Source: a virus
IMG/VR virus record: IMGVR_UViG_3300028822_000274
Span: 39,714-103,713 of that record
Length of the DNA stretch: 64,000 nucleotides
Direction: 5' to 3' (one strand)
Of this stretch, positions 1 through 64,000 are shown one piece after another. The notes beneath the pieces were generated by a model that was not told where the DNA came from, made no database searches, and saw only the letters and a list, made by a program, of their open reading frames with translations. The position numbers and the translations under genes were made by a program. How positions within the stretch are numbered: the stretch's first letter is position 1; each line of letters starts with the position of its first letter.

Positions 1-199
1 GGCTTACGTTCTTCCAATTTACGGTCAAGGAGATGCAGACTGGCTAAAAACACAGTTATTAAATTCTAGTGGTGGCCCACTTGACGCTGAAGATGCTAAT
101 TACTCTATGGGAGCAATGCTTTTATCGACAGGAGCAACGACAACACCTGCGGATACGTTGTTTTCGTTGTTTGGTTTGGCCACGGAGGTGACGCCATGA
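1..199 (+). CDS. Phage structural protein, C-terminal fragment
   Basis: The frame is open from base 2 to a TGA at 197-199, so only the last 65 residues or so are present and the start lies outside the window. The fragment ends in SLFGLATEVTP and shows no motif I recognise. Its stop overlaps the start of the gp25-like gene in an ATGA arrangement, which implies translational coupling. From its position just before the baseplate wedge genes it is probably a tail or baseplate hub component; that is inference from context only. Confidence 0.65.
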   Translation, partial: AYVLPIYGQGDADWLKTQLLNSSGGPLDAEDANYSMGAMLLSTGATTTPADTLFSLFGLATEVTP

Positions 200-573
200 C
201 AATTTATCCGAGCGGGATAAAATTTCCATTCACTTTTGTTAGTGCGGGTGGAGTAGGAAAAGCAGATAATGGAGACAAAGTTCTTGCTAATTTAAAAGCA
301 CTAATTTTGTCTAAAATAAATGAACGTCTCATAAGAAAGAGTGTTGGGACGATAGGTTATTCACGTGTTTTCAAATCAGCTCATGCGACGACATTAGAAC
401 CTGTAAAACATTTGATTAGGCAGGCAATAGTGAAGTTTGAGCCAAGAGCTGTTGGGGTAACAATCGACTTTAGGTCACAAGATGATAGAGCTGGCTCTAA
501 GGTCATAGCAGATGTGGCTTTCATTTTTAAAAACACAGGGGAACCTGTTAAGATGAGTTTGGAACTGGATTAG
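196..573 (+). CDS. gpW/gp25-like baseplate wedge protein
   Basis: This 125-aa protein has the size and layout of the T4 gp25/GPW family. A central stretch (LANLKALILSKINERL, about residues 31-46) is followed by a helix rich in charged residues and the segment HLIRQAIVKFEPRAVGVTIDF at about residues 73-93. The latter corresponds to the conserved 'I..AI..WEPRV.v' part of gp25-like proteins. In contractile and related tails gp25 is the wedge protein that contacts the baseplate and sheath start. The next gene encodes baseplate J, the usual partner. No sheath gene is in the window, so the tail type cannot be fixed. Confidence 0.75.
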   Translation: MTIYPSGIKFPFTFVSAGGVGKADNGDKVLANLKALILSKINERLIRKSVGTIGYSRVFKSAHATTLEPVKHLIRQAIVKFEPRAVGVTIDFRSQDDRAGSKVIADVAFIFKNTGEPVKMSLELD

Positions 574-581
574 GAGGACAC

Positions 582-2345
582 ATGCCAGTCGTTACGACTC
601 TCTCCGGAGAAACAATTTCAGTTGATTTGGAGACTCGAGATTTTGAAGGTTTTCGATCTGACGTCTTGGATTCAGGTGGCCTCGCTGATACGTATGCTCC
701 TGACTGGACAGACAGGTCTGAGCTTGACCTCGGTGTCGCTCTTGTTGAGTCTTTTGCTTTCATGGCTGATAACCTGGCGTATTACCAGGACCGCTGGGCG
801 AATGAAGCTCTTTTCCCATCTGCTGTTCAGAGAAGATCGATTATCGAGCACTGCAAGCTCATAGGATATGAGTTGCGCCCTGCGGTGAGTGCGAGAGTAG
901 AGCTGACGTTCATCGCAAGCGGAGCTGGCACTGTTCCAGCCGGAACGAAAGTTCTCGTAGATACTTCCGATGGTTCAAGCCCAGCCACGTTTGAGCTTGT
1001 CTCTGATTTCGTCTCAGCAGGTGCCGGTACTACGACTGGTGTCATTGCCTACGAAGGAAGCTCTGTCGATGAGGTCATCGGTTCGAGTGATGGTTCTCCG
1101 GATCAGTCGTTCGAGCTGTCGAGCACTCCACTCGCTTTGAATCCAGATGGATCTTCGAGCCTGGAAGTGACTGTTACAGTCGGAGCTGTCGACCAGGTAT
1201 GGACCGAGGTTGACAATTTTTTGGAATCAGATTTTACAAATCAGCATTTCCGCACAGAAATAGACGAGAATGACACTGTCACTGTGATTTTTGGTGATGG
1301 TGTCAACGGTGCGATCCCGTCGAGCGGGGTGGACAACATATCAGCAAATTATCGTGTTGGCGGCGGTATTTCTGGAAACCAGATTGCCCCTGATAAGCTG
1401 ACTCGACTTGTTGGCTCATTTGCTTTTGTTACGTCAGTGACGAACCCTGCGGCTCCTACAGGTGGCATCGATAGGGAAACGATAGCGCAGGCAAAGGTAA
1501 ACGCTCCTTTGAGCCTTAAAGCCATGAATAGGGCTGTGACGCACGACGATTACAAAGCTATCGCTCTCCAGGTACCTGGTGTGCTTCATGCGTTTGCTTA
1601 TCGTGGTGCCGGTAGTTTTGAGGAACGTGTTGTGATCGCAGGTGGCGGGTCGGATCCTGTTCCTGCTGGAACATGGGATCCTTACACAGAGACTGGCACC
1701 GACTTGATAGGGGCTGTCGGCGAGTATCTCAGCGCAAGAAAAACGACACCTGTAGTGCTCTACGTTGATCCTGTTCGCGTTGTAGATGTGCGGCTGATTG
1801 TGAACACATATTTGTACAGCAACACGAGACAGTCAGATGCACTGAGGGTTATCGACGATGCGATAACTGATTTGTTTGCTACGGAAAACCAAGTCCTCGG
1901 GCAGCAGGTTCCTCTTTCCAGGGTTCATGAAGTAATAGAAGGGCTCACTGGGATTGATTACGTTAATGTCCTTCAGATGCAGCGTGTACCGAATCCCAGA
2001 AAATTGCCGTTTGGTAGCTCCACTGATGTTTCGATTGGTGATTTTATCGTCGGTCCAGATACATTAGATGAAACGTATACTCTGTCATTTCTGACTTCCA
2101 CAACATTTGAGGTTGTAGGCGCTGCAACAGGGTTTCAAGGAACCGGGATTGTCGGTTCGGCTTTTACTACTTCAGATGGTACTTTAACCTTTACTGTTAC
2201 AGCTGGCGCTATAGCTCCTTCAAACACAGACAGGTTTGAAATAGTTACTGGCCCATACGTTGGGAACATAAATCCAGCCGACGACGAGATGGTCAGTCTT
2301 TATAACGATACTTTCCAGAGTGTAGTGTATGGCGGTATAGTCTAA
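582..2345 (+). CDS. Baseplate J / gp6-like wedge protein
   Basis: This 587-aa protein matches the baseplate J (Mu gp47/T4 gp6-like) family in length and in two recognisable parts. Residues about 48-72 (LGVALVESFAFMADNLAYYQD) form the conserved N-terminal helix seen in these wedges. The central region around residues 310-420 contains the AMNRAVTHDDYKAIA segment typical of the family. A beta-rich extension after about residue 480 (TYTLSFLTSTTFEVVGAA) looks like an added C-terminal domain. A strong AGGAGG lies upstream of the ATG. Together with the preceding gp25-like gene it forms the baseplate wedge pair. Confidence 0.9.
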   Translation: MPVVTTLSGETISVDLETRDFEGFRSDVLDSGGLADTYAPDWTDRSELDLGVALVESFAFMADNLAYYQDRWANEALFPSAVQRRSIIEHCKLIGYELRPAVSARVELTFIASGAGTVPAGTKVLVDTSDGSSPATFELVSDFVSAGAGTTTGVIAYEGSSVDEVIGSSDGSPDQSFELSSTPLALNPDGSSSLEVTVTVGAVDQVWTEVDNFLESDFTNQHFRTEIDENDTVTVIFGDGVNGAIPSSGVDNISANYRVGGGISGNQIAPDKLTRLVGSFAFVTSVTNPAAPTGGIDRETIAQAKVNAPLSLKAMNRAVTHDDYKAIALQVPGVLHAFAYRGAGSFEERVVIAGGGSDPVPAGTWDPYTETGTDLIGAVGEYLSARKTTPVVLYVDPVRVVDVRLIVNTYLYSNTRQSDALRVIDDAITDLFATENQVLGQQVPLSRVHEVIEGLTGIDYVNVLQMQRVPNPRKLPFGSSTDVSIGDFIVGPDTLDETYTLSFLTSTTFEVVGAATGFQGTGIVGSAFTTSDGTLTFTVTAGAIAPSNTDRFEIVTGPYVGNINPADDEMVSLYNDTFQSVVYGGIV

Positions 2346-2390
2346 ACCAATGTGCTGCTCTGAGTAACGCGAAATTGTGAGGAGAGAGAA

Positions 2391-3203
2391 ATGGCGAGTA
2401 AAAATTATGGTCAAATTGGCGTTGGTTCTCCGATAGAACTAGGGAAGGGCGGCGCAAAAGTCAAAAATAACTCGGGGGTCGTAGAGGCGAGGAATAACGC
2501 CGACGACGATTTTGCTGTTGTCCGCGCAGCTTCCCCCCTTGGCGATGATGATGTGGCGACCAAGGCATGGGTTGAACGGAGATATGGCGTCGCTATATCT
2601 GGTCAGATTGACGGTGGTGCCCCCCCTGCTGCCGGTACCCCGGGCAGAATATTCCTCTGCACCACAGCGGGTGGGTCATACACTCTCAATTATCTGTATC
2701 GTGATGATGGCGCTTCCTGGAATGAGATCGTTCCTGTTGAGGGTATGACCATCGGTGTTACCGATGCTTTATCCGGAGGAACAGTCGAGTTCCAGGCCGA
2801 TCACGTTTACATTTGGGACCTCGACGCGACTCAATGGGATGACGTTGGTCCGGGTTCATCAGGCACAGTCGCGCAAAAAGTCGAAGAGCGAGCTGTTCAA
2901 GTAGAATACACAGACACGACAATTAATATTGGCGGGACCGTCCCTGCGAACGCTACTGTCTTGAGGGCAAGGGTGTCGGTGTCCCAGGCATTCGATGGTG
3001 TTACACCGACAATCATAATAGGTGATGCTGTTGATGATGATCGTATCATGAAAGCAACTGAGAATGATCCTGAAACGACTGGCTTGTATGTTGTTGATGC
3101 TCATTACAAATATGGTGGGAGTACTCAGCTTGTTGCTGAAGTGACTACCAGCGGTGCATCTCAAGGCATAGCAACCGTTATCGTGGAATTTGCAAATACT
3201 TGA
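2391..3203 (+). CDS. Tail appendage protein with fibre-type N-terminal motif
   Basis: This 270-aa protein contains DDDVATKAWV at residues 52-61, a variant of the 'DDVATKAYVD' motif found repeatedly in tail fibres and head or tail appendages. The rest is beta-rich and ends in a jelly-roll-like segment (TVPANATVLRARVSVSQAF). It follows baseplate J after a 45-bp gap and has a GAGGAGAG ribosome site. It is most likely a baseplate-attached fibre connector or a short fibre. No catalytic motif is visible. Confidence 0.55.
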   Translation: MASKNYGQIGVGSPIELGKGGAKVKNNSGVVEARNNADDDFAVVRAASPLGDDDVATKAWVERRYGVAISGQIDGGAPPAAGTPGRIFLCTTAGGSYTLNYLYRDDGASWNEIVPVEGMTIGVTDALSGGTVEFQADHVYIWDLDATQWDDVGPGSSGTVAQKVEERAVQVEYTDTTINIGGTVPANATVLRARVSVSQAFDGVTPTIIIGDAVDDDRIMKATENDPETTGLYVVDAHYKYGGSTQLVAEVTTSGASQGIATVIVEFANT

Positions 3204-3219
3204 TAGATAGAGGAGTGCC

Positions 3220-6200
3220 ATGAGCGTTTTCAGCAATTTACGCGGTGTCCTGTCAACTGCTTTTTCTCTCGGCAAAACAGATAAGATCGAGATAGAAAAC
3301 AGTTCTGGAGACTTTGTTTTAAAAACAGCAGGCTCAGAACGTGCTCGTCTAAATTCCAGTGGTGTGACAGTTACTGGTGATTCGGATTTGTCAGCAGGGT
3401 CTGTATATAAAATAAATGGCACACAACTTGACGGTGGCGATGTAGGGCTCGGAAACGTCACCAATGACGCACAGCTAAAAAGAGCAGCAGGAGACATAAA
3501 TACTTTCACGGAAAAAGGTACTCCTGTTGCTGCTGATCTCCTTCTCGTAGAAGATAGTGCTGACAGCAACAACAAAAAGAAAGTACAGATAGACAATCTT
3601 CCTGCGAGCGGATCAAAACCTATCGTTCAGACTCTGAAAGTCGGACAGGCTGGATCGGATGTAGATTACAACTCGATCAAAGACGCAGTTGATGCAGCTG
3701 TTGCAGGAGGAGCCTCTGGATCTGCCCCGTGGAGAATCGACGTGTACCCTGGAGCATACGTCGAAGACCCGATGACGGTTCCTCTTGGGGTTAATATCAT
3801 ATCAACAGATCAACGGGTAGACACTGTATTCGTAGTAGCTTCTGATCCCACAAATGACCTATTTACTCTTGCCGGTGGGTACATTTGTGGCCTGAATATG
3901 TCTGGAGTCACCTCTACTGGGAAGGCTCTCGTAACAGCTTCTACGGCAGGGTCCCTGAACGTCCTTCACGGAGTTTCTTTCAACAACTGCTATTATGGAA
4001 TCCACGTATCAGGCGGGGCTACGATGATTTGCACCAACGTATCCTGTTTGATCGCAAGCGCTGGCGTATCAGTTGACACAGGGATTCGTGTTACTGGGAC
4101 AAGCTCTTTCTTGCTTATGTCTGGTTGTTTTTTCAGTGTACCATCAGCAGTTCTTCCTGCATATGCTTCGAATCCGATTGAAACTGCAGTTTGTATAGAA
4201 GATGCAGCTGATGCTTTTATATTAGGTGGGGTTTTTCAGGTTTCCCCTAAAAATTCTGACGCGAATGCTATTCTTGTTGATTCTGCGGCTACTTGTTTTG
4301 TGTCGAGCGGCGTTTTTGCAGGTTGCGGCAATGCAATCCATATAGGGTCGTCTGGTTCGAATACTTCTGTTGTTTCCCAGGGCAGTTCTTTCAAAGACAA
4401 TTCTCTGAACACTCTCATTGATAGCAGCACAGGTACTATTTTCTGTAACGAGACTGTTGATCTTGTCCAGGATTCCCTTGTTTCAGGAGCAAAAAAACTG
4501 GGTGTAGCCCAGATTCGAGATGACGAACGAGTAGACCTCTTAGGTGATGTTCAGTACAAATTCGTAGAAACGGATAGACGAGCTGGGCTCGGTGTTTTCT
4601 TCAATGAGATGGGTGCTTCCGGTGTGTCCTCAGGTGGCATCGTGTCCATAAATTCAGGCCTCGATGTAGACGTTTCCGCTGGTACAGGATGGGTTAGGCG
4701 CAGGTCGACCTACAACGATTTGGCGTCTGTTGTCTGGAACGACGTCATAGCGCTGACGTTGACGGCAAGCAACACAAACTACGTTTATTACAACGAGACT
4801 TCTGGTGCTGTTACAGCTTCTGTTACTCCTCCTGGGTATTCAGATTCAATTTTGTTGGCTACTGTTGTCACCGATGGATCTGGGGTTCGGTACATTCATC
4901 AAACAAGGAACTATGTAGACTCTCCTGCTGAGCAGCTGAGGGATTATCTCCTGGCTACAAGAAAGATTGCTTTGAATAGTGGTCTGGCTGTAGACGCCGG
5001 GACGACTTCGCTGAAGTTCGACGTTACGGTTGGTTCCTACTACCTGGGTCTTGACCTTATCTCGTTCGCCGGTGCTGCTGATGCCACGTTCTCATATTTT
5101 TACGGGACAAATGGGGCGAACGAGGTCTCGTCTCAAACTGAGATCGACGACGAATACTACGACAACGCAGGTACACTGACACTCCTTACGGCTGGGTATT
5201 TCAAGGCCGATACAGTTGTCTTGACCAGCGATGGCAGAATCAGCGTCATCTATGGCACCGAGGAATTCGCGACTCAGGAAGAAGCAGAGTCGGCGGCTGT
5301 AGCGAATACCCCTACTTTCATCGAGCACTCAGCTATTCAGTTGGCAAATATCGTCGTCGAAGACGGTGCTGGCATAGCATCTTTCGTCGACATCAGGCCT
5401 CAGCCTGGCGCTATTACAGGTGGTGGTGGAGCTGCTGGAGTCAGCAACCACGGTCTTCTCTCTGGTCTTGCTGATGACGACCATGTTCAATATCTGCTGT
5501 CTTCTGGTTCGAGGGCCATGTCAGGTTCTCTTGATATGGGCGGGAACAACATCACGAACGTTGCGAACGTAGATGGTGTCGATGTCTCAAGCCACGCTTC
5601 ACGTCATGATCCTGGAGGAGCTGACTCACTCACAACTGGTACTCCCGTAACAACTCTGGTGGATGGCGCAGCGGCAGAAGGGTCTGCTGCGAGTTATGCC
5701 AGGAGCGATCACCAACACGGAATAGCGAGTGGCGTTCCCTCTTCTGTGGGAACCTCCAATTCTGCTGGTTCAGCGAGCACTGTTGCTGCCAGTGATCACG
5801 TTCATGACCATGGCGCTCAAACAGATGGGACTTTACATGCTGCAGCCACAACTGGGGTCAATGGCTTTATGTCTGCAGCAGACAAAACAAAGCTTGATAA
5901 TGCCACGGCAACACCAACGGCAGACAGGCTTGTCATTGCGGACGGATTCGGCACAGTTGATGATTGGATAACGAGTGGTGATTTAACAGAAGCAGTCTCG
6001 TCTGTACTCACCATAAATAATGGTTCTGGGGCAGTTCTTGGCTCAGGCACGTCTATCCAAATTGCACAGGCTGGTGCAGGTCAAAGTGGCTATTTAACTT
6101 CTGTTGATTGGAATACATTTAATGATAAAATTGACGGTGGCGTTAATGTTGGCGCATTAGGTGTAGGTGTTTTCAAACAAAAAAATGGAACCGATCTAGA

Positions 6201-7311
6201 ATTTTTGAACATAAATTCTGGATCGAATAAAATCACAGTTGTTGCTGATTTAAGTAACGATGAAATAGATATAGATGTAGATGAGTCTAATGTCGTCCAT
6301 CAAAATCTTTCTGGGGCAGGGACAAATGATCATTCAGCCATAGACGCTCATATTGGAAACTCTAACATACACTTTACTGAAAGTTCTATCGACCACACTA
6401 ACATATCTAATATTGGGGCGAATACACACGCTCAGATTGATACACATATTGCAGACAGCACCATTCATTTCACTGAAGGGAATATTGATCATACTGCTAT
6501 TCAGAACATAGGGACAAACAGCCACGTTCAGATCGATGCTCATATTGCGAGCACAACGAACCCACACTCTGTTGACAAGACTGATGTGTCCCTCGGGAAC
6601 GTCACCAACGATTCTCAGCTGAAAAGGGCGGCAAATGATTTTACAACTTTCACTGAGAAGACTTCACTCGCAGACGATGATGTAATTCTCATTGAGGACA
6701 GCGCTGACACTTACAGCAAAAAGCGGCTGAAAGCTGTAAACCTCCCGAGTGGTTCCGGTGGTGGAGGGCCTTCTACTCCAGGGACAACGACTGATAATGC
6801 CATTGTTCGATGGGACGGGACAGACGGTTCTGCTATTCAGAACAGCGGTACAACTGTCGATGACAACGACGTCATCACTCTCAATAGCGATGGTGGTGCA
6901 GTCAAGGTTTCGACTCCAGCTAGTGATTTAAATGCAAACGGAATCATAATTTCAGGTACAGTAGACACTAACGCAACTGGTGTCGGAGCGCTGCTTTTCC
7001 TGAATACAGATGGGAACTGGGACGAAGCTCAGGCAAACTCTGCTACTACAGTTGGTCAGCTCGGCTTGGCCATGGAATCTGGTACAGGGACGAAGAAAAT
7101 CCTTCTGTATGGTATTTTCAGGAAGGATGCCTGGGGTTGGTCTGTCGGACACCAAAACGGCGCTCTTTACGTGAGCGGGGCGACTGCCGGAGCCATGACG
7201 CAAACCGCCCCTAGCACTGATGGTTACCAGATTCAGAAATGCGGATACGCGATAAGCGCAGATGCGATTATGTTTGCGCCGTCGCCTGACATCGCGGAGT
7301 ACGTAGCATGA
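3220..7311 (+). CDS. Large tail fibre/spike protein with beta-helix and repeats
   Basis: This 1363-aa protein is the longest in the window. Residues about 130-400 begin with a pattern (GQAGSDVDYNSIKDAV, then YPGAYVEDP) typical of pectate-lyase-like right-handed beta-helices. Near residues 743-800 there is a fibre segment with NHGLLSGLADDDHVQYLL followed by histidine-rich SHASRHDPGGADSL. Near residues 1037-1118 three short repeats alternate 'HAQIDTHIADSTIHFTE'-type units. A module around residue 76 (GLGNVTNDAQLKRAAGD) recurs near residue 1124 (SLGNVTNDSQLKRAAND), showing internal duplication. It is the likely main adsorption fibre. The stop overlaps the next ATG. Confidence 0.85.
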   Translation: MSVFSNLRGVLSTAFSLGKTDKIEIENSSGDFVLKTAGSERARLNSSGVTVTGDSDLSAGSVYKINGTQLDGGDVGLGNVTNDAQLKRAAGDINTFTEKGTPVAADLLLVEDSADSNNKKKVQIDNLPASGSKPIVQTLKVGQAGSDVDYNSIKDAVDAAVAGGASGSAPWRIDVYPGAYVEDPMTVPLGVNIISTDQRVDTVFVVASDPTNDLFTLAGGYICGLNMSGVTSTGKALVTASTAGSLNVLHGVSFNNCYYGIHVSGGATMICTNVSCLIASAGVSVDTGIRVTGTSSFLLMSGCFFSVPSAVLPAYASNPIETAVCIEDAADAFILGGVFQVSPKNSDANAILVDSAATCFVSSGVFAGCGNAIHIGSSGSNTSVVSQGSSFKDNSLNTLIDSSTGTIFCNETVDLVQDSLVSGAKKLGVAQIRDDERVDLLGDVQYKFVETDRRAGLGVFFNEMGASGVSSGGIVSINSGLDVDVSAGTGWVRRRSTYNDLASVVWNDVIALTLTASNTNYVYYNETSGAVTASVTPPGYSDSILLATVVTDGSGVRYIHQTRNYVDSPAEQLRDYLLATRKIALNSGLAVDAGTTSLKFDVTVGSYYLGLDLISFAGAADATFSYFYGTNGANEVSSQTEIDDEYYDNAGTLTLLTAGYFKADTVVLTSDGRISVIYGTEEFATQEEAESAAVANTPTFIEHSAIQLANIVVEDGAGIASFVDIRPQPGAITGGGGAAGVSNHGLLSGLADDDHVQYLLSSGSRAMSGSLDMGGNNITNVANVDGVDVSSHASRHDPGGADSLTTGTPVTTLVDGAAAEGSAASYARSDHQHGIASGVPSSVGTSNSAGSASTVAASDHVHDHGAQTDGTLHAAATTGVNGFMSAADKTKLDNATATPTADRLVIADGFGTVDDWITSGDLTEAVSSVLTINNGSGAVLGSGTSIQIAQAGAGQSGYLTSVDWNTFNDKIDGGVNVGALGVGVFKQKNGTDLEFLNINSGSNKITVVADLSNDEIDIDVDESNVVHQNLSGAGTNDHSAIDAHIGNSNIHFTESSIDHTNISNIGANTHAQIDTHIADSTIHFTEGNIDHTAIQNIGTNSHVQIDAHIASTTNPHSVDKTDVSLGNVTNDSQLKRAANDFTTFTEKTSLADDDVILIEDSADTYSKKRLKAVNLPSGSGGGGPSTPGTTTDNAIVRWDGTDGSAIQNSGTTVDDNDVITLNSDGGAVKVSTPASDLNANGIIISGTVDTNATGVGALLFLNTDGNWDEAQANSATTVGQLGLAMESGTGTKKILLYGIFRKDAWGWSVGHQNGALYVSGATAGAMTQTAPSTDGYQIQKCGYAISADAIMFAPSPDIAEYVA

Positions 7312-7817
7312 CGACTGGATGTATTTGGGGATATTGGGATAGATGGCACGAAGGCATGACTGCAAGCATGACTGAGGCCATGAGAGTATGTGATGGCGAT
7401 GACCTTCATGTTGTTGTTATTGAAGGATCCACTGAAATAAATGAAAAGGTAGAAGTAAAAAGAAGTTACCTTGTGCACAGAAGAAACTATGTGAAAGATA
7501 AGGTCAAAGACATAGCAAAAGATACAGGGTACAAACCAAAAATAATTTACCATATCTATGAAACTCTAACTGAAGCAATAACAGATTGTGGCTCTTATCC
7601 ATTTGATATTTTGTTTGTTGTTGAACATGATAAAAATAATTGTGTGCCATTTAACGCAAATATAGCAGCAGCACAGTTTTCAAAAACTTCTTCCGGGCGC
7701 AAGGAAGCTAAATTGCATGTTGTTAAATCTGTATTTGAAGAAGGCACTGAAATAACATGCTCTTCAACAAGGTTAAGAAAAAGGGAGAAGCTAAGAAATA
7801 GGGCTAAAAATAAATGA
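7308..7817 (+). CDS. Cytidyltransferase-like fold protein
   Basis: This 169-aa protein starts with GCIWGYWDRWHEGM (residues 4-17). It resembles the HxGH loop of nucleotidyltransferases ('G.FD..H.GH'), but the second histidine is replaced by Met17. Near the C-terminus CSSTRLRKRE (151-160) resembles the ISSTxIR signature that binds the nucleotide phosphates in the same superfamily. Family members attach CMP or AMP to small phosphorylated substrates. It lies between the large fibre and two appendage paralogues. It may be a degenerate enzyme, or one that activates a metabolite used in decorating the virion. The fold call is moderate and the substrate is unknown. Confidence 0.5.
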   Translation: MTTGCIWGYWDRWHEGMTASMTEAMRVCDGDDLHVVVIEGSTEINEKVEVKRSYLVHRRNYVKDKVKDIAKDTGYKPKIIYHIYETLTEAITDCGSYPFDILFVVEHDKNNCVPFNANIAAAQFSKTSSGRKEAKLHVVKSVFEEGTEITCSSTRLRKREKLRNRAKNK

Positions 7818-8452
7818 GCACTTCTATTACATTATACACTGCTGCGGAAAACGACGCGCAGGACCATGGTTCCTCTATAAGTAACGCTTTGCCCCTAACT
7901 GTAGGGTCTATTAGTGGTGGTTTTTCTTCGACCTCCTATAATGTAGCTTATAGACATAAACCTAATATATCTCAATCTGGTGAGCGTGTTGTGGTTGACA
8001 ATTTTACGACAACAGTTACTGCTTCAAGCTCAAACGGAGGTGGGGCATTTAATGGTGTTGTTGGTATCCATGATGGTGATTGTCCTGACTTGTCAACTAA
8101 TAATATAGCTAAAAATTATAGTGATATAGGAAATAGTGTTTCTGTATCTTTCCCTTCAAGCAAATCTGCTGGGGACACTCTTACCCCATCTTCGCTGAAA
8201 GATGCTGCGCAGGCTTGGTTTGATAGATCAGGTTATGCGCAAGATGATTATATTGGGATTTGGTGGGACGAGTCAGATGCGGCAAAAGGTGAGTATTGGG
8301 ATTTGAGGGATGGTGATTATGAACCCCAAACTGATAGGCCAAGAATCGATCTTGAGTACCACAAAGCAAGCAAAGCCAAGTGGAATAAAACAACAAATAT
8401 AAACTTAAAGATTAATGGTGTTCCATCTGATAATCTGGGCGAGGTTCTATAG
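7814..8452 (+). CDS. Appendage/receptor-binding-like protein, copy 1
   Basis: This 212-aa protein has no recognised catalytic motif. It shares an overall plan with the next protein: an N-terminal 'T.YTAAENDAQ' start, then SQSGERVVVD, LKDAAQAWFDRSGY, DDYIGIWW and the near-identical tail YHKASKAKWN. The beta-rich composition suggests a jelly-roll or lectin-like domain. The gene begins at an ATGA overlap with the cytidyltransferase-like gene. Tandem position and similarity indicate a gene duplication in the adsorption module. Confidence 0.55.
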   Translation: MSTSITLYTAAENDAQDHGSSISNALPLTVGSISGGFSSTSYNVAYRHKPNISQSGERVVVDNFTTTVTASSSNGGGAFNGVVGIHDGDCPDLSTNNIAKNYSDIGNSVSVSFPSSKSAGDTLTPSSLKDAAQAWFDRSGYAQDDYIGIWWDESDAAKGEYWDLRDGDYEPQTDRPRIDLEYHKASKAKWNKTTNINLKINGVPSDNLGEVL

Positions 8453-9081
8453 TGGGTACGACTACTACATGGTATACGCAAGCTTTGTCTGATGCACAAG
8501 AATGTACCTCTTCTGTTATTTCTAATACTACAAACCTAACTGTCGGTTACCCAAGTAGCACTGACAAAAGGGTCGCCTATAGAGTTCAACCTAGCATTTC
8601 TCAGGACGGTGAAAGGGTAATCGTTAGCACAGCCACTTCTTCTATAAAATGCTCTACTGGAAATGGCGACGGTGCGTTTATCTCCCCTATAGGGGTTCAT
8701 GACGGCAGCGCTCCAGATTTGACTTCCGATAATTTGGCTTTTAATTATACGGAAATAGAACCAAACATAGATTTTTCTGTTCCTTCGACAAGAAGCGCAG
8801 GGGATGTCTACACCACTGGGAGCCTAAAAGATCATGTCCAGGCTTGGTTTAATCGTTCCGGATATAGCTCATCAGATTATTTGGGCGTTATTTGGGAGGG
8901 CGGCGATTCTGCGAAGAACGAATATATAGATACTTATCAGGGTAATACTTCTGCAACGGGGGATAGGTGTAGGGTCGCGTGTACTTACCATAAAGCCAGT
9001 AAGGCAAAATGGAATGGTACAGCAAATTCTAAGTTGAAACTTAATGGTGTGGGTTCTGATAATCTGATTGAGCTGGTGTAA
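8452..9081 (+). CDS. Appendage/receptor-binding-like protein, copy 2
   Basis: This 209-aa paralogue of the preceding protein begins at a GTG whose G is the last base of the upstream TAG stop. Shared blocks are SQDGERVIVS, LKDHVQAWFNRSGY, DYLGVIWE, YHKASKAKWNG and the ending LKLNGVGSDNL. No enzyme signature is visible. The two copies probably form parts of the same fibre tip or small appendage. Function is inferred only from location and duplication. Confidence 0.55.
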   Translation: MGTTTTWYTQALSDAQECTSSVISNTTNLTVGYPSSTDKRVAYRVQPSISQDGERVIVSTATSSIKCSTGNGDGAFISPIGVHDGSAPDLTSDNLAFNYTEIEPNIDFSVPSTRSAGDVYTTGSLKDHVQAWFNRSGYSSSDYLGVIWEGGDSAKNEYIDTYQGNTSATGDRCRVACTYHKASKAKWNGTANSKLKLNGVGSDNLIELV

Positions 9082-9104
9082 CTCAAACGGAAGTTGAGAT
9101 TATA

Positions 9105-9680
9105 ATGTCGAACGGAACCCACGAGAAGTACAACACACCGACAAGAGGGAATTCTTCATCTTTTCTTGAGAAGTATTTGGATAAAAAGGCTGACAGGGAC
9201 TGGATTGAAGCAAAACTGGAGTCTGCTGCCATGCAAGTGAACACTCTGAGAGCTGATATGCACGACACGAAGAAGATCGCAAATTCTGCAAAAAGGAAAT
9301 CTGAAATGCCTCATGAATGCTCACAAAAAGATATGATTGAATACACTACACAAACAATAGCCAGCTGGACAAAATGGTGGCGTGGCATATTGGTCAGTGC
9401 GTTGGGTTTCTTGATTATAGTTGGTGGCTCGTGGCTTTATCAATACTTCACTTTAAACAACGATGTGGCAACAACAAAAACAGCTATAACTGAGCTCAAA
9501 GGCTCTGTAAGAAGCATAGAGGAATCACAGAAAGAGCTTAGTGACATAGTTAGGGAGTCTATTATTAATGAAGACAAAAAGAACCAGAAAAATATTTCTG
9601 AGATTAGGTCTGCATTAAGAGATGTGCTAAAAGAATTTAGAGTGGCAAATGAAAATCGCAGTGGTAGGAGAGGTAGCTGA
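9105..9680 (+). CDS. Membrane-anchored coiled-coil protein
   Basis: This 191-aa protein has a soluble, charged N-terminal half, one clear transmembrane segment at about residues 93-113 (RGILVSALGFLIIVGGSW) and a coiled-coil C-terminal part (TAITELKGSVRSIEESQKEL). The topology recalls haemolysin XhlA-type or spanin-like lysis proteins, but no family signature is clear. The start follows a short GGAAG site after a small CTCAA/TTGAG hairpin. It overlaps the next gene by one base. A structural role cannot be ruled out. Confidence 0.5.
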   Translation: MSNGTHEKYNTPTRGNSSSFLEKYLDKKADRDWIEAKLESAAMQVNTLRADMHDTKKIANSAKRKSEMPHECSQKDMIEYTTQTIASWTKWWRGILVSALGFLIIVGGSWLYQYFTLNNDVATTKTAITELKGSVRSIEESQKELSDIVRESIINEDKKNQKNISEIRSALRDVLKEFRVANENRSGRRGS

Positions 9681-10258
9681 TGCCGAGAAAAGTATTACTA
9701 GGTCCTATAGTAGACCAATTTCCTATCTACGAGCTAGACGGGATTCACAAGCATTCTGGTGGTTCTGCGTATACAGTTACGATCTGGAAGGATGGTGTTG
9801 AGCAGGCTATTGACTATACGATTACTGAAATCGGTACTTCCGGCGAGTATACATTTGAGTTCACGCCAGATGACGTCGGTTATTGGGTGGCCGAAGTCAT
9901 TATCGCTTACAACACCGAGGTTTACGCGGGCGAGTATGATGTTTACGAGACGGATCCTGCTCAGGCATTGTTCAATGCTGCTTACGATTCAGGAACGCTA
10001 TATCTCGAAGCGTGGCTTGATAGGCAGGGGATTTCGGTTCCTGCCGCTGATCTGGTGTCTTGCCAGGTTGATGTGTACGAGCAGGACGGTTCACTACTTG
10101 TCTCGTCGACATCTGCTGCCCCAAGACTGAACGGAAGATTTAGCATGACGGAATCCGTGGTTTTGTTAGACGATAAGCCGTATAATGTATCTGTGAGCGT
10201 GACTGATGCATTGGGTACAATCACAACGTACCACGCGTTTACTACGGTGCAAGGATGA
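9680..10258 (+). CDS. Ig-like tail appendage protein
   Basis: This 192-aa protein consists of two beta-rich, probably Ig-like halves. The first contains WKDGVEQAIDYTITEIGTSG followed by YTFEFTPDDVGYWVAEV. The second contains LYLEAWLDRQG followed by DVYEQDG. This 'polymer-like' pattern is common in proteins that cap or brace phage fibres. The stop overlaps the next start as ATGA. It belongs to a run of four small genes that resemble baseplate upper-protein components. Confidence 0.45.
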   Translation: MPRKVLLGPIVDQFPIYELDGIHKHSGGSAYTVTIWKDGVEQAIDYTITEIGTSGEYTFEFTPDDVGYWVAEVIIAYNTEVYAGEYDVYETDPAQALFNAAYDSGTLYLEAWLDRQGISVPAADLVSCQVDVYEQDGSLLVSSTSAAPRLNGRFSMTESVVLLDDKPYNVSVSVTDALGTITTYHAFTTVQG

Positions 10259-10401
10259 CGACTATTTTCGTGAAGAATGAACGAGTGCAGCCACTGTTTT
10301 TATCAGGGCTTGAGCCTGGTGAGTCGGTTCCGGATATTTACACGAATCTGGAAGTAGAGGTTTTAGATACCATCGAAGTCTCGATCTGCTGGGAGGACTA
10401 A
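10255..10401 (+). CDS. Small hypothetical protein, 48 aa
   Basis: An open frame starts at the ATGA overlap with the preceding gene and ends in TAA directly before the ATG of the next gene. The 48-aa product begins MTTIFVKNERVQPLF and is acidic with a C-terminal SICWED. The exact fit between two genes, with no spare bases, supports it being real. No function can be assigned. Confidence 0.6.
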   Translation: MTTIFVKNERVQPLFLSGLEPGESVPDIYTNLEVEVLDTIEVSICWED

Positions 10402-10749
10402 ATGGGACCTGTTGCAGCTACCTTTGCGATAAAACAAAATGCCAGGCGACCATATTTGAGGATGCTCGTCAAAGACCAAGATGGTAATCCGTTTGACTTT
10501 TCTGGCGCATCTGGCGTTACTTTTTTGATGTACGACGGTGAAGGAAACGAGATTGTATCCGCTCCGGCTTCTATTGAGGCTCCTCCTTCTTCCGGGGTCC
10601 TGAGGTATGCTTGGGCTGATGGAGATACGGAAGAAGCTGGTGAGTTTCGAGCGGAATTTGATGTCTCTTACGGAGCTGATGACGTTATGACAGTTCCGGT
10701 TAAAGGGAACATCCTTATTAGGATTTTTGGAGGTGTGAACGATGCCTAG
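10402..10749 (+). CDS. BppU-like N-terminal domain protein
   Basis: This 115-aa protein matches a widespread phage Ig-like domain. It has IKQNARRPYLRMLVKDQDG at the start, VTFLMYDGEG in the middle, SSGVLRYAWADGDTEEAGEF, and a C-terminal VPVKGNILIRI strand. Such domains occur as separate proteins or as N-termini of baseplate upper proteins and fibres. It is followed by the spike-like protein, with a short overlap, and may attach it. No enzyme activity is expected. Confidence 0.65.
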   Translation: MGPVAATFAIKQNARRPYLRMLVKDQDGNPFDFSGASGVTFLMYDGEGNEIVSAPASIEAPPSSGVLRYAWADGDTEEAGEFRAEFDVSYGADDVMTVPVKGNILIRIFGGVNDA

Positions 10750-13153
10750 TGTTTCTTTGGTTGTTAATGTTGCAGGTGAATCAGAAGGTGTTCCAGGCCA
10801 ATCAAGAACGTTTCCTTACTCAAAAATATCCGGTGCTGGGGCCTTAGTTACTGTGTCTCTGTCAGATAATACGGGCATCACGAGCTACTTTTGGGAGATC
10901 GTAGATAAACCGCCCGGTTCAACTGCTGTATTGAGTGATGCCACTGCATCAGCCCCGACTTTTACAGCAACACATGCAGAGCCTGGAACGTATCTCATAC
11001 GGTGTACTGTTAACGGTGGTCAGTCTTTTGGTACTATCGGTGTAGCCTTTACGACTGATACATTGGCTCTAAGGAAAATCGCAGCAGGGGAAACCACTGA
11101 GTTCGATGCACAAAAGGGTTGGTCAGTAGCGATAAATGATATTATAGAGGCAGCTGAGAGTTTTGGTTCGGGTGCCGTCTCAGGTGTTATTCGTTCTGAT
11201 GGTTCGGTGGCATTTGAGGGGGATCAGAGCTTAGGCGGCAATAAGTTGACAGATTTGGCTGCTGGGACAGAAGATAATGATGCTGCCACGTATGCCCAGG
11301 TAGTTGCTGCATCATTGTCTGGCAGTTCTTTGTACGGCTTCCCAAATTTTAAGGAAGATTCTACTCTATCTTTTGAGCCTATTTTTTCTGAATGGCAGTT
11401 TACCATTTCTCCAGTAGATACGACTTTTGATGTTTGGGTTGGGACAAAATTCAGTCTCACAGAACAAACGTTATTGATTTCTGGTGATTCTGGGTATCAT
11501 TGGATATATTTCAACTCTGATGGGATTCTTACTGAAGTTGTAAACCCAGACGAGGTTACAAAAAGAACTTTATACAGAGAAACTGCGCTTGTTGCTATCA
11601 TTTATTGGATTTCGCCAGGAACATGGATCTCCATGTCTGACGAGCGTCATGGTACGCTCATGGATGGTGCAAGTCGATATAATTTACACACAACGATAAG
11701 CCCAAAATACATGTCTGGTTTTGATCTTGGAGATTTTTTGCCTGATGAAGATGGATCTGTAATTGCACATGCCCAATTTTCTGTTTCTTCAGGTTCTTTT
11801 TCAGATGAAGACCTAATACATGATCTTGAAGAGCAAAGCAGTACAGCTGCTTGGTTTACTTATTTTAAAAATGGGGCTGGTGTGTGGGAAAGACACATTA
11901 ATCCGGACGTAAAAAAATGTGCATCAGCAATAAAATACTTTTCTCTCGGAGAGGCATTCCTAAGCCATTACAATTTAAATTCAGAAGGCACATGGAGCTT
12001 AGAGCCTATTCCAAACGAAAAGTATTTCATGGTTCATGTTTTTGCGACTAGCGACCCAGATAGACCTTTTATATCTGTAGTTGCCAGGTCATACCATAGT
12101 ATTTTATCGAAGGCGTTTTCGTCTGCCAGGGATGACATAATTGATATTTTGGCTGACCTTCCATTTCCAGAATGTATACCGATTGCGTCTGTGTGTTATC
12201 GTTCCTATAGAGGCGATACATTTGTTGTATCACTTAATTCAGATGGTGTTACTACGCATATAGATTGGAGAGAAGACACACACGAAGGAAATGTGATATT
12301 AAAAGATGGGGTAAACGTTGGGCCTCGATTTCCTGGGGACTCACTGAAACTGAGCCAGTATTCTTCTGATAGTTTGCTGGATAGGGCATTTATTATAAAT
12401 GGTATTTCTGTTGGAGATAGTATATCCGAACCTTCTATAACATTTACGATAGATGATGATTTTTGGGCTTCTATCGAGGTTTATGGTATATCAGGTGAAC
12501 TTGGATACTATAATAATATTCGGTTTCTTATACCGGATTATTTTGGTGGTGAAACAATTAATATAGCTAACTTCGGTGAGCGGCAAACAATTTTAGGTTG
12601 CGGTGGCAGTGATCATGAGCTTATCATAGATGGAGATGATTACTCTGAGCTTGGTTTTTATTCCGATGGGGACTACAGGTGTATGTTTGAATATTCACTT
12701 GGTACAGATGCACTAACAGTTAGTGGTATAGGACTTGGCGGAGGGGATAACTACCTGTGGATTACGCCTGGTTCGTTTTATATCTCTAATGCTGGTTATT
12801 ACGACGGATGTGTAGGAATACAGACTAGTGAGCAATATGACGAAACAGGTACTTACGTAGTAGATTCTTTTGAACCTTATAGAGATGCGGGCGGCTGTGA
12901 GTGGTTGTATGTTGCAGCAAATGATTCTGGGGCATCAGAAATTGTAAGAACAGGTAGAATCCATGTTGCATATAACATGGCTGATTCTTTGCTGGATGTA
13001 AATGAAGTTGTAGGGTCCGAAATAGGTACTTCAACAGACATAACTTTTGATGTAGCTATAAACGGAAGCTCAGTAGAGCTGAAGGCGACAAATTCGCTTG
13101 GATCCTGGAGGATCACTACCTATCTACTGAACATGGATAGCAGTCACGGCTAG
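10742..13153 (+). CDS. Tail spike-like protein with N-terminal PKD domain
   Basis: In this 803-aa protein residues about 1-105 form a PKD/Ig-like domain (SYFWEIVDKPPGSTAVLSD, then PGTYLIRCTVNGG). A short helical linker with DLAAGTEDNDAATYAQVVAA follows near residues 170-190, the connector motif used in many fibres. The remaining 600 residues are beta-rich without a recognised enzyme signature. It is likely a second receptor-binding protein beside the 1363-aa fibre. Glycan hydrolysis cannot be excluded, but no catalytic residues can be named. Confidence 0.65.
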   Translation: MPSVSLVVNVAGESEGVPGQSRTFPYSKISGAGALVTVSLSDNTGITSYFWEIVDKPPGSTAVLSDATASAPTFTATHAEPGTYLIRCTVNGGQSFGTIGVAFTTDTLALRKIAAGETTEFDAQKGWSVAINDIIEAAESFGSGAVSGVIRSDGSVAFEGDQSLGGNKLTDLAAGTEDNDAATYAQVVAASLSGSSLYGFPNFKEDSTLSFEPIFSEWQFTISPVDTTFDVWVGTKFSLTEQTLLISGDSGYHWIYFNSDGILTEVVNPDEVTKRTLYRETALVAIIYWISPGTWISMSDERHGTLMDGASRYNLHTTISPKYMSGFDLGDFLPDEDGSVIAHAQFSVSSGSFSDEDLIHDLEEQSSTAAWFTYFKNGAGVWERHINPDVKKCASAIKYFSLGEAFLSHYNLNSEGTWSLEPIPNEKYFMVHVFATSDPDRPFISVVARSYHSILSKAFSSARDDIIDILADLPFPECIPIASVCYRSYRGDTFVVSLNSDGVTTHIDWREDTHEGNVILKDGVNVGPRFPGDSLKLSQYSSDSLLDRAFIINGISVGDSISEPSITFTIDDDFWASIEVYGISGELGYYNNIRFLIPDYFGGETINIANFGERQTILGCGGSDHELIIDGDDYSELGFYSDGDYRCMFEYSLGTDALTVSGIGLGGGDNYLWITPGSFYISNAGYYDGCVGIQTSEQYDETGTYVVDSFEPYRDAGGCEWLYVAANDSGASEIVRTGRIHVAYNMADSLLDVNEVVGSEIGTSTDITFDVAINGSSVELKATNSLGSWRITTYLLNMDSSHG

Positions 13154-13162
13154 GAGGGACAT

Positions 13163-13486
13163 ATGGCTAGAAGCAAAATATTTGAGGTTGATGACTATAC
13201 TTCTTCCTTTGGTGTAAGTAAAGAAGGTTTGAAGAGCGTTGTCAGCTCTAGTGCTTCAGGAAAATTTAGCAAAAAGAAAAAAGTGAAAAAGACCACCCCA
13301 AAAGAAACAGTCATACCTACGCGCGAAATGATCGAAGAGGTGGTTTCTTTGCTAGCTAAAGGGTGGACCCCCGAAAAGATAAGAAATACGATAGTTGATT
13401 CTGAAGGGAAAAAAATGAGTTCGGCTCAGGTAAAGGCGATTTATGATCTTGTTCGTGAGCACTTGAAAGAGACGGGTGCGCAATGA
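13163..13486 (+). CDS. Small basic protein, possible C-terminal HTH
   Basis: This 107-aa protein has a lysine-rich centre (KFSKKKKVKKTTPKE) and a C-terminal helical part (REMIEEVVSLLAKGWTPEKI, then SSAQVKAIYDLVREH) that could form a helix-turn-helix. It follows the spike gene with an AGGAGGG ribosome site and overlaps the next ATG by four bases. The family is not recognised. Confidence 0.55.
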   Translation: MARSKIFEVDDYTSSFGVSKEGLKSVVSSSASGKFSKKKKVKKTTPKETVIPTREMIEEVVSLLAKGWTPEKIRNTIVDSEGKKMSSAQVKAIYDLVREHLKETGAQ

Positions 13487-13887
13487 GAATCAGGAACCCA
13501 CTTAATCCGGCAAGGGCTCAGGTACTTGCAGAAGCGGCGTTTGTTAAAATAGTCCCCACCCAAGTTGTTTGTACAGACAACTCTACTGAGGATATTGTTT
13601 TGGCTACTGCTTCTAGTGTTCGTGGATGTACTCTAGAATATTCATTCTTACTTCCTATAAGCGGAAAAATTCAAACTGGTACGTTGGACGTCATACATGA
13701 TGGTGCTACAGCGACGATAATCTCGAATTTATATAACTACGATGAATCTGTTGGTGAATTTCCTGGGTTGACATTTTCTGCTTCTATAGTCGGGGATGGT
13801 TTGGTTTTGTCTTTAACTATGGCAGCCATTGGCGAGGATCCACTTTTTTCTTACAAGAAGATCGATTGGCCAGCAAGCGAACTTTAA
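13483..13887 (+). CDS. Hypothetical beta-rich structural protein
   Basis: This 134-aa protein begins MRIRNPLNPARAQVLAEAAF and contains ILATASSVRGCTLEYSFLLP-type strands, then SFSYKKIDWP-type residues near its end. It is beta-rich and has no motif I recognise. The start overlaps the preceding stop. Location in the tail module suggests a small virion protein. Confidence 0.5.
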   Translation: MRIRNPLNPARAQVLAEAAFVKIVPTQVVCTDNSTEDIVLATASSVRGCTLEYSFLLPISGKIQTGTLDVIHDGATATIISNLYNYDESVGEFPGLTFSASIVGDGLVLSLTMAAIGEDPLFSYKKIDWPASEL

Positions 13888-13953
13888 AATATAAGTTTGG
13901 TTGCAGCTATAAAAGTTTGGTACCATAGACAACAACAAAGGAGACACGGCATC

Positions 13954-14409
13954 ATGAAGAATTTTGAAGTACTGAAACTGACTCAATTTTTGAATGCCAA
14001 AGAAGCGCAAGATCTTGTCTTGTCTATAAAGGCAAACATTGCCCTACAAAAAAATATTCCTGTTTTGCGTGAAGAATTACGTGTTATGGGCGAAGTTGAA
14101 AAGAAGGTATTGGCAAAGTCGGATAGATTTTCTGAATTTGAGAAGATAAAAAAGAAGCTTGAATCGGATTTTGAGGGGGAGGAAGATTTAGGAAAAAAGA
14201 ACAACTTGCAGCGTCAGTTTAATGATGTCGTCTCAGAATATGAGGATGAAATCGTTGAACAAAACAAAAAAATAAACGAGTGGAAGAATTTTTTGGAGGA
14301 GCCTTCTTCACTTGATTTGATGAAGATTTCTCTTTCAGATATAAAAAACGAGTCGATGAGCAAAGCTGGGTTCGAGGCCTTATCCCTTCTCATCGAAGAA
14401 GATGAGTAA
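13954..14409 (+). CDS. Coiled-coil hypothetical protein
   Basis: I place the start at 13954 because AAAGGAG lies at the correct distance; the frame stays open upstream to 13897 without a ribosome site. The 151-aa product is mostly helical and charged (EVEKKVLAKSDRFSEFEKIK, then NLQRQFNDVVSEYEDEIVEQ) and probably forms a coiled coil. No family is recognised. A tail-assembly or scaffolding role would fit the position but is not shown. Confidence 0.55.
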   Translation: MKNFEVLKLTQFLNAKEAQDLVLSIKANIALQKNIPVLREELRVMGEVEKKVLAKSDRFSEFEKIKKKLESDFEGEEDLGKKNNLQRQFNDVVSEYEDEIVEQNKKINEWKNFLEEPSSLDLMKISLSDIKNESMSKAGFEALSLLIEEDE

Positions 14410-14477
14410 CCGGCTTTTCTTGTTTTTATGCTCAATATGTTTGTGACTATTGGGTTGCTACGTGATAGGATTTTGAC

Positions 14478-15746
14478 ATGCCTGGAGTAGGAGTAAAACC
14501 TTATGGCGTTTCTGGGAGCATAGGACCTTCGTCTGCTTCGTCTTCTCCTACGTCATTGGGTCCATTTGGTTTCGATGTGAAGGCAAAAAGCGTTGGTAAT
14601 GCTCTGACGATTTCTCTGGGTATTCCTGAGTTGACTGCATCTCCTGACTGGAACAGGCAGCTCAAGATCCTTCGAAAAATCGGAGAGTATCCACAGGCTC
14701 ACAACGATCCTGATGCGGAAGTATTTTTGGTGAAGTCTTACGCTGCAATAGGTGGTGTGTCAGAGACTTATGATGACGCGGTTCTCCTTCCGGGACAGAT
14801 TTACTATTACGCGATTTTCGCTCAGACATTGACCGGCTCGTGGGTTCACGATTGGCGCCTGGATCGAGCTGCGGCTTATCCGTATGGTCGTTGGGGTTGC
14901 GCTGATTATTTGTTTGGCTCATTGCCTTTTGGCTGGCAGAAAGCGGATTCTGATGGCTCTGGCCATCTTGAGGATTTTATCACAATCTTTGGGGCCCTTT
15001 GTGATAACATCAAGACTGACGCGGAGCATCTTCGAAGCCTTTTCGACACCACGAATATCCATACTGAGTTGATAGAGTACCTCGACGACAAAATTGCGTG
15101 GCCGACGTGGTACTCGGCAGGCGGATTGAAGCGCAGAAAAGACACAGAAAGAGCTGTAGACCTCTACAAGCTTATCGGTCGTGAGGATGCCTACGTCCAG
15201 CTTTTGGAGTCTGTTTCAGATTGGGACGCTGAAATAACTGAGGGCTGGCGATTCGTCATGTTCTCAAACAACAAATTTAGCTCTACGACTCCTGACACCT
15301 CGGATCCTGACCTCTTGCCGAATGTTGGACTGACGACAGATCTCCTGAAATATACGAACGACGACGGTTCTTGGCACAGTCTTTCTGGTCTGTTGTTTTT
15401 GATGTCTGAAATAGCAGGTGTTTCTGGCCCGTTTACTTTGGCAATGGTCAGCAGGTACCATGAGCTGATAGAGCTGGCTAAAGCGACTTATGCCAATTAT
15501 CAGCTTGTGCTCATTCCTAGCAGCGAAGAACTATTTGACTTGGCATCGAGGGTGGCAGATGAGTGGGGTGTTGGCTTTGATACGATTATCAGGCACTCTT
15601 TTGTTGACTCCGCTCTGGAAACAGATCTTGGTGCTACGACATCGAGTGTAAGCTTGTTCGAATCGTGGGGTCCTGCTGTGGCTTATACGAGCCTGTCGAG
15701 CAACATTGATTATAGGACCTATCATTCGGCGCTAGCCTACACGTGA
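14478..15746 (+). CDS. Baseplate tail protein I-like
   Basis: This 422-aa protein has a fibronectin-like N-terminal part (residues about 35-115). A region then resembles the P2 gpI/tail protein I family: DSDGSGHLEDFITIFGALCD, an IAWPTWYSAGG segment and RRKDTERAVDLYKLIGR near residues 215-235. In that family this element follows the 'L..LAW..G' motif. These proteins link the baseplate wedge to the fibres. The two following genes encode fibre-type proteins, which is the common order (J, I, fibre). The homology call is moderate. Confidence 0.6.
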   Translation: MPGVGVKPYGVSGSIGPSSASSSPTSLGPFGFDVKAKSVGNALTISLGIPELTASPDWNRQLKILRKIGEYPQAHNDPDAEVFLVKSYAAIGGVSETYDDAVLLPGQIYYYAIFAQTLTGSWVHDWRLDRAAAYPYGRWGCADYLFGSLPFGWQKADSDGSGHLEDFITIFGALCDNIKTDAEHLRSLFDTTNIHTELIEYLDDKIAWPTWYSAGGLKRRKDTERAVDLYKLIGREDAYVQLLESVSDWDAEITEGWRFVMFSNNKFSSTTPDTSDPDLLPNVGLTTDLLKYTNDDGSWHSLSGLLFLMSEIAGVSGPFTLAMVSRYHELIELAKATYANYQLVLIPSSEELFDLASRVADEWGVGFDTIIRHSFVDSALETDLGATTSSVSLFESWGPAVAYTSLSSNIDYRTYHSALAYT

Positions 15747-15753
15747 GGTATTT

Positions 15754-16320
15754 ATGAAGTCTTTGACAGAAAAATTTGGGTCCGTTGAGGGACCGAGAAT
15801 TGTCGGGCGTTGGTTTGACAAAATCAAGTATTCGGATGGGACTGTTGAGCTTGGTCAGCACGGTGAGTTCGAATGGGGGTGGAATCAGATTCAGAATTCC
15901 TTCGCTACTCTGCTCGCCGCTTGGTGCCGTGCCGAAGCTGGTTATGGCAGAATCAGCTATCTTGCCGTTGGTGCTGGCCAGGCTTCGTGGGATGTGACTC
16001 CACCAACACAGCCGTACGCAGAAACGACGTTGAACAACGAGACGTTCCGGAAAACCATCGATCAGGCGAACATCGTATTCATTGACCCTGTGACGAATGC
16101 CTCGACTGGGGGCACACCAAGCTCAAAGCTTGAGATTACCACAACCCTTCTCGCTGCCGAGGCGAATGGTACACTGAGGGAATTTGGAATGTTTGGCGGA
16201 ACAGCTACTGGAGTCACTGATTCCGGTGAAATGGTAAACTGGATTGTTCATGCTAGAATTGATAAAGATTCGAGTATGGAAATAGAAAGAAAAATCCGAC
16301 TGGAATTCGTGACTGTATAG
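15754..16320 (+). CDS. Tail fibre-associated protein
   Basis: This 188-aa protein has a C-terminal block (PSSKLEITTTLLAAEANGTL, REFGMFGG, then HARIDKDSSMEIERKIRLEF) that I recognise as common in phage fibre or tail-tip proteins near tail protein I genes. It starts eight bases after the preceding stop with a GAGG site. It probably joins the baseplate to the 743-aa protein that follows. No enzymatic motif is visible. Confidence 0.6.
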   Translation: MKSLTEKFGSVEGPRIVGRWFDKIKYSDGTVELGQHGEFEWGWNQIQNSFATLLAAWCRAEAGYGRISYLAVGAGQASWDVTPPTQPYAETTLNNETFRKTIDQANIVFIDPVTNASTGGTPSSKLEITTTLLAAEANGTLREFGMFGGTATGVTDSGEMVNWIVHARIDKDSSMEIERKIRLEFVTV

Positions 16321-16329
16321 GAGTTAAAA

Positions 16330-18561
16330 ATGGCTGGAGTTACACCAAACGTAAGTAGAGATAGTTTCGATTTCTCAAAGGCGTATGAAAAATTGAGCCT
16401 TCAGCAAGGCGTTCCGATCATGGATAGTGACTGGAACGAGGCTCTGGACAATATCTGGATTCGCGGTGTGCATATGCTGAACCATCTGTTCATCGGGAAT
16501 TGCCGCTTTCCTATCGTCGAGCCTGACGGAACGGAAACTTCTGGGTCTGGTTTTCGTGTCGAGGAGTCAACGACAGATAATACGAACAACTTTACGATTT
16601 CGGCTGGATATGCTTGTTGCTATGGTGTTGTTGTTGGTTCAACGCAGACCATGCCTCCGGCTGATATTGAATACGAAGACCAGGAGATGTTCTCAGGTAC
16701 AATTAGTGTTGTCTCTGGGTCAGACATCGTAGATGATGACAAGGCATTTTCAGCAGATCACGATCTTGTGGGCTGCCGAGTAAAGATGACTTCTGGTGCT
16801 GCATCAGGAGCCATAAGACCAATATCAGCTCGTGTCAGTGGGACCAGGATAACTATATCTTCTGTAGTCGGTGTCTCGTCTGGTGATACGTATGTCATTA
16901 TTCCCCCAGAATTGACGACTCCTCCATTGAGCAACAGGGATGACGATGTTTATCTTCAGGTCTATTTTGAAGATATGAATGAGGATGAGGATTCGGCGAT
17001 CAACCATCCTGGAACTGGGATCGAATCTGTCCATAAAACGAAGATCAGATCAGTAGTTAGGGTAGCTGAAGATTCGAGTTATTCTAATTCGACAGCAACA
17101 GGCGCTCTTGCCAGTTATGCTGTCAGGACCATGAAGATCGCTACCCTGAGAAGACTGGTCTCTGATACTCGTATCCAGACGTCGATGATTGATGAGGAGG
17201 ACAATTTAAAACGAGGCCTTGGTGTTCTTGACGCAGAAGATATTCCGTTTGGCCTGAGTAACTTCACGGGTCTGGGATATGATATTGGTACTGGCGGTGC
17301 GAATGTCCAAGATGCCGTAGATGGTGTAATTACTTCATTGAGTGACGACAGTGATCCTGCTTTGGGTGCTGGGTTGATCGGTATAGGTGATGTTTCAGGA
17401 GCTCCTAATAGCTTGAGCGCCGGTACTCTGTATGACGCCATGGGCGAGCTCCTTGAGCATGTGAACCATAGATTAAACCAAATACATCCGACCAGTTCCA
17501 TATCAGAACCCCTCCTTATATGGAGATCACATAACAAGACGGCAGATTCACATGTTGACTCTGACACAACATCAGTTTATCTACTAAATACCCCAACAGG
17601 TCTGGGTGGAGATTGTATAGCATTTTGTCATGGGTGTTATTTAGACGGAGCGCTGGCCTACCCAGCAAATGATTCGCCTGTGACAGCCTCCATTTTTATG
17701 TGGGGGGCAAACGGTTCTAAACATACGAGCAAAGAGCTTCCACTGGCTAGTTGGAGCTGGGATACTGACGCAGACTGGGATGCGATAGAAGAGTATGCCA
17801 GGCCTTTGACAATTTTATCGGGCAGATCTATCGGTTTGTCGGGTCAAAAGGGTTCTGTCACTTTGGGCCTCAATTCTATTACAGACGGAGCAGACCACGA
17901 TGGGGAAGCATATATAAGTGGCTATATGCCTACCCCCGTTGTAAACCCGTTAAAATTTTTCACGGCATACGACCCAGATTATTGCGGGCCACACATATAC
18001 TACACGTCAGAGGGTCTCTGGATAACGTCTAATGCTCACTGGAGCAGTATAACAAACGAGTGGTACCCAAATGATGATACTGAAGATGCCAATGCGGTGT
18101 TAATCGCAACATATGGCGTTATATTCTACCACAAATCGAGTTCAACACCGGGTTACTCAAGCGGCTGGCCGCTTGATACCTGGGACGCGGCACAAAGAAT
18201 TGGTCAAGTCGTCGGCGCAGAAGCAGCAAGCGCAGGGACAAATTACATTTATGGTGGTATCACATCTACAGGAAACATTTACGAGAGGAGCTACTATAGC
18301 CTCTTCTTTTCATTTAGATTTTCTTCAATAACAGACACGATTTCATTGATGGGTATGGAACAAGCGAATAACTTCAAAACAAGATGGTCTACGCCTCCGG
18401 CAAGTTATTCTATGATTGAATCTTCCAGTAATCTTAAAGACACCTGTACGGTGTCTGAAGTAGGTAATTGGGGTTTTGAAATTGATATGAACGTCGTAAA
18501 TGTAACAGCCAACGTTTACAATGCGGCGTACGTTAGGGGTGAAGTTGAATTTTACAACTAA
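16330..18561 (+). CDS. DUF6519-like tail protein
   Basis: This 743-aa protein begins with SRDSFDFSKAYEKLSLQQGV followed by PIMDSDWNEA (about residues 9-40). It resembles the 'FD..k.Y..v..QQGRV.LDADWNE' start of DUF6519-type proteins in phage tails and contractile injection systems. The middle contains DDVYLQVYFEDMNEDED, also seen in that family. The C-terminal 350 residues are beta-rich and probably form the exposed part. It is likely a baseplate-to-fibre adaptor with a receptor-facing end. Confidence 0.6.
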   Translation: MAGVTPNVSRDSFDFSKAYEKLSLQQGVPIMDSDWNEALDNIWIRGVHMLNHLFIGNCRFPIVEPDGTETSGSGFRVEESTTDNTNNFTISAGYACCYGVVVGSTQTMPPADIEYEDQEMFSGTISVVSGSDIVDDDKAFSADHDLVGCRVKMTSGAASGAIRPISARVSGTRITISSVVGVSSGDTYVIIPPELTTPPLSNRDDDVYLQVYFEDMNEDEDSAINHPGTGIESVHKTKIRSVVRVAEDSSYSNSTATGALASYAVRTMKIATLRRLVSDTRIQTSMIDEEDNLKRGLGVLDAEDIPFGLSNFTGLGYDIGTGGANVQDAVDGVITSLSDDSDPALGAGLIGIGDVSGAPNSLSAGTLYDAMGELLEHVNHRLNQIHPTSSISEPLLIWRSHNKTADSHVDSDTTSVYLLNTPTGLGGDCIAFCHGCYLDGALAYPANDSPVTASIFMWGANGSKHTSKELPLASWSWDTDADWDAIEEYARPLTILSGRSIGLSGQKGSVTLGLNSITDGADHDGEAYISGYMPTPVVNPLKFFTAYDPDYCGPHIYYTSEGLWITSNAHWSSITNEWYPNDDTEDANAVLIATYGVIFYHKSSSTPGYSSGWPLDTWDAAQRIGQVVGAEAASAGTNYIYGGITSTGNIYERSYYSLFFSFRFSSITDTISLMGMEQANNFKTRWSTPPASYSMIESSSNLKDTCTVSEVGNWGFEIDMNVVNVTANVYNAAYVRGEVEFYN

Positions 18562-18570
18562 GGAGCGATT

Positions 18571-19077
18571 ATGAGTGTGGTAGAAGCAACCAAGCAGTGT
18601 ATAAAGTCGGTTTGTCCTTGCGGGGCTTTGTCAAAAATTGAATATTCTGAAGTGCTTGTAGCACGGGCCTCAGTTCAGTTTCCTGTTTGTGAGGAATGCA
18701 AAAAGCGTGTCAATGGCGTGCTGGCAAATCCGTACGACGACTCCTGGGCAAACTTAAGCCGCGAAGAAGTTCGAAGGCAAGTAATAGGGCAGGTAGTGCA
18801 TAAATGGGCGTTAGAAAGCGGAGTTGCTAAGCTAAAAAAAGAGGATTCAGTAGAAGATCTGATGCAAGTCGCTGCTCTAGAAGGGAGACACGAGTTCGTA
18901 TCTGACGACAAAGAAATATACACAGCGGAGATTCAACCAACAAAAAAGGAAAGACGAAGAATCTACCTAGAGACTGGCAAACCAGTTGAGGATCCTTCTG
19001 TGCAAAAACCTAATAAGGAGCTTACAGAGTACAAAAAGAAGGTTATAGAGATCGCATCAGAAGGAAGCACCGATTGA
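18571..19077 (+). CDS. Cys-rich hypothetical protein with zinc-binding motif
   Basis: This 168-aa protein has four cysteines in its N-terminal 45 residues (CPCG followed by CEECKKRV), consistent with a zinc finger. A charged helical rest follows with REEVRRQVIGQVVHKWALES. It has a strong AAGGAG site. No family is recognised. It ends the tail block before a 123-bp gap. Confidence 0.5.
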   Translation: MSVVEATKQCIKSVCPCGALSKIEYSEVLVARASVQFPVCEECKKRVNGVLANPYDDSWANLSREEVRRQVIGQVVHKWALESGVAKLKKEDSVEDLMQVAALEGRHEFVSDDKEIYTAEIQPTKKERRRIYLETGKPVEDPSVQKPNKELTEYKKKVIEIASEGSTD

Positions 19078-19162
19078 TCTCTTCGAGGAAATTTCAAAAA
19101 ATCAGAAAACCATATATAACATGTAAAAGGTGGATCAATGGTTGGTCTGTCTTTAACCTGTT

Positions 19163-19193
19163 GCGCCGGGGAATAAACGGCGCGGAAGGAGGT
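19163..19193 (+). promoter_or_regulatory. 5' hairpin next to a strong Shine-Dalgarno
   Basis: In the 123-bp gap before the repeat protein, GCGCCG (19163-19168) pairs with CGGCGC (19178-19183) around a 9-nt loop. The stem ends three bases before AAGGAGGT, an almost perfect ribosome site. The hairpin may stabilise the transcript or limit access to the site. Upstream, ATATATAAC near 19112-19120 could be a -10 element, but I see no matching -35. The rest of the gap holds nothing recognisable. Confidence 0.45.
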
Positions 19194-19200
19194 AGTCGAG

Positions 19201-20106
19201 ATGGGTAGAGATATTCGAAAACTCGACTTGCTGGCGATTTCTGCCAGTAAAAAAGCTGTGGATCTACTTCATGGGTACTTGAAGGGGATTCGCGAGGACA
19301 TCGTTTCGTCGCTGAGTGGTGGACTGAGGAACTTCCATGTTATTCCGAGAGCGCTCATCACGACTGCCGACGCCACGGATTTGGCGAGTGGTCAGACTTT
19401 GGCGAATGCGATCAAAGCTGACATGAACACGCACTTTGCGTCGACTGATGAGCACCCTTTGGCCTCTGGTCAAACGATTGCTGCTGCAGATGCATCAGAT
19501 CAGGCGTCGATGAACACTTTGATGAACGAAATCAAGGGGGACCTGAACACGCACCTTACCGAGGCTGGCGTGCACATGGTTTCTGACCTGTTCAACACCG
19601 TGACTGCAGCTAACGCAAGCGACGAGGCGACTTCGGTCACTCTCGTGAACCAGGTGAAGGCTCTGTACAACGTTCACATCGCGTCTTCTATCGCTTCGCT
19701 GGTCGCCCATAAAGGAACAGTGGGGAATCAGAATGTTGTGGCGGCTGACGCATCCGACCTCGGAACTGTGGTCACTCTGGCGAATGACCTGAAAGGTGTT
19801 GTCAACCTGCACCTGGCTTCGTACGGTTTCCAGGGATCTCACGTTGCTGCTTCTGCTGAGACCGTTGCTGCTGCAGATGCATCAGATCAGGCGACAGCGA
19901 ACACGTTGCTGAACGAAATCAAGGCCGATTTCAACACTCACCTCCTGGAGTCGGGTGTTCACATTTCGTCTGATTTCAAGAGCATCATCTCTACTGCGGA
20001 TGCTTCTGACCTTGCGTCAAGCGTCACCCTGGCGAATGCTCTCAAGTCGACGTTCACGTTACACATTGCCAACGCCATGACCGCAGGTTTCATCGCGGAC
20101 ATGTAA
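19201..20106 (+). CDS. Repeat-containing structural protein
   Basis: This 301-aa protein is built from about six imperfect repeats with the core (T)AADASDxAT..TL.NEIK.D.NTHL, for instance near residues 56-60, 97-101, 139-143, 184-188, 222-226 and 261-265. Each unit is followed by a variable spacer with a conserved NTH or NLH. I have seen such repeats in phage virion proteins and infer a rod-like or trimeric capsid or tail fibre. The excellent ribosome site and the 5' hairpin imply high expression, as expected for an abundant virion protein. No catalytic motif is present. Confidence 0.6.
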   Translation: MGRDIRKLDLLAISASKKAVDLLHGYLKGIREDIVSSLSGGLRNFHVIPRALITTADATDLASGQTLANAIKADMNTHFASTDEHPLASGQTIAAADASDQASMNTLMNEIKGDLNTHLTEAGVHMVSDLFNTVTAANASDEATSVTLVNQVKALYNVHIASSIASLVAHKGTVGNQNVVAADASDLGTVVTLANDLKGVVNLHLASYGFQGSHVAASAETVAAADASDQATANTLLNEIKADFNTHLLESGVHISSDFKSIISTADASDLASSVTLANALKSTFTLHIANAMTAGFIADM

Positions 20107-20161
20107 GATTTGATTGGTGCTGAAGGTATTACCGGGCATCTGAAAAGAGAAAGGAACTACA

Positions 20162-20542
20162 ATGGCTAGTTTGAAAATTGGTTATGACATGTTTGCCGGA
20201 TCCTCACAGGCCGGTACCGATTCTGGTGTTCCTGGTGTTATCCAGGTGGAAACTGCCAAGGCTGAGCCGTACAAATGTCGGATCCAAGAGCTGGACACGA
20301 ATGAGTACTACGACGCCGTCACCCGCACTTTCCAGGGTGGTGCGACGACTCCGTCTGAGGAGTTGACGATCCCTGGGTCGGACGAGGCGAACCCGCAGGC
20401 TTTGCGTCGCATTGCTTTCCGGATTCCTGAGGAAGCTCAGGCCGGGATCGGTGCTGCCGGTGCGACTTTCACCATTTATGCGGCAACGACTGATGCGGTT
20501 GATTCGGGACAAGAGTCCCTGACGATCACATTCCAGCCGTAA
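20162..20542 (+). CDS. Decoration-like virion protein, copy 1
   Basis: This 126-aa protein is a clear paralogue of the product of 21965-22381. Both share FDxFxGSSQAGT-like starts, VPxVIQVETA, YxCRIQ, YYxAxTRxxQ, PSxEL.IPGS, AxPxxxRR and RxPxEAxxGM-like blocks. It is small, beta-rich and lacks catalytic motifs, fitting a decoration or minor virion protein. A strong intrinsic terminator follows the gene after about 30 bases and ends this transcription unit. Confidence 0.5.
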   Translation: MASLKIGYDMFAGSSQAGTDSGVPGVIQVETAKAEPYKCRIQELDTNEYYDAVTRTFQGGATTPSEELTIPGSDEANPQALRRIAFRIPEEAQAGIGAAGATFTIYAATTDAVDSGQESLTITFQP

Positions 20543-20571
20543 TAGGTTGACAACAGGAAATGTTTTTACTC

Positions 20572-20608
20572 GACGCCCATCTTAAAAACAGGTGGGCGTC
20601 TTTTTTTT
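20572..20608 (+). terminator. Intrinsic terminator
   Basis: GACGCCCATC (20572-20581) pairs with GGTGGGCGTC (20591-20600), including one T-G wobble, around a 9-nt loop. Eight T residues follow at 20601-20608. The T tract continues directly into GGAGGT, the ribosome site of the next gene, so read-through would be needed to express the lysis genes from upstream. Confidence 0.9.
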
Positions 20609-20618
20609 GGAGGTACAT

Positions 20619-20999
20619 ATGGGATTCCAGAGCGCATGGACATTTTTCGTTGATTCAGTTTTTCCCCACTGGCCGGGTTTGTTTTTTGCTGTATTCGTGT
20701 CAATCATTGCACAGGTGCTGAAGAATAATATTCTGACAAGGACATTAGCGGCTAAAAGTAAAGTGATATTCTGGGTTCGGCGTTTGTTTCCAGTGATTTT
20801 GCTTTTTCTAGGTTTGGTTCCAGGTTTGACTTGGCCAGATGAAATTCTTCCGGGAATAGATACGACAGTCGAAAAAGTTTGGTATTTTGTGGGGTGTGCA
20901 GGTTGCTCGATACTCTGTTACAACATTTTTAAGCAGTGGGTTAAGAAAAAATACGACGTAGAACTTATTCTACAGGAGGAAAACGAAAGTCATGGCTAA
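20619..20999 (+). CDS. Holin-like membrane protein
   Basis: The start at 20619 is chosen because GGAGGT sits six bases upstream; the open frame to 20592 lies inside the terminator. The 126-aa product has three hydrophobic segments, roughly residues 16-36 (HWPGLFFAVFVSIIAQVL), 53-72 (VRRLFPVILLFLGLVPG) and 85-104 (VWYFVGCAGCSILCYNIF). A charged C-terminal tail (KKKYDVELILQEE) follows. Size, three-segment topology and neighbours (a membrane-coiled-coil pair resembling spanins) suggest a holin. Holins have little sequence conservation, so this rests on topology and context. Confidence 0.55.
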   Translation: MGFQSAWTFFVDSVFPHWPGLFFAVFVSIIAQVLKNNILTRTLAAKSKVIFWVRRLFPVILLFLGLVPGLTWPDEILPGIDTTVEKVWYFVGCAGCSILCYNIFKQWVKKKYDVELILQEENESHG

Positions 21000-21201
21000 A
21001 TTCAGAAAAATACCTGTGATCATAGACGCCATCAGGATAAAAAAAGAAATGACGATCGATACTCTCGAAGGTCGTATGAATGGTAAAGCTGGTGATTGGC
21101 TTCTTACAGGTGTTGATGGCGAGCAGTACCCATGCAAGGACTCGATATTCAGAAAAACATACGAACCAGCCGACGAAGATGCAGAAAAGATGTGGAAATA
21201 A
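20992..21201 (+). CDS. Conserved small phage protein, GDWL/T-GEQYP type
   Basis: This 69-aa protein contains KAGDWLLTGVDGEQYPCKDSI followed by FRKTYEP, the conserved core of a small protein found in very many phages. That family usually reads 'GDWLI.G..GE.YP.....F..TYE'. Its role is unknown. It overlaps the holin-like gene and precedes the spanin-like gene by one base. Confidence 0.65.
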   Translation: MAKFRKIPVIIDAIRIKKEMTIDTLEGRMNGKAGDWLLTGVDGEQYPCKDSIFRKTYEPADEDAEKMWK

Positions 21202-21202
21202 T

Positions 21203-21550
21203 ATGAAAACAATCTGGAAATGGGTAAAAGACAAAGCAGCCTGGATAGTAATAGCATTTTTTATTGTTTTTTCTGTGTTATTCGGATCGTTTTTGTCTTC
21301 AAGAAAAGTAGAAAGGAGGAAAAAAGAAGCTAAAAAGAAAATTGAAGGGGCAAAAAAGTTGGGTGAAAAGGCAACATATTATGATGGAGTAGAATCTGGT
21401 TTACACGAATCTGAGTTTCTATTGGACTCACAGATAGAGGGCATAAACGAAGAATCAAAGAAGACAAAAAAAGAAATAGGAGAGATGGATGCTCAGGAAG
21501 TTGCTGATCGTTTTAACGCTCTGTACGATTCCGACTCTCGCTCAAACTGA
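21203..21550 (+). CDS. Inner-membrane spanin-like protein
   Basis: I set the start at 21203, directly after the preceding TAA. The longer frame back to 21080 lies inside another gene. The 115-aa product has an N-terminal transmembrane anchor (residues 12-32, AAWIVIAFFIVFSVLFGSFL), then a long charged coiled coil (RRKKEAKKKIEGAKKLGEK) and a soluble end with VADRFNALYDS. This is the i-spanin plan: N-terminal anchor and periplasmic coiled coil. The next gene starts inside its 3' end in another frame, as in many Rz/Rz1 pairs. Confidence 0.5.
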   Translation: MKTIWKWVKDKAAWIVIAFFIVFSVLFGSFLSSRKVERRKKEAKKKIEGAKKLGEKATYYDGVESGLHESEFLLDSQIEGINEESKKTKKEIGEMDAQEVADRFNALYDSDSRSN

Positions 21551-21953
21551 GGAAGTGGCTGAGGAAGTGGCAGACCTGGACAAGTACGAAATCCAAGGAG
21601 CTTTTGTTCTTGACGTAGACGGTGTGACTGGTGTTTGGATGCCATTAAATATGGCCCGAAAAGCTCTTGCTGCATCTGAACTCGCTAAAAAGTTGGAGCT
21701 TCGACAGGATCTTCTGGAGCTGAAAATAGATATTCGAGGCGAGAGAATATCTGCCTGCAAATCTGCTCTTTCTTTATCGAAAGAGTCGCAGGAAAAAGCT
21801 CTTGAAGCCGTGACAATACAGAATGAGGTAATCTCCGACCTGGAGGAAGAACAGGATTCGTGGTATCGAAAACCGATTGTTTGGACCGGTGTCGGTGCCG
21901 TCCTCGTTGTGGCTCTTGAGGTCGGTTTGTTTTTTGTTGTTCAGTCAATGTAA
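21489..21953 (+). CDS. Secreted coiled-coil protein with C-terminal anchor, spanin partner
   Basis: This 154-aa protein begins with a signal-like segment (MLRKLLIVLTLCTIPTLAQ), continues with a helical periplasmic stretch (about residues 55-120) and ends in a transmembrane segment near residues 132-152. It overlaps the upstream spanin-like gene by 62 bases and has AGGAG at the right distance. LTLC at residues 9-12 is a poor lipobox. If it is lipidated, the layout (lipoprotein N-terminus, C-terminal membrane segment) would match a unimolecular spanin of the T1 type. Otherwise TLA/Q is the likely cleavage site. Confidence 0.5.
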   Translation: MLRKLLIVLTLCTIPTLAQTEEVAEEVADLDKYEIQGAFVLDVDGVTGVWMPLNMARKALAASELAKKLELRQDLLELKIDIRGERISACKSALSLSKESQEKALEAVTIQNEVISDLEEEQDSWYRKPIVWTGVGAVLVVALEVGLFFVVQSM

Positions 21954-21964
21954 AGGAGGTTCCT

Positions 21965-22381
21965 ATGGTCATGCCTGGTGGACCTGACATGCCTCTTGGT
22001 CCAAGTAGTGGTATGTATAGAGCGGGGTTTGATATTTTCGACGGTTCTTCACAGGCCGGTACGAATTCTGAGGTTCCACCCGTTATCCAGGTGGAAACTG
22101 CCTTGCCGACGCACTACTATTGTAGGATCCAGAGAATATCTGACAATTTGTATTACAACGCGACGACGAGGGCCTATCAATTGTTTCCGCCGTCTCCATC
22201 CGACGAGCTGGGGATTCCGGGGTCTCTTGAGGCGAGACCAGATTCTATCAGGCGGCTTATGATGAGAGTCCCGGATGAAGCAAGGGATGGGATGAACCAT
22301 GAAGGTGCTGTCTACACTGTCTATGCGCCAGTAGACACAGCTAGATTTGGTGTCGCAATAGTCGCCACATTCAAGCCATAG
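21965..22381 (+). CDS. Decoration-like virion protein, copy 2
   Basis: This 138-aa protein is a paralogue of the product of 20162-20542. It shares the GSSQAGTNSEVPPVIQVETA-type start, YYCRIQ, YYNATTRAYQ, PSDELGIPGS and the RRLMMRVPDEARDGM-type block. It adds about 15 residues at the N-terminus (MVMPGGPDMPLGPSSG). The ribosome site AAAGGAGG is very strong. The two copies flank the lysis genes, so either the lysis cassette entered between duplicated genes or one copy moved. Confidence 0.5.
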   Translation: MVMPGGPDMPLGPSSGMYRAGFDIFDGSSQAGTNSEVPPVIQVETALPTHYYCRIQRISDNLYYNATTRAYQLFPPSPSDELGIPGSLEARPDSIRRLMMRVPDEARDGMNHEGAVYTVYAPVDTARFGVAIVATFKP

Positions 22382-22427
22382 TCAGCCTGACCGTCAGCCT
22401 GACCAAACGAAAATTAAAAAAAATTAG

Positions 22428-22455
22428 TTGACAAAACTTTTTCGCTTGGTATTAT
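22428..22455 (+). promoter_or_regulatory. Sigma70-type promoter for early/middle operon
   Basis: TTGACA at 22428-22433 and TATTAT at 22450-22455 are separated by 16 bases. The palindrome TTCCTGGAA (22456-22464) overlaps the expected transcription start and could be an operator. The promoter drives the gene starting at 22498 and probably the genes after it. The rest of the 116-bp gap holds the short direct repeat GTCAGCCTGACC. Confidence 0.7.
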
Positions 22456-22497
22456 TTCCTGGAAGTAACGGCAACAAACAAATTCCAGGAGAAGAAA

Positions 22498-23208
22498 ATG
22501 AAACGAATTAAAGACTTGTCAGAAAGCGAAATCTTAGAATTGACCCAAGAGCAGCTCGAAGAGTTGGTTCTAATTGAGGCAGCACATTCCGGCGTGAAGC
22601 TGCCTGACTCAGCTCCTGCGGTTCCTGATTACCCGGAAATCGGTAAGCCGAGCAAAACTCTGTACACATGTGGAGCATTCAACTTTCATTGTGATTCGCT
22701 CGACATTTTGAACGAGTTCATCAAGGTCATTGTTGACCACAAGGACAACCTGTTCACATGTGAAACAGACTGGCAAACCAAGGCGACACACTGTGAGAAG
22801 GGCATCCCGACATCTGGATGGGCCAACAAGATCGCTCCTGCGACAGAAACGGCGTACACGCAGGGAGAATATGCCGAACTCAAGGGTGAAATCAAAAAGA
22901 AGGAGGAAATGCGGGAGGAATACAAAAAAGCTCTCGATGAGCACAGTGCTCAGATGGAGGAGTACGATGATATCTGTTCTGATGTCATGTCGCATTATTA
23001 TAATGCGGTACGAGCAAAGAACAGGAAGCAGCATCTTGTAGCAACATTCCTGAAGTATTATAAGCTTGCGGAGCAAAATTTCGACATCGCTCTGAAGTTC
23101 TTCAAGAATGCTTACGCTGACGAAAACGAGAACATGGAAGAGCTTGAGGCTCTCTTCCAGGAAGAAGTTTCTGCCAAAGATGAGGAAAATGGCAAAGAGA
23201 AAGTCTGA
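22498..23208 (+). CDS. Hypothetical protein, first gene of early operon
   Basis: This 236-aa protein has no recognised family. The N-terminal 40 residues are helical and acidic (SESEILELTQEQLEELVLIE). The centre has cysteines (YTCGAFNFHCDS, LFTCETDW, THCEKG) that could bind metal. The last 110 residues form a long charged helix (EIKKKEEMREEYKKALDEHS). It sits directly behind a strong promoter and overlaps a small winged-helix gene by 20 bases. Confidence 0.55.
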   Translation: MKRIKDLSESEILELTQEQLEELVLIEAAHSGVKLPDSAPAVPDYPEIGKPSKTLYTCGAFNFHCDSLDILNEFIKVIVDHKDNLFTCETDWQTKATHCEKGIPTSGWANKIAPATETAYTQGEYAELKGEIKKKEEMREEYKKALDEHSAQMEEYDDICSDVMSHYYNAVRAKNRKQHLVATFLKYYKLAEQNFDIALKFFKNAYADENENMEELEALFQEEVSAKDEENGKEKV

Positions 23209-23494
23209 AGACCTGGACAAGTACGACTGGCTCCTGATTCTGATGATTCAGCATTTCTTGGACTCGGGAGCCGTAATCTCGATTCGGAAGCTGAGTGAAT
23301 ATTTCTATGACTTCGATTATCCGAAGGTAAAGAAGAGGATGACCAAGCTCAAGTCTATGGGGATCGTCTCGGCAAAGCGTGCCAGTTCCAAATTGTGGGA
23401 GTACGAACTCCACACCGAAGTCATGGATAAATTTGCACTCAGGGAAAAACTCACCACCGATTTTGGGCACAAACTTTCTCGTGGTTTATTCTAG
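23189..23494 (+). CDS. Small winged-helix DNA-binding protein
   Basis: I choose the ATG at 23189, with GAGGAAA upstream; the frame extends back to 23108 inside the preceding gene. The 101-aa product contains an HTH pattern, VISIRKLSEYFYDFDYPKV followed by KKRMTKLKSMGIVSAKR, about residues 29-65. This resembles MarR- or Lrp-type winged helices, with the second helix contacting DNA. It may autoregulate the operon or act on the inverted repeat that follows at 23585-23619. That link is inference. Confidence 0.55.
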   Translation: MAKRKSEDLDKYDWLLILMIQHFLDSGAVISIRKLSEYFYDFDYPKVKKRMTKLKSMGIVSAKRASSKLWEYELHTEVMDKFALREKLTTDFGHKLSRGLF

Positions 23495-23584
23495 ACGATG
23501 TAATTTTATTCTTTCTCATTTTGTTGTTTACTAAACTTCGGTCTTTGTGTAGTGTGTGTGGTGTTCAGGTTTTCGATGACACGG

Positions 23585-23619
23585 TAGACATAATCACCCT
23601 CACCCTATGATTATGTCTA
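23585..23619. promoter_or_regulatory. 12-bp inverted repeat, possible operator
   Basis: TAGACATAATCA (23585-23596) is the exact reverse complement of TGATTATGTCTA (23608-23619), separated by 11 bases. No T tract follows, so it is not an intrinsic terminator. It lies in the 220-bp gap between a winged-helix gene and the HTH replication initiator, which suggests a binding site for one of them. Confidence 0.55.
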
Positions 23620-23649
23620 TTCAGTTTGTCAATAGTTTGGTATGGTCTG

Positions 23650-23704
23650 AAAACCCGATAACGAACTGGAGTGGTGAGGCCCGGTTTGTTATCGGGTTTT
23701 TTTT
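23650..23704 (+). terminator. Intrinsic terminator before the replication initiator
   Basis: CCCGATAACGAAC (23654-23666) pairs with GTTTGTTATCGGG (23684-23696), with one G-T wobble, and A residues 23650-23653 pair with the first T residues. Eight T residues occupy 23697-23704 and run straight into GGAG, the ribosome site of the next gene. The gene behind it therefore needs read-through or an internal promoter that I cannot see. Confidence 0.85.
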
Positions 23705-23714
23705 GGAGCCTGAA

Positions 23715-24947
23715 ATGCTCGATTTTCTCCTCTGCCCTGATTTCGACGCCGTCGACACCAAAATACTTTTGATCTTGCATGAAATTCAGAAGGTCTATGG
23801 AAGCGTGAGCCAGAAGGATGTCGCTACTTCCATGGGTGTGAGTACAGCAACAATTGAACGCCGTATGAGCAGGCTCAAGGATCTTGGTGCCGTCGATGTA
23901 GAAAAAACGGGGACACGCAGGAGAAAGTATGACATCCCCCTCTTGATTCTCAGCGAAGCGAAAGACCTTACGAAAACAGATGTGCGGGAAAATTACCCCC
24001 TCGCTGGTGAGGGAATAAGTTCTCCCTCATCGCAAGTATGTTTAGGATCTATTACCAATATCAAAAAAGGTACTGATAACGATCTGGACGTCTCTTCTAG
24101 TTCGTCTGACGTATATGGTACTATACTTGCGATGATGGAAAACTTTCCGGAGGAGGAACCGATGAAATTTTCCGGTCCACAGGGAAAAATCGCTGATGCG
24201 ATAACTGCGGCATCAGAACGAACCAAGAAGGTCCATAATCAAGTCCGCGAAAAACGGATCGCACATCAAAAAGCGAATGCCGATCTTTCTCCAGAGTCAT
24301 TTTCGACAGACAGGGCAACGAGGTACGAGGAGTACAAGGCGAAGCATCCCTCTGAGTACAACCAGAAGGACTTCAGGTTTCTCTTCGAGGACAAGTGGAA
24401 AGAGTCTGGCTGGAAGTCTCGCCCAGTCAGGTGGACAGGGAAAAATGCCGGTCAACTCAAGGACATGATCAAAGACCAAGGTTCTGAGTTGATCGCCGAG
24501 TATTTCGAGTATGTCTTCGATCACTGGACAGAGTTGAAAAAACGGTTTGCTCTCAACTCCAGTTATCCTGTCATTGAGGTCATCTACGCTTTTCGAAAAC
24601 AGTGGATTCCAGAACTCGTAGATGGAGTTGTCGAGGGACGAAAGAACCAAATCCATGATCTCGACGAAGTCAACAACTACACCGAGGAGGACTTCAAACG
24701 TCTCAGCTCATACTCTGCTTCATCTGAGGACGTCGAAGTCGATTCTAGCTTCCAAGAAGACACAAAATTCAATGAAAACCCAGGTGTCGAAGACGTGGTC
24801 ATCGATGAATCGGATACCCTGATTCGAGAAAAGCCAAAATCACTCGGTTCCGCCAAAAAAAACGAGGATGAAGTAAAGGACATTTCGAAAGTACGCGAGG
24901 AACGACGAAGGCGTTTCTACCGCAAGCAGAAGGTCTACGGTTTCTAG
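23715..24947 (+). CDS. HTH replication initiation protein
   Basis: The start at 23715 has GGAG six bases upstream. The frame is open to 23607, but that stretch is an inverted repeat and a terminator and is unlikely to be translated. The 410-aa protein has an N-terminal winged HTH (VSQKDVATSMGVSTATIERR, then MSRLKDLGAVDVEKTGTRRR) and a low-complexity serine linker. Its C-terminal half (KWKESGWKSRPVRWTGKNAG onward) resembles phage O/DnaD-like initiators. The next genes encode a helicase loader and a DnaB-like helicase, which supports a role in origin recognition. Confidence 0.65.
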   Translation: MLDFLLCPDFDAVDTKILLILHEIQKVYGSVSQKDVATSMGVSTATIERRMSRLKDLGAVDVEKTGTRRRKYDIPLLILSEAKDLTKTDVRENYPLAGEGISSPSSQVCLGSITNIKKGTDNDLDVSSSSSDVYGTILAMMENFPEEEPMKFSGPQGKIADAITAASERTKKVHNQVREKRIAHQKANADLSPESFSTDRATRYEEYKAKHPSEYNQKDFRFLFEDKWKESGWKSRPVRWTGKNAGQLKDMIKDQGSELIAEYFEYVFDHWTELKKRFALNSSYPVIEVIYAFRKQWIPELVDGVVEGRKNQIHDLDEVNNYTEEDFKRLSSYSASSEDVEVDSSFQEDTKFNENPGVEDVVIDESDTLIREKPKSLGSAKKNEDEVKDISKVREERRRRFYRKQKVYGF

Positions 24948-24955
24948 GAGGAAAC

Positions 24956-25315
24956 ATGCCAGGTTTAAGCAAAAGCGCGTTAGAAAGGTGCCGGAAAATG
25001 GTCATAACTCATCTCCAGAATGGACGGTATGAGTTGAAGGTCACTGACCCACGGCTTGGTGAAAGATCGGTTATTTCCCAGGTGGTCAGGACTGAACATG
25101 ACCTCTATCGATACAAGCTGAATTTCATGAAACGGTACCGGATTCCGCAGGAAAACATCACAGTCATAGAACAAGACACGGATGAGGAATCGAATGGAAC
25201 TGACAACGAATCACCTGAGGTACATGAACATCGGTCTGAAGTACTGGGGGACGACAAGGAACAGTCTCACAGCAAGCCAAAAAAGCCTGGTCGGAAACTA
25301 TATCGCAAAGCTTGA
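24956..25315 (+). CDS. Small hypothetical protein of the initiation module
   Basis: This 119-aa protein starts after an AGGAGG site. Residues 1-75 (KMVITHLQNGRYELKVTDPR, YRYKLNFMKRYRIPQENITV) look folded, while the last 45 are acidic then basic and probably disordered. Its 3' third overlaps the helicase-loader gene by 122 bases in another frame, an unusually long overlap here. It may be a partner of the initiator or loader. No family is recognised. Confidence 0.5.
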   Translation: MPGLSKSALERCRKMVITHLQNGRYELKVTDPRLGERSVISQVVRTEHDLYRYKLNFMKRYRIPQENITVIEQDTDEESNGTDNESPEVHEHRSEVLGDDKEQSHSKPKKPGRKLYRKA

Positions 25316-25793
25316 TCTTGCGATTCGTGGTGGTGTCGGCCTCTTCTTGTGGGGACCTAACGGTACCGGAAAGAGCTACATCGCAGCTCTACTTTGCAAA
25401 TTAATTCGTGGCGGTCACGAACTATCATCTTACTTCGTTACCGCAGCAGAACTCAAAACGGCGTGGATCTCTGATTTGCCAGCGCACGATGGCTCAGAGG
25501 AGTTCATGTCTGATAGGGTCCAGACTGCAAAGTTTTTGGTTATCGATGACCTCGGTCGTGAGTACCGGACAGCGAGTGGCTTCTCCGAAACAAATTTCGA
25601 TACGCTCCTGAGAAACAGGGTCCGCAAAAAGTACATGACCGTGATCACGACAAATCTTTCACCGAACAAGTTTCGTGATGTTTACGGTGTTGGTGCTTCT
25701 CAGTTGATCTCTGAATCAACATTAGAGGTTGCATTGACAGGTAAAAATATGCGTGAGCTTGAGGCGGAAAAAATCAACAAAATGTTTAGGTGA
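25194..25793 (+). CDS. DnaC-like AAA+ helicase loader
   Basis: I use the ATG at 25194, with GAGGAATC upstream; 25182 is an alternative. The roughly 199-aa protein has an N-terminal MNIGLKYW segment typical of DnaC/DnaI-like loaders. Walker A is GPNGTGKS (about residues 53-60), Walker B is FLVIDDLG, and a sensor-1-like region is VITTNLSP. These ATPases place DnaB-family helicase on the origin. It follows the HTH initiator and precedes the DnaB-like helicase by 2.3 kb. The ending is shorter than in E. coli DnaC. Confidence 0.85.
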   Translation: MELTTNHLRYMNIGLKYWGTTRNSLTASQKSLVGNYIAKLDLAIRGGVGLFLWGPNGTGKSYIAALLCKLIRGGHELSSYFVTAAELKTAWISDLPAHDGSEEFMSDRVQTAKFLVIDDLGREYRTASGFSETNFDTLLRNRVRKKYMTVITTNLSPNKFRDVYGVGASQLISESTLEVALTGKNMRELEAEKINKMFR

Positions 25794-25800
25794 GTGTCAG

Positions 25801-26769
25801 ATGAAGAGAGTTACATACAAAGATTATGCAGGTGTGTCTCTGAAGGGCGATGTCGAGTTGGGTCCTCATGGACCGAGGCATATTGATGGTGCTTCTTGGC
25901 TCACAGCTCAAGTTGAGAGCGGAGGAAAATTTGGGACAGTCATCAGTTACGACGGGACTGGTCTCACGGCAGGTATCCATCAGGCCATAGCTGTCTACCC
26001 CAGGGAACTCGAGTCTCCTGACGACGGTTACGCCAAGGATGACCAGGGCCCCTTGTGGAAGCTTCTGCATCGATGTTTTCAGGCATACCCAGAGACACAG
26101 CTCGTAAAAGACATGAAGGACTTTCTTGTTAAGTACGGGATTGTAGTCGTGAATGGTGTTGCGAGGGATGCTGACACGCACAAAATCTTGACTGGTTTGT
26201 ATCTCAGGCAGGTGCTGACAGGCTCTTCCGATGGCGTGATGCCGGACTCAGGTCCTGGCAGGAAAAGAGCGGAATATGCAGCAGGAATGTTTAGTGTGTT
26301 TTTCAGCTCGATGCTCACTCAGCATATCCAGATGGCATGGGGCGAGGAGCACCTGATTAAACGAGTTGAAAGAACCAAAATGAGGTTTTTAAAACATACC
26401 ACGAGAAAAGGCAGGACAATCCAGCAGCTCATTTATGACAACGTGAACAATGGGATTGAGGTGAGCCTAGCTCTGAGTAAAGACATTCCAGCTTCTTTTG
26501 ACCTCGCGATGAGCGTTTGGCTTTCATTTACTGTAAATGCACCATCCATAGCCTTGAGAAGAATGTGCAGAACTTTTCAGAGTTATGGTATTTCAGATGT
26601 TGATGTTTTCAGCTCTGAGCTTATTCGTTCGCTAGGTAAATCTCGGTGGGGACGATGGAGTGATGACTACAGATACGGCAGATACCAACGAACACGCAAT
26701 TATGCCATGAAAGTTTGGCCGAAAGAGTTGTTCGAAGGAAAACATGCTGTCATGCCTAAGGAGCTTTGA
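25801..26769 (+). CDS. Possible peptidoglycan hydrolase
   Basis: I choose the ATG at 25801. The 322-aa protein contains ESGGKFGTVISYDGTGLTAG followed by IHQAIAVYP near residues 38-66. I associate this 'E.GG..G....DGTG.T.G..Q' pattern with phage muralytic or glycosidase-like proteins. Later come DQGPLWKLLHRCFQAYP and an alpha-helical C-terminal half. No signal peptide is present. It overlaps a membrane protein with an HEHVH motif, so the pair could act on the cell wall. The enzyme call is tentative. Confidence 0.35.
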   Translation: MKRVTYKDYAGVSLKGDVELGPHGPRHIDGASWLTAQVESGGKFGTVISYDGTGLTAGIHQAIAVYPRELESPDDGYAKDDQGPLWKLLHRCFQAYPETQLVKDMKDFLVKYGIVVVNGVARDADTHKILTGLYLRQVLTGSSDGVMPDSGPGRKRAEYAAGMFSVFFSSMLTQHIQMAWGEEHLIKRVERTKMRFLKHTTRKGRTIQQLIYDNVNNGIEVSLALSKDIPASFDLAMSVWLSFTVNAPSIALRRMCRTFQSYGISDVDVFSSELIRSLGKSRWGRWSDDYRYGRYQRTRNYAMKVWPKELFEGKHAVMPKEL

Positions 26770-27449
26770 TGATGGACGATAAGAATGTATTTTCAGAGTC
26801 TGAACTTACTGGCGAAAAATTGGCGAAAGTAGGCTCTGATTTTGGTTTGTTGCGATTTCACAATGAGTCAGAGGAGTCTTATAGACAAAGGCTTCTTGAC
26901 CGGATTGGCTGCAAAAAGGAGACGAAACCAGTAATCAAAAAACCTTTCTTTTATTTCATTGTATGGATTGTAACCCTACCTATGGATATTTATGTTTTTG
27001 CTCTTGTAGCGACCATGAGATTGTTTTTTGGCAAACGTATTTTTTGGCAGAATGGTCTGTGGTGTGAACTGAAACCTTCCTGGTGGACGAAGAAGTATAA
27101 TGGAGCCGCGCTCGGTCACGGCGGTATTTTTTCTCCAGGCAAATCAGGTGGTAAAGGAATAGACACAACAACTGAAGTCCATGAGCACGTCCACGTAGAG
27201 CAGTTCGAAGTTTCCATGATGATTTCTTTTATTATTTCTATTTTTTGCTTTTTTTCACTTCGTCTAATTCATGGTTCTTTTGATTTTATTTTTTCTCTTA
27301 TTGTTTGGTGCTCTGGTTATATTTTGTTTTTGGTCTCTGGCTGGCTTGTCGCACTGCTTCGTGGAGAAAATGCGTATTATGGTAGTCAACACGAAGAATC
27401 AGCATATGCGATAGCTGAAAAATATGAGCGAATGAAAAGGGGTTTCTGA
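26769..27449 (+). CDS. Membrane metalloprotease-like protein (HEHVH)
   Basis: This roughly 226-aa protein has a soluble N-terminal part and two hydrophobic segments near residues 59-78 and 82-90. HEHVHVEQ at about 140-147 fits the HExxH zinc motif. Two further membrane segments follow near 153-205. A glutamate in GSQHEESAY near residue 213 could be the third ligand of a gluzincin-type site. Membrane M48/M56 peptidases have similar arrangements. The substrate is unknown. It overlaps the putative hydrolase by a TGATG. Confidence 0.45.
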   Translation: MMDDKNVFSESELTGEKLAKVGSDFGLLRFHNESEESYRQRLLDRIGCKKETKPVIKKPFFYFIVWIVTLPMDIYVFALVATMRLFFGKRIFWQNGLWCELKPSWWTKKYNGAALGHGGIFSPGKSGGKGIDTTTEVHEHVHVEQFEVSMMISFIISIFCFFSLRLIHGSFDFIFSLIVWCSGYILFLVSGWLVALLRGENAYYGSQHEESAYAIAEKYERMKRGF

Positions 27450-27658
27450 TGTATAAAGGTAAAGACATAGTTTGGCAAGATATGGGTAACTCTTTGCAGG
27501 CAACAGTAAACGACAGAGTTACGTTGCTTTTTTACGATTTAGGTGTTTTGTCTGTTTTAGTAGATGGAATAGAGAGAGCAAAACTAGACTGTGTGGAGGA
27601 TGTAAATAAAATTGCTTTTTTTGTGTCTGATATTGTGGACTTTCTTTCTGAGGAGTAA
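27449..27658 (+). CDS. Small hypothetical protein, 69 aa
   Basis: This 69-aa acidic protein (WQDMGNSLQATVNDRVTLLF, then FVSDIVDFLSEE) overlaps the preceding stop at its ATG. It alternates strands and a C-terminal helix. No family is recognised. Confidence 0.5.
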   Translation: MYKGKDIVWQDMGNSLQATVNDRVTLLFYDLGVLSVLVDGIERAKLDCVEDVNKIAFFVSDIVDFLSEE

Positions 27659-27661
27659 AAA

Positions 27662-28090
27662 ATGGTTCGAGGGGAGTTATCAAATAGACCTGCTGGTATA
27701 TGTGCTGTTGATTTCAGGGTATTGCTTACAATGAAGCATTCGTATGTTTGGTTTATGCGATACGTCCCCGAATTGCTTCTTCATAAAAGTTTTGAATCTA
27801 AAATGAAATCAGCTCTTAAATTTAAGCTGGGTGCGCGTTCTTGGTTAGAAAACAATTGGGAGAGACGAATAGTAGTTTTCTCTGTTGGTATGCCAGTAAT
27901 AGGCAGAGCAATAGATATGATCGTCGGTGATTACATCGCAGAAACATATCATTTTGATGATTTCAATGAAATGCGAGAGTGGCTACGCCTTAGTCCCCAG
28001 GTATACAAGGTTCTGACGACAGACACAAATCTACTACATTTAGACAGCGATTTGATACGGCTCTTCAGTACATGGCAGGAGAAGGCATAA
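27662..28090 (+). CDS. Hypothetical protein, 142 aa
   Basis: This 142-aa protein follows a GAGGAG ribosome site. It contains KFKLGARSWLENNWERRIVV and a C-terminal helical region (LRLSPQVYKVLTTDTNLLHL). It shares its last base with the ATG of the DnaB-like helicase, so translation is probably coupled. It may serve the helicase, but no motif shows this. Confidence 0.5.
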   Translation: MVRGELSNRPAGICAVDFRVLLTMKHSYVWFMRYVPELLLHKSFESKMKSALKFKLGARSWLENNWERRIVVFSVGMPVIGRAIDMIVGDYIAETYHFDDFNEMREWLRLSPQVYKVLTTDTNLLHLDSDLIRLFSTWQEKA

Positions 28091-29355
28091 TGGATTTTGA
28101 GGCCGCATTGATTTCTAAAGTCTTTTATGAAGCCGACATAACAAAAGTTTTTGACGAGAGAGTTAAGCCAGAGCTTTTTGTTTCCTACAGGAACGTGTGG
28201 GATTTCATGCTGGAAACGTATTCACGTCATGGTGGCCTGCCTCCCAAGGAGGTTATAGAGCAGAAATACCCTCATTTCGAATTTGTTGACGCCAGAGATG
28301 TTCCTTTTTCTTTTTTATCCGAGGAGATGAAGAAAAGGCATGTTCACAATATCTTGACAGAAGCGATGAAGGAGCAGGCCGAAAAGCTTAAAGGGAAGGA
28401 ACCATTTTCTGCGCTTGAGACGATGCGTGATGCTTTAATGAAGGCTGATCTTGAGGCAAGGCCAAGTTTCGACTTGAACTTCGTTGAGGACGTCAAGGAA
28501 CGCCTTGAACGGTATGATGAGGCGTCCAGATCGTATGGTGTTACTGGCATACCAACACCGTGGGGTTGTCTCGATGAGGTTACTCAGGGTTTTCATCCTG
28601 AGGACCTGATAATGATTGCTGGCCGAGGTGGTGTTGGTAAATCGTGGGCTGAATTTATGTTTGCTGTCCACAACTGGTCGAATGGATTCATTCCACTCAT
28701 TTTCTCCAGAGAGATGGCTGTCTGGCAGGTAGCTCGACGTCTAGATGCTCTCCACGCAAAACTTCCATACCGCAATTTCAAGAGCGGGATGTTGTCGAGC
28801 GCAGAATTAGACAGATGGGAAAACGCCATCGAAGAGATGAAGGGTGGGAATCCGTTCTGGATCACGGGCGATGATGGAGACGGGCATCTTGGTGTGACTG
28901 CCATAACGGCAAAGATCCACAGGTATCGTCCTCACGTAGTTTATATCGATGGTGCGTATCTCATTCAGGATGACCGTGGCGGTAAACAGCAATGGGAAAG
29001 GTTCTCGAACGTTTGCCAAGACTTAAAAAGACTGGCTCAACGCGAACGAATCCCGATAGTTGTTACACACCAATTCAACACTGCCGGTAAAGGGATGGAT
29101 GGATCAGAGGACACGCTGAAATATGGTGACGTTCAGATGTGGTTTGATCTGATCATCGGTTGTTACCAGAGCGAAGAACTAAAAGGTAACAAGGAGATGC
29201 TCTTCAAGATTGTCAAACATCGCGAGGGCGAAAAGCTACAATGGGTTTCTGAATGGGATCTCGATAAGATGAAGTTCGAACTTAAAAAGACAGAAGATGA
29301 TGAGGATGTTCCTGATCCTGTACCTTATGACGATGAAGCTCCGATAAAATACTGA
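28090..29355 (+). CDS. DnaB-like replicative helicase
   Basis: The start at 28090 overlaps the upstream TAA as TAATG and has AGGAG nine bases away. The 421-aa protein has a helical N-terminal domain and then the RecA-like motor. In the motor, GIPTPWGCLDEVTQGF precedes Walker A GRGGVGKS, IFSREM follows, HVVYIDGAYLIQDD is the Walker B region, and VVTHQFN is a motif H4-like segment. It unwinds DNA at the fork, loaded by the DnaC-like protein. It is shorter than bacterial DnaB (about 470 aa), as in many phage helicases. Confidence 0.88.
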   Translation: MDFEAALISKVFYEADITKVFDERVKPELFVSYRNVWDFMLETYSRHGGLPPKEVIEQKYPHFEFVDARDVPFSFLSEEMKKRHVHNILTEAMKEQAEKLKGKEPFSALETMRDALMKADLEARPSFDLNFVEDVKERLERYDEASRSYGVTGIPTPWGCLDEVTQGFHPEDLIMIAGRGGVGKSWAEFMFAVHNWSNGFIPLIFSREMAVWQVARRLDALHAKLPYRNFKSGMLSSAELDRWENAIEEMKGGNPFWITGDDGDGHLGVTAITAKIHRYRPHVVYIDGAYLIQDDRGGKQQWERFSNVCQDLKRLAQRERIPIVVTHQFNTAGKGMDGSEDTLKYGDVQMWFDLIIGCYQSEELKGNKEMLFKIVKHREGEKLQWVSEWDLDKMKFELKKTEDDEDVPDPVPYDDEAPIKY

Positions 29356-29405
29356 TTAGCTACTTTCATTATTCAAGTGTACGACAAAACCGGAGGGATG
29401 GTGCT

Positions 29406-29693
29406 ATGGGTTCGAGAACAGATATAGCGATGCAATGGTTGGCCTATGTGTGTAATGATTTGATGGGTCGACGGACGGAGCTTGGGGATCGGGGTACGCT
29501 GAACATTCTCCTTGTTGCCCAGGCCGTTGCTCAGCTTTGGGGCGATGGGGTGCCAATAACCACGGATGGAATTGCTAGTCGGTTGTCGTGGAGTGGTTGG
29601 GCTTCGTGCATTACCATCGATGAATATGTTGAAGACTTGCGCAGGGATGTGGGAGGTATCCTGTTTGAGGATACAGCAACGAGATATGAATAA
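29406..29693 (+). CDS. Hypothetical protein, 95 aa
   Basis: This 95-aa protein lies between helicase and primase. The segment RGTLNILLVAQAVAQLWGDG followed by VPITTDGIASRLSWSGW looks like a small helix-turn-helix. A GGAGGG site lies about 10 bases upstream. It overlaps the primase start by 8 bases. No family is recognised. Confidence 0.45.
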   Translation: MGSRTDIAMQWLAYVCNDLMGRRTELGDRGTLNILLVAQAVAQLWGDGVPITTDGIASRLSWSGWASCITIDEYVEDLRRDVGGILFEDTATRYE

Positions 29694-30687
29694 AAAAGAG
29701 ATACTGATGGTTCTCGATGCCATTGGAGCAGAGAACATTCAAGAAGGATCGAGAAATATTCAGTGTTCTTGTTTTTTGGCACCGTGGAGAAAAGGCCACA
29801 GATCTGGGACTGATTCTCGTCCTTCAATGGGGATACTGATCAATGATCATGGTGAGTCGAAGATCCATTGTTTTGCCTGTGAGTATGGGGGAACTCTAAA
29901 AGACGCAGTCGCAGAGCTGAACAAAAGGTCTGACGATGATTTTTCTGATATTGTCAGCCTGGTAGATGACTACGACAATATCGATCCTATTCTCCTCGTA
30001 TCCACTATTCCAGACTACGATTATTACGAACCTAAAAAACAGGAGATCACATTCGGAGAAGAAGTACTCGATGACATCAGGGGCAAGGCTCACAAATATC
30101 TTATTGACCGTGGATTTGAGCTAGAGACTCTAAAAGAATGGGAATCATGTTTTGATAAAAAATATATGCGTGCTGTTTTCCCTGTACGAAATAAGTATAG
30201 TAAGATTGTTGGTACAGTAGGAAGGACAGTAAACAACCATCAGGTAAAGTATTTCAATTACCTTGGCTTCGACAAATCGAAGTATCTTTTTGGCGAAAAT
30301 AAAATAAAAAATGGTACTTCCCTTGTTGTCGTAGAAGGACTCCTCGATACAGTGAAACTTTGGCAAGGACTTAATGAGGAGGGGTTGATAGACAAATACT
30401 CTGTTGTTGGCTTGCTTGGATCGGAGCCATCAATTGTTCAATGTAATAAGATAAGAGGGTTTGCAAACGAAGTCATACTATTTTTTGACAACGACAAGGC
30501 TGGTGATTTAGGGCAGAAAAAACTTGCTAGACATATACAGAAGCAGGTGCTATTAAGATCCGTAGATTATGTAGAAGGCATAGGAGGCGACCCTGATGAA
30601 GTAGTGAATTCTGGCTACCCTTTAGAAAAGTTGATTGAAGACTCAAAACTGATTGTTGCAAAACGCGACAACGATGATTGGAGGTAA
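29686..30687 (+). CDS. DnaG-like primase
   Basis: I take the ATG at 29686; the frame runs back to 29566 inside the previous gene. The 333-aa protein has an N-terminal zinc-binding region (CSCFLAPW, then HCFACEYGG, about residues 24-70). A TOPRIM core follows with VVVEGLLDTVKLWQ (catalytic Glu in VEG) and ILFFDNDKAG (the DxD-like metal site). It lays RNA primers for the polymerase and lacks a helicase domain, which is encoded separately just upstream. Confidence 0.85.
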   Translation: MNKKEILMVLDAIGAENIQEGSRNIQCSCFLAPWRKGHRSGTDSRPSMGILINDHGESKIHCFACEYGGTLKDAVAELNKRSDDDFSDIVSLVDDYDNIDPILLVSTIPDYDYYEPKKQEITFGEEVLDDIRGKAHKYLIDRGFELETLKEWESCFDKKYMRAVFPVRNKYSKIVGTVGRTVNNHQVKYFNYLGFDKSKYLFGENKIKNGTSLVVVEGLLDTVKLWQGLNEEGLIDKYSVVGLLGSEPSIVQCNKIRGFANEVILFFDNDKAGDLGQKKLARHIQKQVLLRSVDYVEGIGGDPDEVVNSGYPLEKLIEDSKLIVAKRDNDDWR

Positions 30688-30689
30688 AA

Positions 30690-31277
30690 ATGAGAGTGTT
30701 TATCTGTTTGTTGGTCTTCATGGCGTTTAACCTGACTGCGTTTGCAGAACTTTCAAATGAGACAGACACGAAAACCAAAGTTAGTGAAAAAACGAAAGCA
30801 CAAATGGTGAGTCAGATTGACAGGACCATTCATCATCTCATGAGGAAGGCTCCCGCAAGAAAAATAGTCAGAGATGACGAGTATCGCCGTGAGGTTGCGG
30901 TTGACATCGTCGATGTCGCATTAAAATACGGGATACCAATTCATCTGTTCAATGTAGTTATTTTTCAGGAATCTTCGTTCAGAATGGATGCCCTTGGTGC
31001 CAAAGAAGAAAAAGGTCTTGGCCAGGTTATGAATCCCAATAAATATGGGTGTGACATGTCTACTCGTTTCGGACAACTGGAATGTTCTGCTGCATATTTG
31101 CAGCGTGGGCATAGAAAATGCGGCAACTGGACTGGTGCTCTCTCTCATTATCAGTCTAGCACTGGTGCGTGCGTACCGGAAGAAGGGACTCGCCACGACC
31201 GCATGGTTTCGTTCAGGATGTTTCGGTGGATCAAACTCAGAAGAAAATATCCTTTTCCAGTTGACAAAAACATTTAG
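30690..31277 (+). CDS. Secreted lytic transglycosylase (SLT-like endolysin)
   Basis: The start at 30690 is preceded by TTGGAGGT. The 195-aa protein has a signal peptide (MRVFICLLVFMAFNLTAFA) and an SLT/goose-lysozyme-like fold. Glu94 in IFQESSF is the probable catalytic acid, KGLGQVM is the conserved 'GL.Q' strand, and NWTGALSHYQSSTG is the 'A...YN.G' region. It would cleave the glycan strands of peptidoglycan in the periplasm, in lysis or entry. It sits inside the replication block, away from the holin/spanin-like genes. Confidence 0.8.
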   Translation: MRVFICLLVFMAFNLTAFAELSNETDTKTKVSEKTKAQMVSQIDRTIHHLMRKAPARKIVRDDEYRREVAVDIVDVALKYGIPIHLFNVVIFQESSFRMDALGAKEEKGLGQVMNPNKYGCDMSTRFGQLECSAAYLQRGHRKCGNWTGALSHYQSSTGACVPEEGTRHDRMVSFRMFRWIKLRRKYPFPVDKNI

Positions 31278-31374
31278 TCTGTTACTCTTTATTTCTCTGG
31301 CAGCCAAAAAATAAAAACTTGGCGGTGATCAACTCACAACAAGACGTTAATTGACGTCAACAAAGGAGACAACT

Positions 31375-32037
31375 ATGTCTAAAAAATCCTGGTTTAACAC
31401 TGGCAAAAGCGCGGATGAAGCTCTCGACACTGAGCTTGAGAATCAAGAACAGCGCAGGAAAGCTGCGACTGGTGACAGGATCTACAGATTCTGGATGCCA
31501 CCAGGTGGAGAGCAGCACGTGACTTTTGTGGACGGCGAGATGCACCCTGATGGCTATCCTCTCCCGTTCGTGTTCTACGAGCACCAGTTGAAGATGAACG
31601 GTTCGTGGAAGAATTGGTTCACATGCCCAGGTGATGATTGCCCTCTGTGTGACGCCGGAAATCGTCCGTCGTTGGTCGCAGCGTATACCGTGATCGATCA
31701 TAACGAATGGACAGACAAGAGGGGTAACGTCCACAAAGACGAACTGAAGCTCTTCATGGCCAAGCCATCTGTCAACAAGATTCTGAGAAAAATGGCCAAG
31801 AAAAAGGGCGGCCTCAGAGGAGGTAAGGTAGAAGTCATACGTGGTACCAGCGAGGATCCGAGCACTGGGAAGCAATTCGATTTCGAGGAAAAGGTTGATT
31901 TGCCCGATACGATTCAACCTGCCGATTACATGGAGCTGTTCCAGCCGAAATCGAAATCAGAACTCGCTGCCGTCCACGGTGGAGGTGAGACTGATGATAG
32001 CTATGTCGGGGCAGATGACGAGACCGTGAAATTCTGA
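31375..32037 (+). CDS. gp32-like single-stranded DNA-binding protein
   Basis: The start at 31375 has AAAGGAG at the right spacing. The 220-aa protein has GDRIYRFWMPPGGEQHVTFV near the N-terminus and a zinc knuckle, WFTCPGDDCPLCDAGN (about residues 81-96). An OB-like region follows, with an acidic C-terminal tail (GGETDDSYVGADDETVKF). This matches phage SSBs of the T4 gp32 type, whose acidic tail recruits replication partners. The next gene is the DNA polymerase. The leader contains the palindrome TTGACGTCAA near 31351-31360. Confidence 0.75.
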   Translation: MSKKSWFNTGKSADEALDTELENQEQRRKAATGDRIYRFWMPPGGEQHVTFVDGEMHPDGYPLPFVFYEHQLKMNGSWKNWFTCPGDDCPLCDAGNRPSLVAAYTVIDHNEWTDKRGNVHKDELKLFMAKPSVNKILRKMAKKKGGLRGGKVEVIRGTSEDPSTGKQFDFEEKVDLPDTIQPADYMELFQPKSKSELAAVHGGGETDDSYVGADDETVKF

Positions 32038-32050
32038 TCCAAGAGGTACC

Positions 32051-34009
32051 ATGCAGCTTCTAACTGTCACATCACATGATTTTCGTGCCCTGCGAGAAAA
32101 GTTCTTGAGTGTTAAACGTTACGGTTTGGACTTTGAAGCGTTCACCGAAAGCGATTACAAAGAAGGCGCTCTTGAACATGACTTGTTGGAAGTTCTTGGT
32201 ATCGGCTTTGCGTTTGAAGACGGAGACAAGACCTATATCCCATTGCGTCATTCATATGGAGATAATGCTTCTATTGATGACGCAATGGGACTTTTGTCAG
32301 GTGTCCTCAATGATCCTGATTTAGAGATGTGGGCGCACAATCTAAAATACGAATACATGGTCTGTAGGACACTCGGAATAACTCCAAAAAATAAACTCCG
32401 CTGCTCGATGATAGCTCAATGGCTACTAGGGAAAAAGCTACCAGCTGGTGGAGGATTAAAACTCAAGGCCGCTGCAAAAGAATTTTTAGGTCACACGATG
32501 ACAACCTGGGAACAGGTAGTCCCGAAACGAACAAAAGCCGAGCATGTACTACCTCATATCATGGGTGCATATTGTGCTGATGACGCTTTACAGTGTTTGC
32601 GTCTTGGAATGAAGTTCGTCCCAGAATTAGAAAAGCTCAAATTGATGGATGTGTTTACAAGGCTTGAGATGCAGTTTCTTCCTGTACTTGTTCACATGAA
32701 GGAAAACGGTTTTGAGCTTGACATGTCTCGTCTCATCCAGCTACATAAGGAATTCTCTGTGGAAATGAAGGGGTATGCCGACGAGTTCGAAAGACTTACA
32801 GGGGTTGGCATATCGAAAAATAAGCAAATAGCAGAGATGATGTACGAGACAAAGAAATGGTGGCCTTGTAAGGGATTCAAAAAAGGTAAAAGTGGTAATT
32901 ATTCCATAGATAAAAACCACCTTGAGGCCTTAGAGAAAAATCTGACAGATGGCGCTCCGCTGAAAGCATTGAAGCTAAAAAAGAACTACCAAAAAATTGC
33001 GACAAACAACTCCACGTTTACGGTTTCGCTTGTAGATAAAGCAGCTATACATCCCGACAAACGTCTTCGAGGCGATTTCCAACAAACCGGCACTGAGACA
33101 GGAAGGCTGTCATCAAGCAAACCGAATCTTCAGAATATTCCTTCCAGGACAGAGGCTGGTCGAAAGATTCGCGAGGCCTTCATAGCGGCACCTGGATGGT
33201 ATCTGTGTGACGCTGACTATTCACAGGCTGAACTTGTTTTGATGGCTCACTTATCCAGGGATCCAATGCTTCTCAAGGCGTATTTAAAAAATATCGATCT
33301 GCATCAACAAACTGCAGATTTTGCAACAATAGAGTGTGGTTTTGAAGTTGAACGTGACATCGGAAAAGTACTAAATCTTGGATTGATTTATGAGATGCAG
33401 CCTGTGACTCTGATGAACAATCTGAAGTGCACTATAGAAGTTGCTGAGCAGCTCTACAAGGCATTCCACAGGATTTATCCATACGTAGGCAAGTACCACG
33501 ATAGGATGCATGCATACGCCAGGAAGCACGGGTTTGTCAGGACTCTTACTGGACGCATCAGATTGATACCTGACATCAACTCCAAAAACTTCGGCAAAAG
33601 GGCTTTTGCTGAACGCGCTGCAGTCAACACACCAGACCAAGGTTCTGCTGCAGACATCGTTAAAATAGCGATGCGCAATCTCTATCAGGATTGGTTTAAT
33701 CGAGGTGTTTTGTTTGACTACTACACCGGGGAAGGCAAAGCCAAACTCCTTTCTTCTGTTCATGACGAAGTCATCTGTGAGCTTAGAGAAGACTTTGTCG
33801 AGGAAGGAATGAGGGACATGAAACGGCACATGGAAACGTGTGTTGAGCTTCGTGCTCCAATGTTGGCACAGCCAGGGGTTGGTAAAAACTGGACTGAGGC
33901 TAAAAACGACGGTAAGCGCCGCGAAAAACTTGTGGCGAAAGCAATGGCGTCTGACGACGAAGGTGTAAGGAAGTCACTTCTGGAAGAGTCAATGAGGTTC
34001 GTGGCATGA
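32051..34009 (+). CDS. polA: Family A DNA polymerase with proofreading domain
   Basis: In this 652-aa enzyme, residues about 20-180 are the 3'-5' exonuclease: D27/E29 in LDFEAF, HNLKYE at 96-101 and YCADD at 174-178. The polymerase follows: motif A DADYSQAE (387-394), motif B from Arg435 through Lys439 to NLGLIY (442-447) and motif C HDE (571-573). There is no 5' nuclease domain. In motif B the residue matching E. coli Phe762 is Leu443, a change discussed in virus ecology as altering fidelity and rate. In the second exonuclease motif Glu101 stands where Asp is usual. It is the replicative polymerase. Confidence 0.93.
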   Translation: MQLLTVTSHDFRALREKFLSVKRYGLDFEAFTESDYKEGALEHDLLEVLGIGFAFEDGDKTYIPLRHSYGDNASIDDAMGLLSGVLNDPDLEMWAHNLKYEYMVCRTLGITPKNKLRCSMIAQWLLGKKLPAGGGLKLKAAAKEFLGHTMTTWEQVVPKRTKAEHVLPHIMGAYCADDALQCLRLGMKFVPELEKLKLMDVFTRLEMQFLPVLVHMKENGFELDMSRLIQLHKEFSVEMKGYADEFERLTGVGISKNKQIAEMMYETKKWWPCKGFKKGKSGNYSIDKNHLEALEKNLTDGAPLKALKLKKNYQKIATNNSTFTVSLVDKAAIHPDKRLRGDFQQTGTETGRLSSSKPNLQNIPSRTEAGRKIREAFIAAPGWYLCDADYSQAELVLMAHLSRDPMLLKAYLKNIDLHQQTADFATIECGFEVERDIGKVLNLGLIYEMQPVTLMNNLKCTIEVAEQLYKAFHRIYPYVGKYHDRMHAYARKHGFVRTLTGRIRLIPDINSKNFGKRAFAERAAVNTPDQGSAADIVKIAMRNLYQDWFNRGVLFDYYTGEGKAKLLSSVHDEVICELREDFVEEGMRDMKRHMETCVELRAPMLAQPGVGKNWTEAKNDGKRREKLVAKAMASDDEGVRKSLLEESMRFVA

Positions 34010-35370
34010 GTGGAATTATTTTAGAAGGTGACGTTCGAATTCCTTACTCAGCTATTGTCGACACTGGAAACCTTGAAATGCTCAAGCAGAAGTACACAGT
34101 ATCTTCTTTTTTCAAGGGTGACTTCGAGATGTTCTCTGATGATCCTGAGTCAAATTACATCAGTTTTCCTCGGAGTGTGTTGTCTGACATAGGAGCTTCT
34201 CCTGTCGATAACAGGTCTGAAGGAAGAGCATTAAACAAGCTTTGTTTGTTTGAGCCAAGGGATGGTCAGCTTGATGTTGTAGATAGGGCAGTCAGATCCA
34301 TAGAGGATAATGATAGCGCCATGATTGTTGCTGGATGCGGCACGGGAAAAACGATCATGGGCACGGTTGTCGCAATGAGGACGAACAGGTCTACTTGCAT
34401 CTTGGTCCACAAGGAATTCCTTGCTGCGCAATGGGAGGAAGCCATCCATATGTTGTGCCCAGATGCAACGATAGGACGTATCCAGAGCGACAGATGTGAT
34501 TCTGGCGACGACTTTGATTTTGTGATTGCTGTCACTCAGAGCGTGACGAATCCTAGACGAGAATACCCTGAATCTGTCTACCGTTCTTTCGGTCTCATCG
34601 TAGCAGACGAAGTCCACAGGTATGGAGCCGATGTCTGGCATCAGGCCATCTCTAGGTTTCCTGCAAAACGACGTCTTGCTCTTACTGCAACTCCTCATAG
34701 GATGGATGGTCTTTGGCCAGTTATTGAAGCAAATTTTGGTCCGCACCAAATAGAGCTGAAGGCAAAAACACTGGTGCCGACAATTCAGGTTGTCACTACA
34801 AACTATTCATTCCAGCTCATGAAGCAGAAATGGCTCGATGACATTCACGTCAGGGCAAAAGTTGTGAGCAAGCTTTGCGAGAGTGAAGGAAGGAACGAAA
34901 TTGTAACCCGGGTAGCAAAAAAGGCGTTCGACGCCAACAAAAAGATTCTTGTCATTTCTGAGAGAAGGGCTCAGCTAGACTGGATAAAAGAGCGACTTGG
35001 TGCCTATTTCATTGATGACGTCGGGATGTATGTTGGCGGAAAGAAGATGGGATCACTCGACGAAGCCGCAGAAAAACAGATCGTTCTGACTACTTATCAA
35101 ATGGCAAAAGAAGGCCTGAACATACCGGCACTCGAAGTCTTGATAATGGCTTCCCCTCAAACACAGATCCAACAAACAGTTGGTCGTGTCCTGAGGGAAC
35201 ACAAAAACAAAGGTAAGCCCGTTGTGATCGACTTTGTCGATCCTGCGGTTGAGGTTTTGCAGAAGGGCGTCGACGGGAAAATTGTTTCTTCGCAGCCTTT
35301 GCAGAAGATGTACTTCGCTAGGCAACGTCAGTACAAAAAGCTCGGCTACGATATAGCAAAGAGAGGTTGA
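34006..35370 (+). CDS. UvsW-like superfamily 2 DNA helicase
   Basis: This 454-aa protein shows all major SF2 motifs: Walker A AGCGTGKT, motif Ia ILVHKEFLAAQW, DEVH in IVADEVHRYG, motif III LTATPHR, and motif VI-like QTVGRVLREH near the C-terminus. T4 UvsW acts in branch migration and R-loop unwinding to control origin use and recombination. It overlaps the polymerase stop by four bases and lies a short distance upstream of UvsX/RecA, which fits recombination-dependent replication. Confidence 0.85.
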   Translation: MSGIILEGDVRIPYSAIVDTGNLEMLKQKYTVSSFFKGDFEMFSDDPESNYISFPRSVLSDIGASPVDNRSEGRALNKLCLFEPRDGQLDVVDRAVRSIEDNDSAMIVAGCGTGKTIMGTVVAMRTNRSTCILVHKEFLAAQWEEAIHMLCPDATIGRIQSDRCDSGDDFDFVIAVTQSVTNPRREYPESVYRSFGLIVADEVHRYGADVWHQAISRFPAKRRLALTATPHRMDGLWPVIEANFGPHQIELKAKTLVPTIQVVTTNYSFQLMKQKWLDDIHVRAKVVSKLCESEGRNEIVTRVAKKAFDANKKILVISERRAQLDWIKERLGAYFIDDVGMYVGGKKMGSLDEAAEKQIVLTTYQMAKEGLNIPALEVLIMASPQTQIQQTVGRVLREHKNKGKPVVIDFVDPAVEVLQKGVDGKIVSSQPLQKMYFARQRQYKKLGYDIAKRG

Positions 35371-35372
35371 TC

Positions 35373-35972
35373 ATGAAAAAAGAATTGGCTTTGACAAAGT
35401 TCGAAAACTTGAGCGATTTGCTCAAAATAAACCCAGAGGATCTCTCTGATGCTGATGCATTGGCCGTTTGGTCTTTGTTTGATGCTATCGAGAAGAAGAT
35501 CGTCAAGGAAAGGAAAAGTACGTTTCGTGAGTATCTGATGGACCTTGCTGTTAAGCACGGAAGGGAAAATGCGAAAGGTTCGTTCGAGTACGATCCTCCT
35601 GGTTCTGACGGAAAGATCACGAAGTCCCTGAGAAGAGCAAAGCCTTCGATAGACTACGAAGCTCTCGAAAAGGCTCTCGACGAATATGGTCTGTTGAAAC
35701 AGGCTAAAAAGGTTTCTGTTGTCATGTCTGAGGAGTCTTTCGAACAGATCAAATCTGCTCTTGATAAGTGCGGAGAAGAAAAACTCAGCAGGACATTTGT
35801 TGGCTCTATTTCTGATGTTGCTGTTCACGATCAGACAGTTGAGGCGCTGATCGCACTAGGAAAATTCCCAATAGACGCCCTTGAGGAAGTTTCCCACGGT
35901 GGCGATGTCACGTACCAGATGCGTGTTAAGGCTCCGTCGATCATTAAAAAGATGCTAGGGGCGAAAGAATAA
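35373..35972 (+). CDS. Hypothetical replication-associated protein
   Basis: This roughly 199-aa protein (start at 35373; GAGAGG upstream) is helical and charged at the N-terminus (EDLSDADALAVWSLFDAIEK). A middle segment has GSFEYDPPGSDGKITKSLRR. Its C-terminal part resembles a small alpha/beta domain (VSVVMSEESFEQIKSALDKC). No family is recognised. Tight coupling to the UvsW-like gene upstream and the HTH gene downstream suggests a role in DNA metabolism. Confidence 0.5.
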   Translation: MKKELALTKFENLSDLLKINPEDLSDADALAVWSLFDAIEKKIVKERKSTFREYLMDLAVKHGRENAKGSFEYDPPGSDGKITKSLRRAKPSIDYEALEKALDEYGLLKQAKKVSVVMSEESFEQIKSALDKCGEEKLSRTFVGSISDVAVHDQTVEALIALGKFPIDALEEVSHGGDVTYQMRVKAPSIIKKMLGAKE

Positions 35973-36487
35973 TGGCAGCTGATGCCGCTTATTTTGCGAA
36001 ATATTATGCGGAGCACAGGGAGAAGATGCTCGAAAAGAAAAAGGCTCGTTATCGCGACGATCCTGACTATCGAGCAAGGATACAGGAAAACTCCCGAGCA
36101 CGAAAAAGGGCGTTGGCAGAAGAAAAGAAAAAACTAGGCATAAACAAAAAGAAGAAAGAAAAGCCGATCTGGTTTCGTGTCCAGGTTGGTGACGAAGAAG
36201 TACCGGTGAGGATGTATACTGCAGGGCAGTTGGCAAGAAGGCTCGGACGAAAAACTCAAACAGTTCGTGTGTGGGAAAAGCGAGGGATTATCCCAGAAGC
36301 TATTTACAGGAGCACTTCTAAGGACAGGCTTTACACTGAGCTGCAGGTGAAGTTGATCATCAATGCTTACGATTTGGCAGAGGAGATGTACGGCACGAAT
36401 GCCGTATCGAACCGGATAGGCTCCACTAATTTTTCAGAAAATGTCTGGAAAGTTTGGAAGGACTATCCACTGGGAATTAAAATCTGA
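35972..36487 (+). CDS. MerR-type HTH protein
   Basis: This 171-aa protein has a strongly basic N-terminal half (REKMLEKKKARYRDDPDYRA and KKKKEK). A MerR-like winged HTH follows: MYTAGQLARRLGRKTQTVRV then WEKRGIIPEA, about residues 82-112, with a wing at STSKDRLYTELQ. It may regulate phage transcription or help recombination. The start overlaps the previous TAA. No effector-binding domain is present. Confidence 0.65.
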   Translation: MAADAAYFAKYYAEHREKMLEKKKARYRDDPDYRARIQENSRARKRALAEEKKKLGINKKKKEKPIWFRVQVGDEEVPVRMYTAGQLARRLGRKTQTVRVWEKRGIIPEAIYRSTSKDRLYTELQVKLIINAYDLAEEMYGTNAVSNRIGSTNFSENVWKVWKDYPLGIKI

Positions 36488-36499
36488 AAGGGTTGAAGG

Positions 36500-36808
36500 A
36501 TGACTGACAAAAAAACAAAGAAGATGAGTCTGTTCGCTGAAAAAGGCAAAATGTGGGTTTCGTCTCATTACCAGGGCAATGAGAAGAGCGACCAGAAAGA
36601 TCTGTACATCAGGACGTTTGAGTCTGAGCCTGCTTGGGTTCGTGCCAGTTATGGGTTGACCATAAATTTGGGCAATTATGAGTCCGCAAGGTGTGATGCC
36701 GGTGTCACGTTGCCAGCATACCCTGAGGAGGTTGGCGAAGCTTTCAAGCAAGCCTGGGAGTTGGCTCAAGAGCAGGTCCAAGAGCAGGTCAAGGAAATAA
36801 AGGACTGA
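36500..36808 (+). CDS. Conserved small phage protein
   Basis: This 102-aa protein contains ASYGLTINLGNYESARCDAG followed by VTLPAYPEEVGEAFKQAW, a core I recognise from a family of small phage proteins near recombination genes. Its function is unknown. The C-terminus is a charged helix with the short repeat QEQVQEQVKE. It directly precedes the UvsX/RecA gene. Confidence 0.55.
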   Translation: MTDKKTKKMSLFAEKGKMWVSSHYQGNEKSDQKDLYIRTFESEPAWVRASYGLTINLGNYESARCDAGVTLPAYPEEVGEAFKQAWELAQEQVQEQVKEIKD

Positions 36809-36809
36809 C

Positions 36810-37931
36810 ATGGGACTTGACGAAATCATAGCCGGTGTGAACAAGCAGTATGGAAAAGGGACATTACTTCGTGCAAATGAGGCTAAATCTCTCGTGATGT
36901 CCAGAATTCCGACTGGTATTTTTGATCTTGATGTCAAACTTGGTGGGGGGTTGCCGCGTGGAAGAATTACGACTTTGAAGGGTGATTTTTCTACCGGCAA
37001 ATCTGCCATTACGATCAAGACTGCAGGACAGGCTCAACGTCATTGTCGCATTTGCGGGAAGCAGTTTGAGTATGTCGATATGCTAGGAGAGGTTCATTCC
37101 ACGGATTGTTTTTGCGGTAAACGCGAGCCTATGCGTGTTGTGATGCTAGACGCCGAACACTCATTTGATCCGAATTGGGCCGAAAAGTGGGGTGTAGATG
37201 TCGAGAACACTTACGTGATTCAGACTGAATATGCGGAGCAGGCAATCGATGTCGCTGATGCGTGTATTCGATCTCACGAGTGTGATTTTTTGATTGTCGA
37301 CTCGATAGCTGCTCTTACTCCATCTGTGGAGATCGAGGAGTCGGCCGAAAAATGGCAGATGGGTGTCATGGCTAGGCTGATGAATAAGGCCTTGAGGAAA
37401 TGGACCTCTGCGATCAACTCCTACGGCATGGAGTCAAATCAGGCATGTACGATTGCTCTGATTAATCAGATGCGCGTAAACCTCGGAGGCTATCATCCAA
37501 CACCTACTTCTCCAGGTGGGCGAGGCATCGACTTTTTTCAATCAGCAGAAGTAAGATTCAAAAAGGTCGATTACATTACAACGAAGGGCAGCGATAGGCC
37601 GTTAGGGATCGAGGTCGAGTTCGTCGTGAAGAAGAACAAGACATGGCCGATACTCCCTGGGGGCAAATTCAAGATGTATTTTGTTGGCACAAGGGGATCA
37701 TACAGTGTTGGCGACACGAACAACGATGAGCAGGTTTTGAGGGCAGCTGCATACTGGAATCTGGTAGATAAAACTGGCTCTTGGTACACGTTTCCCAATG
37801 GAGAAAAAGCTCAGGGGGATGTGAATGCTGCCAAGATTCTGAGGACAGATCCTGATTTGCTCAGGGACCTCGAAGATCTTGTTAAGGAGCGTGAGCTTTC
37901 TTGGGCTCAAGACCTGAACGACGAAAAGTAG
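36810..37931 (+). CDS. UvsX/RecA-like recombinase with zinc insertion
   Basis: This 373-aa protein has the RecA core: GIFDLDVKLGGGLPRG, Walker A GDFSTGKS (residues 58-65), Walker B in FLIVDSIAALTP, and an L2-like region including NLGGYHPTPTSPGGRG. Between Walker A and the next strand there is an insertion with Cys79, Cys82, Cys100 and Cys102 (CRIC and CFC), which looks like a zinc knuckle and is absent from bacterial RecA. It would form filaments on ssDNA and drive recombination-dependent replication with UvsW-like helicase and gp32-like SSB. Confidence 0.88.
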   Translation: MGLDEIIAGVNKQYGKGTLLRANEAKSLVMSRIPTGIFDLDVKLGGGLPRGRITTLKGDFSTGKSAITIKTAGQAQRHCRICGKQFEYVDMLGEVHSTDCFCGKREPMRVVMLDAEHSFDPNWAEKWGVDVENTYVIQTEYAEQAIDVADACIRSHECDFLIVDSIAALTPSVEIEESAEKWQMGVMARLMNKALRKWTSAINSYGMESNQACTIALINQMRVNLGGYHPTPTSPGGRGIDFFQSAEVRFKKVDYITTKGSDRPLGIEVEFVVKKNKTWPILPGGKFKMYFVGTRGSYSVGDTNNDEQVLRAAAYWNLVDKTGSWYTFPNGEKAQGDVNAAKILRTDPDLLRDLEDLVKERELSWAQDLNDEK

Positions 37932-37932
37932 A

Positions 37933-38346
37933 ATGAAAACTCCCAAAGAATTCACACCAAAAAAGCCGAGCCCAAAGATGTGGAACAAAGAAACCCTATC
38001 TCCGAAGAAGAAGTCTCTCAAGAACGAGAAACGTCTATCTGAGGAGGTAGGGTTTCGCCTCACTCCAGGGTCGGGCAATAGAGATTGGCCTGGCATGAAG
38101 GGTGACGGGAGTCATCCAGAATTCATGTTCGAACTCAAGGAGACACAAAAACCATCCATCCGGGTTTCTGAATCAGTTGTCGCGAAGCTTTACCGCGAAG
38201 CCGGTGCCGTAGGCAAAGATCCAGTTTTGGTTTTGTCTGCCTACGGTTTGACAGACCCGCTGCCAAAAGACTGGGTTGTCATTCCGGTCGAAACATTCAG
38301 AAAATTATTAGAATGTGTTGAGGCACAAAATGGCGAAGAAGAATAA
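37933..38346 (+). CDS. PD-(D/E)xK resolvase-like nuclease
   Basis: This 137-aa protein has a lysine-rich N-terminus and the pattern KNEKRLSEEVGFRLTPGSG, then KGDGSHPEFMFELKETQK (about residues 57-74). This is the E...G...GD...FE.K arrangement of Holliday-junction-resolvase-like PD-(D/E)xK nucleases. DPVLVLSAYG follows. It comes directly after UvsX/RecA, so it probably processes recombination intermediates. The exact substrate is not shown, and a separate RuvC-like resolvase lies at 42984. Confidence 0.65.
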   Translation: MKTPKEFTPKKPSPKMWNKETLSPKKKSLKNEKRLSEEVGFRLTPGSGNRDWPGMKGDGSHPEFMFELKETQKPSIRVSESVVAKLYREAGAVGKDPVLVLSAYGLTDPLPKDWVVIPVETFRKLLECVEAQNGEEE

Positions 38347-38728
38347 AAACTGGGGTGAGATTGACACGTGGGGCCCTGAACGTCTCATGGCAAGAATAAA
38401 AGTGCTGTCTCACGAGATCGAAGGTGTCTACGCTGCAAATATCACTGCGAACGTGGATACCTCTGAAAAGTTGGCAGAAAAAGCAGACGAGATGGTCTAT
38501 ATCCTTTTGATGCTGTTCAACTCTGCAAAAGAGAATAAGAATTGGACCGAAGTCTCTGCAATAGACCTATTCACTGGAATATTCTTTCCTTGTAGTGGAT
38601 ATGTTTGGGCTGCTGTATTGTCCAGATTCTGTGAGTCAAAGTCACTGGTCGAGATGTTCAAAAACTCGGGTATGGAAGAGAGAACTGAAATAAAACCAAA
38701 ATTGTTTTCCCGTGGTTTTATTGGTTGA
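38330..38728 (+). CDS. Hypothetical protein, 132 aa
   Basis: The ATG at 38330 overlaps the preceding gene by 17 bases. The 132-aa product is helical (DTWGPERLMARIKVLSHEIE, KADEMVYILLMLFNSAKENK), with one hydrophobic stretch near residues 83-98. No family is recognised. It is the last gene before a strong promoter. Confidence 0.5.
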   Translation: MAKKNKNWGEIDTWGPERLMARIKVLSHEIEGVYAANITANVDTSEKLAEKADEMVYILLMLFNSAKENKNWTEVSAIDLFTGIFFPCSGYVWAAVLSRFCESKSLVEMFKNSGMEERTEIKPKLFSRGFIG

Positions 38729-38752
38729 CAAATAAGGTACACCTGCTACTAT
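38725..38752 (+). promoter_or_regulatory. Sigma70-type promoter before DNA ligase
   Basis: TTGACA at 38725-38730 and TACTAT at 38747-38752 are 16 bases apart. TG two bases before the -10 (CTGCTACTAT) gives an extended -10. It overlaps the end of the previous gene by a few bases and starts the ligase-ParB transcription unit. Confidence 0.7.
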
Positions 38753-38805
38753 TTGTCTTGTTAGATACATACCATTGACATGGCAGTAGACAGTTAGGAG
38801 ACATC

Positions 38806-39837
38806 GTGACTCGCATTCTTCAATTGGCACCAGCTACGTGTGATGGCAAAGCTCCGAATGTAGACTTCATAGCCGAAGAAAAACTAGACGGACATCGTGC
38901 TTTGCTACACTTTGGGCGTGATTTAAAACGTGCATACCTAACGAGTAGACGTGTTTCGAAGAAGACGGGTCAATTTGCCGAGAACGGATTGTGCGTACCG
39001 CACATCACAGAACCCGCTCATTCGCATTCTTCTTTATCTCTCCTTGGATACACCGTCTTAGACGGTGAGATCCTTGTCCCAAACGCCACGTTCGAAGACG
39101 TACAATCCGTTCTCGGCTCTCTTCCGGAAAAAGCCATTGTATGGCAAGACAAAAATACGCGAGCAATCTATGTTGCGTATGACTGTTTGTTTTTTAACGG
39201 CTCTGATATACGTGATCGAGTATTGATAGACAGGAAATACATTATGGATGATGTCGTTAAACGATTGCACTCCTACATGTATGAAAGGTCGTATATTCGT
39301 ATTATCGAAAGCAATAGAGCCCATTCCATGGACGAAGTAAAGCCTTTCTTCGACAGGGTTGTAGACCGTGGCGGAGAAGGTCTTGTCATAAAAAACCCAT
39401 ATGCGAGATACGGTCGTGGTTGGTCGAAAATGAAATACGAGACCACGTATGATGTTGTCATAACAGGCTATGAATCTGGACAAGGCAAGTTCGAAAAACT
39501 CATAGGTGCGTTAAGGTTTGGCGCTTACGATGATGATGGGCATTTGGTTCCATTAGGTAAATGTTCTGGGATGCTGGATGGGAACGTGAGATGGGAGGGT
39601 GGCTCACCAAACAGGGTTGGCTCTTATCTGGTTTCTGAAGGCGATGAACAACCTATTGGTACGCGTGCCTGGTTTGCATCACGCAAATATGAGTTGCGCG
39701 GAATGGTAATAGAAGTGAAATGCAACGGTTTGACCAAACACGGAAAATTACGCCACCCACAATTTGTTCGTCTTAGGTCGGACAAAAACGGGGAGCAGTG
39801 TCAGCTCCCAATGAATCAAAAGAAGCGCGAGCTTTAG
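38806..39837 (+). CDS. ATP-dependent DNA ligase
   Basis: This 343-aa protein starts at a GTG with AGGAG nine bases upstream. The nucleotidyltransferase motif I is EEKLDGHR with Lys26 as the adenylated lysine. Downstream are a DGEILVP-like motif III, GGEGLVIKNP (motif IV) and WSKMKYE (motif V), then an OB-fold end. These residues are the standard signature of ATP-dependent ligases. It would seal nicks in phage replication and recombination. Confidence 0.9.
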   Translation: MTRILQLAPATCDGKAPNVDFIAEEKLDGHRALLHFGRDLKRAYLTSRRVSKKTGQFAENGLCVPHITEPAHSHSSLSLLGYTVLDGEILVPNATFEDVQSVLGSLPEKAIVWQDKNTRAIYVAYDCLFFNGSDIRDRVLIDRKYIMDDVVKRLHSYMYERSYIRIIESNRAHSMDEVKPFFDRVVDRGGEGLVIKNPYARYGRGWSKMKYETTYDVVITGYESGQGKFEKLIGALRFGAYDDDGHLVPLGKCSGMLDGNVRWEGGSPNRVGSYLVSEGDEQPIGTRAWFASRKYELRGMVIEVKCNGLTKHGKLRHPQFVRLRSDKNGEQCQLPMNQKKREL

Positions 39838-39845
39838 GAGGTATT

Positions 39846-40988
39846 ATGGATGACCTTAGGATGGTCCCGATTGATCAATGTATTGCTCAGGATGAATTCA
39901 ACACTCGGCAACGAGGCCTCGGCGACCTGGCAGACCTGACAGAGTCGATCAAAGCAATCGGTGTGAAAGAGCCTTTGCTCGGCAAGGACAAAGAAAATAG
40001 CGCCGGTGAAGTCGAGATCTACGCTGGTTTCCGTCGTCTTGCTGCATCGAAAGATGCTGGCTTGGAAGAAGTTCCTGTCATGGTTTGCAAGCGTCGGTCT
40101 GCTTCCAGGAAGCAAATGCTCCTGGTGAACGTAACAGAGAACATCCAGCGCGAGGACCTGAACCCTGTCGACGAAGCTTACGCTCTCCAGCGTTTGCAGG
40201 TTGACCACAAAATGTCCATCGATGACATATGCGCTAGTCTTGGGGTCAAACGAACGAGGGTTCAGTCTCGCTTCAAGCTTTTGAAGCTCACTGAGATTGT
40301 TCGTGATGCAGTTCACGACGACAAGATTCCTGTTGCTGCTGCCCTGGAGATTGATAGGCTACCGGCAGATAAGCAGGCGAAGTTTGTCGACATTGCCGAA
40401 GAGCTTGGTGGCGGAAAACTCAGGGTCATGATCGACAAGGAGCTTGATAAACTCCAGCTCCAAATCGAAGGGACCGAGAAAAAGAAAAAGGACCCGCCTG
40501 ATACGTCGTCAGTCAACGAAGCTCTAAAAACAATCAAAAAGTCCTCTGCAGTTGTGGGGGAAGGGATCGGTTACGACAAGGATGCTATCGCTGCATTGAA
40601 GGCCGTGAAGTTCCGTGTTTTGGATCCTGATGACGTTGTTGTCGTAGCGAAGTTCTTCGACGATACAGCAGACCTCGTGCCTGATGAAGTGGCGATGAAC
40701 GACAAGGCACAAGAGGAGATCATCTCTGTGGTCGAGTCTTGCGGTTCTTCGATGCGGAAGATTTTCGACGTTGAAAGCCCGACGTTCAGGACATCTTTGA
40801 AGCGTGCTATTGCTGAAAGGGCTCAAGAAATCGCGCAAGAAAAGGCAGCCGAGTCGGGCAAAAGGCCAAAGGTCACATACGCCATTGCAAGGGAAGCCAT
40901 CGACGAGTTCTTCACCAGTGATGGTCTTGAAGAACAAGATGGCCCCGAGATCGACGCTGGCGAAGACACGGAAGAGAATGAGGACTGA
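39846..40988 (+). CDS. ParB/Spo0J-like protein
   Basis: The start at 39846 has TAGGAGGT upstream. The 380-aa protein has an N-terminal ParB domain. It contains IDQCIAQDEFNTRQRGLGDL, AGFRRLAAS (the G.RR box), and NVTENIQREDLNPVDEAYAL. An HTH follows (MSIDDICASLGVKRTRVQSR). The C-terminal 180 residues are charged and helical. ParB proteins are CTP-dependent DNA clamps. No ParA is visible nearby, so a partition role is uncertain; a role in transcription or DNA packaging is equally possible. Confidence 0.8.
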   Translation: MDDLRMVPIDQCIAQDEFNTRQRGLGDLADLTESIKAIGVKEPLLGKDKENSAGEVEIYAGFRRLAASKDAGLEEVPVMVCKRRSASRKQMLLVNVTENIQREDLNPVDEAYALQRLQVDHKMSIDDICASLGVKRTRVQSRFKLLKLTEIVRDAVHDDKIPVAAALEIDRLPADKQAKFVDIAEELGGGKLRVMIDKELDKLQLQIEGTEKKKKDPPDTSSVNEALKTIKKSSAVVGEGIGYDKDAIAALKAVKFRVLDPDDVVVVAKFFDDTADLVPDEVAMNDKAQEEIISVVESCGSSMRKIFDVESPTFRTSLKRAIAERAQEIAQEKAAESGKRPKVTYAIAREAIDEFFTSDGLEEQDGPEIDAGEDTEENED

Positions 40989-41023
40989 TTGGTTCAAGTC
41001 CAGTTCAGAATTGCATTTTGTTC

Positions 41024-41214
41024 TGGGCTCCGGAGGGTGGCGAGGGTGAGCGAACGCGCCCTTTTACCAGGCCTACACCCTGGTAACGTACCTCCGAGGC
41101 TGTAGCACTTTACGCTACGTTGGGCTACCCTGGTGGGACTAAAGGGCTTCGACTTGATATTTGGACCCGAACCCCCAAAACCTTTTTTCGCAGGTTCGAT
41201 TCCTGCTGGCCCAA
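41024..41214 (+). ncRNA. Structured RNA with tRNA-like 3' end
   Basis: CGGAGG (41031-41036) pairs with CCTCCG (41091-41096) and encloses the hairpin ACCAGG/CCTGGT (41066-41084). GTAGC/GCTAC (41102-41118) follows. The last 94 bases look like a tRNA shell. A 7-bp acceptor is formed by TGGGCTA (41121-41127) and TGGCCCA (41207-41213). A perfect T-arm, GCAGG-TTCGATT-CCTGC, occupies 41190-41206. A stem GGG.TTCG/CGAACCC (41144-41174) stands where the anticodon arm should be, and no proper D-stem is present. No CCA is encoded. The plan recalls the tRNA-like domain of tmRNA. No normal anticodon can be assigned. The pairings are seen directly; the class is unknown. Confidence 0.5.
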
Positions 41215-41225
41215 AAGGAGGCAAC

Positions 41226-41408
41226 ATGTTTGACATCGATCCGATTCTGTTTTTGTTCCTTCTAGGGGTTGTTCGAAAAACAGGTAGTGGTTGGGCGGTT
41301 TTTTCCAAAGAAGGTAAAAAACTAAGCAAGGAATACAAGACCAAAAAAGAAGCAAAAGAACGACTGAGGGAAATAGAATATTTCAAGCATAAAAAAGGAA
41401 ACCGATGA
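41226..41408 (+). CDS. Small basic protein, TK-EA..R...IEYFK type
   Basis: The start at 41226 has AGGAGG six bases upstream. An open frame back to 41133 crosses the tRNA-like RNA and is not needed. The 60-aa product has a short hydrophobic N-terminus (FDIDPILFLFLLGVV) and a basic end (WAVFSKEGKKLSKEYKTKKE, then AKERLREIEYFKHKKG) typical of a family of very small phage proteins. The function is unknown. It overlaps the next ATG. Confidence 0.6.
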   Translation: MFDIDPILFLFLLGVVRKTGSGWAVFSKEGKKLSKEYKTKKEAKERLREIEYFKHKKGNR

Positions 41409-41593
41409 AAAACAGCTTACGCCCCTTGGAATTCATGAGTGGGCCATATTCTGTTTATCAGGATAAGACCTGTCCTTTTTGTGGTGATGATTCTGCTTTT
41501 TTCATAGTTGACTCTTTTGGTGTTGTTGTAGAAATCATCTGCGAATTCTGCGGATACGAAAAAGACATGACAGAAGACATAACATTGAATTAG
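41405..41593 (+). CDS. Small zinc-ribbon protein
   Basis: This 62-aa protein has two CxxC pairs, CPFCGDD and CEFCGYEKD, spaced by about 25 residues, forming a zinc ribbon. It starts at an ATGA overlap with the preceding gene and precedes the Cas4-like nuclease. It may bind nucleic acid. Confidence 0.6.
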   Translation: MKNSLRPLEFMSGPYSVYQDKTCPFCGDDSAFFIVDSFGVVVEIICEFCGYEKDMTEDITLN

Positions 41594-41601
41594 GAGACAC
41601 A

Positions 41602-42528
41602 ATGTCTTTAGCAGATTTAGTACAAAAAGTTCACGGGCAATCAAAACTAAGCGCTTTGATAGATCAGTTTTTGGAGCAGTCACCTGGTGATTACCGTGAA
41701 CCCGGTTGGCATCCATCCGAGTTCTGTGGGATGTGCCCCAGGAAGTTCATTCTGAACAGATTGGTCGGCCCAGAGAAGTCAAAAAAACCAAGTCCTTCAC
41801 TCCAGAGAATTTTCGATGTTGGCACAGCTCTTCATGCTTGGTATCAGAACAGGTATCTAGGACCTATGGGGATCCTCTGGGGGAAGTGGAGATGTGAGAA
41901 ATGCGGATATATCACATGGGGCTACATGCCGTCGTCTGTTTCTTGTGGTGGCTGCGGTCAAAAACCCCTGTGGGACTATCGGGAAGTTCCAGTAAAAGCG
42001 AATCTACCTGGACGTGTTGGCCATCCTATTGTCGGCCACAGCGACGGGATAGTTAAGATCGGGACGAAGCATTTCTTGTTCGAGTTCAAGACCATCAATG
42101 ATGGTGGGTTTACCTGGCAGAAAAAAGCAAAGGATGCCCACGTTGCCCAGGCAAGGATTTATGCCGAGCTTGTTCGTCAAGGACATGTCCGTTTTGATGA
42201 AAAGCACAAAGGAGCAGTTGAAGTACCCAAGCTCCATGGGATCATGATCGTCTACGCTAACAAGAATGGAAGTCCCTCTGGGAACCCTGTTGAGCGCGAA
42301 TACCTGATTGAGTTCGATGAGGAGTTTTCGAGATCTCAGTTGAAGAAGCCCTACATTGTTGAAATTGCTATTCGCAATCAGAAACTACCTGATCGAATGT
42401 CTGAATGTGTGAGTTCGCTGAAAAAACCGGCGAAGCTTTGTCCTATGAACAGCTATTGTTTTGGAGGCAAGAACTTCAAACAATTGGCAGAAATGAGCGG
42501 ACGATGTCTGACGACAGCAATACCCTGA
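41602..42528 (+). CDS. Cas4/RecB-like PD-(D/E)xK exonuclease
   Basis: This 308-aa protein has the RecB-type nuclease motifs: GHSDGIV (the conserved Asp), LFEFKTI (the ExK motif) and AQARIYAELV (the QxxxY motif). Cysteines occur early (CGMCPRKF), in the middle (CEKCG and CGGCG, a zinc-ribbon-like insert near residues 95-115) and late (KLCPMNSYC). The first and last resemble the Fe-S ligands of Cas4/AddB. Phage homologues process DNA ends for recombination. It overlaps the next gene by 25 bases. Confidence 0.75.
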   Translation: MSLADLVQKVHGQSKLSALIDQFLEQSPGDYREPGWHPSEFCGMCPRKFILNRLVGPEKSKKPSPSLQRIFDVGTALHAWYQNRYLGPMGILWGKWRCEKCGYITWGYMPSSVSCGGCGQKPLWDYREVPVKANLPGRVGHPIVGHSDGIVKIGTKHFLFEFKTINDGGFTWQKKAKDAHVAQARIYAELVRQGHVRFDEKHKGAVEVPKLHGIMIVYANKNGSPSGNPVEREYLIEFDEEFSRSQLKKPYIVEIAIRNQKLPDRMSECVSSLKKPAKLCPMNSYCFGGKNFKQLAEMSGRCLTTAIP

Positions 42529-42980
42529 TACGGGCAGAAAATTCGGTCAAAGAACTTGGTATGCCGATACCAAAAAAGCCGTACAACGTGACTCTCCACG
42601 AATTGACGTGGCCTGAAAACATCGCAGATCTCAGTACGACAGAACTTGCTGAGCACCTGACTTATTGGTCTGCTTGGTCTGGATATACCAGGTTTCACTT
42701 GGCCAGGGCTGAGACAAACCACGAAGCCTTTGCGACGAAGTATCGAATTGAGATGCAGGTTAAAATAATGAAGAGCAAGGGTGACCACAAGACCGTTACC
42801 GAGTTGAAAGCCTCTGTTGCTCAGCTTCCCGAAATGCAAAAGCTTGAAGCACAAATGCTCAAAGCTGAGGCAGAGAAAAAGATCCTCAAGGCTCTACTCG
42901 AAAACTACGAGGGCAAGTACAAGACAGTGAGCCGAGAAGTGACGAGAAGATCTGCTGATTTCGATGAAGACGGGAGGTGA
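42504..42980 (+). CDS. Hypothetical recombination-module protein
   Basis: The ATG at 42504 is chosen inside the overlap. The 158-aa product has LTYWSAWSGYTRFHLARAET followed by a long helical C-terminal part (LEAQMLKAEAEKKILKALLE). It lies between a Cas4-like nuclease and a RuvC-like resolvase. A mediator role (UvsY-like) is possible from context, but no sequence signature shows it. Confidence 0.5.
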   Translation: MSDDSNTLIRAENSVKELGMPIPKKPYNVTLHELTWPENIADLSTTELAEHLTYWSAWSGYTRFHLARAETNHEAFATKYRIEMQVKIMKSKGDHKTVTELKASVAQLPEMQKLEAQMLKAEAEKKILKALLENYEGKYKTVSREVTRRSADFDEDGR

Positions 42981-42983
42981 GCC

Positions 42984-43532
42984 GTGTGTGATAGATGTGT
43001 GATAGGCATTGATCCTTCACTTACTGGTTTTGCCCTGGTTGCTCTTTATGAGAATGGGCAGTCAAAGGAACTCGAGTTTGGCTCCCCTCCTGCTAAGTCT
43101 CTTCATGCTCGAATCGATCGTTACAAGAAAATGGCTGATAAAGCAGAAGCATTCATAAAGGAGCATATTCCTGAACTATGCTTGATAGAAGGTTATGCCT
43201 TCGCAGCCAAAGGCAAGTCTGTCATAACACTAGGAGAGTTTGGTGGTGTTATCAGAGATAGAATTGTTGGTCTCGCAGATTCAACAGTAGAGATTGCTCC
43301 TACTATGCTTAAGCGTTTTTTGACCGGAAGAGGTAACGCTAGCAAAATGGATGTTGTTCAGAAGCTTGCGAGGAAACTTGATAGAAATTTTCCATCTGAC
43401 AACATAGCTGATGGTTTCGGGCTAGCTCTTTTGGGCGCAGCCGTGTTAGAATTCCGTGGACATAGATTGTTGACACAGTACGAGAAAGACGCTGTGAGCT
43501 TGGCAAGCAGGCAGATACAACAGGAGCAATAG
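42984..43532 (+). CDS. RuvC-like Holliday junction resolvase
   Basis: This 182-aa protein starts at GTG 42984 behind GGGAGGTGA. The RNase H-like motifs are clear: GIDPSLTGFALV (first Asp), LCLIEGYAF (Glu), and DNIADGFGLALLG near the C-terminus (the Asp pair). RuvC-type enzymes cut four-way junctions and would resolve branched phage DNA before packaging. The length is slightly above that of E. coli RuvC. Confidence 0.85.
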   Translation: MCDRCVIGIDPSLTGFALVALYENGQSKELEFGSPPAKSLHARIDRYKKMADKAEAFIKEHIPELCLIEGYAFAAKGKSVITLGEFGGVIRDRIVGLADSTVEIAPTMLKRFLTGRGNASKMDVVQKLARKLDRNFPSDNIADGFGLALLGAAVLEFRGHRLLTQYEKDAVSLASRQIQQEQ

Positions 43533-43533
43533 G

Positions 43534-43836
43534 ATGTCGCTTACCTACAAAGAGGAACTGATTGAGACAAATTCTGGCATAGAACTTAAAGTCGCTTCTA
43601 GGACTGAAGCGGCAAAAGCTGCCGGAGCGATTGTCAAAAATTTCAGTGAAGGTCGCAAAGTCACACTGATTGCCATGGGTGCAGGAGCAGTCAACCAGGC
43701 AGTGAAAGCGATCTGTATTGCCAGGGGTATGGCAGCTCCTCACGGGCACAACCTTGCGACCATACCTGCTTTTGTCGACGAGATGGTCGACGGAGTAAGC
43801 AAGACAGCCATACGGTTTATCATTTTCAATAGATAG
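43534..43836 (+). CDS. SpoVS-like protein
   Basis: This 100-aa protein matches Stage V sporulation protein S (Alba-like fold) over nearly its whole length: ELKVASRTEAAKAAGAIVKN, VTLIAMGAGAVNQAVKAICI, ARGMAAPHG and LATIPAFVDEMVDG. In Bacillus SpoVS affects septation and spore coat; the fold suggests nucleic-acid binding. A phage copy beside RuvC and the 7-deazaguanine genes is unusual. It may bind DNA or RNA, but its role here is unknown. Ribosome site AGGAG precedes the ATG. Confidence 0.85.
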   Translation: MSLTYKEELIETNSGIELKVASRTEAAKAAGAIVKNFSEGRKVTLIAMGAGAVNQAVKAICIARGMAAPHGHNLATIPAFVDEMVDGVSKTAIRFIIFNR

Positions 43837-43847
43837 TAAGGTGAACC

Positions 43848-44258
43848 ATGCATACCATCGGTGTTTCAGTTGAGTTTGACTCAGCTCACAGGTTATTTCC
43901 GTATGAAGGCAAATGCTCAAACATTCATGGACATAGATATAAATTAGAAGTGGCATTCGTAGGAGACACCTCTTCTAATGCAATGGTTATTGATTTTGGT
44001 GTCGTGAAAGATGGCCTTAAAAGAATAATTGAAGAAAAATTGGACCACAAGCTGATCCTCAGTATTGCAGATCCAATAAAAGATGCGCTAGCAACATACG
44101 ATGTCAGCATGTTGTTGTTGCCGGATAGTCCAACAGCAGAGTCTTTGGTATCTTACATCCATCTATTACTCAGTAAAGAATTCCTGAGTTATTGGCCGGA
44201 GATAAAAATATCATACATTAGATTGTATGAAACTCCGACATGCTACGCTGAGATTTGA
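43848..44258 (+). CDS. queD: QueD, 6-carboxytetrahydropterin synthase
   Basis: This 136-aa protein has His14 (FDSAHR), Cys23 and His27/His29 (CSNIHGHRY), which are the catalytic cysteine and zinc ligands of the PTPS/QueD family, plus LDHKLIL and the C-terminal YETPTCYAEI glutamate region. QueD converts dihydroneopterin triphosphate to 6-carboxytetrahydropterin in the preQ0 pathway. FolE, QueE and QueC are encoded in the next 3 kb, so the substrate is well supported by context. Confidence 0.92.
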   Translation: MHTIGVSVEFDSAHRLFPYEGKCSNIHGHRYKLEVAFVGDTSSNAMVIDFGVVKDGLKRIIEEKLDHKLILSIADPIKDALATYDVSMLLLPDSPTAESLVSYIHLLLSKEFLSYWPEIKISYIRLYETPTCYAEI

Positions 44259-44260
44259 AT

Positions 44261-44953
44261 ATGTTCACGGTGAATGAAATATTTGCTTCAATTCAGGGTG
44301 AAGGACCGCGCATAGGCATTCCTGCTGTATTCATTCGTTTCTCAGGTTGCAATCTCAGTTGTGATTTTTGCGATACGGAGCATGAACAAAAAGAAGATCA
44401 CGATGTTGATTCCATAGTTGCGACTGCTAAACAGCTGGCAGGGTCTATGAGAGGATTGGATTGTGTTCTAACTGGGGGAGAGCCTCTTCTCCAGGTTACG
44501 GGAGCACTGTGCTCAAAGCTAAATGATGCTGGTTTCACTGTTACTTTAGAGACAAATGCTTCTGAAGAACTGACAAAAGATACTGAATCTTTGTATAGAG
44601 TTAATAATGTTATTTACAATTGTGACTATGTTGTTTCATCCCCAAAGAACTGTGATTACAGCAATTGGATATTGAGAAACTCCGATTGTCTAAAATTGAT
44701 TTTTCCGATGCTTTTTTACTCTAACGAAGGCGTATTATCTGATATGGTTTCACATATAAACATCAAAACTTTAGATTCAAACAGATTAGTACTACAACCA
44801 ATGACTGTTTTAAACGAAGACTGTTTGCTGGAAAAAGATCTGTATGAAACGATTTGCAAGTACGCTTGTGAGTTTGCGTCTGTTAGAAATGAGAATTTCA
44901 GAGAAAACTGGCGCGTAATACCACAGGCCCATGTATTCATGGGCCTAAGATGA
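44261..44953 (+). CDS. queE: QueE, 7-carboxy-7-deazaguanine synthase
   Basis: The ATG at 44261 follows the queD stop directly. The 230-aa radical SAM protein has SIQGEGPRIG and the cluster motif CNLSCDFC (Cys30, Cys34, Cys37) with LTGGEPLLQ downstream, all typical of QueE. It converts carboxytetrahydropterin to 7-carboxy-7-deazaguanine using SAM and a 4Fe-4S cluster. The pathway partners flank it. The length is normal for the family. Confidence 0.92.
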   Translation: MFTVNEIFASIQGEGPRIGIPAVFIRFSGCNLSCDFCDTEHEQKEDHDVDSIVATAKQLAGSMRGLDCVLTGGEPLLQVTGALCSKLNDAGFTVTLETNASEELTKDTESLYRVNNVIYNCDYVVSSPKNCDYSNWILRNSDCLKLIFPMLFYSNEGVLSDMVSHINIKTLDSNRLVLQPMTVLNEDCLLEKDLYETICKYACEFASVRNENFRENWRVIPQAHVFMGLR

Positions 44954-44964
44954 AGGAGTCAAAA

Positions 44965-45312
44965 ATGACAGAGTATCGCGAAGGAAACGAAGGCGTCGCC
45001 CAGCTCAGAAGCAAGAAAGAAGACCAGCCGGAAGGTGAGCAGGCTGAGAATGAAGGCAACACGCAGGAGATGCACGAAACCGCTGTCCTGTTGGTTCTGA
45101 CCTCTGATGGGAGGCTCGAAGCAGCTACCCAATTGCCCAGCATCCCGATGCGTAGGCAGGCGACTCTGAGGGACGTCAGGGATATTTGTCATGCCATGTA
45201 CAGTGATATTCAGGTTACGCTGGTAGGGAAAGCTTCTGCACATGAGTCTTCTGCGGCAATCCAGAGGACCTTGGCTCAAAGCCAGATCAAAAACATGCAA
45301 AAAAAGATCTAG
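44965..45312 (+). CDS. Conserved hypothetical phage protein
   Basis: This 115-aa protein (ATG 44965, AAGGAGTC upstream) has an acidic disordered start and a folded end: HETAVLLVLTSDGRLEAATQ, then RQATLRDVRDICHAMYSDIQ. No family function is known to me. It sits between queE and folE, which is unusual for an unrelated gene. It may simply be carried along. Confidence 0.5.
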   Translation: MTEYREGNEGVAQLRSKKEDQPEGEQAENEGNTQEMHETAVLLVLTSDGRLEAATQLPSIPMRRQATLRDVRDICHAMYSDIQVTLVGKASAHESSAAIQRTLAQSQIKNMQKKI

Positions 45313-45320
45313 AGGTAGTT

Positions 45321-45890
45321 ATGTTGTGTGAATCTGAGGTGGTTTCGTTTGGAGAAATGAAGGCTGCTGTGAGAACAATACTGAAAGGCATAGGCGAGGA
45401 CGATACGAGAGAAGGGTTGCTTGACACCCCATCGCGCGTTGCCAGGATGTACTTCGAGCTGACAAAGGGACTCAGAACGGAGCCACCTCAGATTACGGCT
45501 TTTTCCAGCGATTCAGTTGACCAGTTGGTTACTTTACTTGATGTCGATTATTCATCTCTTTGCGAACATCATCTCGTTCCTTTCTATGGTAAAGCACACA
45601 TAGGCTATCTCCCAGGAGACAAGCTCATGGGCCTCTCAAAGTTTGCACGTGTTTTGGATTGGTTTGCAGCCAGGCCTCAAATTCAAGAAAGGCTCACATC
45701 TGAAGTTGCTGACTACATAATGGAGAACCTTGAACCCGTTGGTGTTATCATTTTGATAGAAGGTACTCATACATGTATGTCGATTCGCGGCGTGAAAAAA
45801 CCAAATCATGTCACAGTGACGAGTGCAATTAGAGGTGATGTTCCAAGAGATGAGTTCTTCGACATACTAAACTCGAACAGGGATAGGTAA
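45321..45890 (+). CDS. folE: GTP cyclohydrolase I
   Basis: This 189-aa protein has the zinc and catalytic residues of GTP cyclohydrolase I: Cys81 in SSLCEHHLVPF with His83/His84, and Cys152 in THTCMSIRGV. GYLPGDKLMGLSKFARVLDW between them is diagnostic. It makes dihydroneopterin triphosphate from GTP, the first step towards preQ0. Its stop overlaps the next ATG as TAATG. Confidence 0.93.
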   Translation: MLCESEVVSFGEMKAAVRTILKGIGEDDTREGLLDTPSRVARMYFELTKGLRTEPPQITAFSSDSVDQLVTLLDVDYSSLCEHHLVPFYGKAHIGYLPGDKLMGLSKFARVLDWFAARPQIQERLTSEVADYIMENLEPVGVIILIEGTHTCMSIRGVKKPNHVTVTSAIRGDVPRDEFFDILNSNRDR

Positions 45891-46270
45891 TGAGCAAGCT
45901 CAGAATTTGTTTTGATATAGATGGAGTTATTGCTACTGGAACAATAGATGGTGTCTATTCAGATGCTGCTGGCTGGAATTTCAATAAGTGTGACCCGATA
46001 CCGGAAACAGTAGATTTGATAAAAAGGCTCAAAGATCATGGGTGCGAGATCTTTTTGAACACTGCGAGGTTTGATGAAGATAGGGGTGTGACAGAAGAAT
46101 GGCTAAAAAAGCATGCGATCCCTTATGATCGGTTGTTAATGGGTAAACCTCATGCTGATCTCTACATAGATGACAAGAATTACCCCCAACCGTTTTGCCC
46201 TACAGATGCAGCACATTTCGGTGCTATTATAGAGGAGGCGATGTCACATGCCGGTAGGAGATTCGACTAG
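45890..46270 (+). CDS. HAD-superfamily phosphatase-like protein
   Basis: This 126-aa protein shows HAD motifs: CFDIDGVI (motif I, two Asp), FLNTARF (motif II), MGKPHADLYIDDKN (Lys and Asp of motifs III/IV). It resembles small capsule-biosynthesis phosphatases. Placed between folE and queC, it could dephosphorylate a pterin or sugar intermediate of the modification pathway; the substrate is inference. It overlaps queC by 23 bases. Confidence 0.65.
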   Translation: MSKLRICFDIDGVIATGTIDGVYSDAAGWNFNKCDPIPETVDLIKRLKDHGCEIFLNTARFDEDRGVTEEWLKKHAIPYDRLLMGKPHADLYIDDKNYPQPFCPTDAAHFGAIIEEAMSHAGRRFD

Positions 46271-46979
46271 ATACCATGTTGTTTTGAACAGTGGTGGCCC
46301 GGATTCTCTGATAACTTATTTTGCTCTTTGCAGGGCTTTTCCAGGTGACATCGTTGCTTCTGTTTATTTTGACCTGGGTCACAGGTACGCTCTTGAAGAG
46401 AAGCTGGCCGCAGCAATGACAGTACCTGATACACTCATGCTTGAGCCACTTCGTGGCCTTGGCGAGTGGGAGGAAGAGGATGCACATATCCACCTCAGGA
46501 ATGTATTTCTCATTCTTGCTGCCACTAAGCTGTTCAATGAGAACACGACTATCTATCTGTCTGTCCAGAAGGATGAGATGGATATTCCTGATAGGAAGCC
46601 CTTGACTCTAGCTTCAATAAATAGCCTTCTCACTGTTTTGGGGATTGATGCTTCAGTTAAGTCTCTGTGGAACCACAAAGACAAGACAGACATGGTCAAG
46701 CAATATGTAGAAATGGGTGGGTGCAAGAAGAAGCTGTACTCTACTTGGTCCTGCTATAATCCAACTCGGATGTATAGCAACCGCAGGGTAGTTCATTGCG
46801 GTGATTGCCCGGCATGCATACGAAGACACATTGCTTTTGTTCTTGGCTCTGGCGAAGACAGAACTTTGTACAAAAATGATCCCGAAAAGAGCGATACTGC
46901 CGAAAAATATGAATACCGAGCAAAATGTGGTGTTTATAGTGAAGACAGGTGTAAAAGGATTTTGTCGGTGATCAAATGA
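46248..46979 (+). CDS. queC: QueC, preQ0 synthase-like
   Basis: This 243-aa protein has the PP-loop SGGPDS (residues 15-20) and the zinc site formed by Cys169, Cys184, Cys187 and Cys190 (HCGDCPACIRRH), as in QueC. QueC turns 7-carboxy-7-deazaguanine into preQ0 with ATP and ammonia. The middle is somewhat divergent from bacterial QueC, so a variant product such as the amide cannot be excluded. The start lies inside the HAD gene. Confidence 0.85.
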   Translation: MPVGDSTRYHVVLNSGGPDSLITYFALCRAFPGDIVASVYFDLGHRYALEEKLAAAMTVPDTLMLEPLRGLGEWEEEDAHIHLRNVFLILAATKLFNENTTIYLSVQKDEMDIPDRKPLTLASINSLLTVLGIDASVKSLWNHKDKTDMVKQYVEMGGCKKKLYSTWSCYNPTRMYSNRRVVHCGDCPACIRRHIAFVLGSGEDRTLYKNDPEKSDTAEKYEYRAKCGVYSEDRCKRILSVIK

Positions 46980-48028
46980 ACAAAATAAAGGCATTGAAAG
47001 TAGAGTGGTTGTTTACGAGAAAGTGCAACCTGAGCTGCAGTTATTGTAAAATACGAAGGAGTCCTCTGTATGCTGACGAGCTTGACACAGAAGAAGCCAA
47101 AGATGCTGTCAGCTTTATAGGATATAACTGGCCTGGTGCACCGATAGTGTTTTTTGGTGGGGAACCTACTGTACGCAATGACCTGCCTGATGTCATAAAG
47201 CACGCTGTCGAATCCAAGGTGAAGCCGATTGTTATTTCAAATTCTCTTCGTGTTTTAGAGGATGAGGAATATCGCATTCGTCTTGTTGAGTCAGGATTGA
47301 AGAATTGGTCAATCTCATATGATGGACCCGATAAGATGATCAAAGATACGGCTGTACGGAAGAAGTCATCTGCTGGATTGCGTGCCATACGAATGTTCCG
47401 AGATCAATATGGTTTTGACGATCTTGTTGCTTGCATCACTGTTAACAAATACAATATCGACTCGCTACCGAAGATAGTTGAGTTTCTATCAAAAGAAGGG
47501 ATCTGGTCCATTTGCACCCCTCTGCAGCTAGGTGGCCATGGTTATGACTATTCGAGTGGGCATGAGACAGATATGCCCTCTAAAGTTCAGGTCGAAAGAT
47601 CTTCGAGATTGCTGCGCAGAATGGCTAACAGCGGCAACTACTTGATGCACAACCGGAGTGTTTGGTTTGACGCTTGGCCTGATCACTTCATATCTCAGTC
47701 GTGGCATTGCCACGATAAAAGCATTTTGACACTCGATGCTGACGGGTTCTTGAGATATTGCGTAGATAAGCAACTGTCTTCCCCAGTGAGCCTTTTTGAT
47801 TTGATGTCAAACGAAGGGCGCGAGTCCTATCAGAATGTTCTCAAACAAGGTCCTCTGAATGGTTGTCGTGGTTGTTTCTGGGACCCAGCATTCGAGGCAA
47901 TTCTACGCGGACTGGACCCAGAAATGTCTGAGGATCAGGGGAGGTCTTCTTACCGTCATGAACTATCCGAAGAACAAATAGCACGGCTTCTTCCAGAAGC
48001 CAGAAAGATTTGGGACAATCATGGATAA
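46976..48028 (+). CDS. Radical SAM enzyme with C-terminal Cys motif
   Basis: This 350-aa protein has the radical SAM motif CNLSCSYC (Cys17, Cys21, Cys24), FFGGEPTVRND near residues 59-69, and a SPASM-like end with Cys245, Cys262, Cys297 and Cys300 (WHC, YCVDK, NGCRGC). It is not QueE, which is present separately. It overlaps queC as an ATGA and is followed by glycosyltransferases, so it probably modifies the base or a sugar of the DNA modification. No known phage 7-deazaguanine enzyme can be matched by eye. Confidence 0.8.
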   Translation: MNKIKALKVEWLFTRKCNLSCSYCKIRRSPLYADELDTEEAKDAVSFIGYNWPGAPIVFFGGEPTVRNDLPDVIKHAVESKVKPIVISNSLRVLEDEEYRIRLVESGLKNWSISYDGPDKMIKDTAVRKKSSAGLRAIRMFRDQYGFDDLVACITVNKYNIDSLPKIVEFLSKEGIWSICTPLQLGGHGYDYSSGHETDMPSKVQVERSSRLLRRMANSGNYLMHNRSVWFDAWPDHFISQSWHCHDKSILTLDADGFLRYCVDKQLSSPVSLFDLMSNEGRESYQNVLKQGPLNGCRGCFWDPAFEAILRGLDPEMSEDQGRSSYRHELSEEQIARLLPEARKIWDNHG

Positions 48029-48812
48029 GATTTCAGTAGGCATACCGACGATAGGGCGTGATGAGACTTTGCCGTCTGTTTTGAATTCTATTTCTTTCCA
48101 GAAGGATTTCGTTTCAGAGGTAGTCATCCTCGACGAGTCTGTGAAGCCGATAACCGAGAATTTTGCAGTGCGTCAGGCAATGGACTTGCTCTCTATTCTC
48201 GGTGTGGATGTCATCTACGTCAGGGACAGGAATAAACGCGGGATAGGGAATGCGCGTTATCGTCTGTGTGAAATAGCAAAAAGCGAATTCATTCTCCAGG
48301 TAGATGATGATGTTGTCTTGGATCCAGACTGCATATCTGTATTGATGGACAACGGTGATGATTTTGTCTGGGCTGTGCCGACTTGTGTTTTGGTTCCAGG
48401 TCACTTGGTGACAGACGGATATAGTGTTGACGTAGTTGACAGATATGATCCTGAGGTCATGAAATGGACTGAAAAGTATCCGTGGTTCATCCCTTATTTC
48501 AGATACCAGCAGTCGTTTTCCTGCCGGATAGATTGTGCTGGGACACAGGCAATCCTCGTTGACCGAAAAGCTGTTTTAGGGCACGCGGGGAAAATGAGAA
48601 ATTTTGGTAGACTCCCAAGGGAGGACACATATTTGACAACCATCCTTGGTCCAGGAGTTTTCTGCTCGGACGCTGTTTGCTATCACTTCGAGCACCCTGA
48701 CCAAGCTGACAGAAGCAACTGGGGATCTTCGATGTTTTATCGGATCCATGAAGTTGTAAACAAATACCCAGAAATTTTCGCAGCTATTTTTGGTGAGAAA
48801 AATGCACCTTGA
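48021..48812 (+). CDS. Family 2-like glycosyltransferase A
   Basis: This 263-aa protein has a GT-A/GT2 start (ISVGIPTIGRDETLPSVLNS), the nucleotide-sugar metal motif VDDDVVLDP, and an acceptor-side ED-type motif (LPREDTYLTTIL). It lacks membrane segments, so it acts on a soluble or DNA acceptor rather than a lipid. It overlaps the radical SAM gene by eight bases and the deacetylase by 11. Confidence 0.8.
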   Translation: MDKISVGIPTIGRDETLPSVLNSISFQKDFVSEVVILDESVKPITENFAVRQAMDLLSILGVDVIYVRDRNKRGIGNARYRLCEIAKSEFILQVDDDVVLDPDCISVLMDNGDDFVWAVPTCVLVPGHLVTDGYSVDVVDRYDPEVMKWTEKYPWFIPYFRYQQSFSCRIDCAGTQAILVDRKAVLGHAGKMRNFGRLPREDTYLTTILGPGVFCSDAVCYHFEHPDQADRSNWGSSMFYRIHEVVNKYPEIFAAIFGEKNAP

Positions 48813-49473
48813 AAAACCGATTTTTTGTTTTCACAGTGTTTGCTCTCTAGAGTCATTGCCTCCATCATCTTGCTGGCCTTCGGAGACGCATTTTGACATG
48901 TTTTCAAAGCATCTTCGTGTTGATGATGAGTGGTTTACGTCGTTCATTCAGAAAGCACAGGCTGTTTGGGGTGATTTCTCGATCACCTTTGATGACGGCT
49001 ACATGGACTGTGTGATTCCAGCGATTTTTGCTGCTTCAAAGGGCATCGATACTACGGTATTTGTTTCGTTTGACCACGTAGGAAGACAGGCACCGTTTTC
49101 GCCTTTACCTATGCTGAGGGACATTGACCTCTATCATCTCGCTGAGCATGGAGTTCGAATAGGGTCTCACGGTATGAAGCACAGGGACTGGAAGCTGTTG
49201 CCAGACAATGTCGTAAGGAAAGATATTTTCGATTCTTTCAACCAGTGTCAGACATTTGATTTCTTCAGCAAGTTGAAAACATCTTTCAGGATTGCTCCTC
49301 CACACGGGTCTTTTTACAACAATCACGTCGATATGTGTACCGAGATCGGTTTTGACAGGTTTTTAGGCGTGGATTGCCCATACACTGATGATTACGTCAG
49401 TAGTCGCGTGTTGGCTTGTGCCAGTGGTTATCGTGTAGGGGATGAGGAGTTTGTCTGGCCGTGGGGAGGTTGA
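48802..49473 (+). CDS. CE4/NodB-like polysaccharide deacetylase
   Basis: I use the ATG at 48802. The 223-aa protein has the NodB motifs: SITFDDGYMD (Asp64/Asp65), GSHGMKHRD (metal ligands His123 and His127) and FRIAPPHGSF. These bind the metal and catalytic water that remove N-acetyl groups from sugars. There is no signal peptide, so it works in the cytoplasm. It lies between two GT2 genes, which suggests that it deacetylates a GlcNAc-like sugar on the phage modification, leaving a free amine. That link is inference. Confidence 0.8.
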   Translation: MHLEKPIFCFHSVCSLESLPPSSCWPSETHFDMFSKHLRVDDEWFTSFIQKAQAVWGDFSITFDDGYMDCVIPAIFAASKGIDTTVFVSFDHVGRQAPFSPLPMLRDIDLYHLAEHGVRIGSHGMKHRDWKLLPDNVVRKDIFDSFNQCQTFDFFSKLKTSFRIAPPHGSFYNNHVDMCTEIGFDRFLGVDCPYTDDYVSSRVLACASGYRVGDEEFVWPWGG

Positions 49474-49474
49474 C

Positions 49475-50320
49475 ATGATTTTGGTTGGAATACCGACGAG
49501 AAACAGGCCGGAATATCTGGCGGCCTTGCTGTCTTCCCTGATGTTCCAGACCGAGCAGCGTTTTGATGTACTCATAGTTGATTCAGCTCAGGGATCAGAG
49601 AAGAGAGTGAAGGACTCTACGATAGCGTGCAGGTTCATTGAGGCATTGCTTGGTCTAGGCCATAGAGTTGATGTTGTAACTGACTTTGCTTTATGCGGGT
49701 TGTCAGAAGCAGCAGCTGTAAATCATATTTTGAGTGTGGCAGAATCAAAAAGGTACGATTTTGTCTACAAGGTAGATGACGACCACGTTCTAGAACCTCA
49801 TTGCCTGAGGACTCTTTCTTTATCATTGACATCGACTAATAAATATAATCCTTCATTGATAAGCGGTATGACTCCTTGGATGCACAGCATTGGACCAGGA
49901 ATGTCTTCTCCTTCTGACGATGCAAGGCATACACATGAGCTTGGACCAAACGTAACCTATCTTGAGTGCAAAGATACTGTCTTAAAAGTAGTCATAAATC
50001 ATTTCGATAGATTTGAAGAGCCAGAGATAAGGTCGACCGTTCTTGCATCCGCTGCAAACTTCATGATGAAACCAGATACAAGGATTCTTTGGTCTGATGT
50101 CAGTGGATCCTCTTTTTATTTGGACGCAATGTGGTTTTTGAGATTAAGGAATTTACTGAGTTACAGTTTGTTTTTTCATACTGGCGTTAATGCATGGCAT
50201 GTAGCCGCAGACACTGGCGGTGTCAGGACAGAAAAAGGCAACCACGAGAAAAACTCTGATATTGATTATTTCAATTTTGCTCTTCTATTTAATATGGCTC
50301 GTGGTTTTAAGGAGATATGA
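49475..50320 (+). CDS. Family 2-like glycosyltransferase B
   Basis: The ATG at 49475 is favoured, with GGGGAGG upstream. The 281-aa protein begins MILVGIPTRNRPEYLAALLS, has the metal motif KVDDDHVLEP and a long acceptor domain rich in aromatic residues (SGSSFYLDAMWFLRL). No membrane segment is seen. It is related in plan to glycosyltransferase A but not closely similar. It would use a nucleotide sugar in the cytoplasm. Confidence 0.75.
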   Translation: MILVGIPTRNRPEYLAALLSSLMFQTEQRFDVLIVDSAQGSEKRVKDSTIACRFIEALLGLGHRVDVVTDFALCGLSEAAAVNHILSVAESKRYDFVYKVDDDHVLEPHCLRTLSLSLTSTNKYNPSLISGMTPWMHSIGPGMSSPSDDARHTHELGPNVTYLECKDTVLKVVINHFDRFEEPEIRSTVLASAANFMMKPDTRILWSDVSGSSFYLDAMWFLRLRNLLSYSLFFHTGVNAWHVAADTGGVRTEKGNHEKNSDIDYFNFALLFNMARGFKEI

Positions 50321-51276
50321 TGAAGATCAATTTTTTGGCCTCTATACCTGATGAGGGTTGGGCTGTGCCATATTGTTCTGCTGTTATAGATGCATGTGAA
50401 CAATCCGGTGACTGTGAAATATACAGAACGGATGGGATGTCAGAAGCGGAAGTTTTCAGGCTGGTAATGTCAGCAAGGAAGTGTGATGTTTGGTACAGCG
50501 CAAATATACTGGACATCTGGATGAAGCCGCTTGTGATAAAATCAAACATAGAAGGATCAAAAATAGTCGTACACAATCACGGCGGAATGGAAACACATGA
50601 CATAGTATCCCTTGTCCTTGGAAACGAAGATACTCAGATGCTTCCTATAGCTGCTTCATCAAGTTTTGGTGTTCATGTTTTATTCAATACCGAGCACAAC
50701 AGGACTGCTTTTGAGGACTATTACGGCACCTGTATGGCGAATAGTCATGTCGTAGGTTTTCCTGTCAGAAGGCCTGCCAGGCAAGTCGACAAGATCAAAA
50801 GGATCCTTGTTCCAGGTAGATTTTGCGCTACAAAAAATACACATCTCGCCGCAGAGATACTTCTGCCATTTGCTGACTCTGTTGTTTTCTCGACCATGCA
50901 CACCAAGAAGTGTGATTACTGGAAAATGCTTGAGTCGCTTGGTTATGATGTTGTCACTGCAGTTGGGCAAGCTTTCGACAAATTGCTGTACGAGAGCCAG
51001 ATAGTGTTCACTGCCAGCATGTCTGATTCCTTTAATTCTTCTATTGCCGAGGCGGCCTCTTTCGGTGCCAGTGTTGTTGCTCCTGACTGGGGCCCTTTCC
51101 CAGAATACGTGAATGATGCTGGTCTTTATAATGCTTTCAGTGTCGATATGGCCAGAGGAAGGGTACGTCTTTTTTTGAGCATGGGTAAAGAGGCCCCAAA
51201 AAGTGATGTTTCGATGTTTTACAGAGACAAATTCATAGACAGAGTCAAAAAAGTATTGAGGAAGCTAGAGCCATGA
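50320..51276 (+). CDS. GT-B (family 4-like) glycosyltransferase C
   Basis: This 318-aa protein (ATG at 50317 or 50320) shows a GT-B C-terminal domain: KRILVPGRFCATKNTHLAAE, then MSDSFNSSIAEAASFGASVV followed by APDWGPFPEYV near residues 240-270. This is the EX7E-type sugar-nucleotide site. The N-terminal half contains VVHNHGGMETHD. GT4 enzymes include QTMAN, which adds mannose to queuosine in tRNA, so a 7-deazaguanine acceptor has a precedent. Confidence 0.75.
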   Translation: MKINFLASIPDEGWAVPYCSAVIDACEQSGDCEIYRTDGMSEAEVFRLVMSARKCDVWYSANILDIWMKPLVIKSNIEGSKIVVHNHGGMETHDIVSLVLGNEDTQMLPIAASSSFGVHVLFNTEHNRTAFEDYYGTCMANSHVVGFPVRRPARQVDKIKRILVPGRFCATKNTHLAAEILLPFADSVVFSTMHTKKCDYWKMLESLGYDVVTAVGQAFDKLLYESQIVFTASMSDSFNSSIAEAASFGASVVAPDWGPFPEYVNDAGLYNAFSVDMARGRVRLFLSMGKEAPKSDVSMFYRDKFIDRVKKVLRKLEP

Positions 51277-52301
51277 AAATTGCATTTGTCGTTCCGTATC
51301 TGTGGGCTGATTTCACAAAAGAAAAAACACCGAACATCGTGAAGCACTACATCAGTCTGTCCAACGCCATGCTTGAAAGGGGACATGACGTCCACATGCT
51401 CATGCTCGGGAAGGATGGTGCTTACACGTCTGATGCTGGCCTGAAATGCAGGTTGATTTGCGCCGAAAACAGCATGTCATTCTCTCAGAAGGTGTCTGAT
51501 TGGTTGCTCCATAACAGAATGGATGTTGTGGAGGGCACTTCTGATCTTGCTCCTCTCCTGGTGCCTGAGGCAGTTTCTGCCGCACCTATTGTTGTGAGGG
51601 CTCATCCCCTCCAGGGTTACATTGTTGCCCATGGAATGTTCTTGAAAGCAGAAAGCCTGTCTCTTGGTAATTCATTGGTTGATATAGAAGCACGGAGCAA
51701 GCTCGAAGACGCTACGATCCGATATGCAGATGTGGTTTCTTGTCCATCGAAACAGGTTCTCGAGGTTGTGGCCGGTGTCAACAACAGAGCAGATATAGCA
51801 CCAACATCAATACCTAATTTTTCATATGATTTGCCAGAAGAGTTTGAAACGGTTTCTGTTCTTGTGTCCCCTTACATGGAAGACTCGTGGTTGGATAAGC
51901 TCAACATAAAACTCAAGATGCTTGGTTATAGAGTGAAACTTATTGAGCATGACATGTGCATGCTAGAAACGTTTGATAGAATAACTGAGTCGTTTGCAGT
52001 TTTAACAGCAGAGAAGTTTTCATTGACTCATAATTTTGAGTTGACATCAATGCATGCAAGACGGCCTGTAATATGTTTTGGCAGGAATGACCTCTCTGGA
52101 TCTCCTGTTTTTGACTTAGGTTCTTTTTGTGACGAGTCTCTCGGTAAATTAGAAGAGGTATTTGGCTTCATAAAATCTAATTTTGACGAAGTCGCACGAA
52201 AAGGTATTATATTTACTAATAAATATATAGAAAAAGAAGCGGCTAAGATTCATGAAAAGATTTATGAAAAAGCAGTCGCAGTAAGATCAGGAAAAATTTG
52301 A
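51273..52301 (+). CDS. GT-B (family 4-like) glycosyltransferase D
   Basis: This 342-aa protein has an N-terminal GT4-like fold (MKIAFVVPYLW, SLSNAMLERGHDVHMLMLG, VVRAHPLQGYIVAHG). Its C-terminal half is more divergent: VAVLTAEKF-like strands, MHARRPVICFG and no clear EX7E. It may be a partner or degenerate subunit of glycosyltransferase C, with which it overlaps by four bases. The dpdA gene follows seven bases later. Confidence 0.6.
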   Translation: MKIAFVVPYLWADFTKEKTPNIVKHYISLSNAMLERGHDVHMLMLGKDGAYTSDAGLKCRLICAENSMSFSQKVSDWLLHNRMDVVEGTSDLAPLLVPEAVSAAPIVVRAHPLQGYIVAHGMFLKAESLSLGNSLVDIEARSKLEDATIRYADVVSCPSKQVLEVVAGVNNRADIAPTSIPNFSYDLPEEFETVSVLVSPYMEDSWLDKLNIKLKMLGYRVKLIEHDMCMLETFDRITESFAVLTAEKFSLTHNFELTSMHARRPVICFGRNDLSGSPVFDLGSFCDESLGKLEEVFGFIKSNFDEVARKGIIFTNKYIEKEAAKIHEKIYEKAVAVRSGKI

Positions 52302-52308
52302 GGTAGTC

Positions 52309-53916
52309 ATGTCAGAAGAAACAGCAATAGAAAAAGTAGAAGGTATCACTGAGTCTGACATCGAAGAGACACTGGAGTATACTCCTGTTGGCAGGAATAT
52401 AGGCGCAGAAAAGTTTGTCGATAAATGGGATAGGCAGCTTCAAATAGACAGGCGTGTCTTCGGGACGAAGCTGTGTTTTGCTGGTGCTGAGGAACGAAAA
52501 CTTCGCGACGGCCTGCACAGGATTGGTGTTAGAAATATTCTTCTGTCATTTTACTACTTCAAGAAGTTCCTGAGGAAGCGTTCTATCCAGGAAATTGCGG
52601 ATGACATAGGTCGCTTTGACTACGTTATTCTCGATTCTGGTGGATTCACTTTCATGGAGGCTTTGAAGAATGGCGAAAAGCTGGACATGGACATTCGCCA
52701 GTATGCCGACCTGTACCATTCTGAAGTTGAGCGGTTTGGGCATGTCTTTACAGCTTGTGCTGAGCTTGACGTTCACGATGCCTTTTCCCAGAAAGAGATG
52801 GAGAACATCAGAGACCACCTGACAGACAAGGGTGTGTCGATGCTTCCTGTTCTTCATGGGGAGCAGTTAGATTATTACCGTGATCTTGGGTGGTTTAAAA
52901 AATACCCTTATATGGCGATTGGTTCGGCCCTGATAGGAAGGAACAAGCCAAGTCCTATTCTGCGTGACTACTTTACAGAGGCAAGAAAGACGGGAACGTT
53001 GTTGCACGGGTTTGGGGTAACCACTGTTGATGCACTACGGAAAATGCCATGGTACAGCGTTGACAGCACGACTTGGATGGGTGGTACGCGGTACGGAAAT
53101 ACGATGGTGTTTCAGAATGGTCGCCTCAGGTATTACGATTACAAAAAGAAAGATGTCCGAAAACGGTTCAAGAAAAGATTTGAAGAGAGCGGTTTAATTT
53201 GGGGTGACATCGAAAGGGAGAAGCCGCTCGAAATAAACCTGATGAATGCTCTCGGCTGGAAACAATGGGCTGACTACGTCAAGTACAACGTTCAGAATGC
53301 CTATTGGCTTACACCTGAAGAAAAGGATGAGGCCCTTTCGTTGAAATCCAAGGTGTTCAACACAGAGGGCATTATCAACAGGTCTGCATCTCTTGCCAGG
53401 GCTGAAGCTCGACGTCTTACACAGGTGGAAGACGCGAAGTACGACGACCGTGCTCACGAGATGCTTCATTGTGATACCTGTGCGATGGCAGGAAGGTGTC
53501 CCAGGTTCAAGGAAGGTGAGCCATGCGGATATGACATCAACGTCCGTTTGGAGACGAATCTTGACTTGCAGAAAGCTCTTCAAAACATTCTAGAGGTTGA
53601 GTATGGAAGAGTCATGACAGGTGCTCTGTTTGAGAAGCTTGAGGGTGGTGTTTTAGACTCGAATGTATCGAATGAGATGAAAAATCTCCTCGGCATGATC
53701 GAACAAATGAGAAATATGTTTAGTCAACGACGGACAGAAGAACTGCAGATAACAGCAAAATCAGAAGGTGGCTCCGGCACAGTATCGAAAATGTTGGCTT
53801 CTGTTTTTGGGCCACGTGGCTCGAATGGCTCAGGTTCAGGATCGACTAAAACTCAACGAGCGTCAAATCAAGTCATAGATGTTTCACCGATTGATGATGT
53901 AGATGGTGATAATTAA
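52309..53916 (+). CDS. dpdA: DpdA-like DNA 7-deazaguanine transglycosylase
   Basis: This 535-aa protein is a TGT-like barrel of the DpdA type: LDSGGFT (108-114), AELDVHD (151-157), LLHGFGVTT (231-239) and SVDSTTW (250-256). The aspartates in DSGG and ELD match TGT acid/base or nucleophile sites. After about residue 380 it carries a Cys cluster (388, 391, 397, 406) followed by a helical domain that I recognise from other phage proteins. DpdA swaps guanine in DNA for preQ0 or a derivative. The complete preQ0 pathway upstream strongly supports this. Confidence 0.9.
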   Translation: MSEETAIEKVEGITESDIEETLEYTPVGRNIGAEKFVDKWDRQLQIDRRVFGTKLCFAGAEERKLRDGLHRIGVRNILLSFYYFKKFLRKRSIQEIADDIGRFDYVILDSGGFTFMEALKNGEKLDMDIRQYADLYHSEVERFGHVFTACAELDVHDAFSQKEMENIRDHLTDKGVSMLPVLHGEQLDYYRDLGWFKKYPYMAIGSALIGRNKPSPILRDYFTEARKTGTLLHGFGVTTVDALRKMPWYSVDSTTWMGGTRYGNTMVFQNGRLRYYDYKKKDVRKRFKKRFEESGLIWGDIEREKPLEINLMNALGWKQWADYVKYNVQNAYWLTPEEKDEALSLKSKVFNTEGIINRSASLARAEARRLTQVEDAKYDDRAHEMLHCDTCAMAGRCPRFKEGEPCGYDINVRLETNLDLQKALQNILEVEYGRVMTGALFEKLEGGVLDSNVSNEMKNLLGMIEQMRNMFSQRRTEELQITAKSEGGSGTVSKMLASVFGPRGSNGSGSGSTKTQRASNQVIDVSPIDDVDGDN

Positions 53917-53919
53917 TAG

Positions 53920-53948
53920 TTGACCGGCGACTAATTTTCTGCTACACC
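53920..53948 (+). promoter_or_regulatory. Probable promoter after dpdA
   Basis: TTGACC (53920-53925) and TACACC (53943-53948) are 17 bases apart, with TG two bases before the -10 (CTGCTACACC), as at 38725. The -10 is weak. It would drive the small virion-like gene at 53972. Confidence 0.45.
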
Positions 53949-53971
53949 TCTTGGTTAGTTAAGGAGTAAAA

Positions 53972-54370
53972 ATGAAATTCCATGGAAATGCAAAAATAGA
54001 ACAGGGTGTTGTTGGTGTGGACCCCACGTCTGCGCCAGAGACCATTGTCGAGGATTGCTTTGTTCAGCCTCATCCTGATATTACGATGGACCCTGATGCT
54101 TTGTATCTTGCTCTCGTTGGTGGTGCGGGTGAGACTGTGACTGTCAACCTCCACTTTTTGATCGAGAACGGCAAAGCTGACCAAGGCTTCGACGATTACA
54201 AAGATTCGGGCTCAGTTTGGTTCGAGTTTGTGGCGGGCGAGGTCATCACAGTAGGTACTCTCACGAAAATCACGACGGGCCTGCCTGCAGGTGGAATAAT
54301 CTATGTCGAGGTTACGGGCGATACAATTGCAGCAGGCGAGACCCGTGATTTGCGCGTAGCCTGGCGATAA
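53972..54370 (+). CDS. Beta-rich small protein, possible virion decoration
   Basis: This 132-aa protein is beta-rich and lacks catalytic motifs (YLALVGGAGETVTVNLHFLI, then EVITVGTLTKITTGLPAGGI). It has its own promoter and AAGGAG site, which suggests strong independent expression, as for a virion or DNA-coating protein. Its composition recalls the two decoration-like proteins at 20-22 kb, but I see no clear sequence relation. Confidence 0.45.
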   Translation: MKFHGNAKIEQGVVGVDPTSAPETIVEDCFVQPHPDITMDPDALYLALVGGAGETVTVNLHFLIENGKADQGFDDYKDSGSVWFEFVAGEVITVGTLTKITTGLPAGGIIYVEVTGDTIAAGETRDLRVAWR

Positions 54371-54405
54371 TTTTCACGTAACAAATCAAAAAAGGAGACA
54401 CGACA

Positions 54406-54774
54406 ATGACCGAATCCAATTTCAACATTTCGTCCTGGATGGAAGAGGGCAAAAAAGCTCTGGACAGCTTGCACGAGGAGAAGGCCTGCATGGAGGAGAA
54501 GCTCGGCGAGATCCAAACTCAGATCGTTGATATCGAGAAGACCCTCGGAATCGGCCCTCGCAGAGCGAAGCGCATTCGCCTTCGTCCGAGCATCGTCGAC
54601 GTTCTTGAAGCCAACAAGGGGAAGCGGGTTCCTATGGAATCGCTTGTTGAGTCTGTCAAATCTCTCATTGACGAGGCCGACGTCAGCGATAACGCCATCT
54701 CCCAGGCGACTGTTCGTTTGTCCAAAGATGTCGACATTGTGACCATCAATGAAAAGGGTGTTATGTTGAAGTAA
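54406..54774 (+). CDS. Coiled-coil and winged-helix protein
   Basis: In this 122-aa protein residues 12-45 form a coiled coil (GKKALDSLHEEKACMEEKLG). Residues 58-122 form a winged-helix-like domain (RLRPSIVDVLEANKGKRVPM, SDNAISQATVRLSKDVDIVT). The linker PRRAKRIRLR is basic. It may be a small phage transcription regulator. AAAGGAG precedes the ATG. Confidence 0.5.
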   Translation: MTESNFNISSWMEEGKKALDSLHEEKACMEEKLGEIQTQIVDIEKTLGIGPRRAKRIRLRPSIVDVLEANKGKRVPMESLVESVKSLIDEADVSDNAISQATVRLSKDVDIVTINEKGVMLK

Positions 54775-54778
54775 TACC

Positions 54779-54805
54779 TTGACAAACCCCAGCCCGCCAT
54801 ATACT
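54779..54805 (+). promoter_or_regulatory. Promoter before small membrane protein
   Basis: TTGACA (54779-54784) and TATACT (54800-54805) are separated by 15 bases, one or two short of ideal. It lies in the 60-bp gap before the small membrane protein gene at 54835. Confidence 0.55.
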
Positions 54806-54834
54806 CTTCTCTAATCACATTTTTTAAACATAAT

Positions 54835-55014
54835 ATGAAACACCTAACAAACATATTTTCACGTGTAGTTTTTTTCGTGTGCGTGTTTGCGCTTCTCTGG
54901 GTCGTGTTTGGGGTGTTCACTTCACCACTAACACAAGAGAGGCCAAAAATTTACCATCAGAAAAATACTGCAGACTTCCTTTCTAAGGAAGGTATCTGGC
55001 GCATTAGAGAGTGA
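54835..55014 (+). CDS. Small membrane protein, 59 aa
   Basis: A 59-aa frame opens about 30 bases after a promoter: a short basic start, a hydrophobic helix (VVFFVCVFALLWVVFGVF, residues 11-28) and a polar tail (TQERPKIYHQKNTADFLSKE). I see no clear Shine-Dalgarno, so the start could be leaderless-like or the frame may not be translated. Small early membrane proteins of phages often target host systems; nothing specific can be shown. Confidence 0.4.
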   Translation: MKHLTNIFSRVVFFVCVFALLWVVFGVFTSPLTQERPKIYHQKNTADFLSKEGIWRIRE

Positions 55015-55036
55015 AAACAATTTACGGACGGTCATT

Positions 55037-55321
55037 ATGGGTAATTTAAAAAAATCAAACAAAAGCAAGCGAAGCAAACGGAAACCCTCTCAATTTGAGA
55101 GGAGAGCAAAGAGGGCTCACAAGACAGCCACGACATTATCTACTATTGAGAATATCCTGGCCGGAGCTTTGGGCGACAAACTAAATTTTAGTTTTGGCCA
55201 TTCGAGACAGATCAACAATTCTTACGGTGTTGATTGTGTTCCGGGGGGTTTTATTGCCCTGGGGTATGACCTCACAAAACTGACGCTTGCTGATGCGGAT
55301 AAGAAGAATGTCCTTATATAA
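55037..55321 (+). CDS. Basic hypothetical protein, 94 aa
   Basis: The first 30 residues of this 94-aa protein are strongly basic (KKSNKSKRSKRKPSQFERRA). The rest contains LAGALGDKLNFSFGHSRQIN and GGFIALGYDLTKLTLADADK. It overlaps the methyltransferase start by 14 bases. It may bind nucleic acid. The family is not recognised. Confidence 0.5.
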   Translation: MGNLKKSNKSKRSKRKPSQFERRAKRAHKTATTLSTIENILAGALGDKLNFSFGHSRQINNSYGVDCVPGGFIALGYDLTKLTLADADKKNVLI

Positions 55322-55898
55322 TATCGTTTACGCAGACCCTCCATGGTACTACAGGGATAAAGCTGCAGCTGGAGAGCGTGGTGCTGGGCACAAATACCAA
55401 ACGATGCGTGATGATGAGATAGCTAATTTGACTGTAGAATCCATCGTTGCAGATGACGCAGCTTTATTTTTGTGGACAACAAAGCCGAAAATAGATGTTG
55501 CGTTGTGGGTGCTTAGGAAGTGGGGGTTTATCTACAAAACGTTCGCTTTCGACTGGATAAAGCTATCGAAAGAAGGGCGGCCTAAGTTTGGCATGGGACA
55601 CTGGACAAGGGCGAACGCAGAGCATGTTCTTCTAGGCATACGCGGGAATCCAAAGAGAATATCTGGTGGTGTGAGTTCTGTTGTCATGACCACACCTGGA
55701 AAGCACTCTAAAAAACCAGATGAAGTAAGGGATTCAATCGTAACACTCATGGGTGACATCCCGAGGATAGAGTTGTTCGCCAGGAAGCGTGTCGATGGGT
55801 GGGATGCGCTTGGGTATGATGTCGGGACTGGAGACATTACAAAATCAATAAACGCTATGAGCAAGGAGAGAGACCGAAATGAGAATCGTTCGAGTTAA
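55308..55898 (+). CDS. MT-A70-like adenine methyltransferase
   Basis: This 196-aa protein starts MSLYNIVYADPPW, with the catalytic DPPW at residues 10-13. It continues with ALFLWTTKPK, KWGFIYKTFAFDWIKL, and GMGHWTRANAEHVLLGIRG, the usual MT-A70 order. Family members transfer methyl from SAM to N6 of adenine in DNA or RNA. In phages they commonly protect DNA from restriction, here perhaps beside the 7-deazaguanine system. Confidence 0.88.
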   Translation: MSLYNIVYADPPWYYRDKAAAGERGAGHKYQTMRDDEIANLTVESIVADDAALFLWTTKPKIDVALWVLRKWGFIYKTFAFDWIKLSKEGRPKFGMGHWTRANAEHVLLGIRGNPKRISGGVSSVVMTTPGKHSKKPDEVRDSIVTLMGDIPRIELFARKRVDGWDALGYDVGTGDITKSINAMSKERDRNENRSS

Positions 55899-56064
55899 GG
55901 CCGATCAGAGGGCCAACATGCCTTTAGGTTTTGATGGTGGTTTTTCAATCAGGTGCCCGGGGAAAGACGGTTATTTGATCAAAATGAATCCTGGCGAAGC
56001 TGCCTCTGCTGCAGTGTTTGTTTCTGACGAAGATCTCGAAAATGCAGAAGAGTCTGAAGAGTAG
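55879..56064 (+). CDS. Small hypothetical protein, 61 aa
   Basis: This 61-aa protein begins inside the methyltransferase 3' end with a GGAGAGAG site upstream. It has RIVRVKADQRANMPLGFDGG and an acidic tail (DEDLENAEESEE). No family is recognised. Confidence 0.5.
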   Translation: MRIVRVKADQRANMPLGFDGGFSIRCPGKDGYLIKMNPGEAASAAVFVSDEDLENAEESEE

Positions 56065-56091
56065 GTTTTGACGTAGATTTTAGGAGTAGTG

Positions 56092-56400
56092 ATGTCGAAA
56101 TGTAGGGACTGTGATGGGACAGGTGCTTTTTCTTATCCATGCAGGTATTGTGAAGGTTCTGGGAAGATAGAAAAAAGAGATATGGCAGTAGATTGTGGTT
56201 ATTGCTTTGGCTCTGGTATGTTTTACCCACAATTCAAACAAAAGAAAGGGACAAAAATAAAAACATTTAGCCTTCCTTTTGTTGTTTTAAAACTTGGAAA
56301 TGGGAAATCTATCTTTGCGTACAAATGCAAAGCTTGTCGTGGGACCGGAGAGCACAAATCAAATAATTCGCAGGGGAAAAGGAACAGAGATGCAAGCTAG
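56092..56400 (+). CDS. DnaJ-type zinc-finger protein
   Basis: In this 102-aa protein four CxxC(x)GxG units are visible: CRDCDGTG, CRYCEGSG, CGYCFGSG and CKACRGTG. This is the DnaJ central zinc-binding signature, without J or C-terminal domains. Such stand-alone phage proteins may bind unfolded protein or nucleic acid. The ATG at 56092 has AGGAG upstream. It overlaps the MazG-like gene. Confidence 0.65.
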   Translation: MSKCRDCDGTGAFSYPCRYCEGSGKIEKRDMAVDCGYCFGSGMFYPQFKQKKGTKIKTFSLPFVVLKLGNGKSIFAYKCKACRGTGEHKSNNSQGKRNRDAS

Positions 56401-57013
56401 TGATTATCAAACTGGAGTGCTTCAAACAGCATCATGCGACAAAAAGAAAATAACAAATCGCTTTATGGGGTTTGTGGAACCACCACCAAATGAAAACATA
56501 ATCAATCTTCTTCATTCTATTCTTGGCGTTACAAGCGAAGTCGGTGAGCTTTTAGGGGCTGAAACTGATGAGAACGTGATAGAGGAGCTTGGGGACCTTC
56601 TATGGTATACGACGCTTGGAATAGATGCGCTAGGAGAGAAGCTCGCTGTTCCAAGCATAAACTACATGTTTGACAAATATCTTAACAACAATTTTGTCGT
56701 GGATAGGATGTCAAAATTGTTTTGTTTGTCTGCTGAACTTTCTTCTATCTTTAAGGCATTCCTTTTCTACGGTAGAGAGATCAAAAAACAGGATGTTCTT
56801 TCGAAACTCAAAGATGTCTCAGAATTGATATTCGCCATAGGTTACACCTTCTCTCATTCCCCCAGGGCACTGATGGAAAAGAACCAGAAGAAGCTCCTCG
56901 ATAAAGAGAAGGGACGATACAAGTCTGGTTCATTCTCTGAGGATTCAGCGAACGTTCGCGATGTTAATTCCGAGTATGAGGCCATGCGTCTAGTGGAGGG
57001 AAAAGATGACTGA
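56390..57013 (+). CDS. MazG-like nucleotide pyrophosphohydrolase
   Basis: The ATG at 56390 lies in the overlap with the zinc-finger gene. The 207-aa protein has GVTSEVGELLGAETDENVIE followed by ELGDLLWYTTLGID. This gives the ExxE...ExxD metal-binding pattern of MazG/all-alpha NTP pyrophosphohydrolases (about residues 43-78). Phage members may adjust nucleotide pools or ppGpp; here it could remove unwanted dNTPs. A second helical half follows without a repeated motif. Confidence 0.75.
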   Translation: MQASDYQTGVLQTASCDKKKITNRFMGFVEPPPNENIINLLHSILGVTSEVGELLGAETDENVIEELGDLLWYTTLGIDALGEKLAVPSINYMFDKYLNNNFVVDRMSKLFCLSAELSSIFKAFLFYGREIKKQDVLSKLKDVSELIFAIGYTFSHSPRALMEKNQKKLLDKEKGRYKSGSFSEDSANVRDVNSEYEAMRLVEGKDD

Positions 57014-57653
57014 GCGTGGTAAATTTGTGGTTGTAGAAGGCCTTGATGGTGCCGGAACAACATCAATAACTGCTGATCTCGTCAGACATTTCGAGGCTCT
57101 AAACAGGCCGTGTGTTTCAAGTAGAGAGCCATACAGCGAAGAGCTGACCCCTACCTTACGGAGATTCATTTCTGGTGAGTTCGAGGATCCGGGCTGGAGA
57201 GCTATGGCCATGCTCTTCTCAGCAGACAGACTCATCCACTGCAACGATTTGGAACAAGTTCTTGCCTCTGGGACGAGTGTGATTTGCGACCGGTACGTCG
57301 GTTCCACCATCGCATACCAAACAGCTTTTGCGCCGGACGAAGAGAAGGAAGAGGCCAAAAAACTGATTGAAGGCCAGCTGTCGAGAGGCATAATAAAACC
57401 GGACTTCACGTTGTTTTTAAAAGCGGATGTGGAAGTCTGTTCTTCTAGGCGTCGTGGTAGTCGCTTCGTCGAGGATTATTACGAGGCCGTCGAGTTCCAA
57501 AAGAAGGTATCAAAAACCTACGAAGAATGGGTTAATAAGAGTTCAATAAACGGTGAGGACCTTATCATTGTTATTGATGCCAACAGGAAGTATGAACTCG
57601 TTCTCCAGGACTGTTTGATTTGTTTTCATGTATTTTTTGGAGGTAAGTTTTAG
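57006..57653 (+). CDS. tmk: Thymidylate kinase
   Basis: This 215-aa protein has the P-loop EGLDGAGTTS (about residues 11-20), the REP segment (SSREPYSEEL), DRYVGSTIAYQ (the DRY/Y motif) and a LID-like SRRRGSRFVED. This is the dTMP kinase signature. It would make dTDP for phage DNA. The gene overlaps the MazG-like stop by eight bases, forming a nucleotide-metabolism pair. Confidence 0.9.
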   Translation: MTERGKFVVVEGLDGAGTTSITADLVRHFEALNRPCVSSREPYSEELTPTLRRFISGEFEDPGWRAMAMLFSADRLIHCNDLEQVLASGTSVICDRYVGSTIAYQTAFAPDEEKEEAKKLIEGQLSRGIIKPDFTLFLKADVEVCSSRRRGSRFVEDYYEAVEFQKKVSKTYEEWVNKSSINGEDLIIVIDANRKYELVLQDCLICFHVFFGGKF

Positions 57654-57889
57654 TGTTACAGAAACCAAAAGAGAGGACAAAAACCAGGCATCGTAGATTT
57701 CCTGACATCGAAAAGAAGCTCTTGGATCACACCATAATTAGGGCTAGGGTGCAGTCAGATGAAGTATCCTTATTCCTAAATTCTGGTGCAGTCATTAAAT
57801 TCTCCCTCCGATCGACAGATGAAGGACCGCTCAATTTTTCATGGTCTTCGTTTGACACCATTAAAACTGACGGCGATTTCAAATCATAA
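57653..57889 (+). CDS. Small hypothetical protein, 78 aa
   Basis: This 78-aa protein starts at GTG 57653, whose G is the last base of the upstream stop; GGAGG lies nine bases before. It has a basic N-terminus (KPKERTKTRHRRFPDIEKKL) and a beta-rich end. No family is recognised. It is the last gene before the large non-coding region. Confidence 0.5.
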   Translation: MLQKPKERTKTRHRRFPDIEKKLLDHTIIRARVQSDEVSLFLNSGAVIKFSLRSTDEGPLNFSWSSFDTIKTDGDFKS

Positions 57890-57964
57890 AACCCACCCAA
57901 CTAAGATTTTAAAATAGAGATACCAGTAAAGAGACCTAAAAGAGGTCCAAAAACAGAGAACCAT

Positions 57965-58009
57965 ACAGAAACCAAAACAACTATTTGGCAGAGGTTGCTT
58001 TAGGTATTT
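57965..58009 (+). repeat. Direct repeat A (degenerate hairpin)
   Basis: The first of three copies. It carries ACAGAAACC, then ACTATTTGGCAGAG, then a GCTTTAGG end in which the terminal stem is largely lost. Confidence 0.7.
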
Positions 58010-58099
58010 ATTAAGAAAACAAACACATAAAAATTATATATAACTTTTATACAAAACAACCACATACATTTATTTTAATTTTTATTTTTTACTAAAACC

Positions 58100-58144
58100 A
58101 CAGAAGCCAAAACGACTATCTGACAGAGATTGCCTTAGGCATTT
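58100..58144 (+). repeat. Direct repeat B with hairpin end
   Basis: The second copy, very similar to A. It contains ACTATCTGACAGAG followed by TGCC-TTA-GGCA (58131-58141), a perfect small hairpin. Confidence 0.75.
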
Positions 58145-58388
58145 CAGGTAATTAAGACTACTTTTTTACGTTTTTTAAACAGAGAACAGATACTAAAAAC
58201 ACAACAGAGAACAGACTATCTACTCAAAACAAATAGTTTAGTTTATATTTTATATGTGTTTTTGTTTTATATTTATTTCTACTAAACATTTTTATTTAAT
58301 TCTTTTATTATGTTTGTTTAAAATTACAAATTACAATCAAACAAATTACATAAAAATAAAATTTTATTTTTCAAAAAATCTACAAATT

Positions 58389-58433
58389 ACAGAAACCAGC
58401 GCGACTATTTGTCAGAGAGCCCTTTAGGGCATG
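58389..58433 (+). repeat. Direct repeat C with hairpin end
   Basis: The third copy contains ACTATTTGTCAGAG followed by GCCC-TTTA-GGGC (58419-58430). Compared with B, both strands of the stem changed together, so pairing is kept. GGGC can also pair with GCCC at 58460-58463 through ATAAC/GTTAT (58436-58458), forming a longer alternative stem. Confidence 0.75.
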
Positions 58434-58615
58434 AGATAACAATAGAGACTTCAGTTATAGCCCGCATGTAATACAGAGAACAGAGATCGGCAGGCTGTGT
58501 TGTACACGGAGAACAGAGACTGTTCTTATTAAGACTTCTTATTTTTCTTCTATATACGTACGTCTTTCTTTCTATATAGTGGGGCAAAATTTTCTATCTT
58601 GTTTTCGATTATATG

Positions 58616-58643
58616 TTGACAAAACCCATGTGTGTTGTATGCT
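58616..58643 (+). promoter_or_regulatory. Strong early promoter 1
   Basis: TTGACA (58616-58621) and TATGCT (58638-58643) are 16 bases apart. The leader is A-rich with several AACGAAA units and leads to the gene at 58736. It matches the promoters at 59322 and 62308. Confidence 0.8.
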
Positions 58644-58735
58644 CTTAATTGTCGGAACAAAACACAAACGAAACAAAAACGAAAACCCTAACGAAAAGGA
58701 GGTCTGATTTGAAACAAACTACAGAGGGATAAAAT

Positions 58736-58933
58736 ATGAAGATACAATTAGTTGACGGCGCAGAGTACGAACTTGCGTCGAAGTTTGGTGTGTACCTATT
58801 TCAGATGTTTTGTTTTTGGAATGGGTACAAAGCAGAGATGACCCACATAAAGTGGGATAACAAATGGCGTCAAACTTATATAGTTAAGACGACCAGACCC
58901 GATTGGACCGGCGGAATAGTCGGAAGGAGATAA
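58736..58933 (+). CDS. Small early protein, 65 aa
   Basis: This 65-aa protein is the first gene behind early promoter 1. It has VDGAEYELASKFGVYLFQMF and a basic end (VKTTRPDWTGGIVGRR). It is rich in aromatic residues (several Trp and Tyr). No family is recognised. Confidence 0.5.
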   Translation: MKIQLVDGAEYELASKFGVYLFQMFCFWNGYKAEMTHIKWDNKWRQTYIVKTTRPDWTGGIVGRR

Positions 58934-58937
58934 CTAA

Positions 58938-59312
58938 GTGGCAAGGCAAACGAAAACCCAAATCAGAAACAAAATGAAGTTGATCCACAGTGTAGACGAG
59001 ATCGCATATCTCAATACACAAGCAGGGTTTTATTTTTTTACACCCGATACGATGCGCTTCTTCGCTGGTAAAGTGTATGATGAGATATGGAAAATCGATA
59101 AGCGAGGAGGAGAACAGAGGGTTCTTTTCCTGTCTTCTGAAAAGAAGAGCTTCACAAATTACGGGCGAAGATACGCGGTTAATGTCTTCGACCCTGCAAC
59201 GAATAGGGTTGAGACACACAGGCGAATGGATTGTCGCTCGCTTGAGCAGGCCCGGAGGCTGGCCAAGGAGATTTTTAAGGCCCAAGAAATCCCAAACAAG
59301 GAAGAGGACTGA
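58938..59312 (+). CDS. Early hypothetical protein, 124 aa
   Basis: This 124-aa protein starts at GTG 58938 with AAGGAG upstream. It has a basic N-terminus (ARQTKTQIRNKMKL), a beta-rich centre (GFYFFTPDTMRFFAGKVYDE) and a helical end (CRSLEQARRLAKEIFKAQEI). The family is not recognised. Confidence 0.5.
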   Translation: MARQTKTQIRNKMKLIHSVDEIAYLNTQAGFYFFTPDTMRFFAGKVYDEIWKIDKRGGEQRVLFLSSEKKSFTNYGRRYAVNVFDPATNRVETHRRMDCRSLEQARRLAKEIFKAQEIPNKEED

Positions 59313-59321
59313 AAATACAGG

Positions 59322-59349
59322 TTGACAAACTAAACACGTATGATATGCT
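59322..59349 (+). promoter_or_regulatory. Strong early promoter 2
   Basis: TTGACA (59322-59327) and TATGCT (59344-59349) are 16 bases apart. The leader contains AAAACGAAAGGCA (59376-59388) before the AcrIII-1-like gene. The same 13 bases occur in the leader of early promoter 3. Confidence 0.85.
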
Positions 59350-59394
59350 CTTTGGGTAGTTAAAAACTGAAACGTAAAACGAAAGGCACAAAAA

Positions 59395-59727
59395 ATGAAG
59401 TTTCTCTCGAATGCATTCTCATTGAACATGATTGAGAGTCCCCTTGTTGGCGACAGTTATGGCATCGACGTGCAGAGGCTGTCGCCGGAAGAAACGACAG
59501 ACCTACTTGAGACCACCTACTTCAAGTCCGTTGTAGGTCATGCCGACATTGCAGAGGTCATCTCTAACATTCTCGGGGTTGAGGTTCCATTCAACCGTGA
59601 GAGTGTCAAGGCACGCAAGGGCGATGTTTTAATCATTGCACAATACAGCGGTCCCCGCCTCAGAGAGGGCGCTTGTATGCTTCCGGCAGGCGCTCAAATC
59701 GACTTTTACAGGGTAGAGATCCGATGA
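59395..59727 (+). CDS. DUF1874 / AcrIII-1-like ring nuclease (anti-CRISPR candidate)
   Basis: This 110-aa protein matches the DUF1874 family over its whole length: FLSNAFSLNM at the start, VVGHADIAEVISNILGVEVP in the middle, and IIAQYSGPRLREGA before a final IDFYRVEI strand. The family includes AcrIII-1, which degrades cyclic tetra-adenylate and blocks type III CRISPR signalling. His49, Arg88 and Glu91 fall where the active-site residues of SIRV AcrIII-1 (His47, Arg85, Glu88) lie. The gene has its own strong early promoter, as expected for a protein needed at once after infection. Confidence 0.85.
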   Translation: MKFLSNAFSLNMIESPLVGDSYGIDVQRLSPEETTDLLETTYFKSVVGHADIAEVISNILGVEVPFNRESVKARKGDVLIIAQYSGPRLREGACMLPAGAQIDFYRVEIR

Positions 59728-59930
59728 AGAGGCTCGATGTGTTTGTCATTTACGACAAAGAGGCGAAAATCTTTTTGACCAATGATGGGGTATCTGAGGA
59801 ATTCGAAGAGGCTCAAAGGTACACTTGTACACAAGCTTGTGATTTGTGTGACTCGTTAGAGGAACAGAGCCCAAAAGATCGCCTTCTAGAAGTCATGCAC
59901 ATAGGGGATTTCAAAAATGGATCCAAATGA
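59724..59930 (+). CDS. Small early protein, 68 aa
   Basis: This 68-aa protein begins at an ATGA overlap with the AcrIII-1-like gene, so it is probably cotranslated. It is acidic, with YDKEAKIFLTNDGVSEEFEE and CTQACDLCDS. It could assist or complement the anti-CRISPR protein, but no family is recognised. Confidence 0.5.
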   Translation: MKRLDVFVIYDKEAKIFLTNDGVSEEFEEAQRYTCTQACDLCDSLEEQSPKDRLLEVMHIGDFKNGSK

Positions 59931-60105
59931 AACGTTAAAGAAGCTTCTTCGCATAGCTGGTCAGGTTATGCGAGATGATTCCGAAGAGGACATTTGGTTC
60001 TCGAAACAACAAGCTGCAATCGAGCTTGCAGAGGGAATTTCTGACCTTGATGAATGGTTAGCAAAAGGCGGATTCCTGCCGGAAAGATGGTCGGAGTCAA
60101 GATGA
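59917..60105 (+). CDS. Conserved small phage protein, LDEWL-GGFLP type
   Basis: This 62-aa protein ends with ISDLDEWLAKGGFLPERW. This core occurs in many small phage proteins of unknown role, usually as 'ALDEWLSKGGFLP..W'. It is largely helical. It overlaps the genes on both sides. Confidence 0.6.
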   Translation: MDPNETLKKLLRIAGQVMRDDSEEDIWFSKQQAAIELAEGISDLDEWLAKGGFLPERWSESR

Positions 60106-60431
60106 AAAACGAAAAACAAGAACCGTTGACAAAGCAAGAGATCGAAGACGCCAAACACAGGGCTGAGGATATGGCCAGAGAGATCGCCACAGACGTTGCT
60201 AAGATGTTCTACCGTAACAAATGGGGATGGGCAGGGGAGATACCCAGTGCCAGGGGGATAGAAATTACCTTCCTCACCTTAATCCATTCTATCAAGGCGG
60301 AGGAATATGCGGGCATAGATCAATGCGCGTGCGTATCCAGCGGGAGACTTCAGTTTCGGATCACAAAATATCGGTCTTGTGTCCATTCCGTTGTCGAAGT
60401 GGTTCCACTTTGGAGGCGAATCTCAAGATGA
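60102..60431 (+). CDS. Early hypothetical protein, 109 aa
   Basis: The ATG at 60102 overlaps the previous stop. The 109-aa product has a helical start (LTKQEIEDAKHRAEDMAREI) and PSARGIEITFLTLIHSIKAE. The end (CVHSVVEVVPLWRR) looks less conserved, and a frameshift in the last third is possible. No family is recognised. Confidence 0.45.
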   Translation: MKNEKQEPLTKQEIEDAKHRAEDMAREIATDVAKMFYRNKWGWAGEIPSARGIEITFLTLIHSIKAEEYAGIDQCACVSSGRLQFRITKYRSCVHSVVEVVPLWRRISR

Positions 60432-60727
60432 AGTGGCCTGAAAAGATAATTGTCGAGGCATGGGAAGACTTCGTTGGTGTGAAGGTGCGTCCGATTTCTG
60501 CCAAGTATGCAAATGTGTTTGCTGAACATGTTTCTAAATTCACTGGGCGCAGGACGCTTGAAGTGTATTTTCAGGAGCATTTTGGTAATATGTTTATTGA
60601 TGATTTTGTTCCCAAAAATAAAAGAGATCTAATAAAAAGCGGTCCTGTAAGATTTCTTATCGACCCCTGGATTGTAGGGACATGGTATGGGTACGATGCT
60701 CATACTATCGTCGAGTCTTGGGAGTAG
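60428..60727 (+). CDS. Early hypothetical protein, 99 aa
   Basis: This 99-aa protein starts at an ATGA overlap. It has WPEKIIVEAWEDFVGVKVRP and RTLEVYFQEHFGNMFIDDFV, alternating helices and strands. It is rich in aromatic residues. The family is not recognised. Confidence 0.5.
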   Translation: MKWPEKIIVEAWEDFVGVKVRPISAKYANVFAEHVSKFTGRRTLEVYFQEHFGNMFIDDFVPKNKRDLIKSGPVRFLIDPWIVGTWYGYDAHTIVESWE

Positions 60728-60729
60728 AG

Positions 60730-61404
60730 ATGATAGTCACAACAGAGATCTCAAAGAATAAAAAGACTGGTCTCGCGGCAGTAACCTATGCACCTATTCA
60801 GACGTGTCCTAGGGACTGCCCGTTTATCGACAAGGGTTGTTATGCCAAGTATGGGCCGCTTGGCATGATTACCAAGAGGATTGAATCCAAGGACACGAAG
60901 AAAGTGCTTGCCGAGGAAGAGGCCGAAAAGATTCGTGCAATGTCTGGGAGGCTTCCGCTGCGGCTCCATATCGTAGGAGATTGCTCGACAGCAGAGGCTG
61001 CCCGCATTGTTTCCAGTGCGGCAGAGGACTATGCGAAGATGTTCGACCAGCCGGTCTGGACATACACTCACGCATGGAAGAGAGTCCCGCGAGAGGATTG
61101 GGGTAATGTTTCTGTGCTGGCTTCTTGCGAGACCTTGGAAGAGGTCGAAAAGGCGTACTTGAGAGGATATGCTGCCGCTATCGTCTCGGACGTGACGGAG
61201 CGAACAAAGCAAGGTGCCTTCTATGTGGTGCCTTGCATGAATCAAGCGGACAAAAAAACAAAGTGCGTTGATTGTGGCTTGTGTTTCAATGACAAGCTGC
61301 TTCGTCGCTCTTGGACGGTTGTATCCTTTGCGCCTCACGGGACATGCAAAAAGGATGTTTCTCGGATTGTAGCGGAGAAAAACGGCGAGGAGGCCCAACG
61401 ATGA
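60730..61404 (+). CDS. Cys-rich conserved phage protein (DUF7227-like)
   Basis: The ATG at 60730 is used. The 224-aa protein has TYAPIQTCPRDCPFIDKGCY followed by AKYG near the start, RLHIVGDCSTAEAARI in the centre and VDCGLCFND near the end. I recognise the 'TCP..CP....GCYA' opening from a family in phages and plasmids; its function is not established. The cysteines suggest a metal or Fe-S site. Confidence 0.6.
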   Translation: MIVTTEISKNKKTGLAAVTYAPIQTCPRDCPFIDKGCYAKYGPLGMITKRIESKDTKKVLAEEEAEKIRAMSGRLPLRLHIVGDCSTAEAARIVSSAAEDYAKMFDQPVWTYTHAWKRVPREDWGNVSVLASCETLEEVEKAYLRGYAAAIVSDVTERTKQGAFYVVPCMNQADKKTKCVDCGLCFNDKLLRRSWTVVSFAPHGTCKKDVSRIVAEKNGEEAQR

Positions 61405-61595
61405 AATGCGAGCATAAAAACACAAGAACAAGAACAACATGCTTTCTATGTTGTGTTTCTCCTGAGGACTGTAACGAGGCTGCGCATGGCAATATTCAAG
61501 AAATTGAAATCTGTGATTGTGGCGCAGAGAGGACTACAAACATAAATGGTTGTCATGTTGAGACTTCTGAATGGAGGTTCACAGATGACTTTTAA
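61401..61595 (+). CDS. Small Cys-rich protein, 64 aa
   Basis: This 64-aa protein with eight cysteines (CEHKNTRTRTTCFLCC, EDCNEAAHG, ICDCGAERT, NGCHVETSEW) is probably zinc-binding. It begins at an ATGA overlap with the previous gene and overlaps the next micro-gene. No family is recognised. Confidence 0.5.
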   Translation: MKCEHKNTRTRTTCFLCCVSPEDCNEAAHGNIQEIEICDCGAERTTNINGCHVETSEWRFTDDF

Positions 61596-61665
61596 ATGCC
61601 CAAAATGCGGATCGATGGATACAGATGTCGACGGAGTCTCTCCCGAAAGAGAGGCCGCACTATGA
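61585..61665 (+). CDS. Micro-gene, 26-aa CxxC protein
   Basis: A 26-aa frame starts nine bases after TGGAGG and ends at an ATGA overlap with the next gene. The product begins MTFKCPKCGSMDTD, so it has one CxxC. The good ribosome site and exact fit make translation likely. The role is unknown. Confidence 0.5.
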   Translation: MTFKCPKCGSMDTDVDGVSPEREAAL

Positions 61666-61853
61666 GTAAAAGAAAAGGGTCATATTTTCTAGACGAGAGA
61701 GATCTACCCGATTACAAATTCGGGAAGACAAAGAGACCAGGATGCAAGTGTGATTATAACTTTACCTGTCGCGTATGCTTAGAATATGCGGCAACAAGAG
61801 ACCGACTCGAAAGAAGTAAAACGAATCGCGAGAAAGAAGCAGCTAATGTATAA
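61662..61853 (+). CDS. Small Cys-containing protein, 63 aa
   Basis: The ATG at 61662 overlaps the micro-gene. The 63-aa product has a basic start, then GCKCDYNFTCRVCLEYAATR, a possible zinc knuckle, and a charged end. No family is recognised. Confidence 0.5.
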   Translation: MSKRKGSYFLDERDLPDYKFGKTKRPGCKCDYNFTCRVCLEYAATRDRLERSKTNREKEAANV

Positions 61854-61885
61854 CGAAATAGACTGGTGAGGCTGACTTGTGTTAC

Positions 61886-62023
61886 ATGCATGAAATATTG
61901 CCTCGAATGAAAAACATGGACGAATTCGAAAAGCTAGTCCAAAAGAGACCTCATTTGTATGAGCGGTATCGCAAGTTAACAGAAAGACATTTCGAGCAAA
62001 GAGGTTCACAATGTATGCAATAA
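61886..62023 (+). CDS. Small helical protein, 45 aa
   Basis: A 45-aa frame (MHEILPRMKNMDEFEKLVQK, then RPHLYERYRKLTERHFEQRG) has GTGAG about 20 bases upstream but no close ribosome site. Its charged, helical composition is protein-like. It overlaps the next frame by 13 bases. Moderate support only. Confidence 0.4.
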   Translation: MHEILPRMKNMDEFEKLVQKRPHLYERYRKLTERHFEQRGSQCMQ

Positions 62024-62324
62024 GACTGCTAAATTGTGGCCTACGATGGTTTTGTGAAGATCTTGGAAGCGTATCAAAAAATGTAGGACACTATATAAAA
62101 GCTTAACGGATATTCCAGAAATAGTTTACGGCTTTAAGGTTTATAGCTACGGTTCGCACGATGAAACAAAGCCAAACGTATTTTTGTTTGAGGGCGAAGA
62201 GTGCCGTGGTTTCGTTGTTTATGTTTCCGAAGAAGAAGAGAAAACAAGGAGAGAGCGAAGAGCAAAGAGGCTGCGATATATTCAATACTTAAAACTGAAA
62301 AAAGAATTTGACAAACCTGATTAG
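62011..62324 (+). pseudogene. Frameshifted gene or programmed -1 frameshift
   Basis: An ATG at 62011 with AGAGG upstream opens a 31-aa frame (MYAIRLLNCGLRWFCEDLGS). It covers the only start for a second frame open from 62058 to 62324, which itself has no start codon. The second frame looks real: LTDIPEIVYGFKVYSYGSHD, then EECRGFVVYVSEEEE and a basic end. The shift would be -1 at the A run 62076-62081, where the heptamer A AAA AAT sits in the zero frame. Either a mutation broke the gene or the two parts are joined by -1 slippage. Confidence 0.5.
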
Positions 62325-62336
62325 TCGATATATGCT
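62308..62336 (+). promoter_or_regulatory. Strong early promoter 3
   Basis: TTGACA (62308-62313) and TATGCT (62331-62336) are 17 bases apart. The -35 lies inside the end of the frameshifted gene. The leader has AAAACGAAAGGCA (62363-62375), shared with early promoter 2, directly before the ATG at 62381. Confidence 0.85.
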
Positions 62337-62380
62337 TTTACTTGTCAGCACGAAAACAAACGAAAACGAAAGGCAAGAAA

Positions 62381-62929
62381 ATGAAAAAATTTTATTGGCT
62401 CAAAGAGATTCCCACGACATTGATAGACTGTATCAACCGATATGCGCTGGCCACCGGGACAGCCCAGAGGGCTATGTATGGTGCAAATGCGGAGTACAAT
62501 GGACACAGAGTGTCCATTCACAAGCTTGTCTGGGGCGATTGGTGTGCAAGTTATATTTGGTCTGGAAATAATGTTATTGCCAGGGGAGAATTCCAAACTT
62601 GTGTAGATTCGGCAAAGCGTTACTACGAAAGAGGCCATAAGGGTGCTTCCGTCAAAGTAACGCTATATTCTGGTGATACACTCTCAAAAGAACAAATCGA
62701 GATCCTTAAAAAAGCCGGTTTCGAAGAGACAGACGAAGAAGGTGTTGCGAGATACAAGGAAGAGACCTTCCCTCAATACGATCTCCAAAAAGAGGTTCCG
62801 AATGCTTTTTGGTACAGAGAGAGATTTGGATCGAACTTCGGTCCCGATCTTCTTCTTAAATCGAAAAATATAGCCGAATACAAAGTGAAGGTCGAAGAGG
62901 CCATGAACGCTCGTTTGAACAGACGTTAA
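62381..62929 (+). CDS. Early hypothetical protein, 182 aa
   Basis: This 182-aa protein (ATG 62381) lies behind early promoter 3. The first half has KEIPTTLIDCINRYALATGT and VWGDWCASYIWSGNNVIARG. The second has DTLSKEQIEILKKAGFEETD and a charged end. No family is recognised. A strong private promoter suggests an early host-takeover or defence-related role, which is inference. Confidence 0.5.
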   Translation: MKKFYWLKEIPTTLIDCINRYALATGTAQRAMYGANAEYNGHRVSIHKLVWGDWCASYIWSGNNVIARGEFQTCVDSAKRYYERGHKGASVKVTLYSGDTLSKEQIEILKKAGFEETDEEGVARYKEETFPQYDLQKEVPNAFWYRERFGSNFGPDLLLKSKNIAEYKVKVEEAMNARLNRR

Positions 62930-62940
62930 GAGGTTTTAAA

Positions 62941-63129
62941 ATGGAACCAAAAATAAAAACAAACATGAACAACACAATACACAAAGACGGCACAATTTCG
63001 TTTTGGTGTATCCACACCCAAACATGGAGAAGACAAAAATTAGAAAATCTGTCTTTCGAAACCCTGTCTTCTTTCAACGAAGAAGAGAGGACAAAAATAG
63101 ACAAAGCGATAGACCGACTAGAAAGATAA
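62941..63129 (+). CDS. Small conserved phage protein, DGTISFW type
   Basis: This 62-aa protein has IHKDGTISFWCIHTQTWRRQ followed by SFETLSSFNEEERTKIDKAI. This resembles small phage proteins with a 'L..DGTIS.WDV..Q.W.R' core of unknown function. It starts 11 bases after the preceding gene. Confidence 0.55.
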   Translation: MEPKIKTNMNNTIHKDGTISFWCIHTQTWRRQKLENLSFETLSSFNEEERTKIDKAIDRLER

Positions 63130-63135
63130 GGTTTT

Positions 63136-63306
63136 ATGATGACAAAAGAAGAGGCCAAAGAATACATAAGGAGCTGCGAAGAGGACGACGGGCCTGAGAC
63201 AACGGAAGAGGCCCATGAAATTTTCGAGGCAATCTTTGGCATTAAGCCAGAACCAGAGATGTCTCATTTTGACGCTTGGTCGCATTCTTGTGCGGCGGTA
63301 GATTGA
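63136..63306 (+). CDS. Small acidic protein, 56 aa
   Basis: A 56-aa frame (MMTKEEAKEYIRSCEEDDGP, then MSHFDAWSHSCAAVD) lies between two small genes with AAGG upstream. It is strongly acidic and helical at the N-terminus. A tandem ATG at 63136/63139 leaves the start uncertain. No family is recognised. Confidence 0.5.
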   Translation: MMTKEEAKEYIRSCEEDDGPETTEEAHEIFEAIFGIKPEPEMSHFDAWSHSCAAVD

Positions 63307-63318
63307 GAGGGTATTACT

Positions 63319-63552
63319 ATGACGAAGTCAGAAAACTTTGTCACGTTTTTTAAACACAGCATGAATGATGAAAGATGGTTAAGAGGCTTACCCAATGCAG
63401 AGAAACAGTCAAGATGGCCTTGGTCGCATTGGGGGGCTTCACCATATCTGAATATCATTAACCGGGATGCTAATGGCTTTGTTGTCATTTTTGAGGACGG
63501 TTCGAAGGCACAATGGGATAATACTACACGTGCATGGAGCGTTCAGTATTAA
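63319..63552 (+). CDS. Small hypothetical protein, 77 aa
   Basis: This 77-aa protein has SRWPWSHWGASPYLNIINRD followed by VVIFEDGSKAQWDNTTRAWS. It is rich in tryptophan and beta strands. GAGGG lies upstream. No family is recognised. Confidence 0.5.
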   Translation: MTKSENFVTFFKHSMNDERWLRGLPNAEKQSRWPWSHWGASPYLNIINRDANGFVVIFEDGSKAQWDNTTRAWSVQY

Positions 63553-63581
63553 CCCCAACATATCAAGAGGGAGAAACGAAA

Positions 63582-64000
63582 ATGATTAATAGAACAGCAG
63601 AGACCATCTATCGAATGTTAACAGAAAAAGTCGATTCTGCTCTTTGTGACTCAGGAGAGGCTCTTGGGTATCAATTTCAAACGCACCGAAACAAAAACCC
63701 GCAAGAAAAGCCGGAGGCCAAATGGACGGGATTTGAGCTTTGTGTTGAGACATCTCTTTATCACTTCCTTCTAGAGAACCTCGAGTACGACGAAGCGCAG
63801 AATAATACCTTGAGAGCCTTCTTGGCATCGAATCCTTCGATAGAAGATCCTGGAGAGATCATCGAAGAATTCATGGACGAAGTTGAGAGCATTGGTTTTC
63901 TCACTCGTTCTGGTTCTGAAAAGACGAATGGACCGCATGAGATAATCAACACGTACAACGTAATGTCTTGTGTTGATCAAACAATAATGTTTGGTCTTTA
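63582..64000 (+). CDS. Hypothetical early protein, cut by window end
   Basis: The ATG at 63582 has AGGGAGA upstream and the frame is open to the end of the window, so the C-terminus is missing. The 139 visible residues include FELCVETSLYHFLLENLEYD and NPSIEDPGEIIEEFMDEVES, mostly helical and acidic. No family is recognised. Confidence 0.55.
   Translation, partial: MINRTAETIYRMLTEKVDSALCDSGEALGYQFQTHRNKNPQEKPEAKWTGFELCVETSLYHFLLENLEYDEAQNNTLRAFLASNPSIEDPGEIIEEFMDEVESIGFLTRSGSEKTNGPHEIINTYNVMSCVDQTIMFGL

Follow-up and report, generated by a model that had tools for sequence, protein, structure and literature searches.

A predicted pathway to a glycosylated 7-deazaguanine in the DNA of a phage

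Genes for 7-deazaguanine synthesis and a DpdA-family transglycosylase stand in one run with glycosyltransferase and deacetylase genes in the window, the 64,000-nucleotide stretch of phage DNA analyzed herein. Do the sugar enzymes belong to the base modification system, and what base would such a system make? We consider it quite likely that the product is a glycosylated 7-deazaguanine that the cluster also places in the phage's own DNA, by a chemistry that we infer from the enzyme families and their linkage.

Layout of the cluster

The cluster is a single co-directional run in the replication and recombination part of a 103.7-kb phage record. Its order is QueD-QueE-orf120-FolE-HAD-QueC-rSAM-GT2-CE4-GT2-GT4-GT4-DpdA, where rSAM is a radical SAM enzyme. 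The junctions across 14 genes, with the upstream SpoVS-like gene counted in, range from -32 to +11 bases. The gene types, coordinates and tight packing with overlapping junctions claimed by the sequence-only reading were borne out by domain searches (Table 1). The families that it named stood, but the gene order was corrected, and the HAD phosphatase and orf120 had been overlooked.

Table 1 Genes of the cluster and the evidence for their assignment.
Feature	Coordinates	Strand	Evidence
SpoVS-like gene, directly upstream of QueD	43534..43836	+	PF04232 1.6e-24
QueD (6-carboxytetrahydropterin synthase)	43848..44258	+	PF01242 2.3e-29; TIGR03367 7e-22, slightly below cut-off
QueE (CDG synthase, radical SAM)	44255..44953	+	PF04055 5e-9
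orf120, 120-aa protein	44950..45312	+	position kept in three sister phages, 29-36% identity
FolE (GTP cyclohydrolase I)	45321..45890	+	PF01227 1.9e-62
Small HAD phosphatase	45890..46270	+	TIGR01689 family match, 28 bits vs cut-off 162
QueC-family enzyme, altered subfamily, 243 aa	46248..46979	+	PF06508 5e-14
rSAM, one auxiliary Fe-S cluster motif	46976..48028	+	PF04055 1e-15
GT2a glycosyltransferase	48021..48812	+	PF00535 8e-12
CE4 polysaccharide deacetylase	48790..49473	+	PF01522 1e-8
GT2b, second GT2	49442..50320	+	PF00535 6e-7
GT4-like glycosyltransferase a	50317..51276	+	PF00534 1e-3, PF13692 1.5e-3, both under cut-off; phrog_2170 2e-5
GT4-like glycosyltransferase b	51273..52301	+	PF13439 1e-4, under cut-off
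DpdA, long form, additional C-terminal part	52309..53916	+	phrog_887 1.7e-52, residues 53-499

The same layout recurs in three sister phages (L090, L110 and L111), so it is not due to chance. QueD, QueE, orf120, FolE, HAD, rSAM, GT2a and DpdA are common to the sisters and the window, and the cassettes in between differ; the QueC of L111 is located elsewhere in its record. The top NCBIfam matches of QueE were five QueE models (2e-24), every one under its cut-off, and orf120 had no match in Pfam, PHROG or NCBIfam. The position of the SpoVS-like gene is kept in L090 and L110, with 54-65% identity among the sisters; its membership of the modification system is uncertain.

Sugar genes and DpdA

The sugar genes occupy one slot, from rSAM to dpdA, in all four sister phages (the window phage and three others). 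GT2a is conserved in every one of them (51-63% identity), on par with DpdA (49-66%) and rSAM, whereas the outer enzymes diverge and vary among the three other sisters between GT25, GT4 and a second GT2. GT2b has counterparts in L090 and L110 (31-42% identity among the sisters) and is 33% identical to GT2a across 116 residues. CE4, with the motifs TFDDG and SHGMKH, and the first GT4-like protein are restricted to the window phage among the four. The second GT4-like protein has distant counterparts in L110 and L111 (23-26%), that of L110 passing the Pfam cut-off, and had no match among annotated phages. A sulfotransferase considered for L090 (16562-17170) was dropped, with no Pfam match.

The predicted model of GT2a (pLDDT 73) has a GT-A fold, with DDD at 95-97 and an ED pair at 201-202. 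The DDD motif is also present in GT2b. No donor sugar stood out from the fold comparison of GT2a, and no enzyme for donor-sugar or amine biosynthesis was found among the window proteins scanned.

A GT2 adjoins dpdA in three additional phage groups. In nine GT2-bearing records, all GT2s (12/12) lie within the cluster and none elsewhere in the record; among 50 other DpdA records, eight have GT2s, at a distance of about 5-46 kb. The best seven relatives of GT2a all lie within DpdA clusters, and four weaker ones lie outside. These data support the earlier proposal that the sugar genes are part of the dpdA system. Linkage of the sugar genes to polysaccharide loci had been named as an outcome that would speak against it; this was sought in prokaryote genomes and not found. 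No GT2a ortholog was detected in 84,980 of them. The sole match (21%) came from a polysaccharide locus of Chitinophagales that has no dpd genes, and was judged unrelated. The linkage suggests that GT2a acts on a base in DNA, although sequence cannot separate DNA glycosyltransferases from polysaccharide ones.

DpdA is 32% identical to the DpdA of phages Cracklewink and Bipper, and its relative in Streptomyces phage GiJojo is annotated as dpdA-like. D109 is invariant; D252, assigned by reference to TGT as the other catalytic aspartate, is present. The long form had no match in the PDB and no characterized close relative. When 68 phage DpdA-like records were searched by tblastn, all matches were below 60% identity and none reached 80% coverage. 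A search of viral contigs with the single DpdA sequence returned no relative, and a profile was required; a scan from a close pair of sequences found L090 again and nothing else.

The altered QueC and its partner enzymes

The QueC-family protein of the window falls into an altered subfamily of 27 sequences, separate from the canonical group (n=45). Y35 and Y131 are missing in 27/27 altered sequences and present in 45/45 canonical ones. In 26 of the 27, K or R replaces C134, and one loop is deleted in all. In the window protein, L43 replaces Y35 (YxQxHxxE) and I113 replaces Y131 (YPDC), giving the signature LGHRYALE / IHLRN / IPDR / CY versus YGQRHRAE / VPGRN / YPDC / CY in E. coli. The equivalents of R99 and Y189 (R84 and Y170) are retained. 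The loop SGGPDS agrees with SGGxDS, and C169, C184, C187 and C190 align with the E. coli zinc cysteines, with a spacing of 14 versus 8. In E. coli QueC, Y35A and Y131A abolish preQ0 synthesis (PMC13329287). The earlier description of a complete preQ0 route is thus too strong, because the window QueC belongs to a non-canonical subfamily; synthesis of the base via preQ0 is not supported, given the loss of two preQ0-essential residues and the tie of this subfamily to HAD and rSAM.

This tie was seen in the co-occurrence of the genes. The rSAM accompanies 17/26 altered QueCs versus 0/41 others (Fisher p 9e-10) and the HAD phosphatase 18/26 versus 2/41 (p 2e-8), where related phages were counted as independent and some loci had been found by same-gene searches. 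Certain altered-QueC clusters are without rSAM, without HAD, or without either. One isolate, Bacteroides phage BS162P1 (OP172706), encodes dpdA and an altered QueC; no cultured phage with the cluster of the window was found.

The closest solved structures to the window QueC are QueC first, then Cap9 and QatC. An identity as QatC was considered when NF041925 outscored the QueC model, and was rejected at 49.7 bits versus a cut-off of 280, with only the C-terminal part matched. The QatC-specific motifs and N- and C-terminal extensions were not found in the window QueC, and no qat neighbors lie within the cluster. Cap9 joins CDG (7-carboxy-7-deazaguanine) to a protein amine in place of ammonia (PMC13279940). 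By this analogy and from its residues, the altered QueC probably couples CDG to an amine other than ammonia.

The HAD phosphatase is fused to QueC in one lineage (L095, L114 and L115). All 11 family members match TIGR01689, a capsule biosynthesis phosphatase model; the aspartates, T58, K86 and D94 are invariant. The family profile matched 1xpj (7e-16) and 9iqw (3e-12) in the PDB.

The rSAM shows a Twitch/SPASM-type pattern, with C17-C21-C24, C245-X11-G257-X4-C262 and C297-X2-C300 (CX3CX2C, CX9-15GX4C and CX2C). Among 16 relatives, C17, C21, C24, C245, G257, C262 and C300 are invariant, and C297 almost so. The closest folds to the predicted model (pLDDT 85.5) are PqqE, CteB, DesII, BlsE, MoaA and viperin, and no one reaction stood out. 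Of 13 viral matches to the family, 12 lie in DpdA/Que clusters; the thirteenth has QueD and QueE and stops at the contig edge. Among annotated phages, only weak matches were found, in one metagenomic jumbo phage record.

Proposed pathway, alternatives and significance

In the proposed pathway, FolE, QueD and QueE would convert GTP to CDG, as their families predict. The altered QueC would activate the CDG carboxylate with ATP and then form an amide with a non-ammonia amine, as the lost preQ0 residues and Cap9 suggest. The HAD phosphatase may strip a phosphate, perhaps off a phosphorylated amino-alcohol linker, to give a free hydroxyl, and the rSAM may supply or remodel the linker or the base. 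The HAD step is modeled on the C. jejuni capsule route, where a sugar acid is amidated with serinol phosphate, dephosphorylated by a HAD enzyme and then joined to the next sugar (PMC13276843). DpdA would swap guanine in DNA for the modified base, as expected of its family. The sugar steps, either ahead of insertion into DNA or following it, would start with GT2a attaching the first sugar; extension or deacetylation would be the task of GT2b, the GT4-like proteins and CE4. A further, tentative possibility is a previously unknown class of base, in which the altered QueC would join CDG by an amide to a linker such as a phosphorylated amino-alcohol, which HAD would free and which would bear a diversifying glycan. 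The rSAM-HAD-altered-QueC module, common to many uncultivated phages, would then build the handle, which enzymes for sugars or methyl groups would decorate.

It seems unlikely that the que and dpdA genes yield a plain 7-deazaguanine and that the glycosyltransferases and deacetylase are unrelated passengers altering the host surface or virion proteins. Surface polysaccharides are the usual setting of the GT2, GT4 and CE4 families, the GT25 family seen in L090 is known chiefly from LPS loci, and cyanophage glycosyltransferase clusters that vary likewise between related viruses were read as surface modifiers (PMC7824862). However, GT2a is fixed between rSAM and dpdA in the sisters and nearly missing from the prokaryote genomes searched, GT2s recur beside dpdA in other groups, and the neighbors of the locus are genes for replication and recombination rather than for tails.

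A route via preQ0 is quite improbable, in which the rSAM would act on the inserted preQ0 by reduction or some other opening step, with glycosylation to follow. FolE, QueD and QueE are encoded together with a QueC-family member and DpdA, and R99, Y189 and the zinc cysteines are retained in QueC, but the subfamily has lost the residues that preQ0 synthesis requires in E. coli, and no QueF, ArcS or glutamine amidotransferase is among the cluster genes. Insertion into host or phage tRNA as a glycosylated queuosine-like form is very improbable. Mannosyl- and galactosyl-queuosine are known in animal tRNA (PMC12518689), DpdA is homologous to TGT and the function of its long form here is predicted; yet the protein groups with phage DpdA (phrog_887, the GiJojo protein and Bipper DpdA), and characterized DpdA relatives insert their base into DNA (PMC6884629).

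The preferred reading, a glycosylated base in phage DNA, can be compared with known systems. In phages 9g, CAjan and Rosebush, FolE-QueD-QueE and a DpdA-family transglycosylase are likewise clustered, but with a canonical QueC or Gat-QueC in place of the altered one; the reported bases dPreQ0, dPreQ1, dADG and dG+ are all sugar-free, and the text has no mention of an accessory radical SAM enzyme or glycosyltransferase such as those of the window (Hutinet 2019, PMC6884629). Cap9 (type IV CBASS) and QatC also have a QueC fold with the active site altered or reused, and Cap9 shares the use of CDG with an amine other than ammonia; both differ in acting on protein N-termini in defense systems. Cap9 retains Y/F and YxDC where the altered QueC group has L and V/I-x-D-K/R, and QatC differs in its motifs and carries additional domains. 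The C. jejuni glucuronamide route (Cj1438C ligase, Cj1435 HAD and GT2; PMC13276843) follows the same logic of ATP-dependent amidation, HAD and GT2, with another ligase and acceptor and with capsule, not nucleic acid, as the product. The window HAD family is distantly related to the capsule phosphatases.

T4-type glucosylated hydroxymethylcytosine and other glycan-bearing pyrimidines are likewise phage DNA bases that bear sugars, added by variable glycosyltransferases, but the base is a pyrimidine and the handle and enzymes are not those of the window cluster. The glycosylated queuosine of animal tRNA (QTGAL, QTMAN) likewise carries a sugar on a 7-deazaguanine side chain, but in tRNA, on a cyclopentene acceptor and by animal enzymes. 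Cui et al. 2023 reportedly described DpdL, DpdM and DpdN, with methylamino, formylamino, plain deaza and carboxy forms. In these systems, additional enzymes beside dpdA elaborate the base, as proposed here, but with small groups; they are not known to include sugars or an rSAM/HAD module of the window type. No sugar-bearing 7-deazaguanine in DNA was found in the literature covered, which included later papers citing Cui 2023 and a 2024 de Crecy-Lagard review.

If the preferred reading is true, it would unite 7-deazaguanine replacement and base glycosylation, hitherto separate lines of phage DNA chemistry, in a purine bearing sugars in DNA. The module of rSAM, HAD phosphatase and altered QueC, found across unrelated phages, points to deazaguanine bases beyond the current list, and phage DNA would join the known uses of QueC-family chemistry. 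The modification would likely serve as protection against host nucleases, with outer sugars that vary between phages; this variation suggests an arms race with those nucleases.

The dpdA cluster and its variable sugar genes

The window covers bases 39714-103713 of a 103,713-base IMG/VR virus record, which may be incomplete. Its cluster contains 14 co-directional genes whose junctions range from -32 to +11 bases. These encode a SpoVS-like protein, QueD, QueE, an unknown 120-aa protein (orf120), FolE, a small HAD phosphatase, a QueC-family protein, a radical SAM enzyme (rSAM), the glycosyltransferase GT2a, a CE4 deacetylase, a second transferase GT2b, two GT4-like proteins (GT4a and GT4b, both scoring under the Pfam cut-offs), and DpdA. 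The TFDDG and SHGMKH motifs of CE4 and the DDD motif of each GT2 are intact. Primase, helicase, DNA polymerase, RecA, ligase, PD-(D/E)XK nuclease, and RuvC genes neighbor the cluster, and all identified tail genes of the window lie before 13.2 kb.

The DpdA profile scan of viral contigs yielded 80 loci, and further loci came from QueC, radical SAM, and GT2 profile scans. Three sister phages, L090 (97,475-base record), L110 (113,045), and L111 (104,014), were found in these scans. In all three, QueD-QueE-orf120-FolE-HAD, rSAM, GT2a, and DpdA are retained with their order intact. The stretch from rSAM to DpdA differs: the window carries GT2a, CE4, GT2b, GT4a, and GT4b; L090 carries GT2b, GT2a, and GT25 (Pfam); L110 carries GT2a, GT2b, and a GT4; L111 carries GT2a and a GT4-like protein. 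Identity among sisters was 51-63% for GT2a, 49-66% for DpdA, and 45-52% for rSAM; GT2b (31-42%) and GT4b (23-26%) have diverged. CE4, GT4a, and GT25 each occur in one of the four phages. A constant first transferase with changing outer ones would be the pattern expected of a decorated base under selection.

The SpoVS-like gene adjoins the cluster in the sisters and lies 1-8 kb off in other phages. The long-form DpdA of the window has a C-terminal part with CDTC..GRCP...CGYD at residues ~385-410, and Streptomyces phages BRock, GiJojo, and Alone3 share a comparable stretch. The L110 DpdA (979 aa) is interrupted within the conserved SxDS/TTW motif by an intein-like insert of ~420 residues; the parts on either side of the insert align to the window DpdA at 48% and 67%. 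In L111, an in-frame TAG interrupts the rSAM gene at a codon that encodes Trp in relatives; this may be a sequencing error, a recent loss, or readthrough. A few kb downstream of the window cluster are genes for an MT-A70 adenine methyltransferase-like protein and a thymidylate kinase, and the phage may therefore modify more than one base.

Coordinates of the features discussed
Feature	Record	Position
14-gene cluster	window	43534-53916
SpoVS-like gene	window	43534-43836
SpoVS-like gene near dpdA	L004	8625-8927
SpoVS-like gene near dpdA	L005	1480-1866
SpoVS-like gene near dpdA	L010	1933-2223
HAD	window	45890-46270
rSAM	window	46976-48028
GT2a	window	48021-48812
GT2b	window	49442-50320
DpdA	window	52309-53916
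MT-A70-like gene	window	55287-55898
Thymidylate kinase	window	57006-57653
DpdA with intein-like insert	L110	13811-16747
Split rSAM	L111	8576-9718
Cluster with two rSAM genes	L104	4443-12369
Tandem DpdA genes	L100	13047-14974
Tandem DpdA genes	L058	9983-11930
Altered-type QueC	L004	9226-9951

Linkage of GT2 genes to dpdA

Besides the sisters, three groups have a GT2 adjoining dpdA: L095, L114, and L115, which combine GT2 and DpdA with a QueC-HAD fusion and, in L095 and L114, rSAM; L050 (QueC-GT2-DpdA-QueD-QueE-FolE); and L054 (DpdA-GT2-QueC). In the nine GT2-bearing records, 12 of 12 PF00535 matches fell inside the cluster. Of 50 other DpdA records used as a control, 8 contained GT2s, which lay roughly 5-46 kb away from the dpdA gene (own coordinate conversion). 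Among 11 viral GT2a relatives, the best seven were in DpdA clusters and the weakest four outside.

The sugar genes could instead belong to a surface polysaccharide locus. Across 84,980 prokaryote species, the sole match to GT2a was a 21% relative located in a polysaccharide locus of Chitinophagales that carries no dpd genes. Near orthologs of GT2a were not found by this pattern scan, which detects close relatives only and is silent on wider GT2 relatives. The linkage indicates that the sugar genes are part of the DpdA system, as the sequence-only reading had proposed.

The altered QueC and the radical SAM enzyme

Y35, R99, Y131, and Y189 are required for preQ0 synthesis by E. coli QueC (Libby et al. 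2026, PMC13329287). Phage QueCs were aligned with E. coli QueC (L122), whose numbering is used. The Y35/Y131 signature was present in 45 QueCs, including that of E. coli. An altered group of 27, including the window's, keeps the ATP loop, R99, N100, D133, K165, the zinc cysteines, and mostly Y189. Position 35 is never Tyr (0/27; aliphatic or other residues instead), nor is position 131; position 39 is Tyr in 24/27 and position 134 is Lys or Arg in 26/27. Loop 72-75 is deleted in all 27, and a C-terminal segment is added. By these residues, the QueC of the window is non-canonical.

In the 67 loci that carry both DpdA and QueC, rSAM accompanied 17/26 altered versus 0/41 other QueCs (p 9e-10), and HAD 18/26 versus 2/41 (p 2e-8); these p-values exaggerate the association because some loci were retrieved with rSAM or QueC queries and the set is partly made up of relatives. 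Even so, the altered type is found at every QueC-bearing rSAM locus of the set. L104 encodes one QueC of each type, and a glutamine amidotransferase-like part is fused to the second. Since Y35 and Y131 are absent and the altered QueC tracks rSAM and HAD, the complete preQ0 route of the earlier reading is unlikely.

DpdA lies in the same cluster in 12 of 13 viral rSAM loci; at the 13th, which carries QueD and QueE, the contig stops within rSAM. This co-occurrence argues that rSAM is dedicated to DpdA/Que clusters. CX3CX2C and a second cysteine set, typical of one auxiliary cluster, are kept in 16 aligned members. The predicted fold (pLDDT 85.5) most resembles those of PqqE, CteB, DesII, BlsE, MoaA, and viperin, with no single reaction indicated. 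Clusters with rSAM and without glycosyltransferases often carry 1-2 class I methyltransferases (L065, L099, L100, L103-L105). They belong to a group of uncultivated phages (L097-L108, L065) with rSAM, altered QueC, DpdA, and usually HAD, which probably make other new deazaguanine derivatives. L104 combines two rSAM genes, both QueC types, HAD, a methyltransferase, and DpdA in one cluster. DpdA is tandemly duplicated in L100 and L058.

Proposed route to a decorated base

The QueC-family enzyme Cap9 joins 7-carboxy-7-deazaguanine (CDG) to a protein amine in place of ammonia (PMC13279940). In the C. jejuni capsule, an ATP-dependent ligase amidates a carboxylate with serinol phosphate, a HAD phosphatase strips off the phosphate, and the sugar that follows is attached by a GT2 (PMC13276843). 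All 11 HAD family members match capsule biosynthesis phosphatases, the window member under the cut-off, and the HADs match the capsule biosynthesis protein PDB 9iqw at 3e-12. The same scheme is proposed for the phage cluster. The rSAM, HAD, and altered QueC would make a handle on the base, which sugar or methyl enzymes would decorate. The altered QueC would amidate CDG with an amine, HAD would remove a phosphate, and a GT2 would glycosylate the exposed hydroxyl, either before or after the DpdA step. This logic would account for the altered QueC, the QueC-HAD fusion, Lys/Arg at the substrate mouth, and a hydroxyl-requiring GT2. Drawn by analogy, this specific chemistry is tentative and rather doubtful.

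From the gene content, order, motifs, and conservation observed, we infer all that lies beyond, and a glycosylated 7-deazaguanine in phage DNA appears fairly probable as a general claim. Neither a sugar-bearing 7-deazaguanine in DNA nor the radical SAM/HAD module was reported in the literature searched, with Cui 2023 and a 2024 review outside it. A December 2025 paper states that further-modified deazaguanines exist, crediting Cui. Galactosyl- and mannosyl-queuosine are known in animal tRNA, a precedent for a sugar on a 7-deazaguanine side chain, although in tRNA rather than DNA.

In the isolate Bacteroides phage BS162P1 (L004), an altered-type QueC adjoins a dpdA split into two frames, with QueE nearby. 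This cultured phage is a candidate source of a non-preQ0 base.
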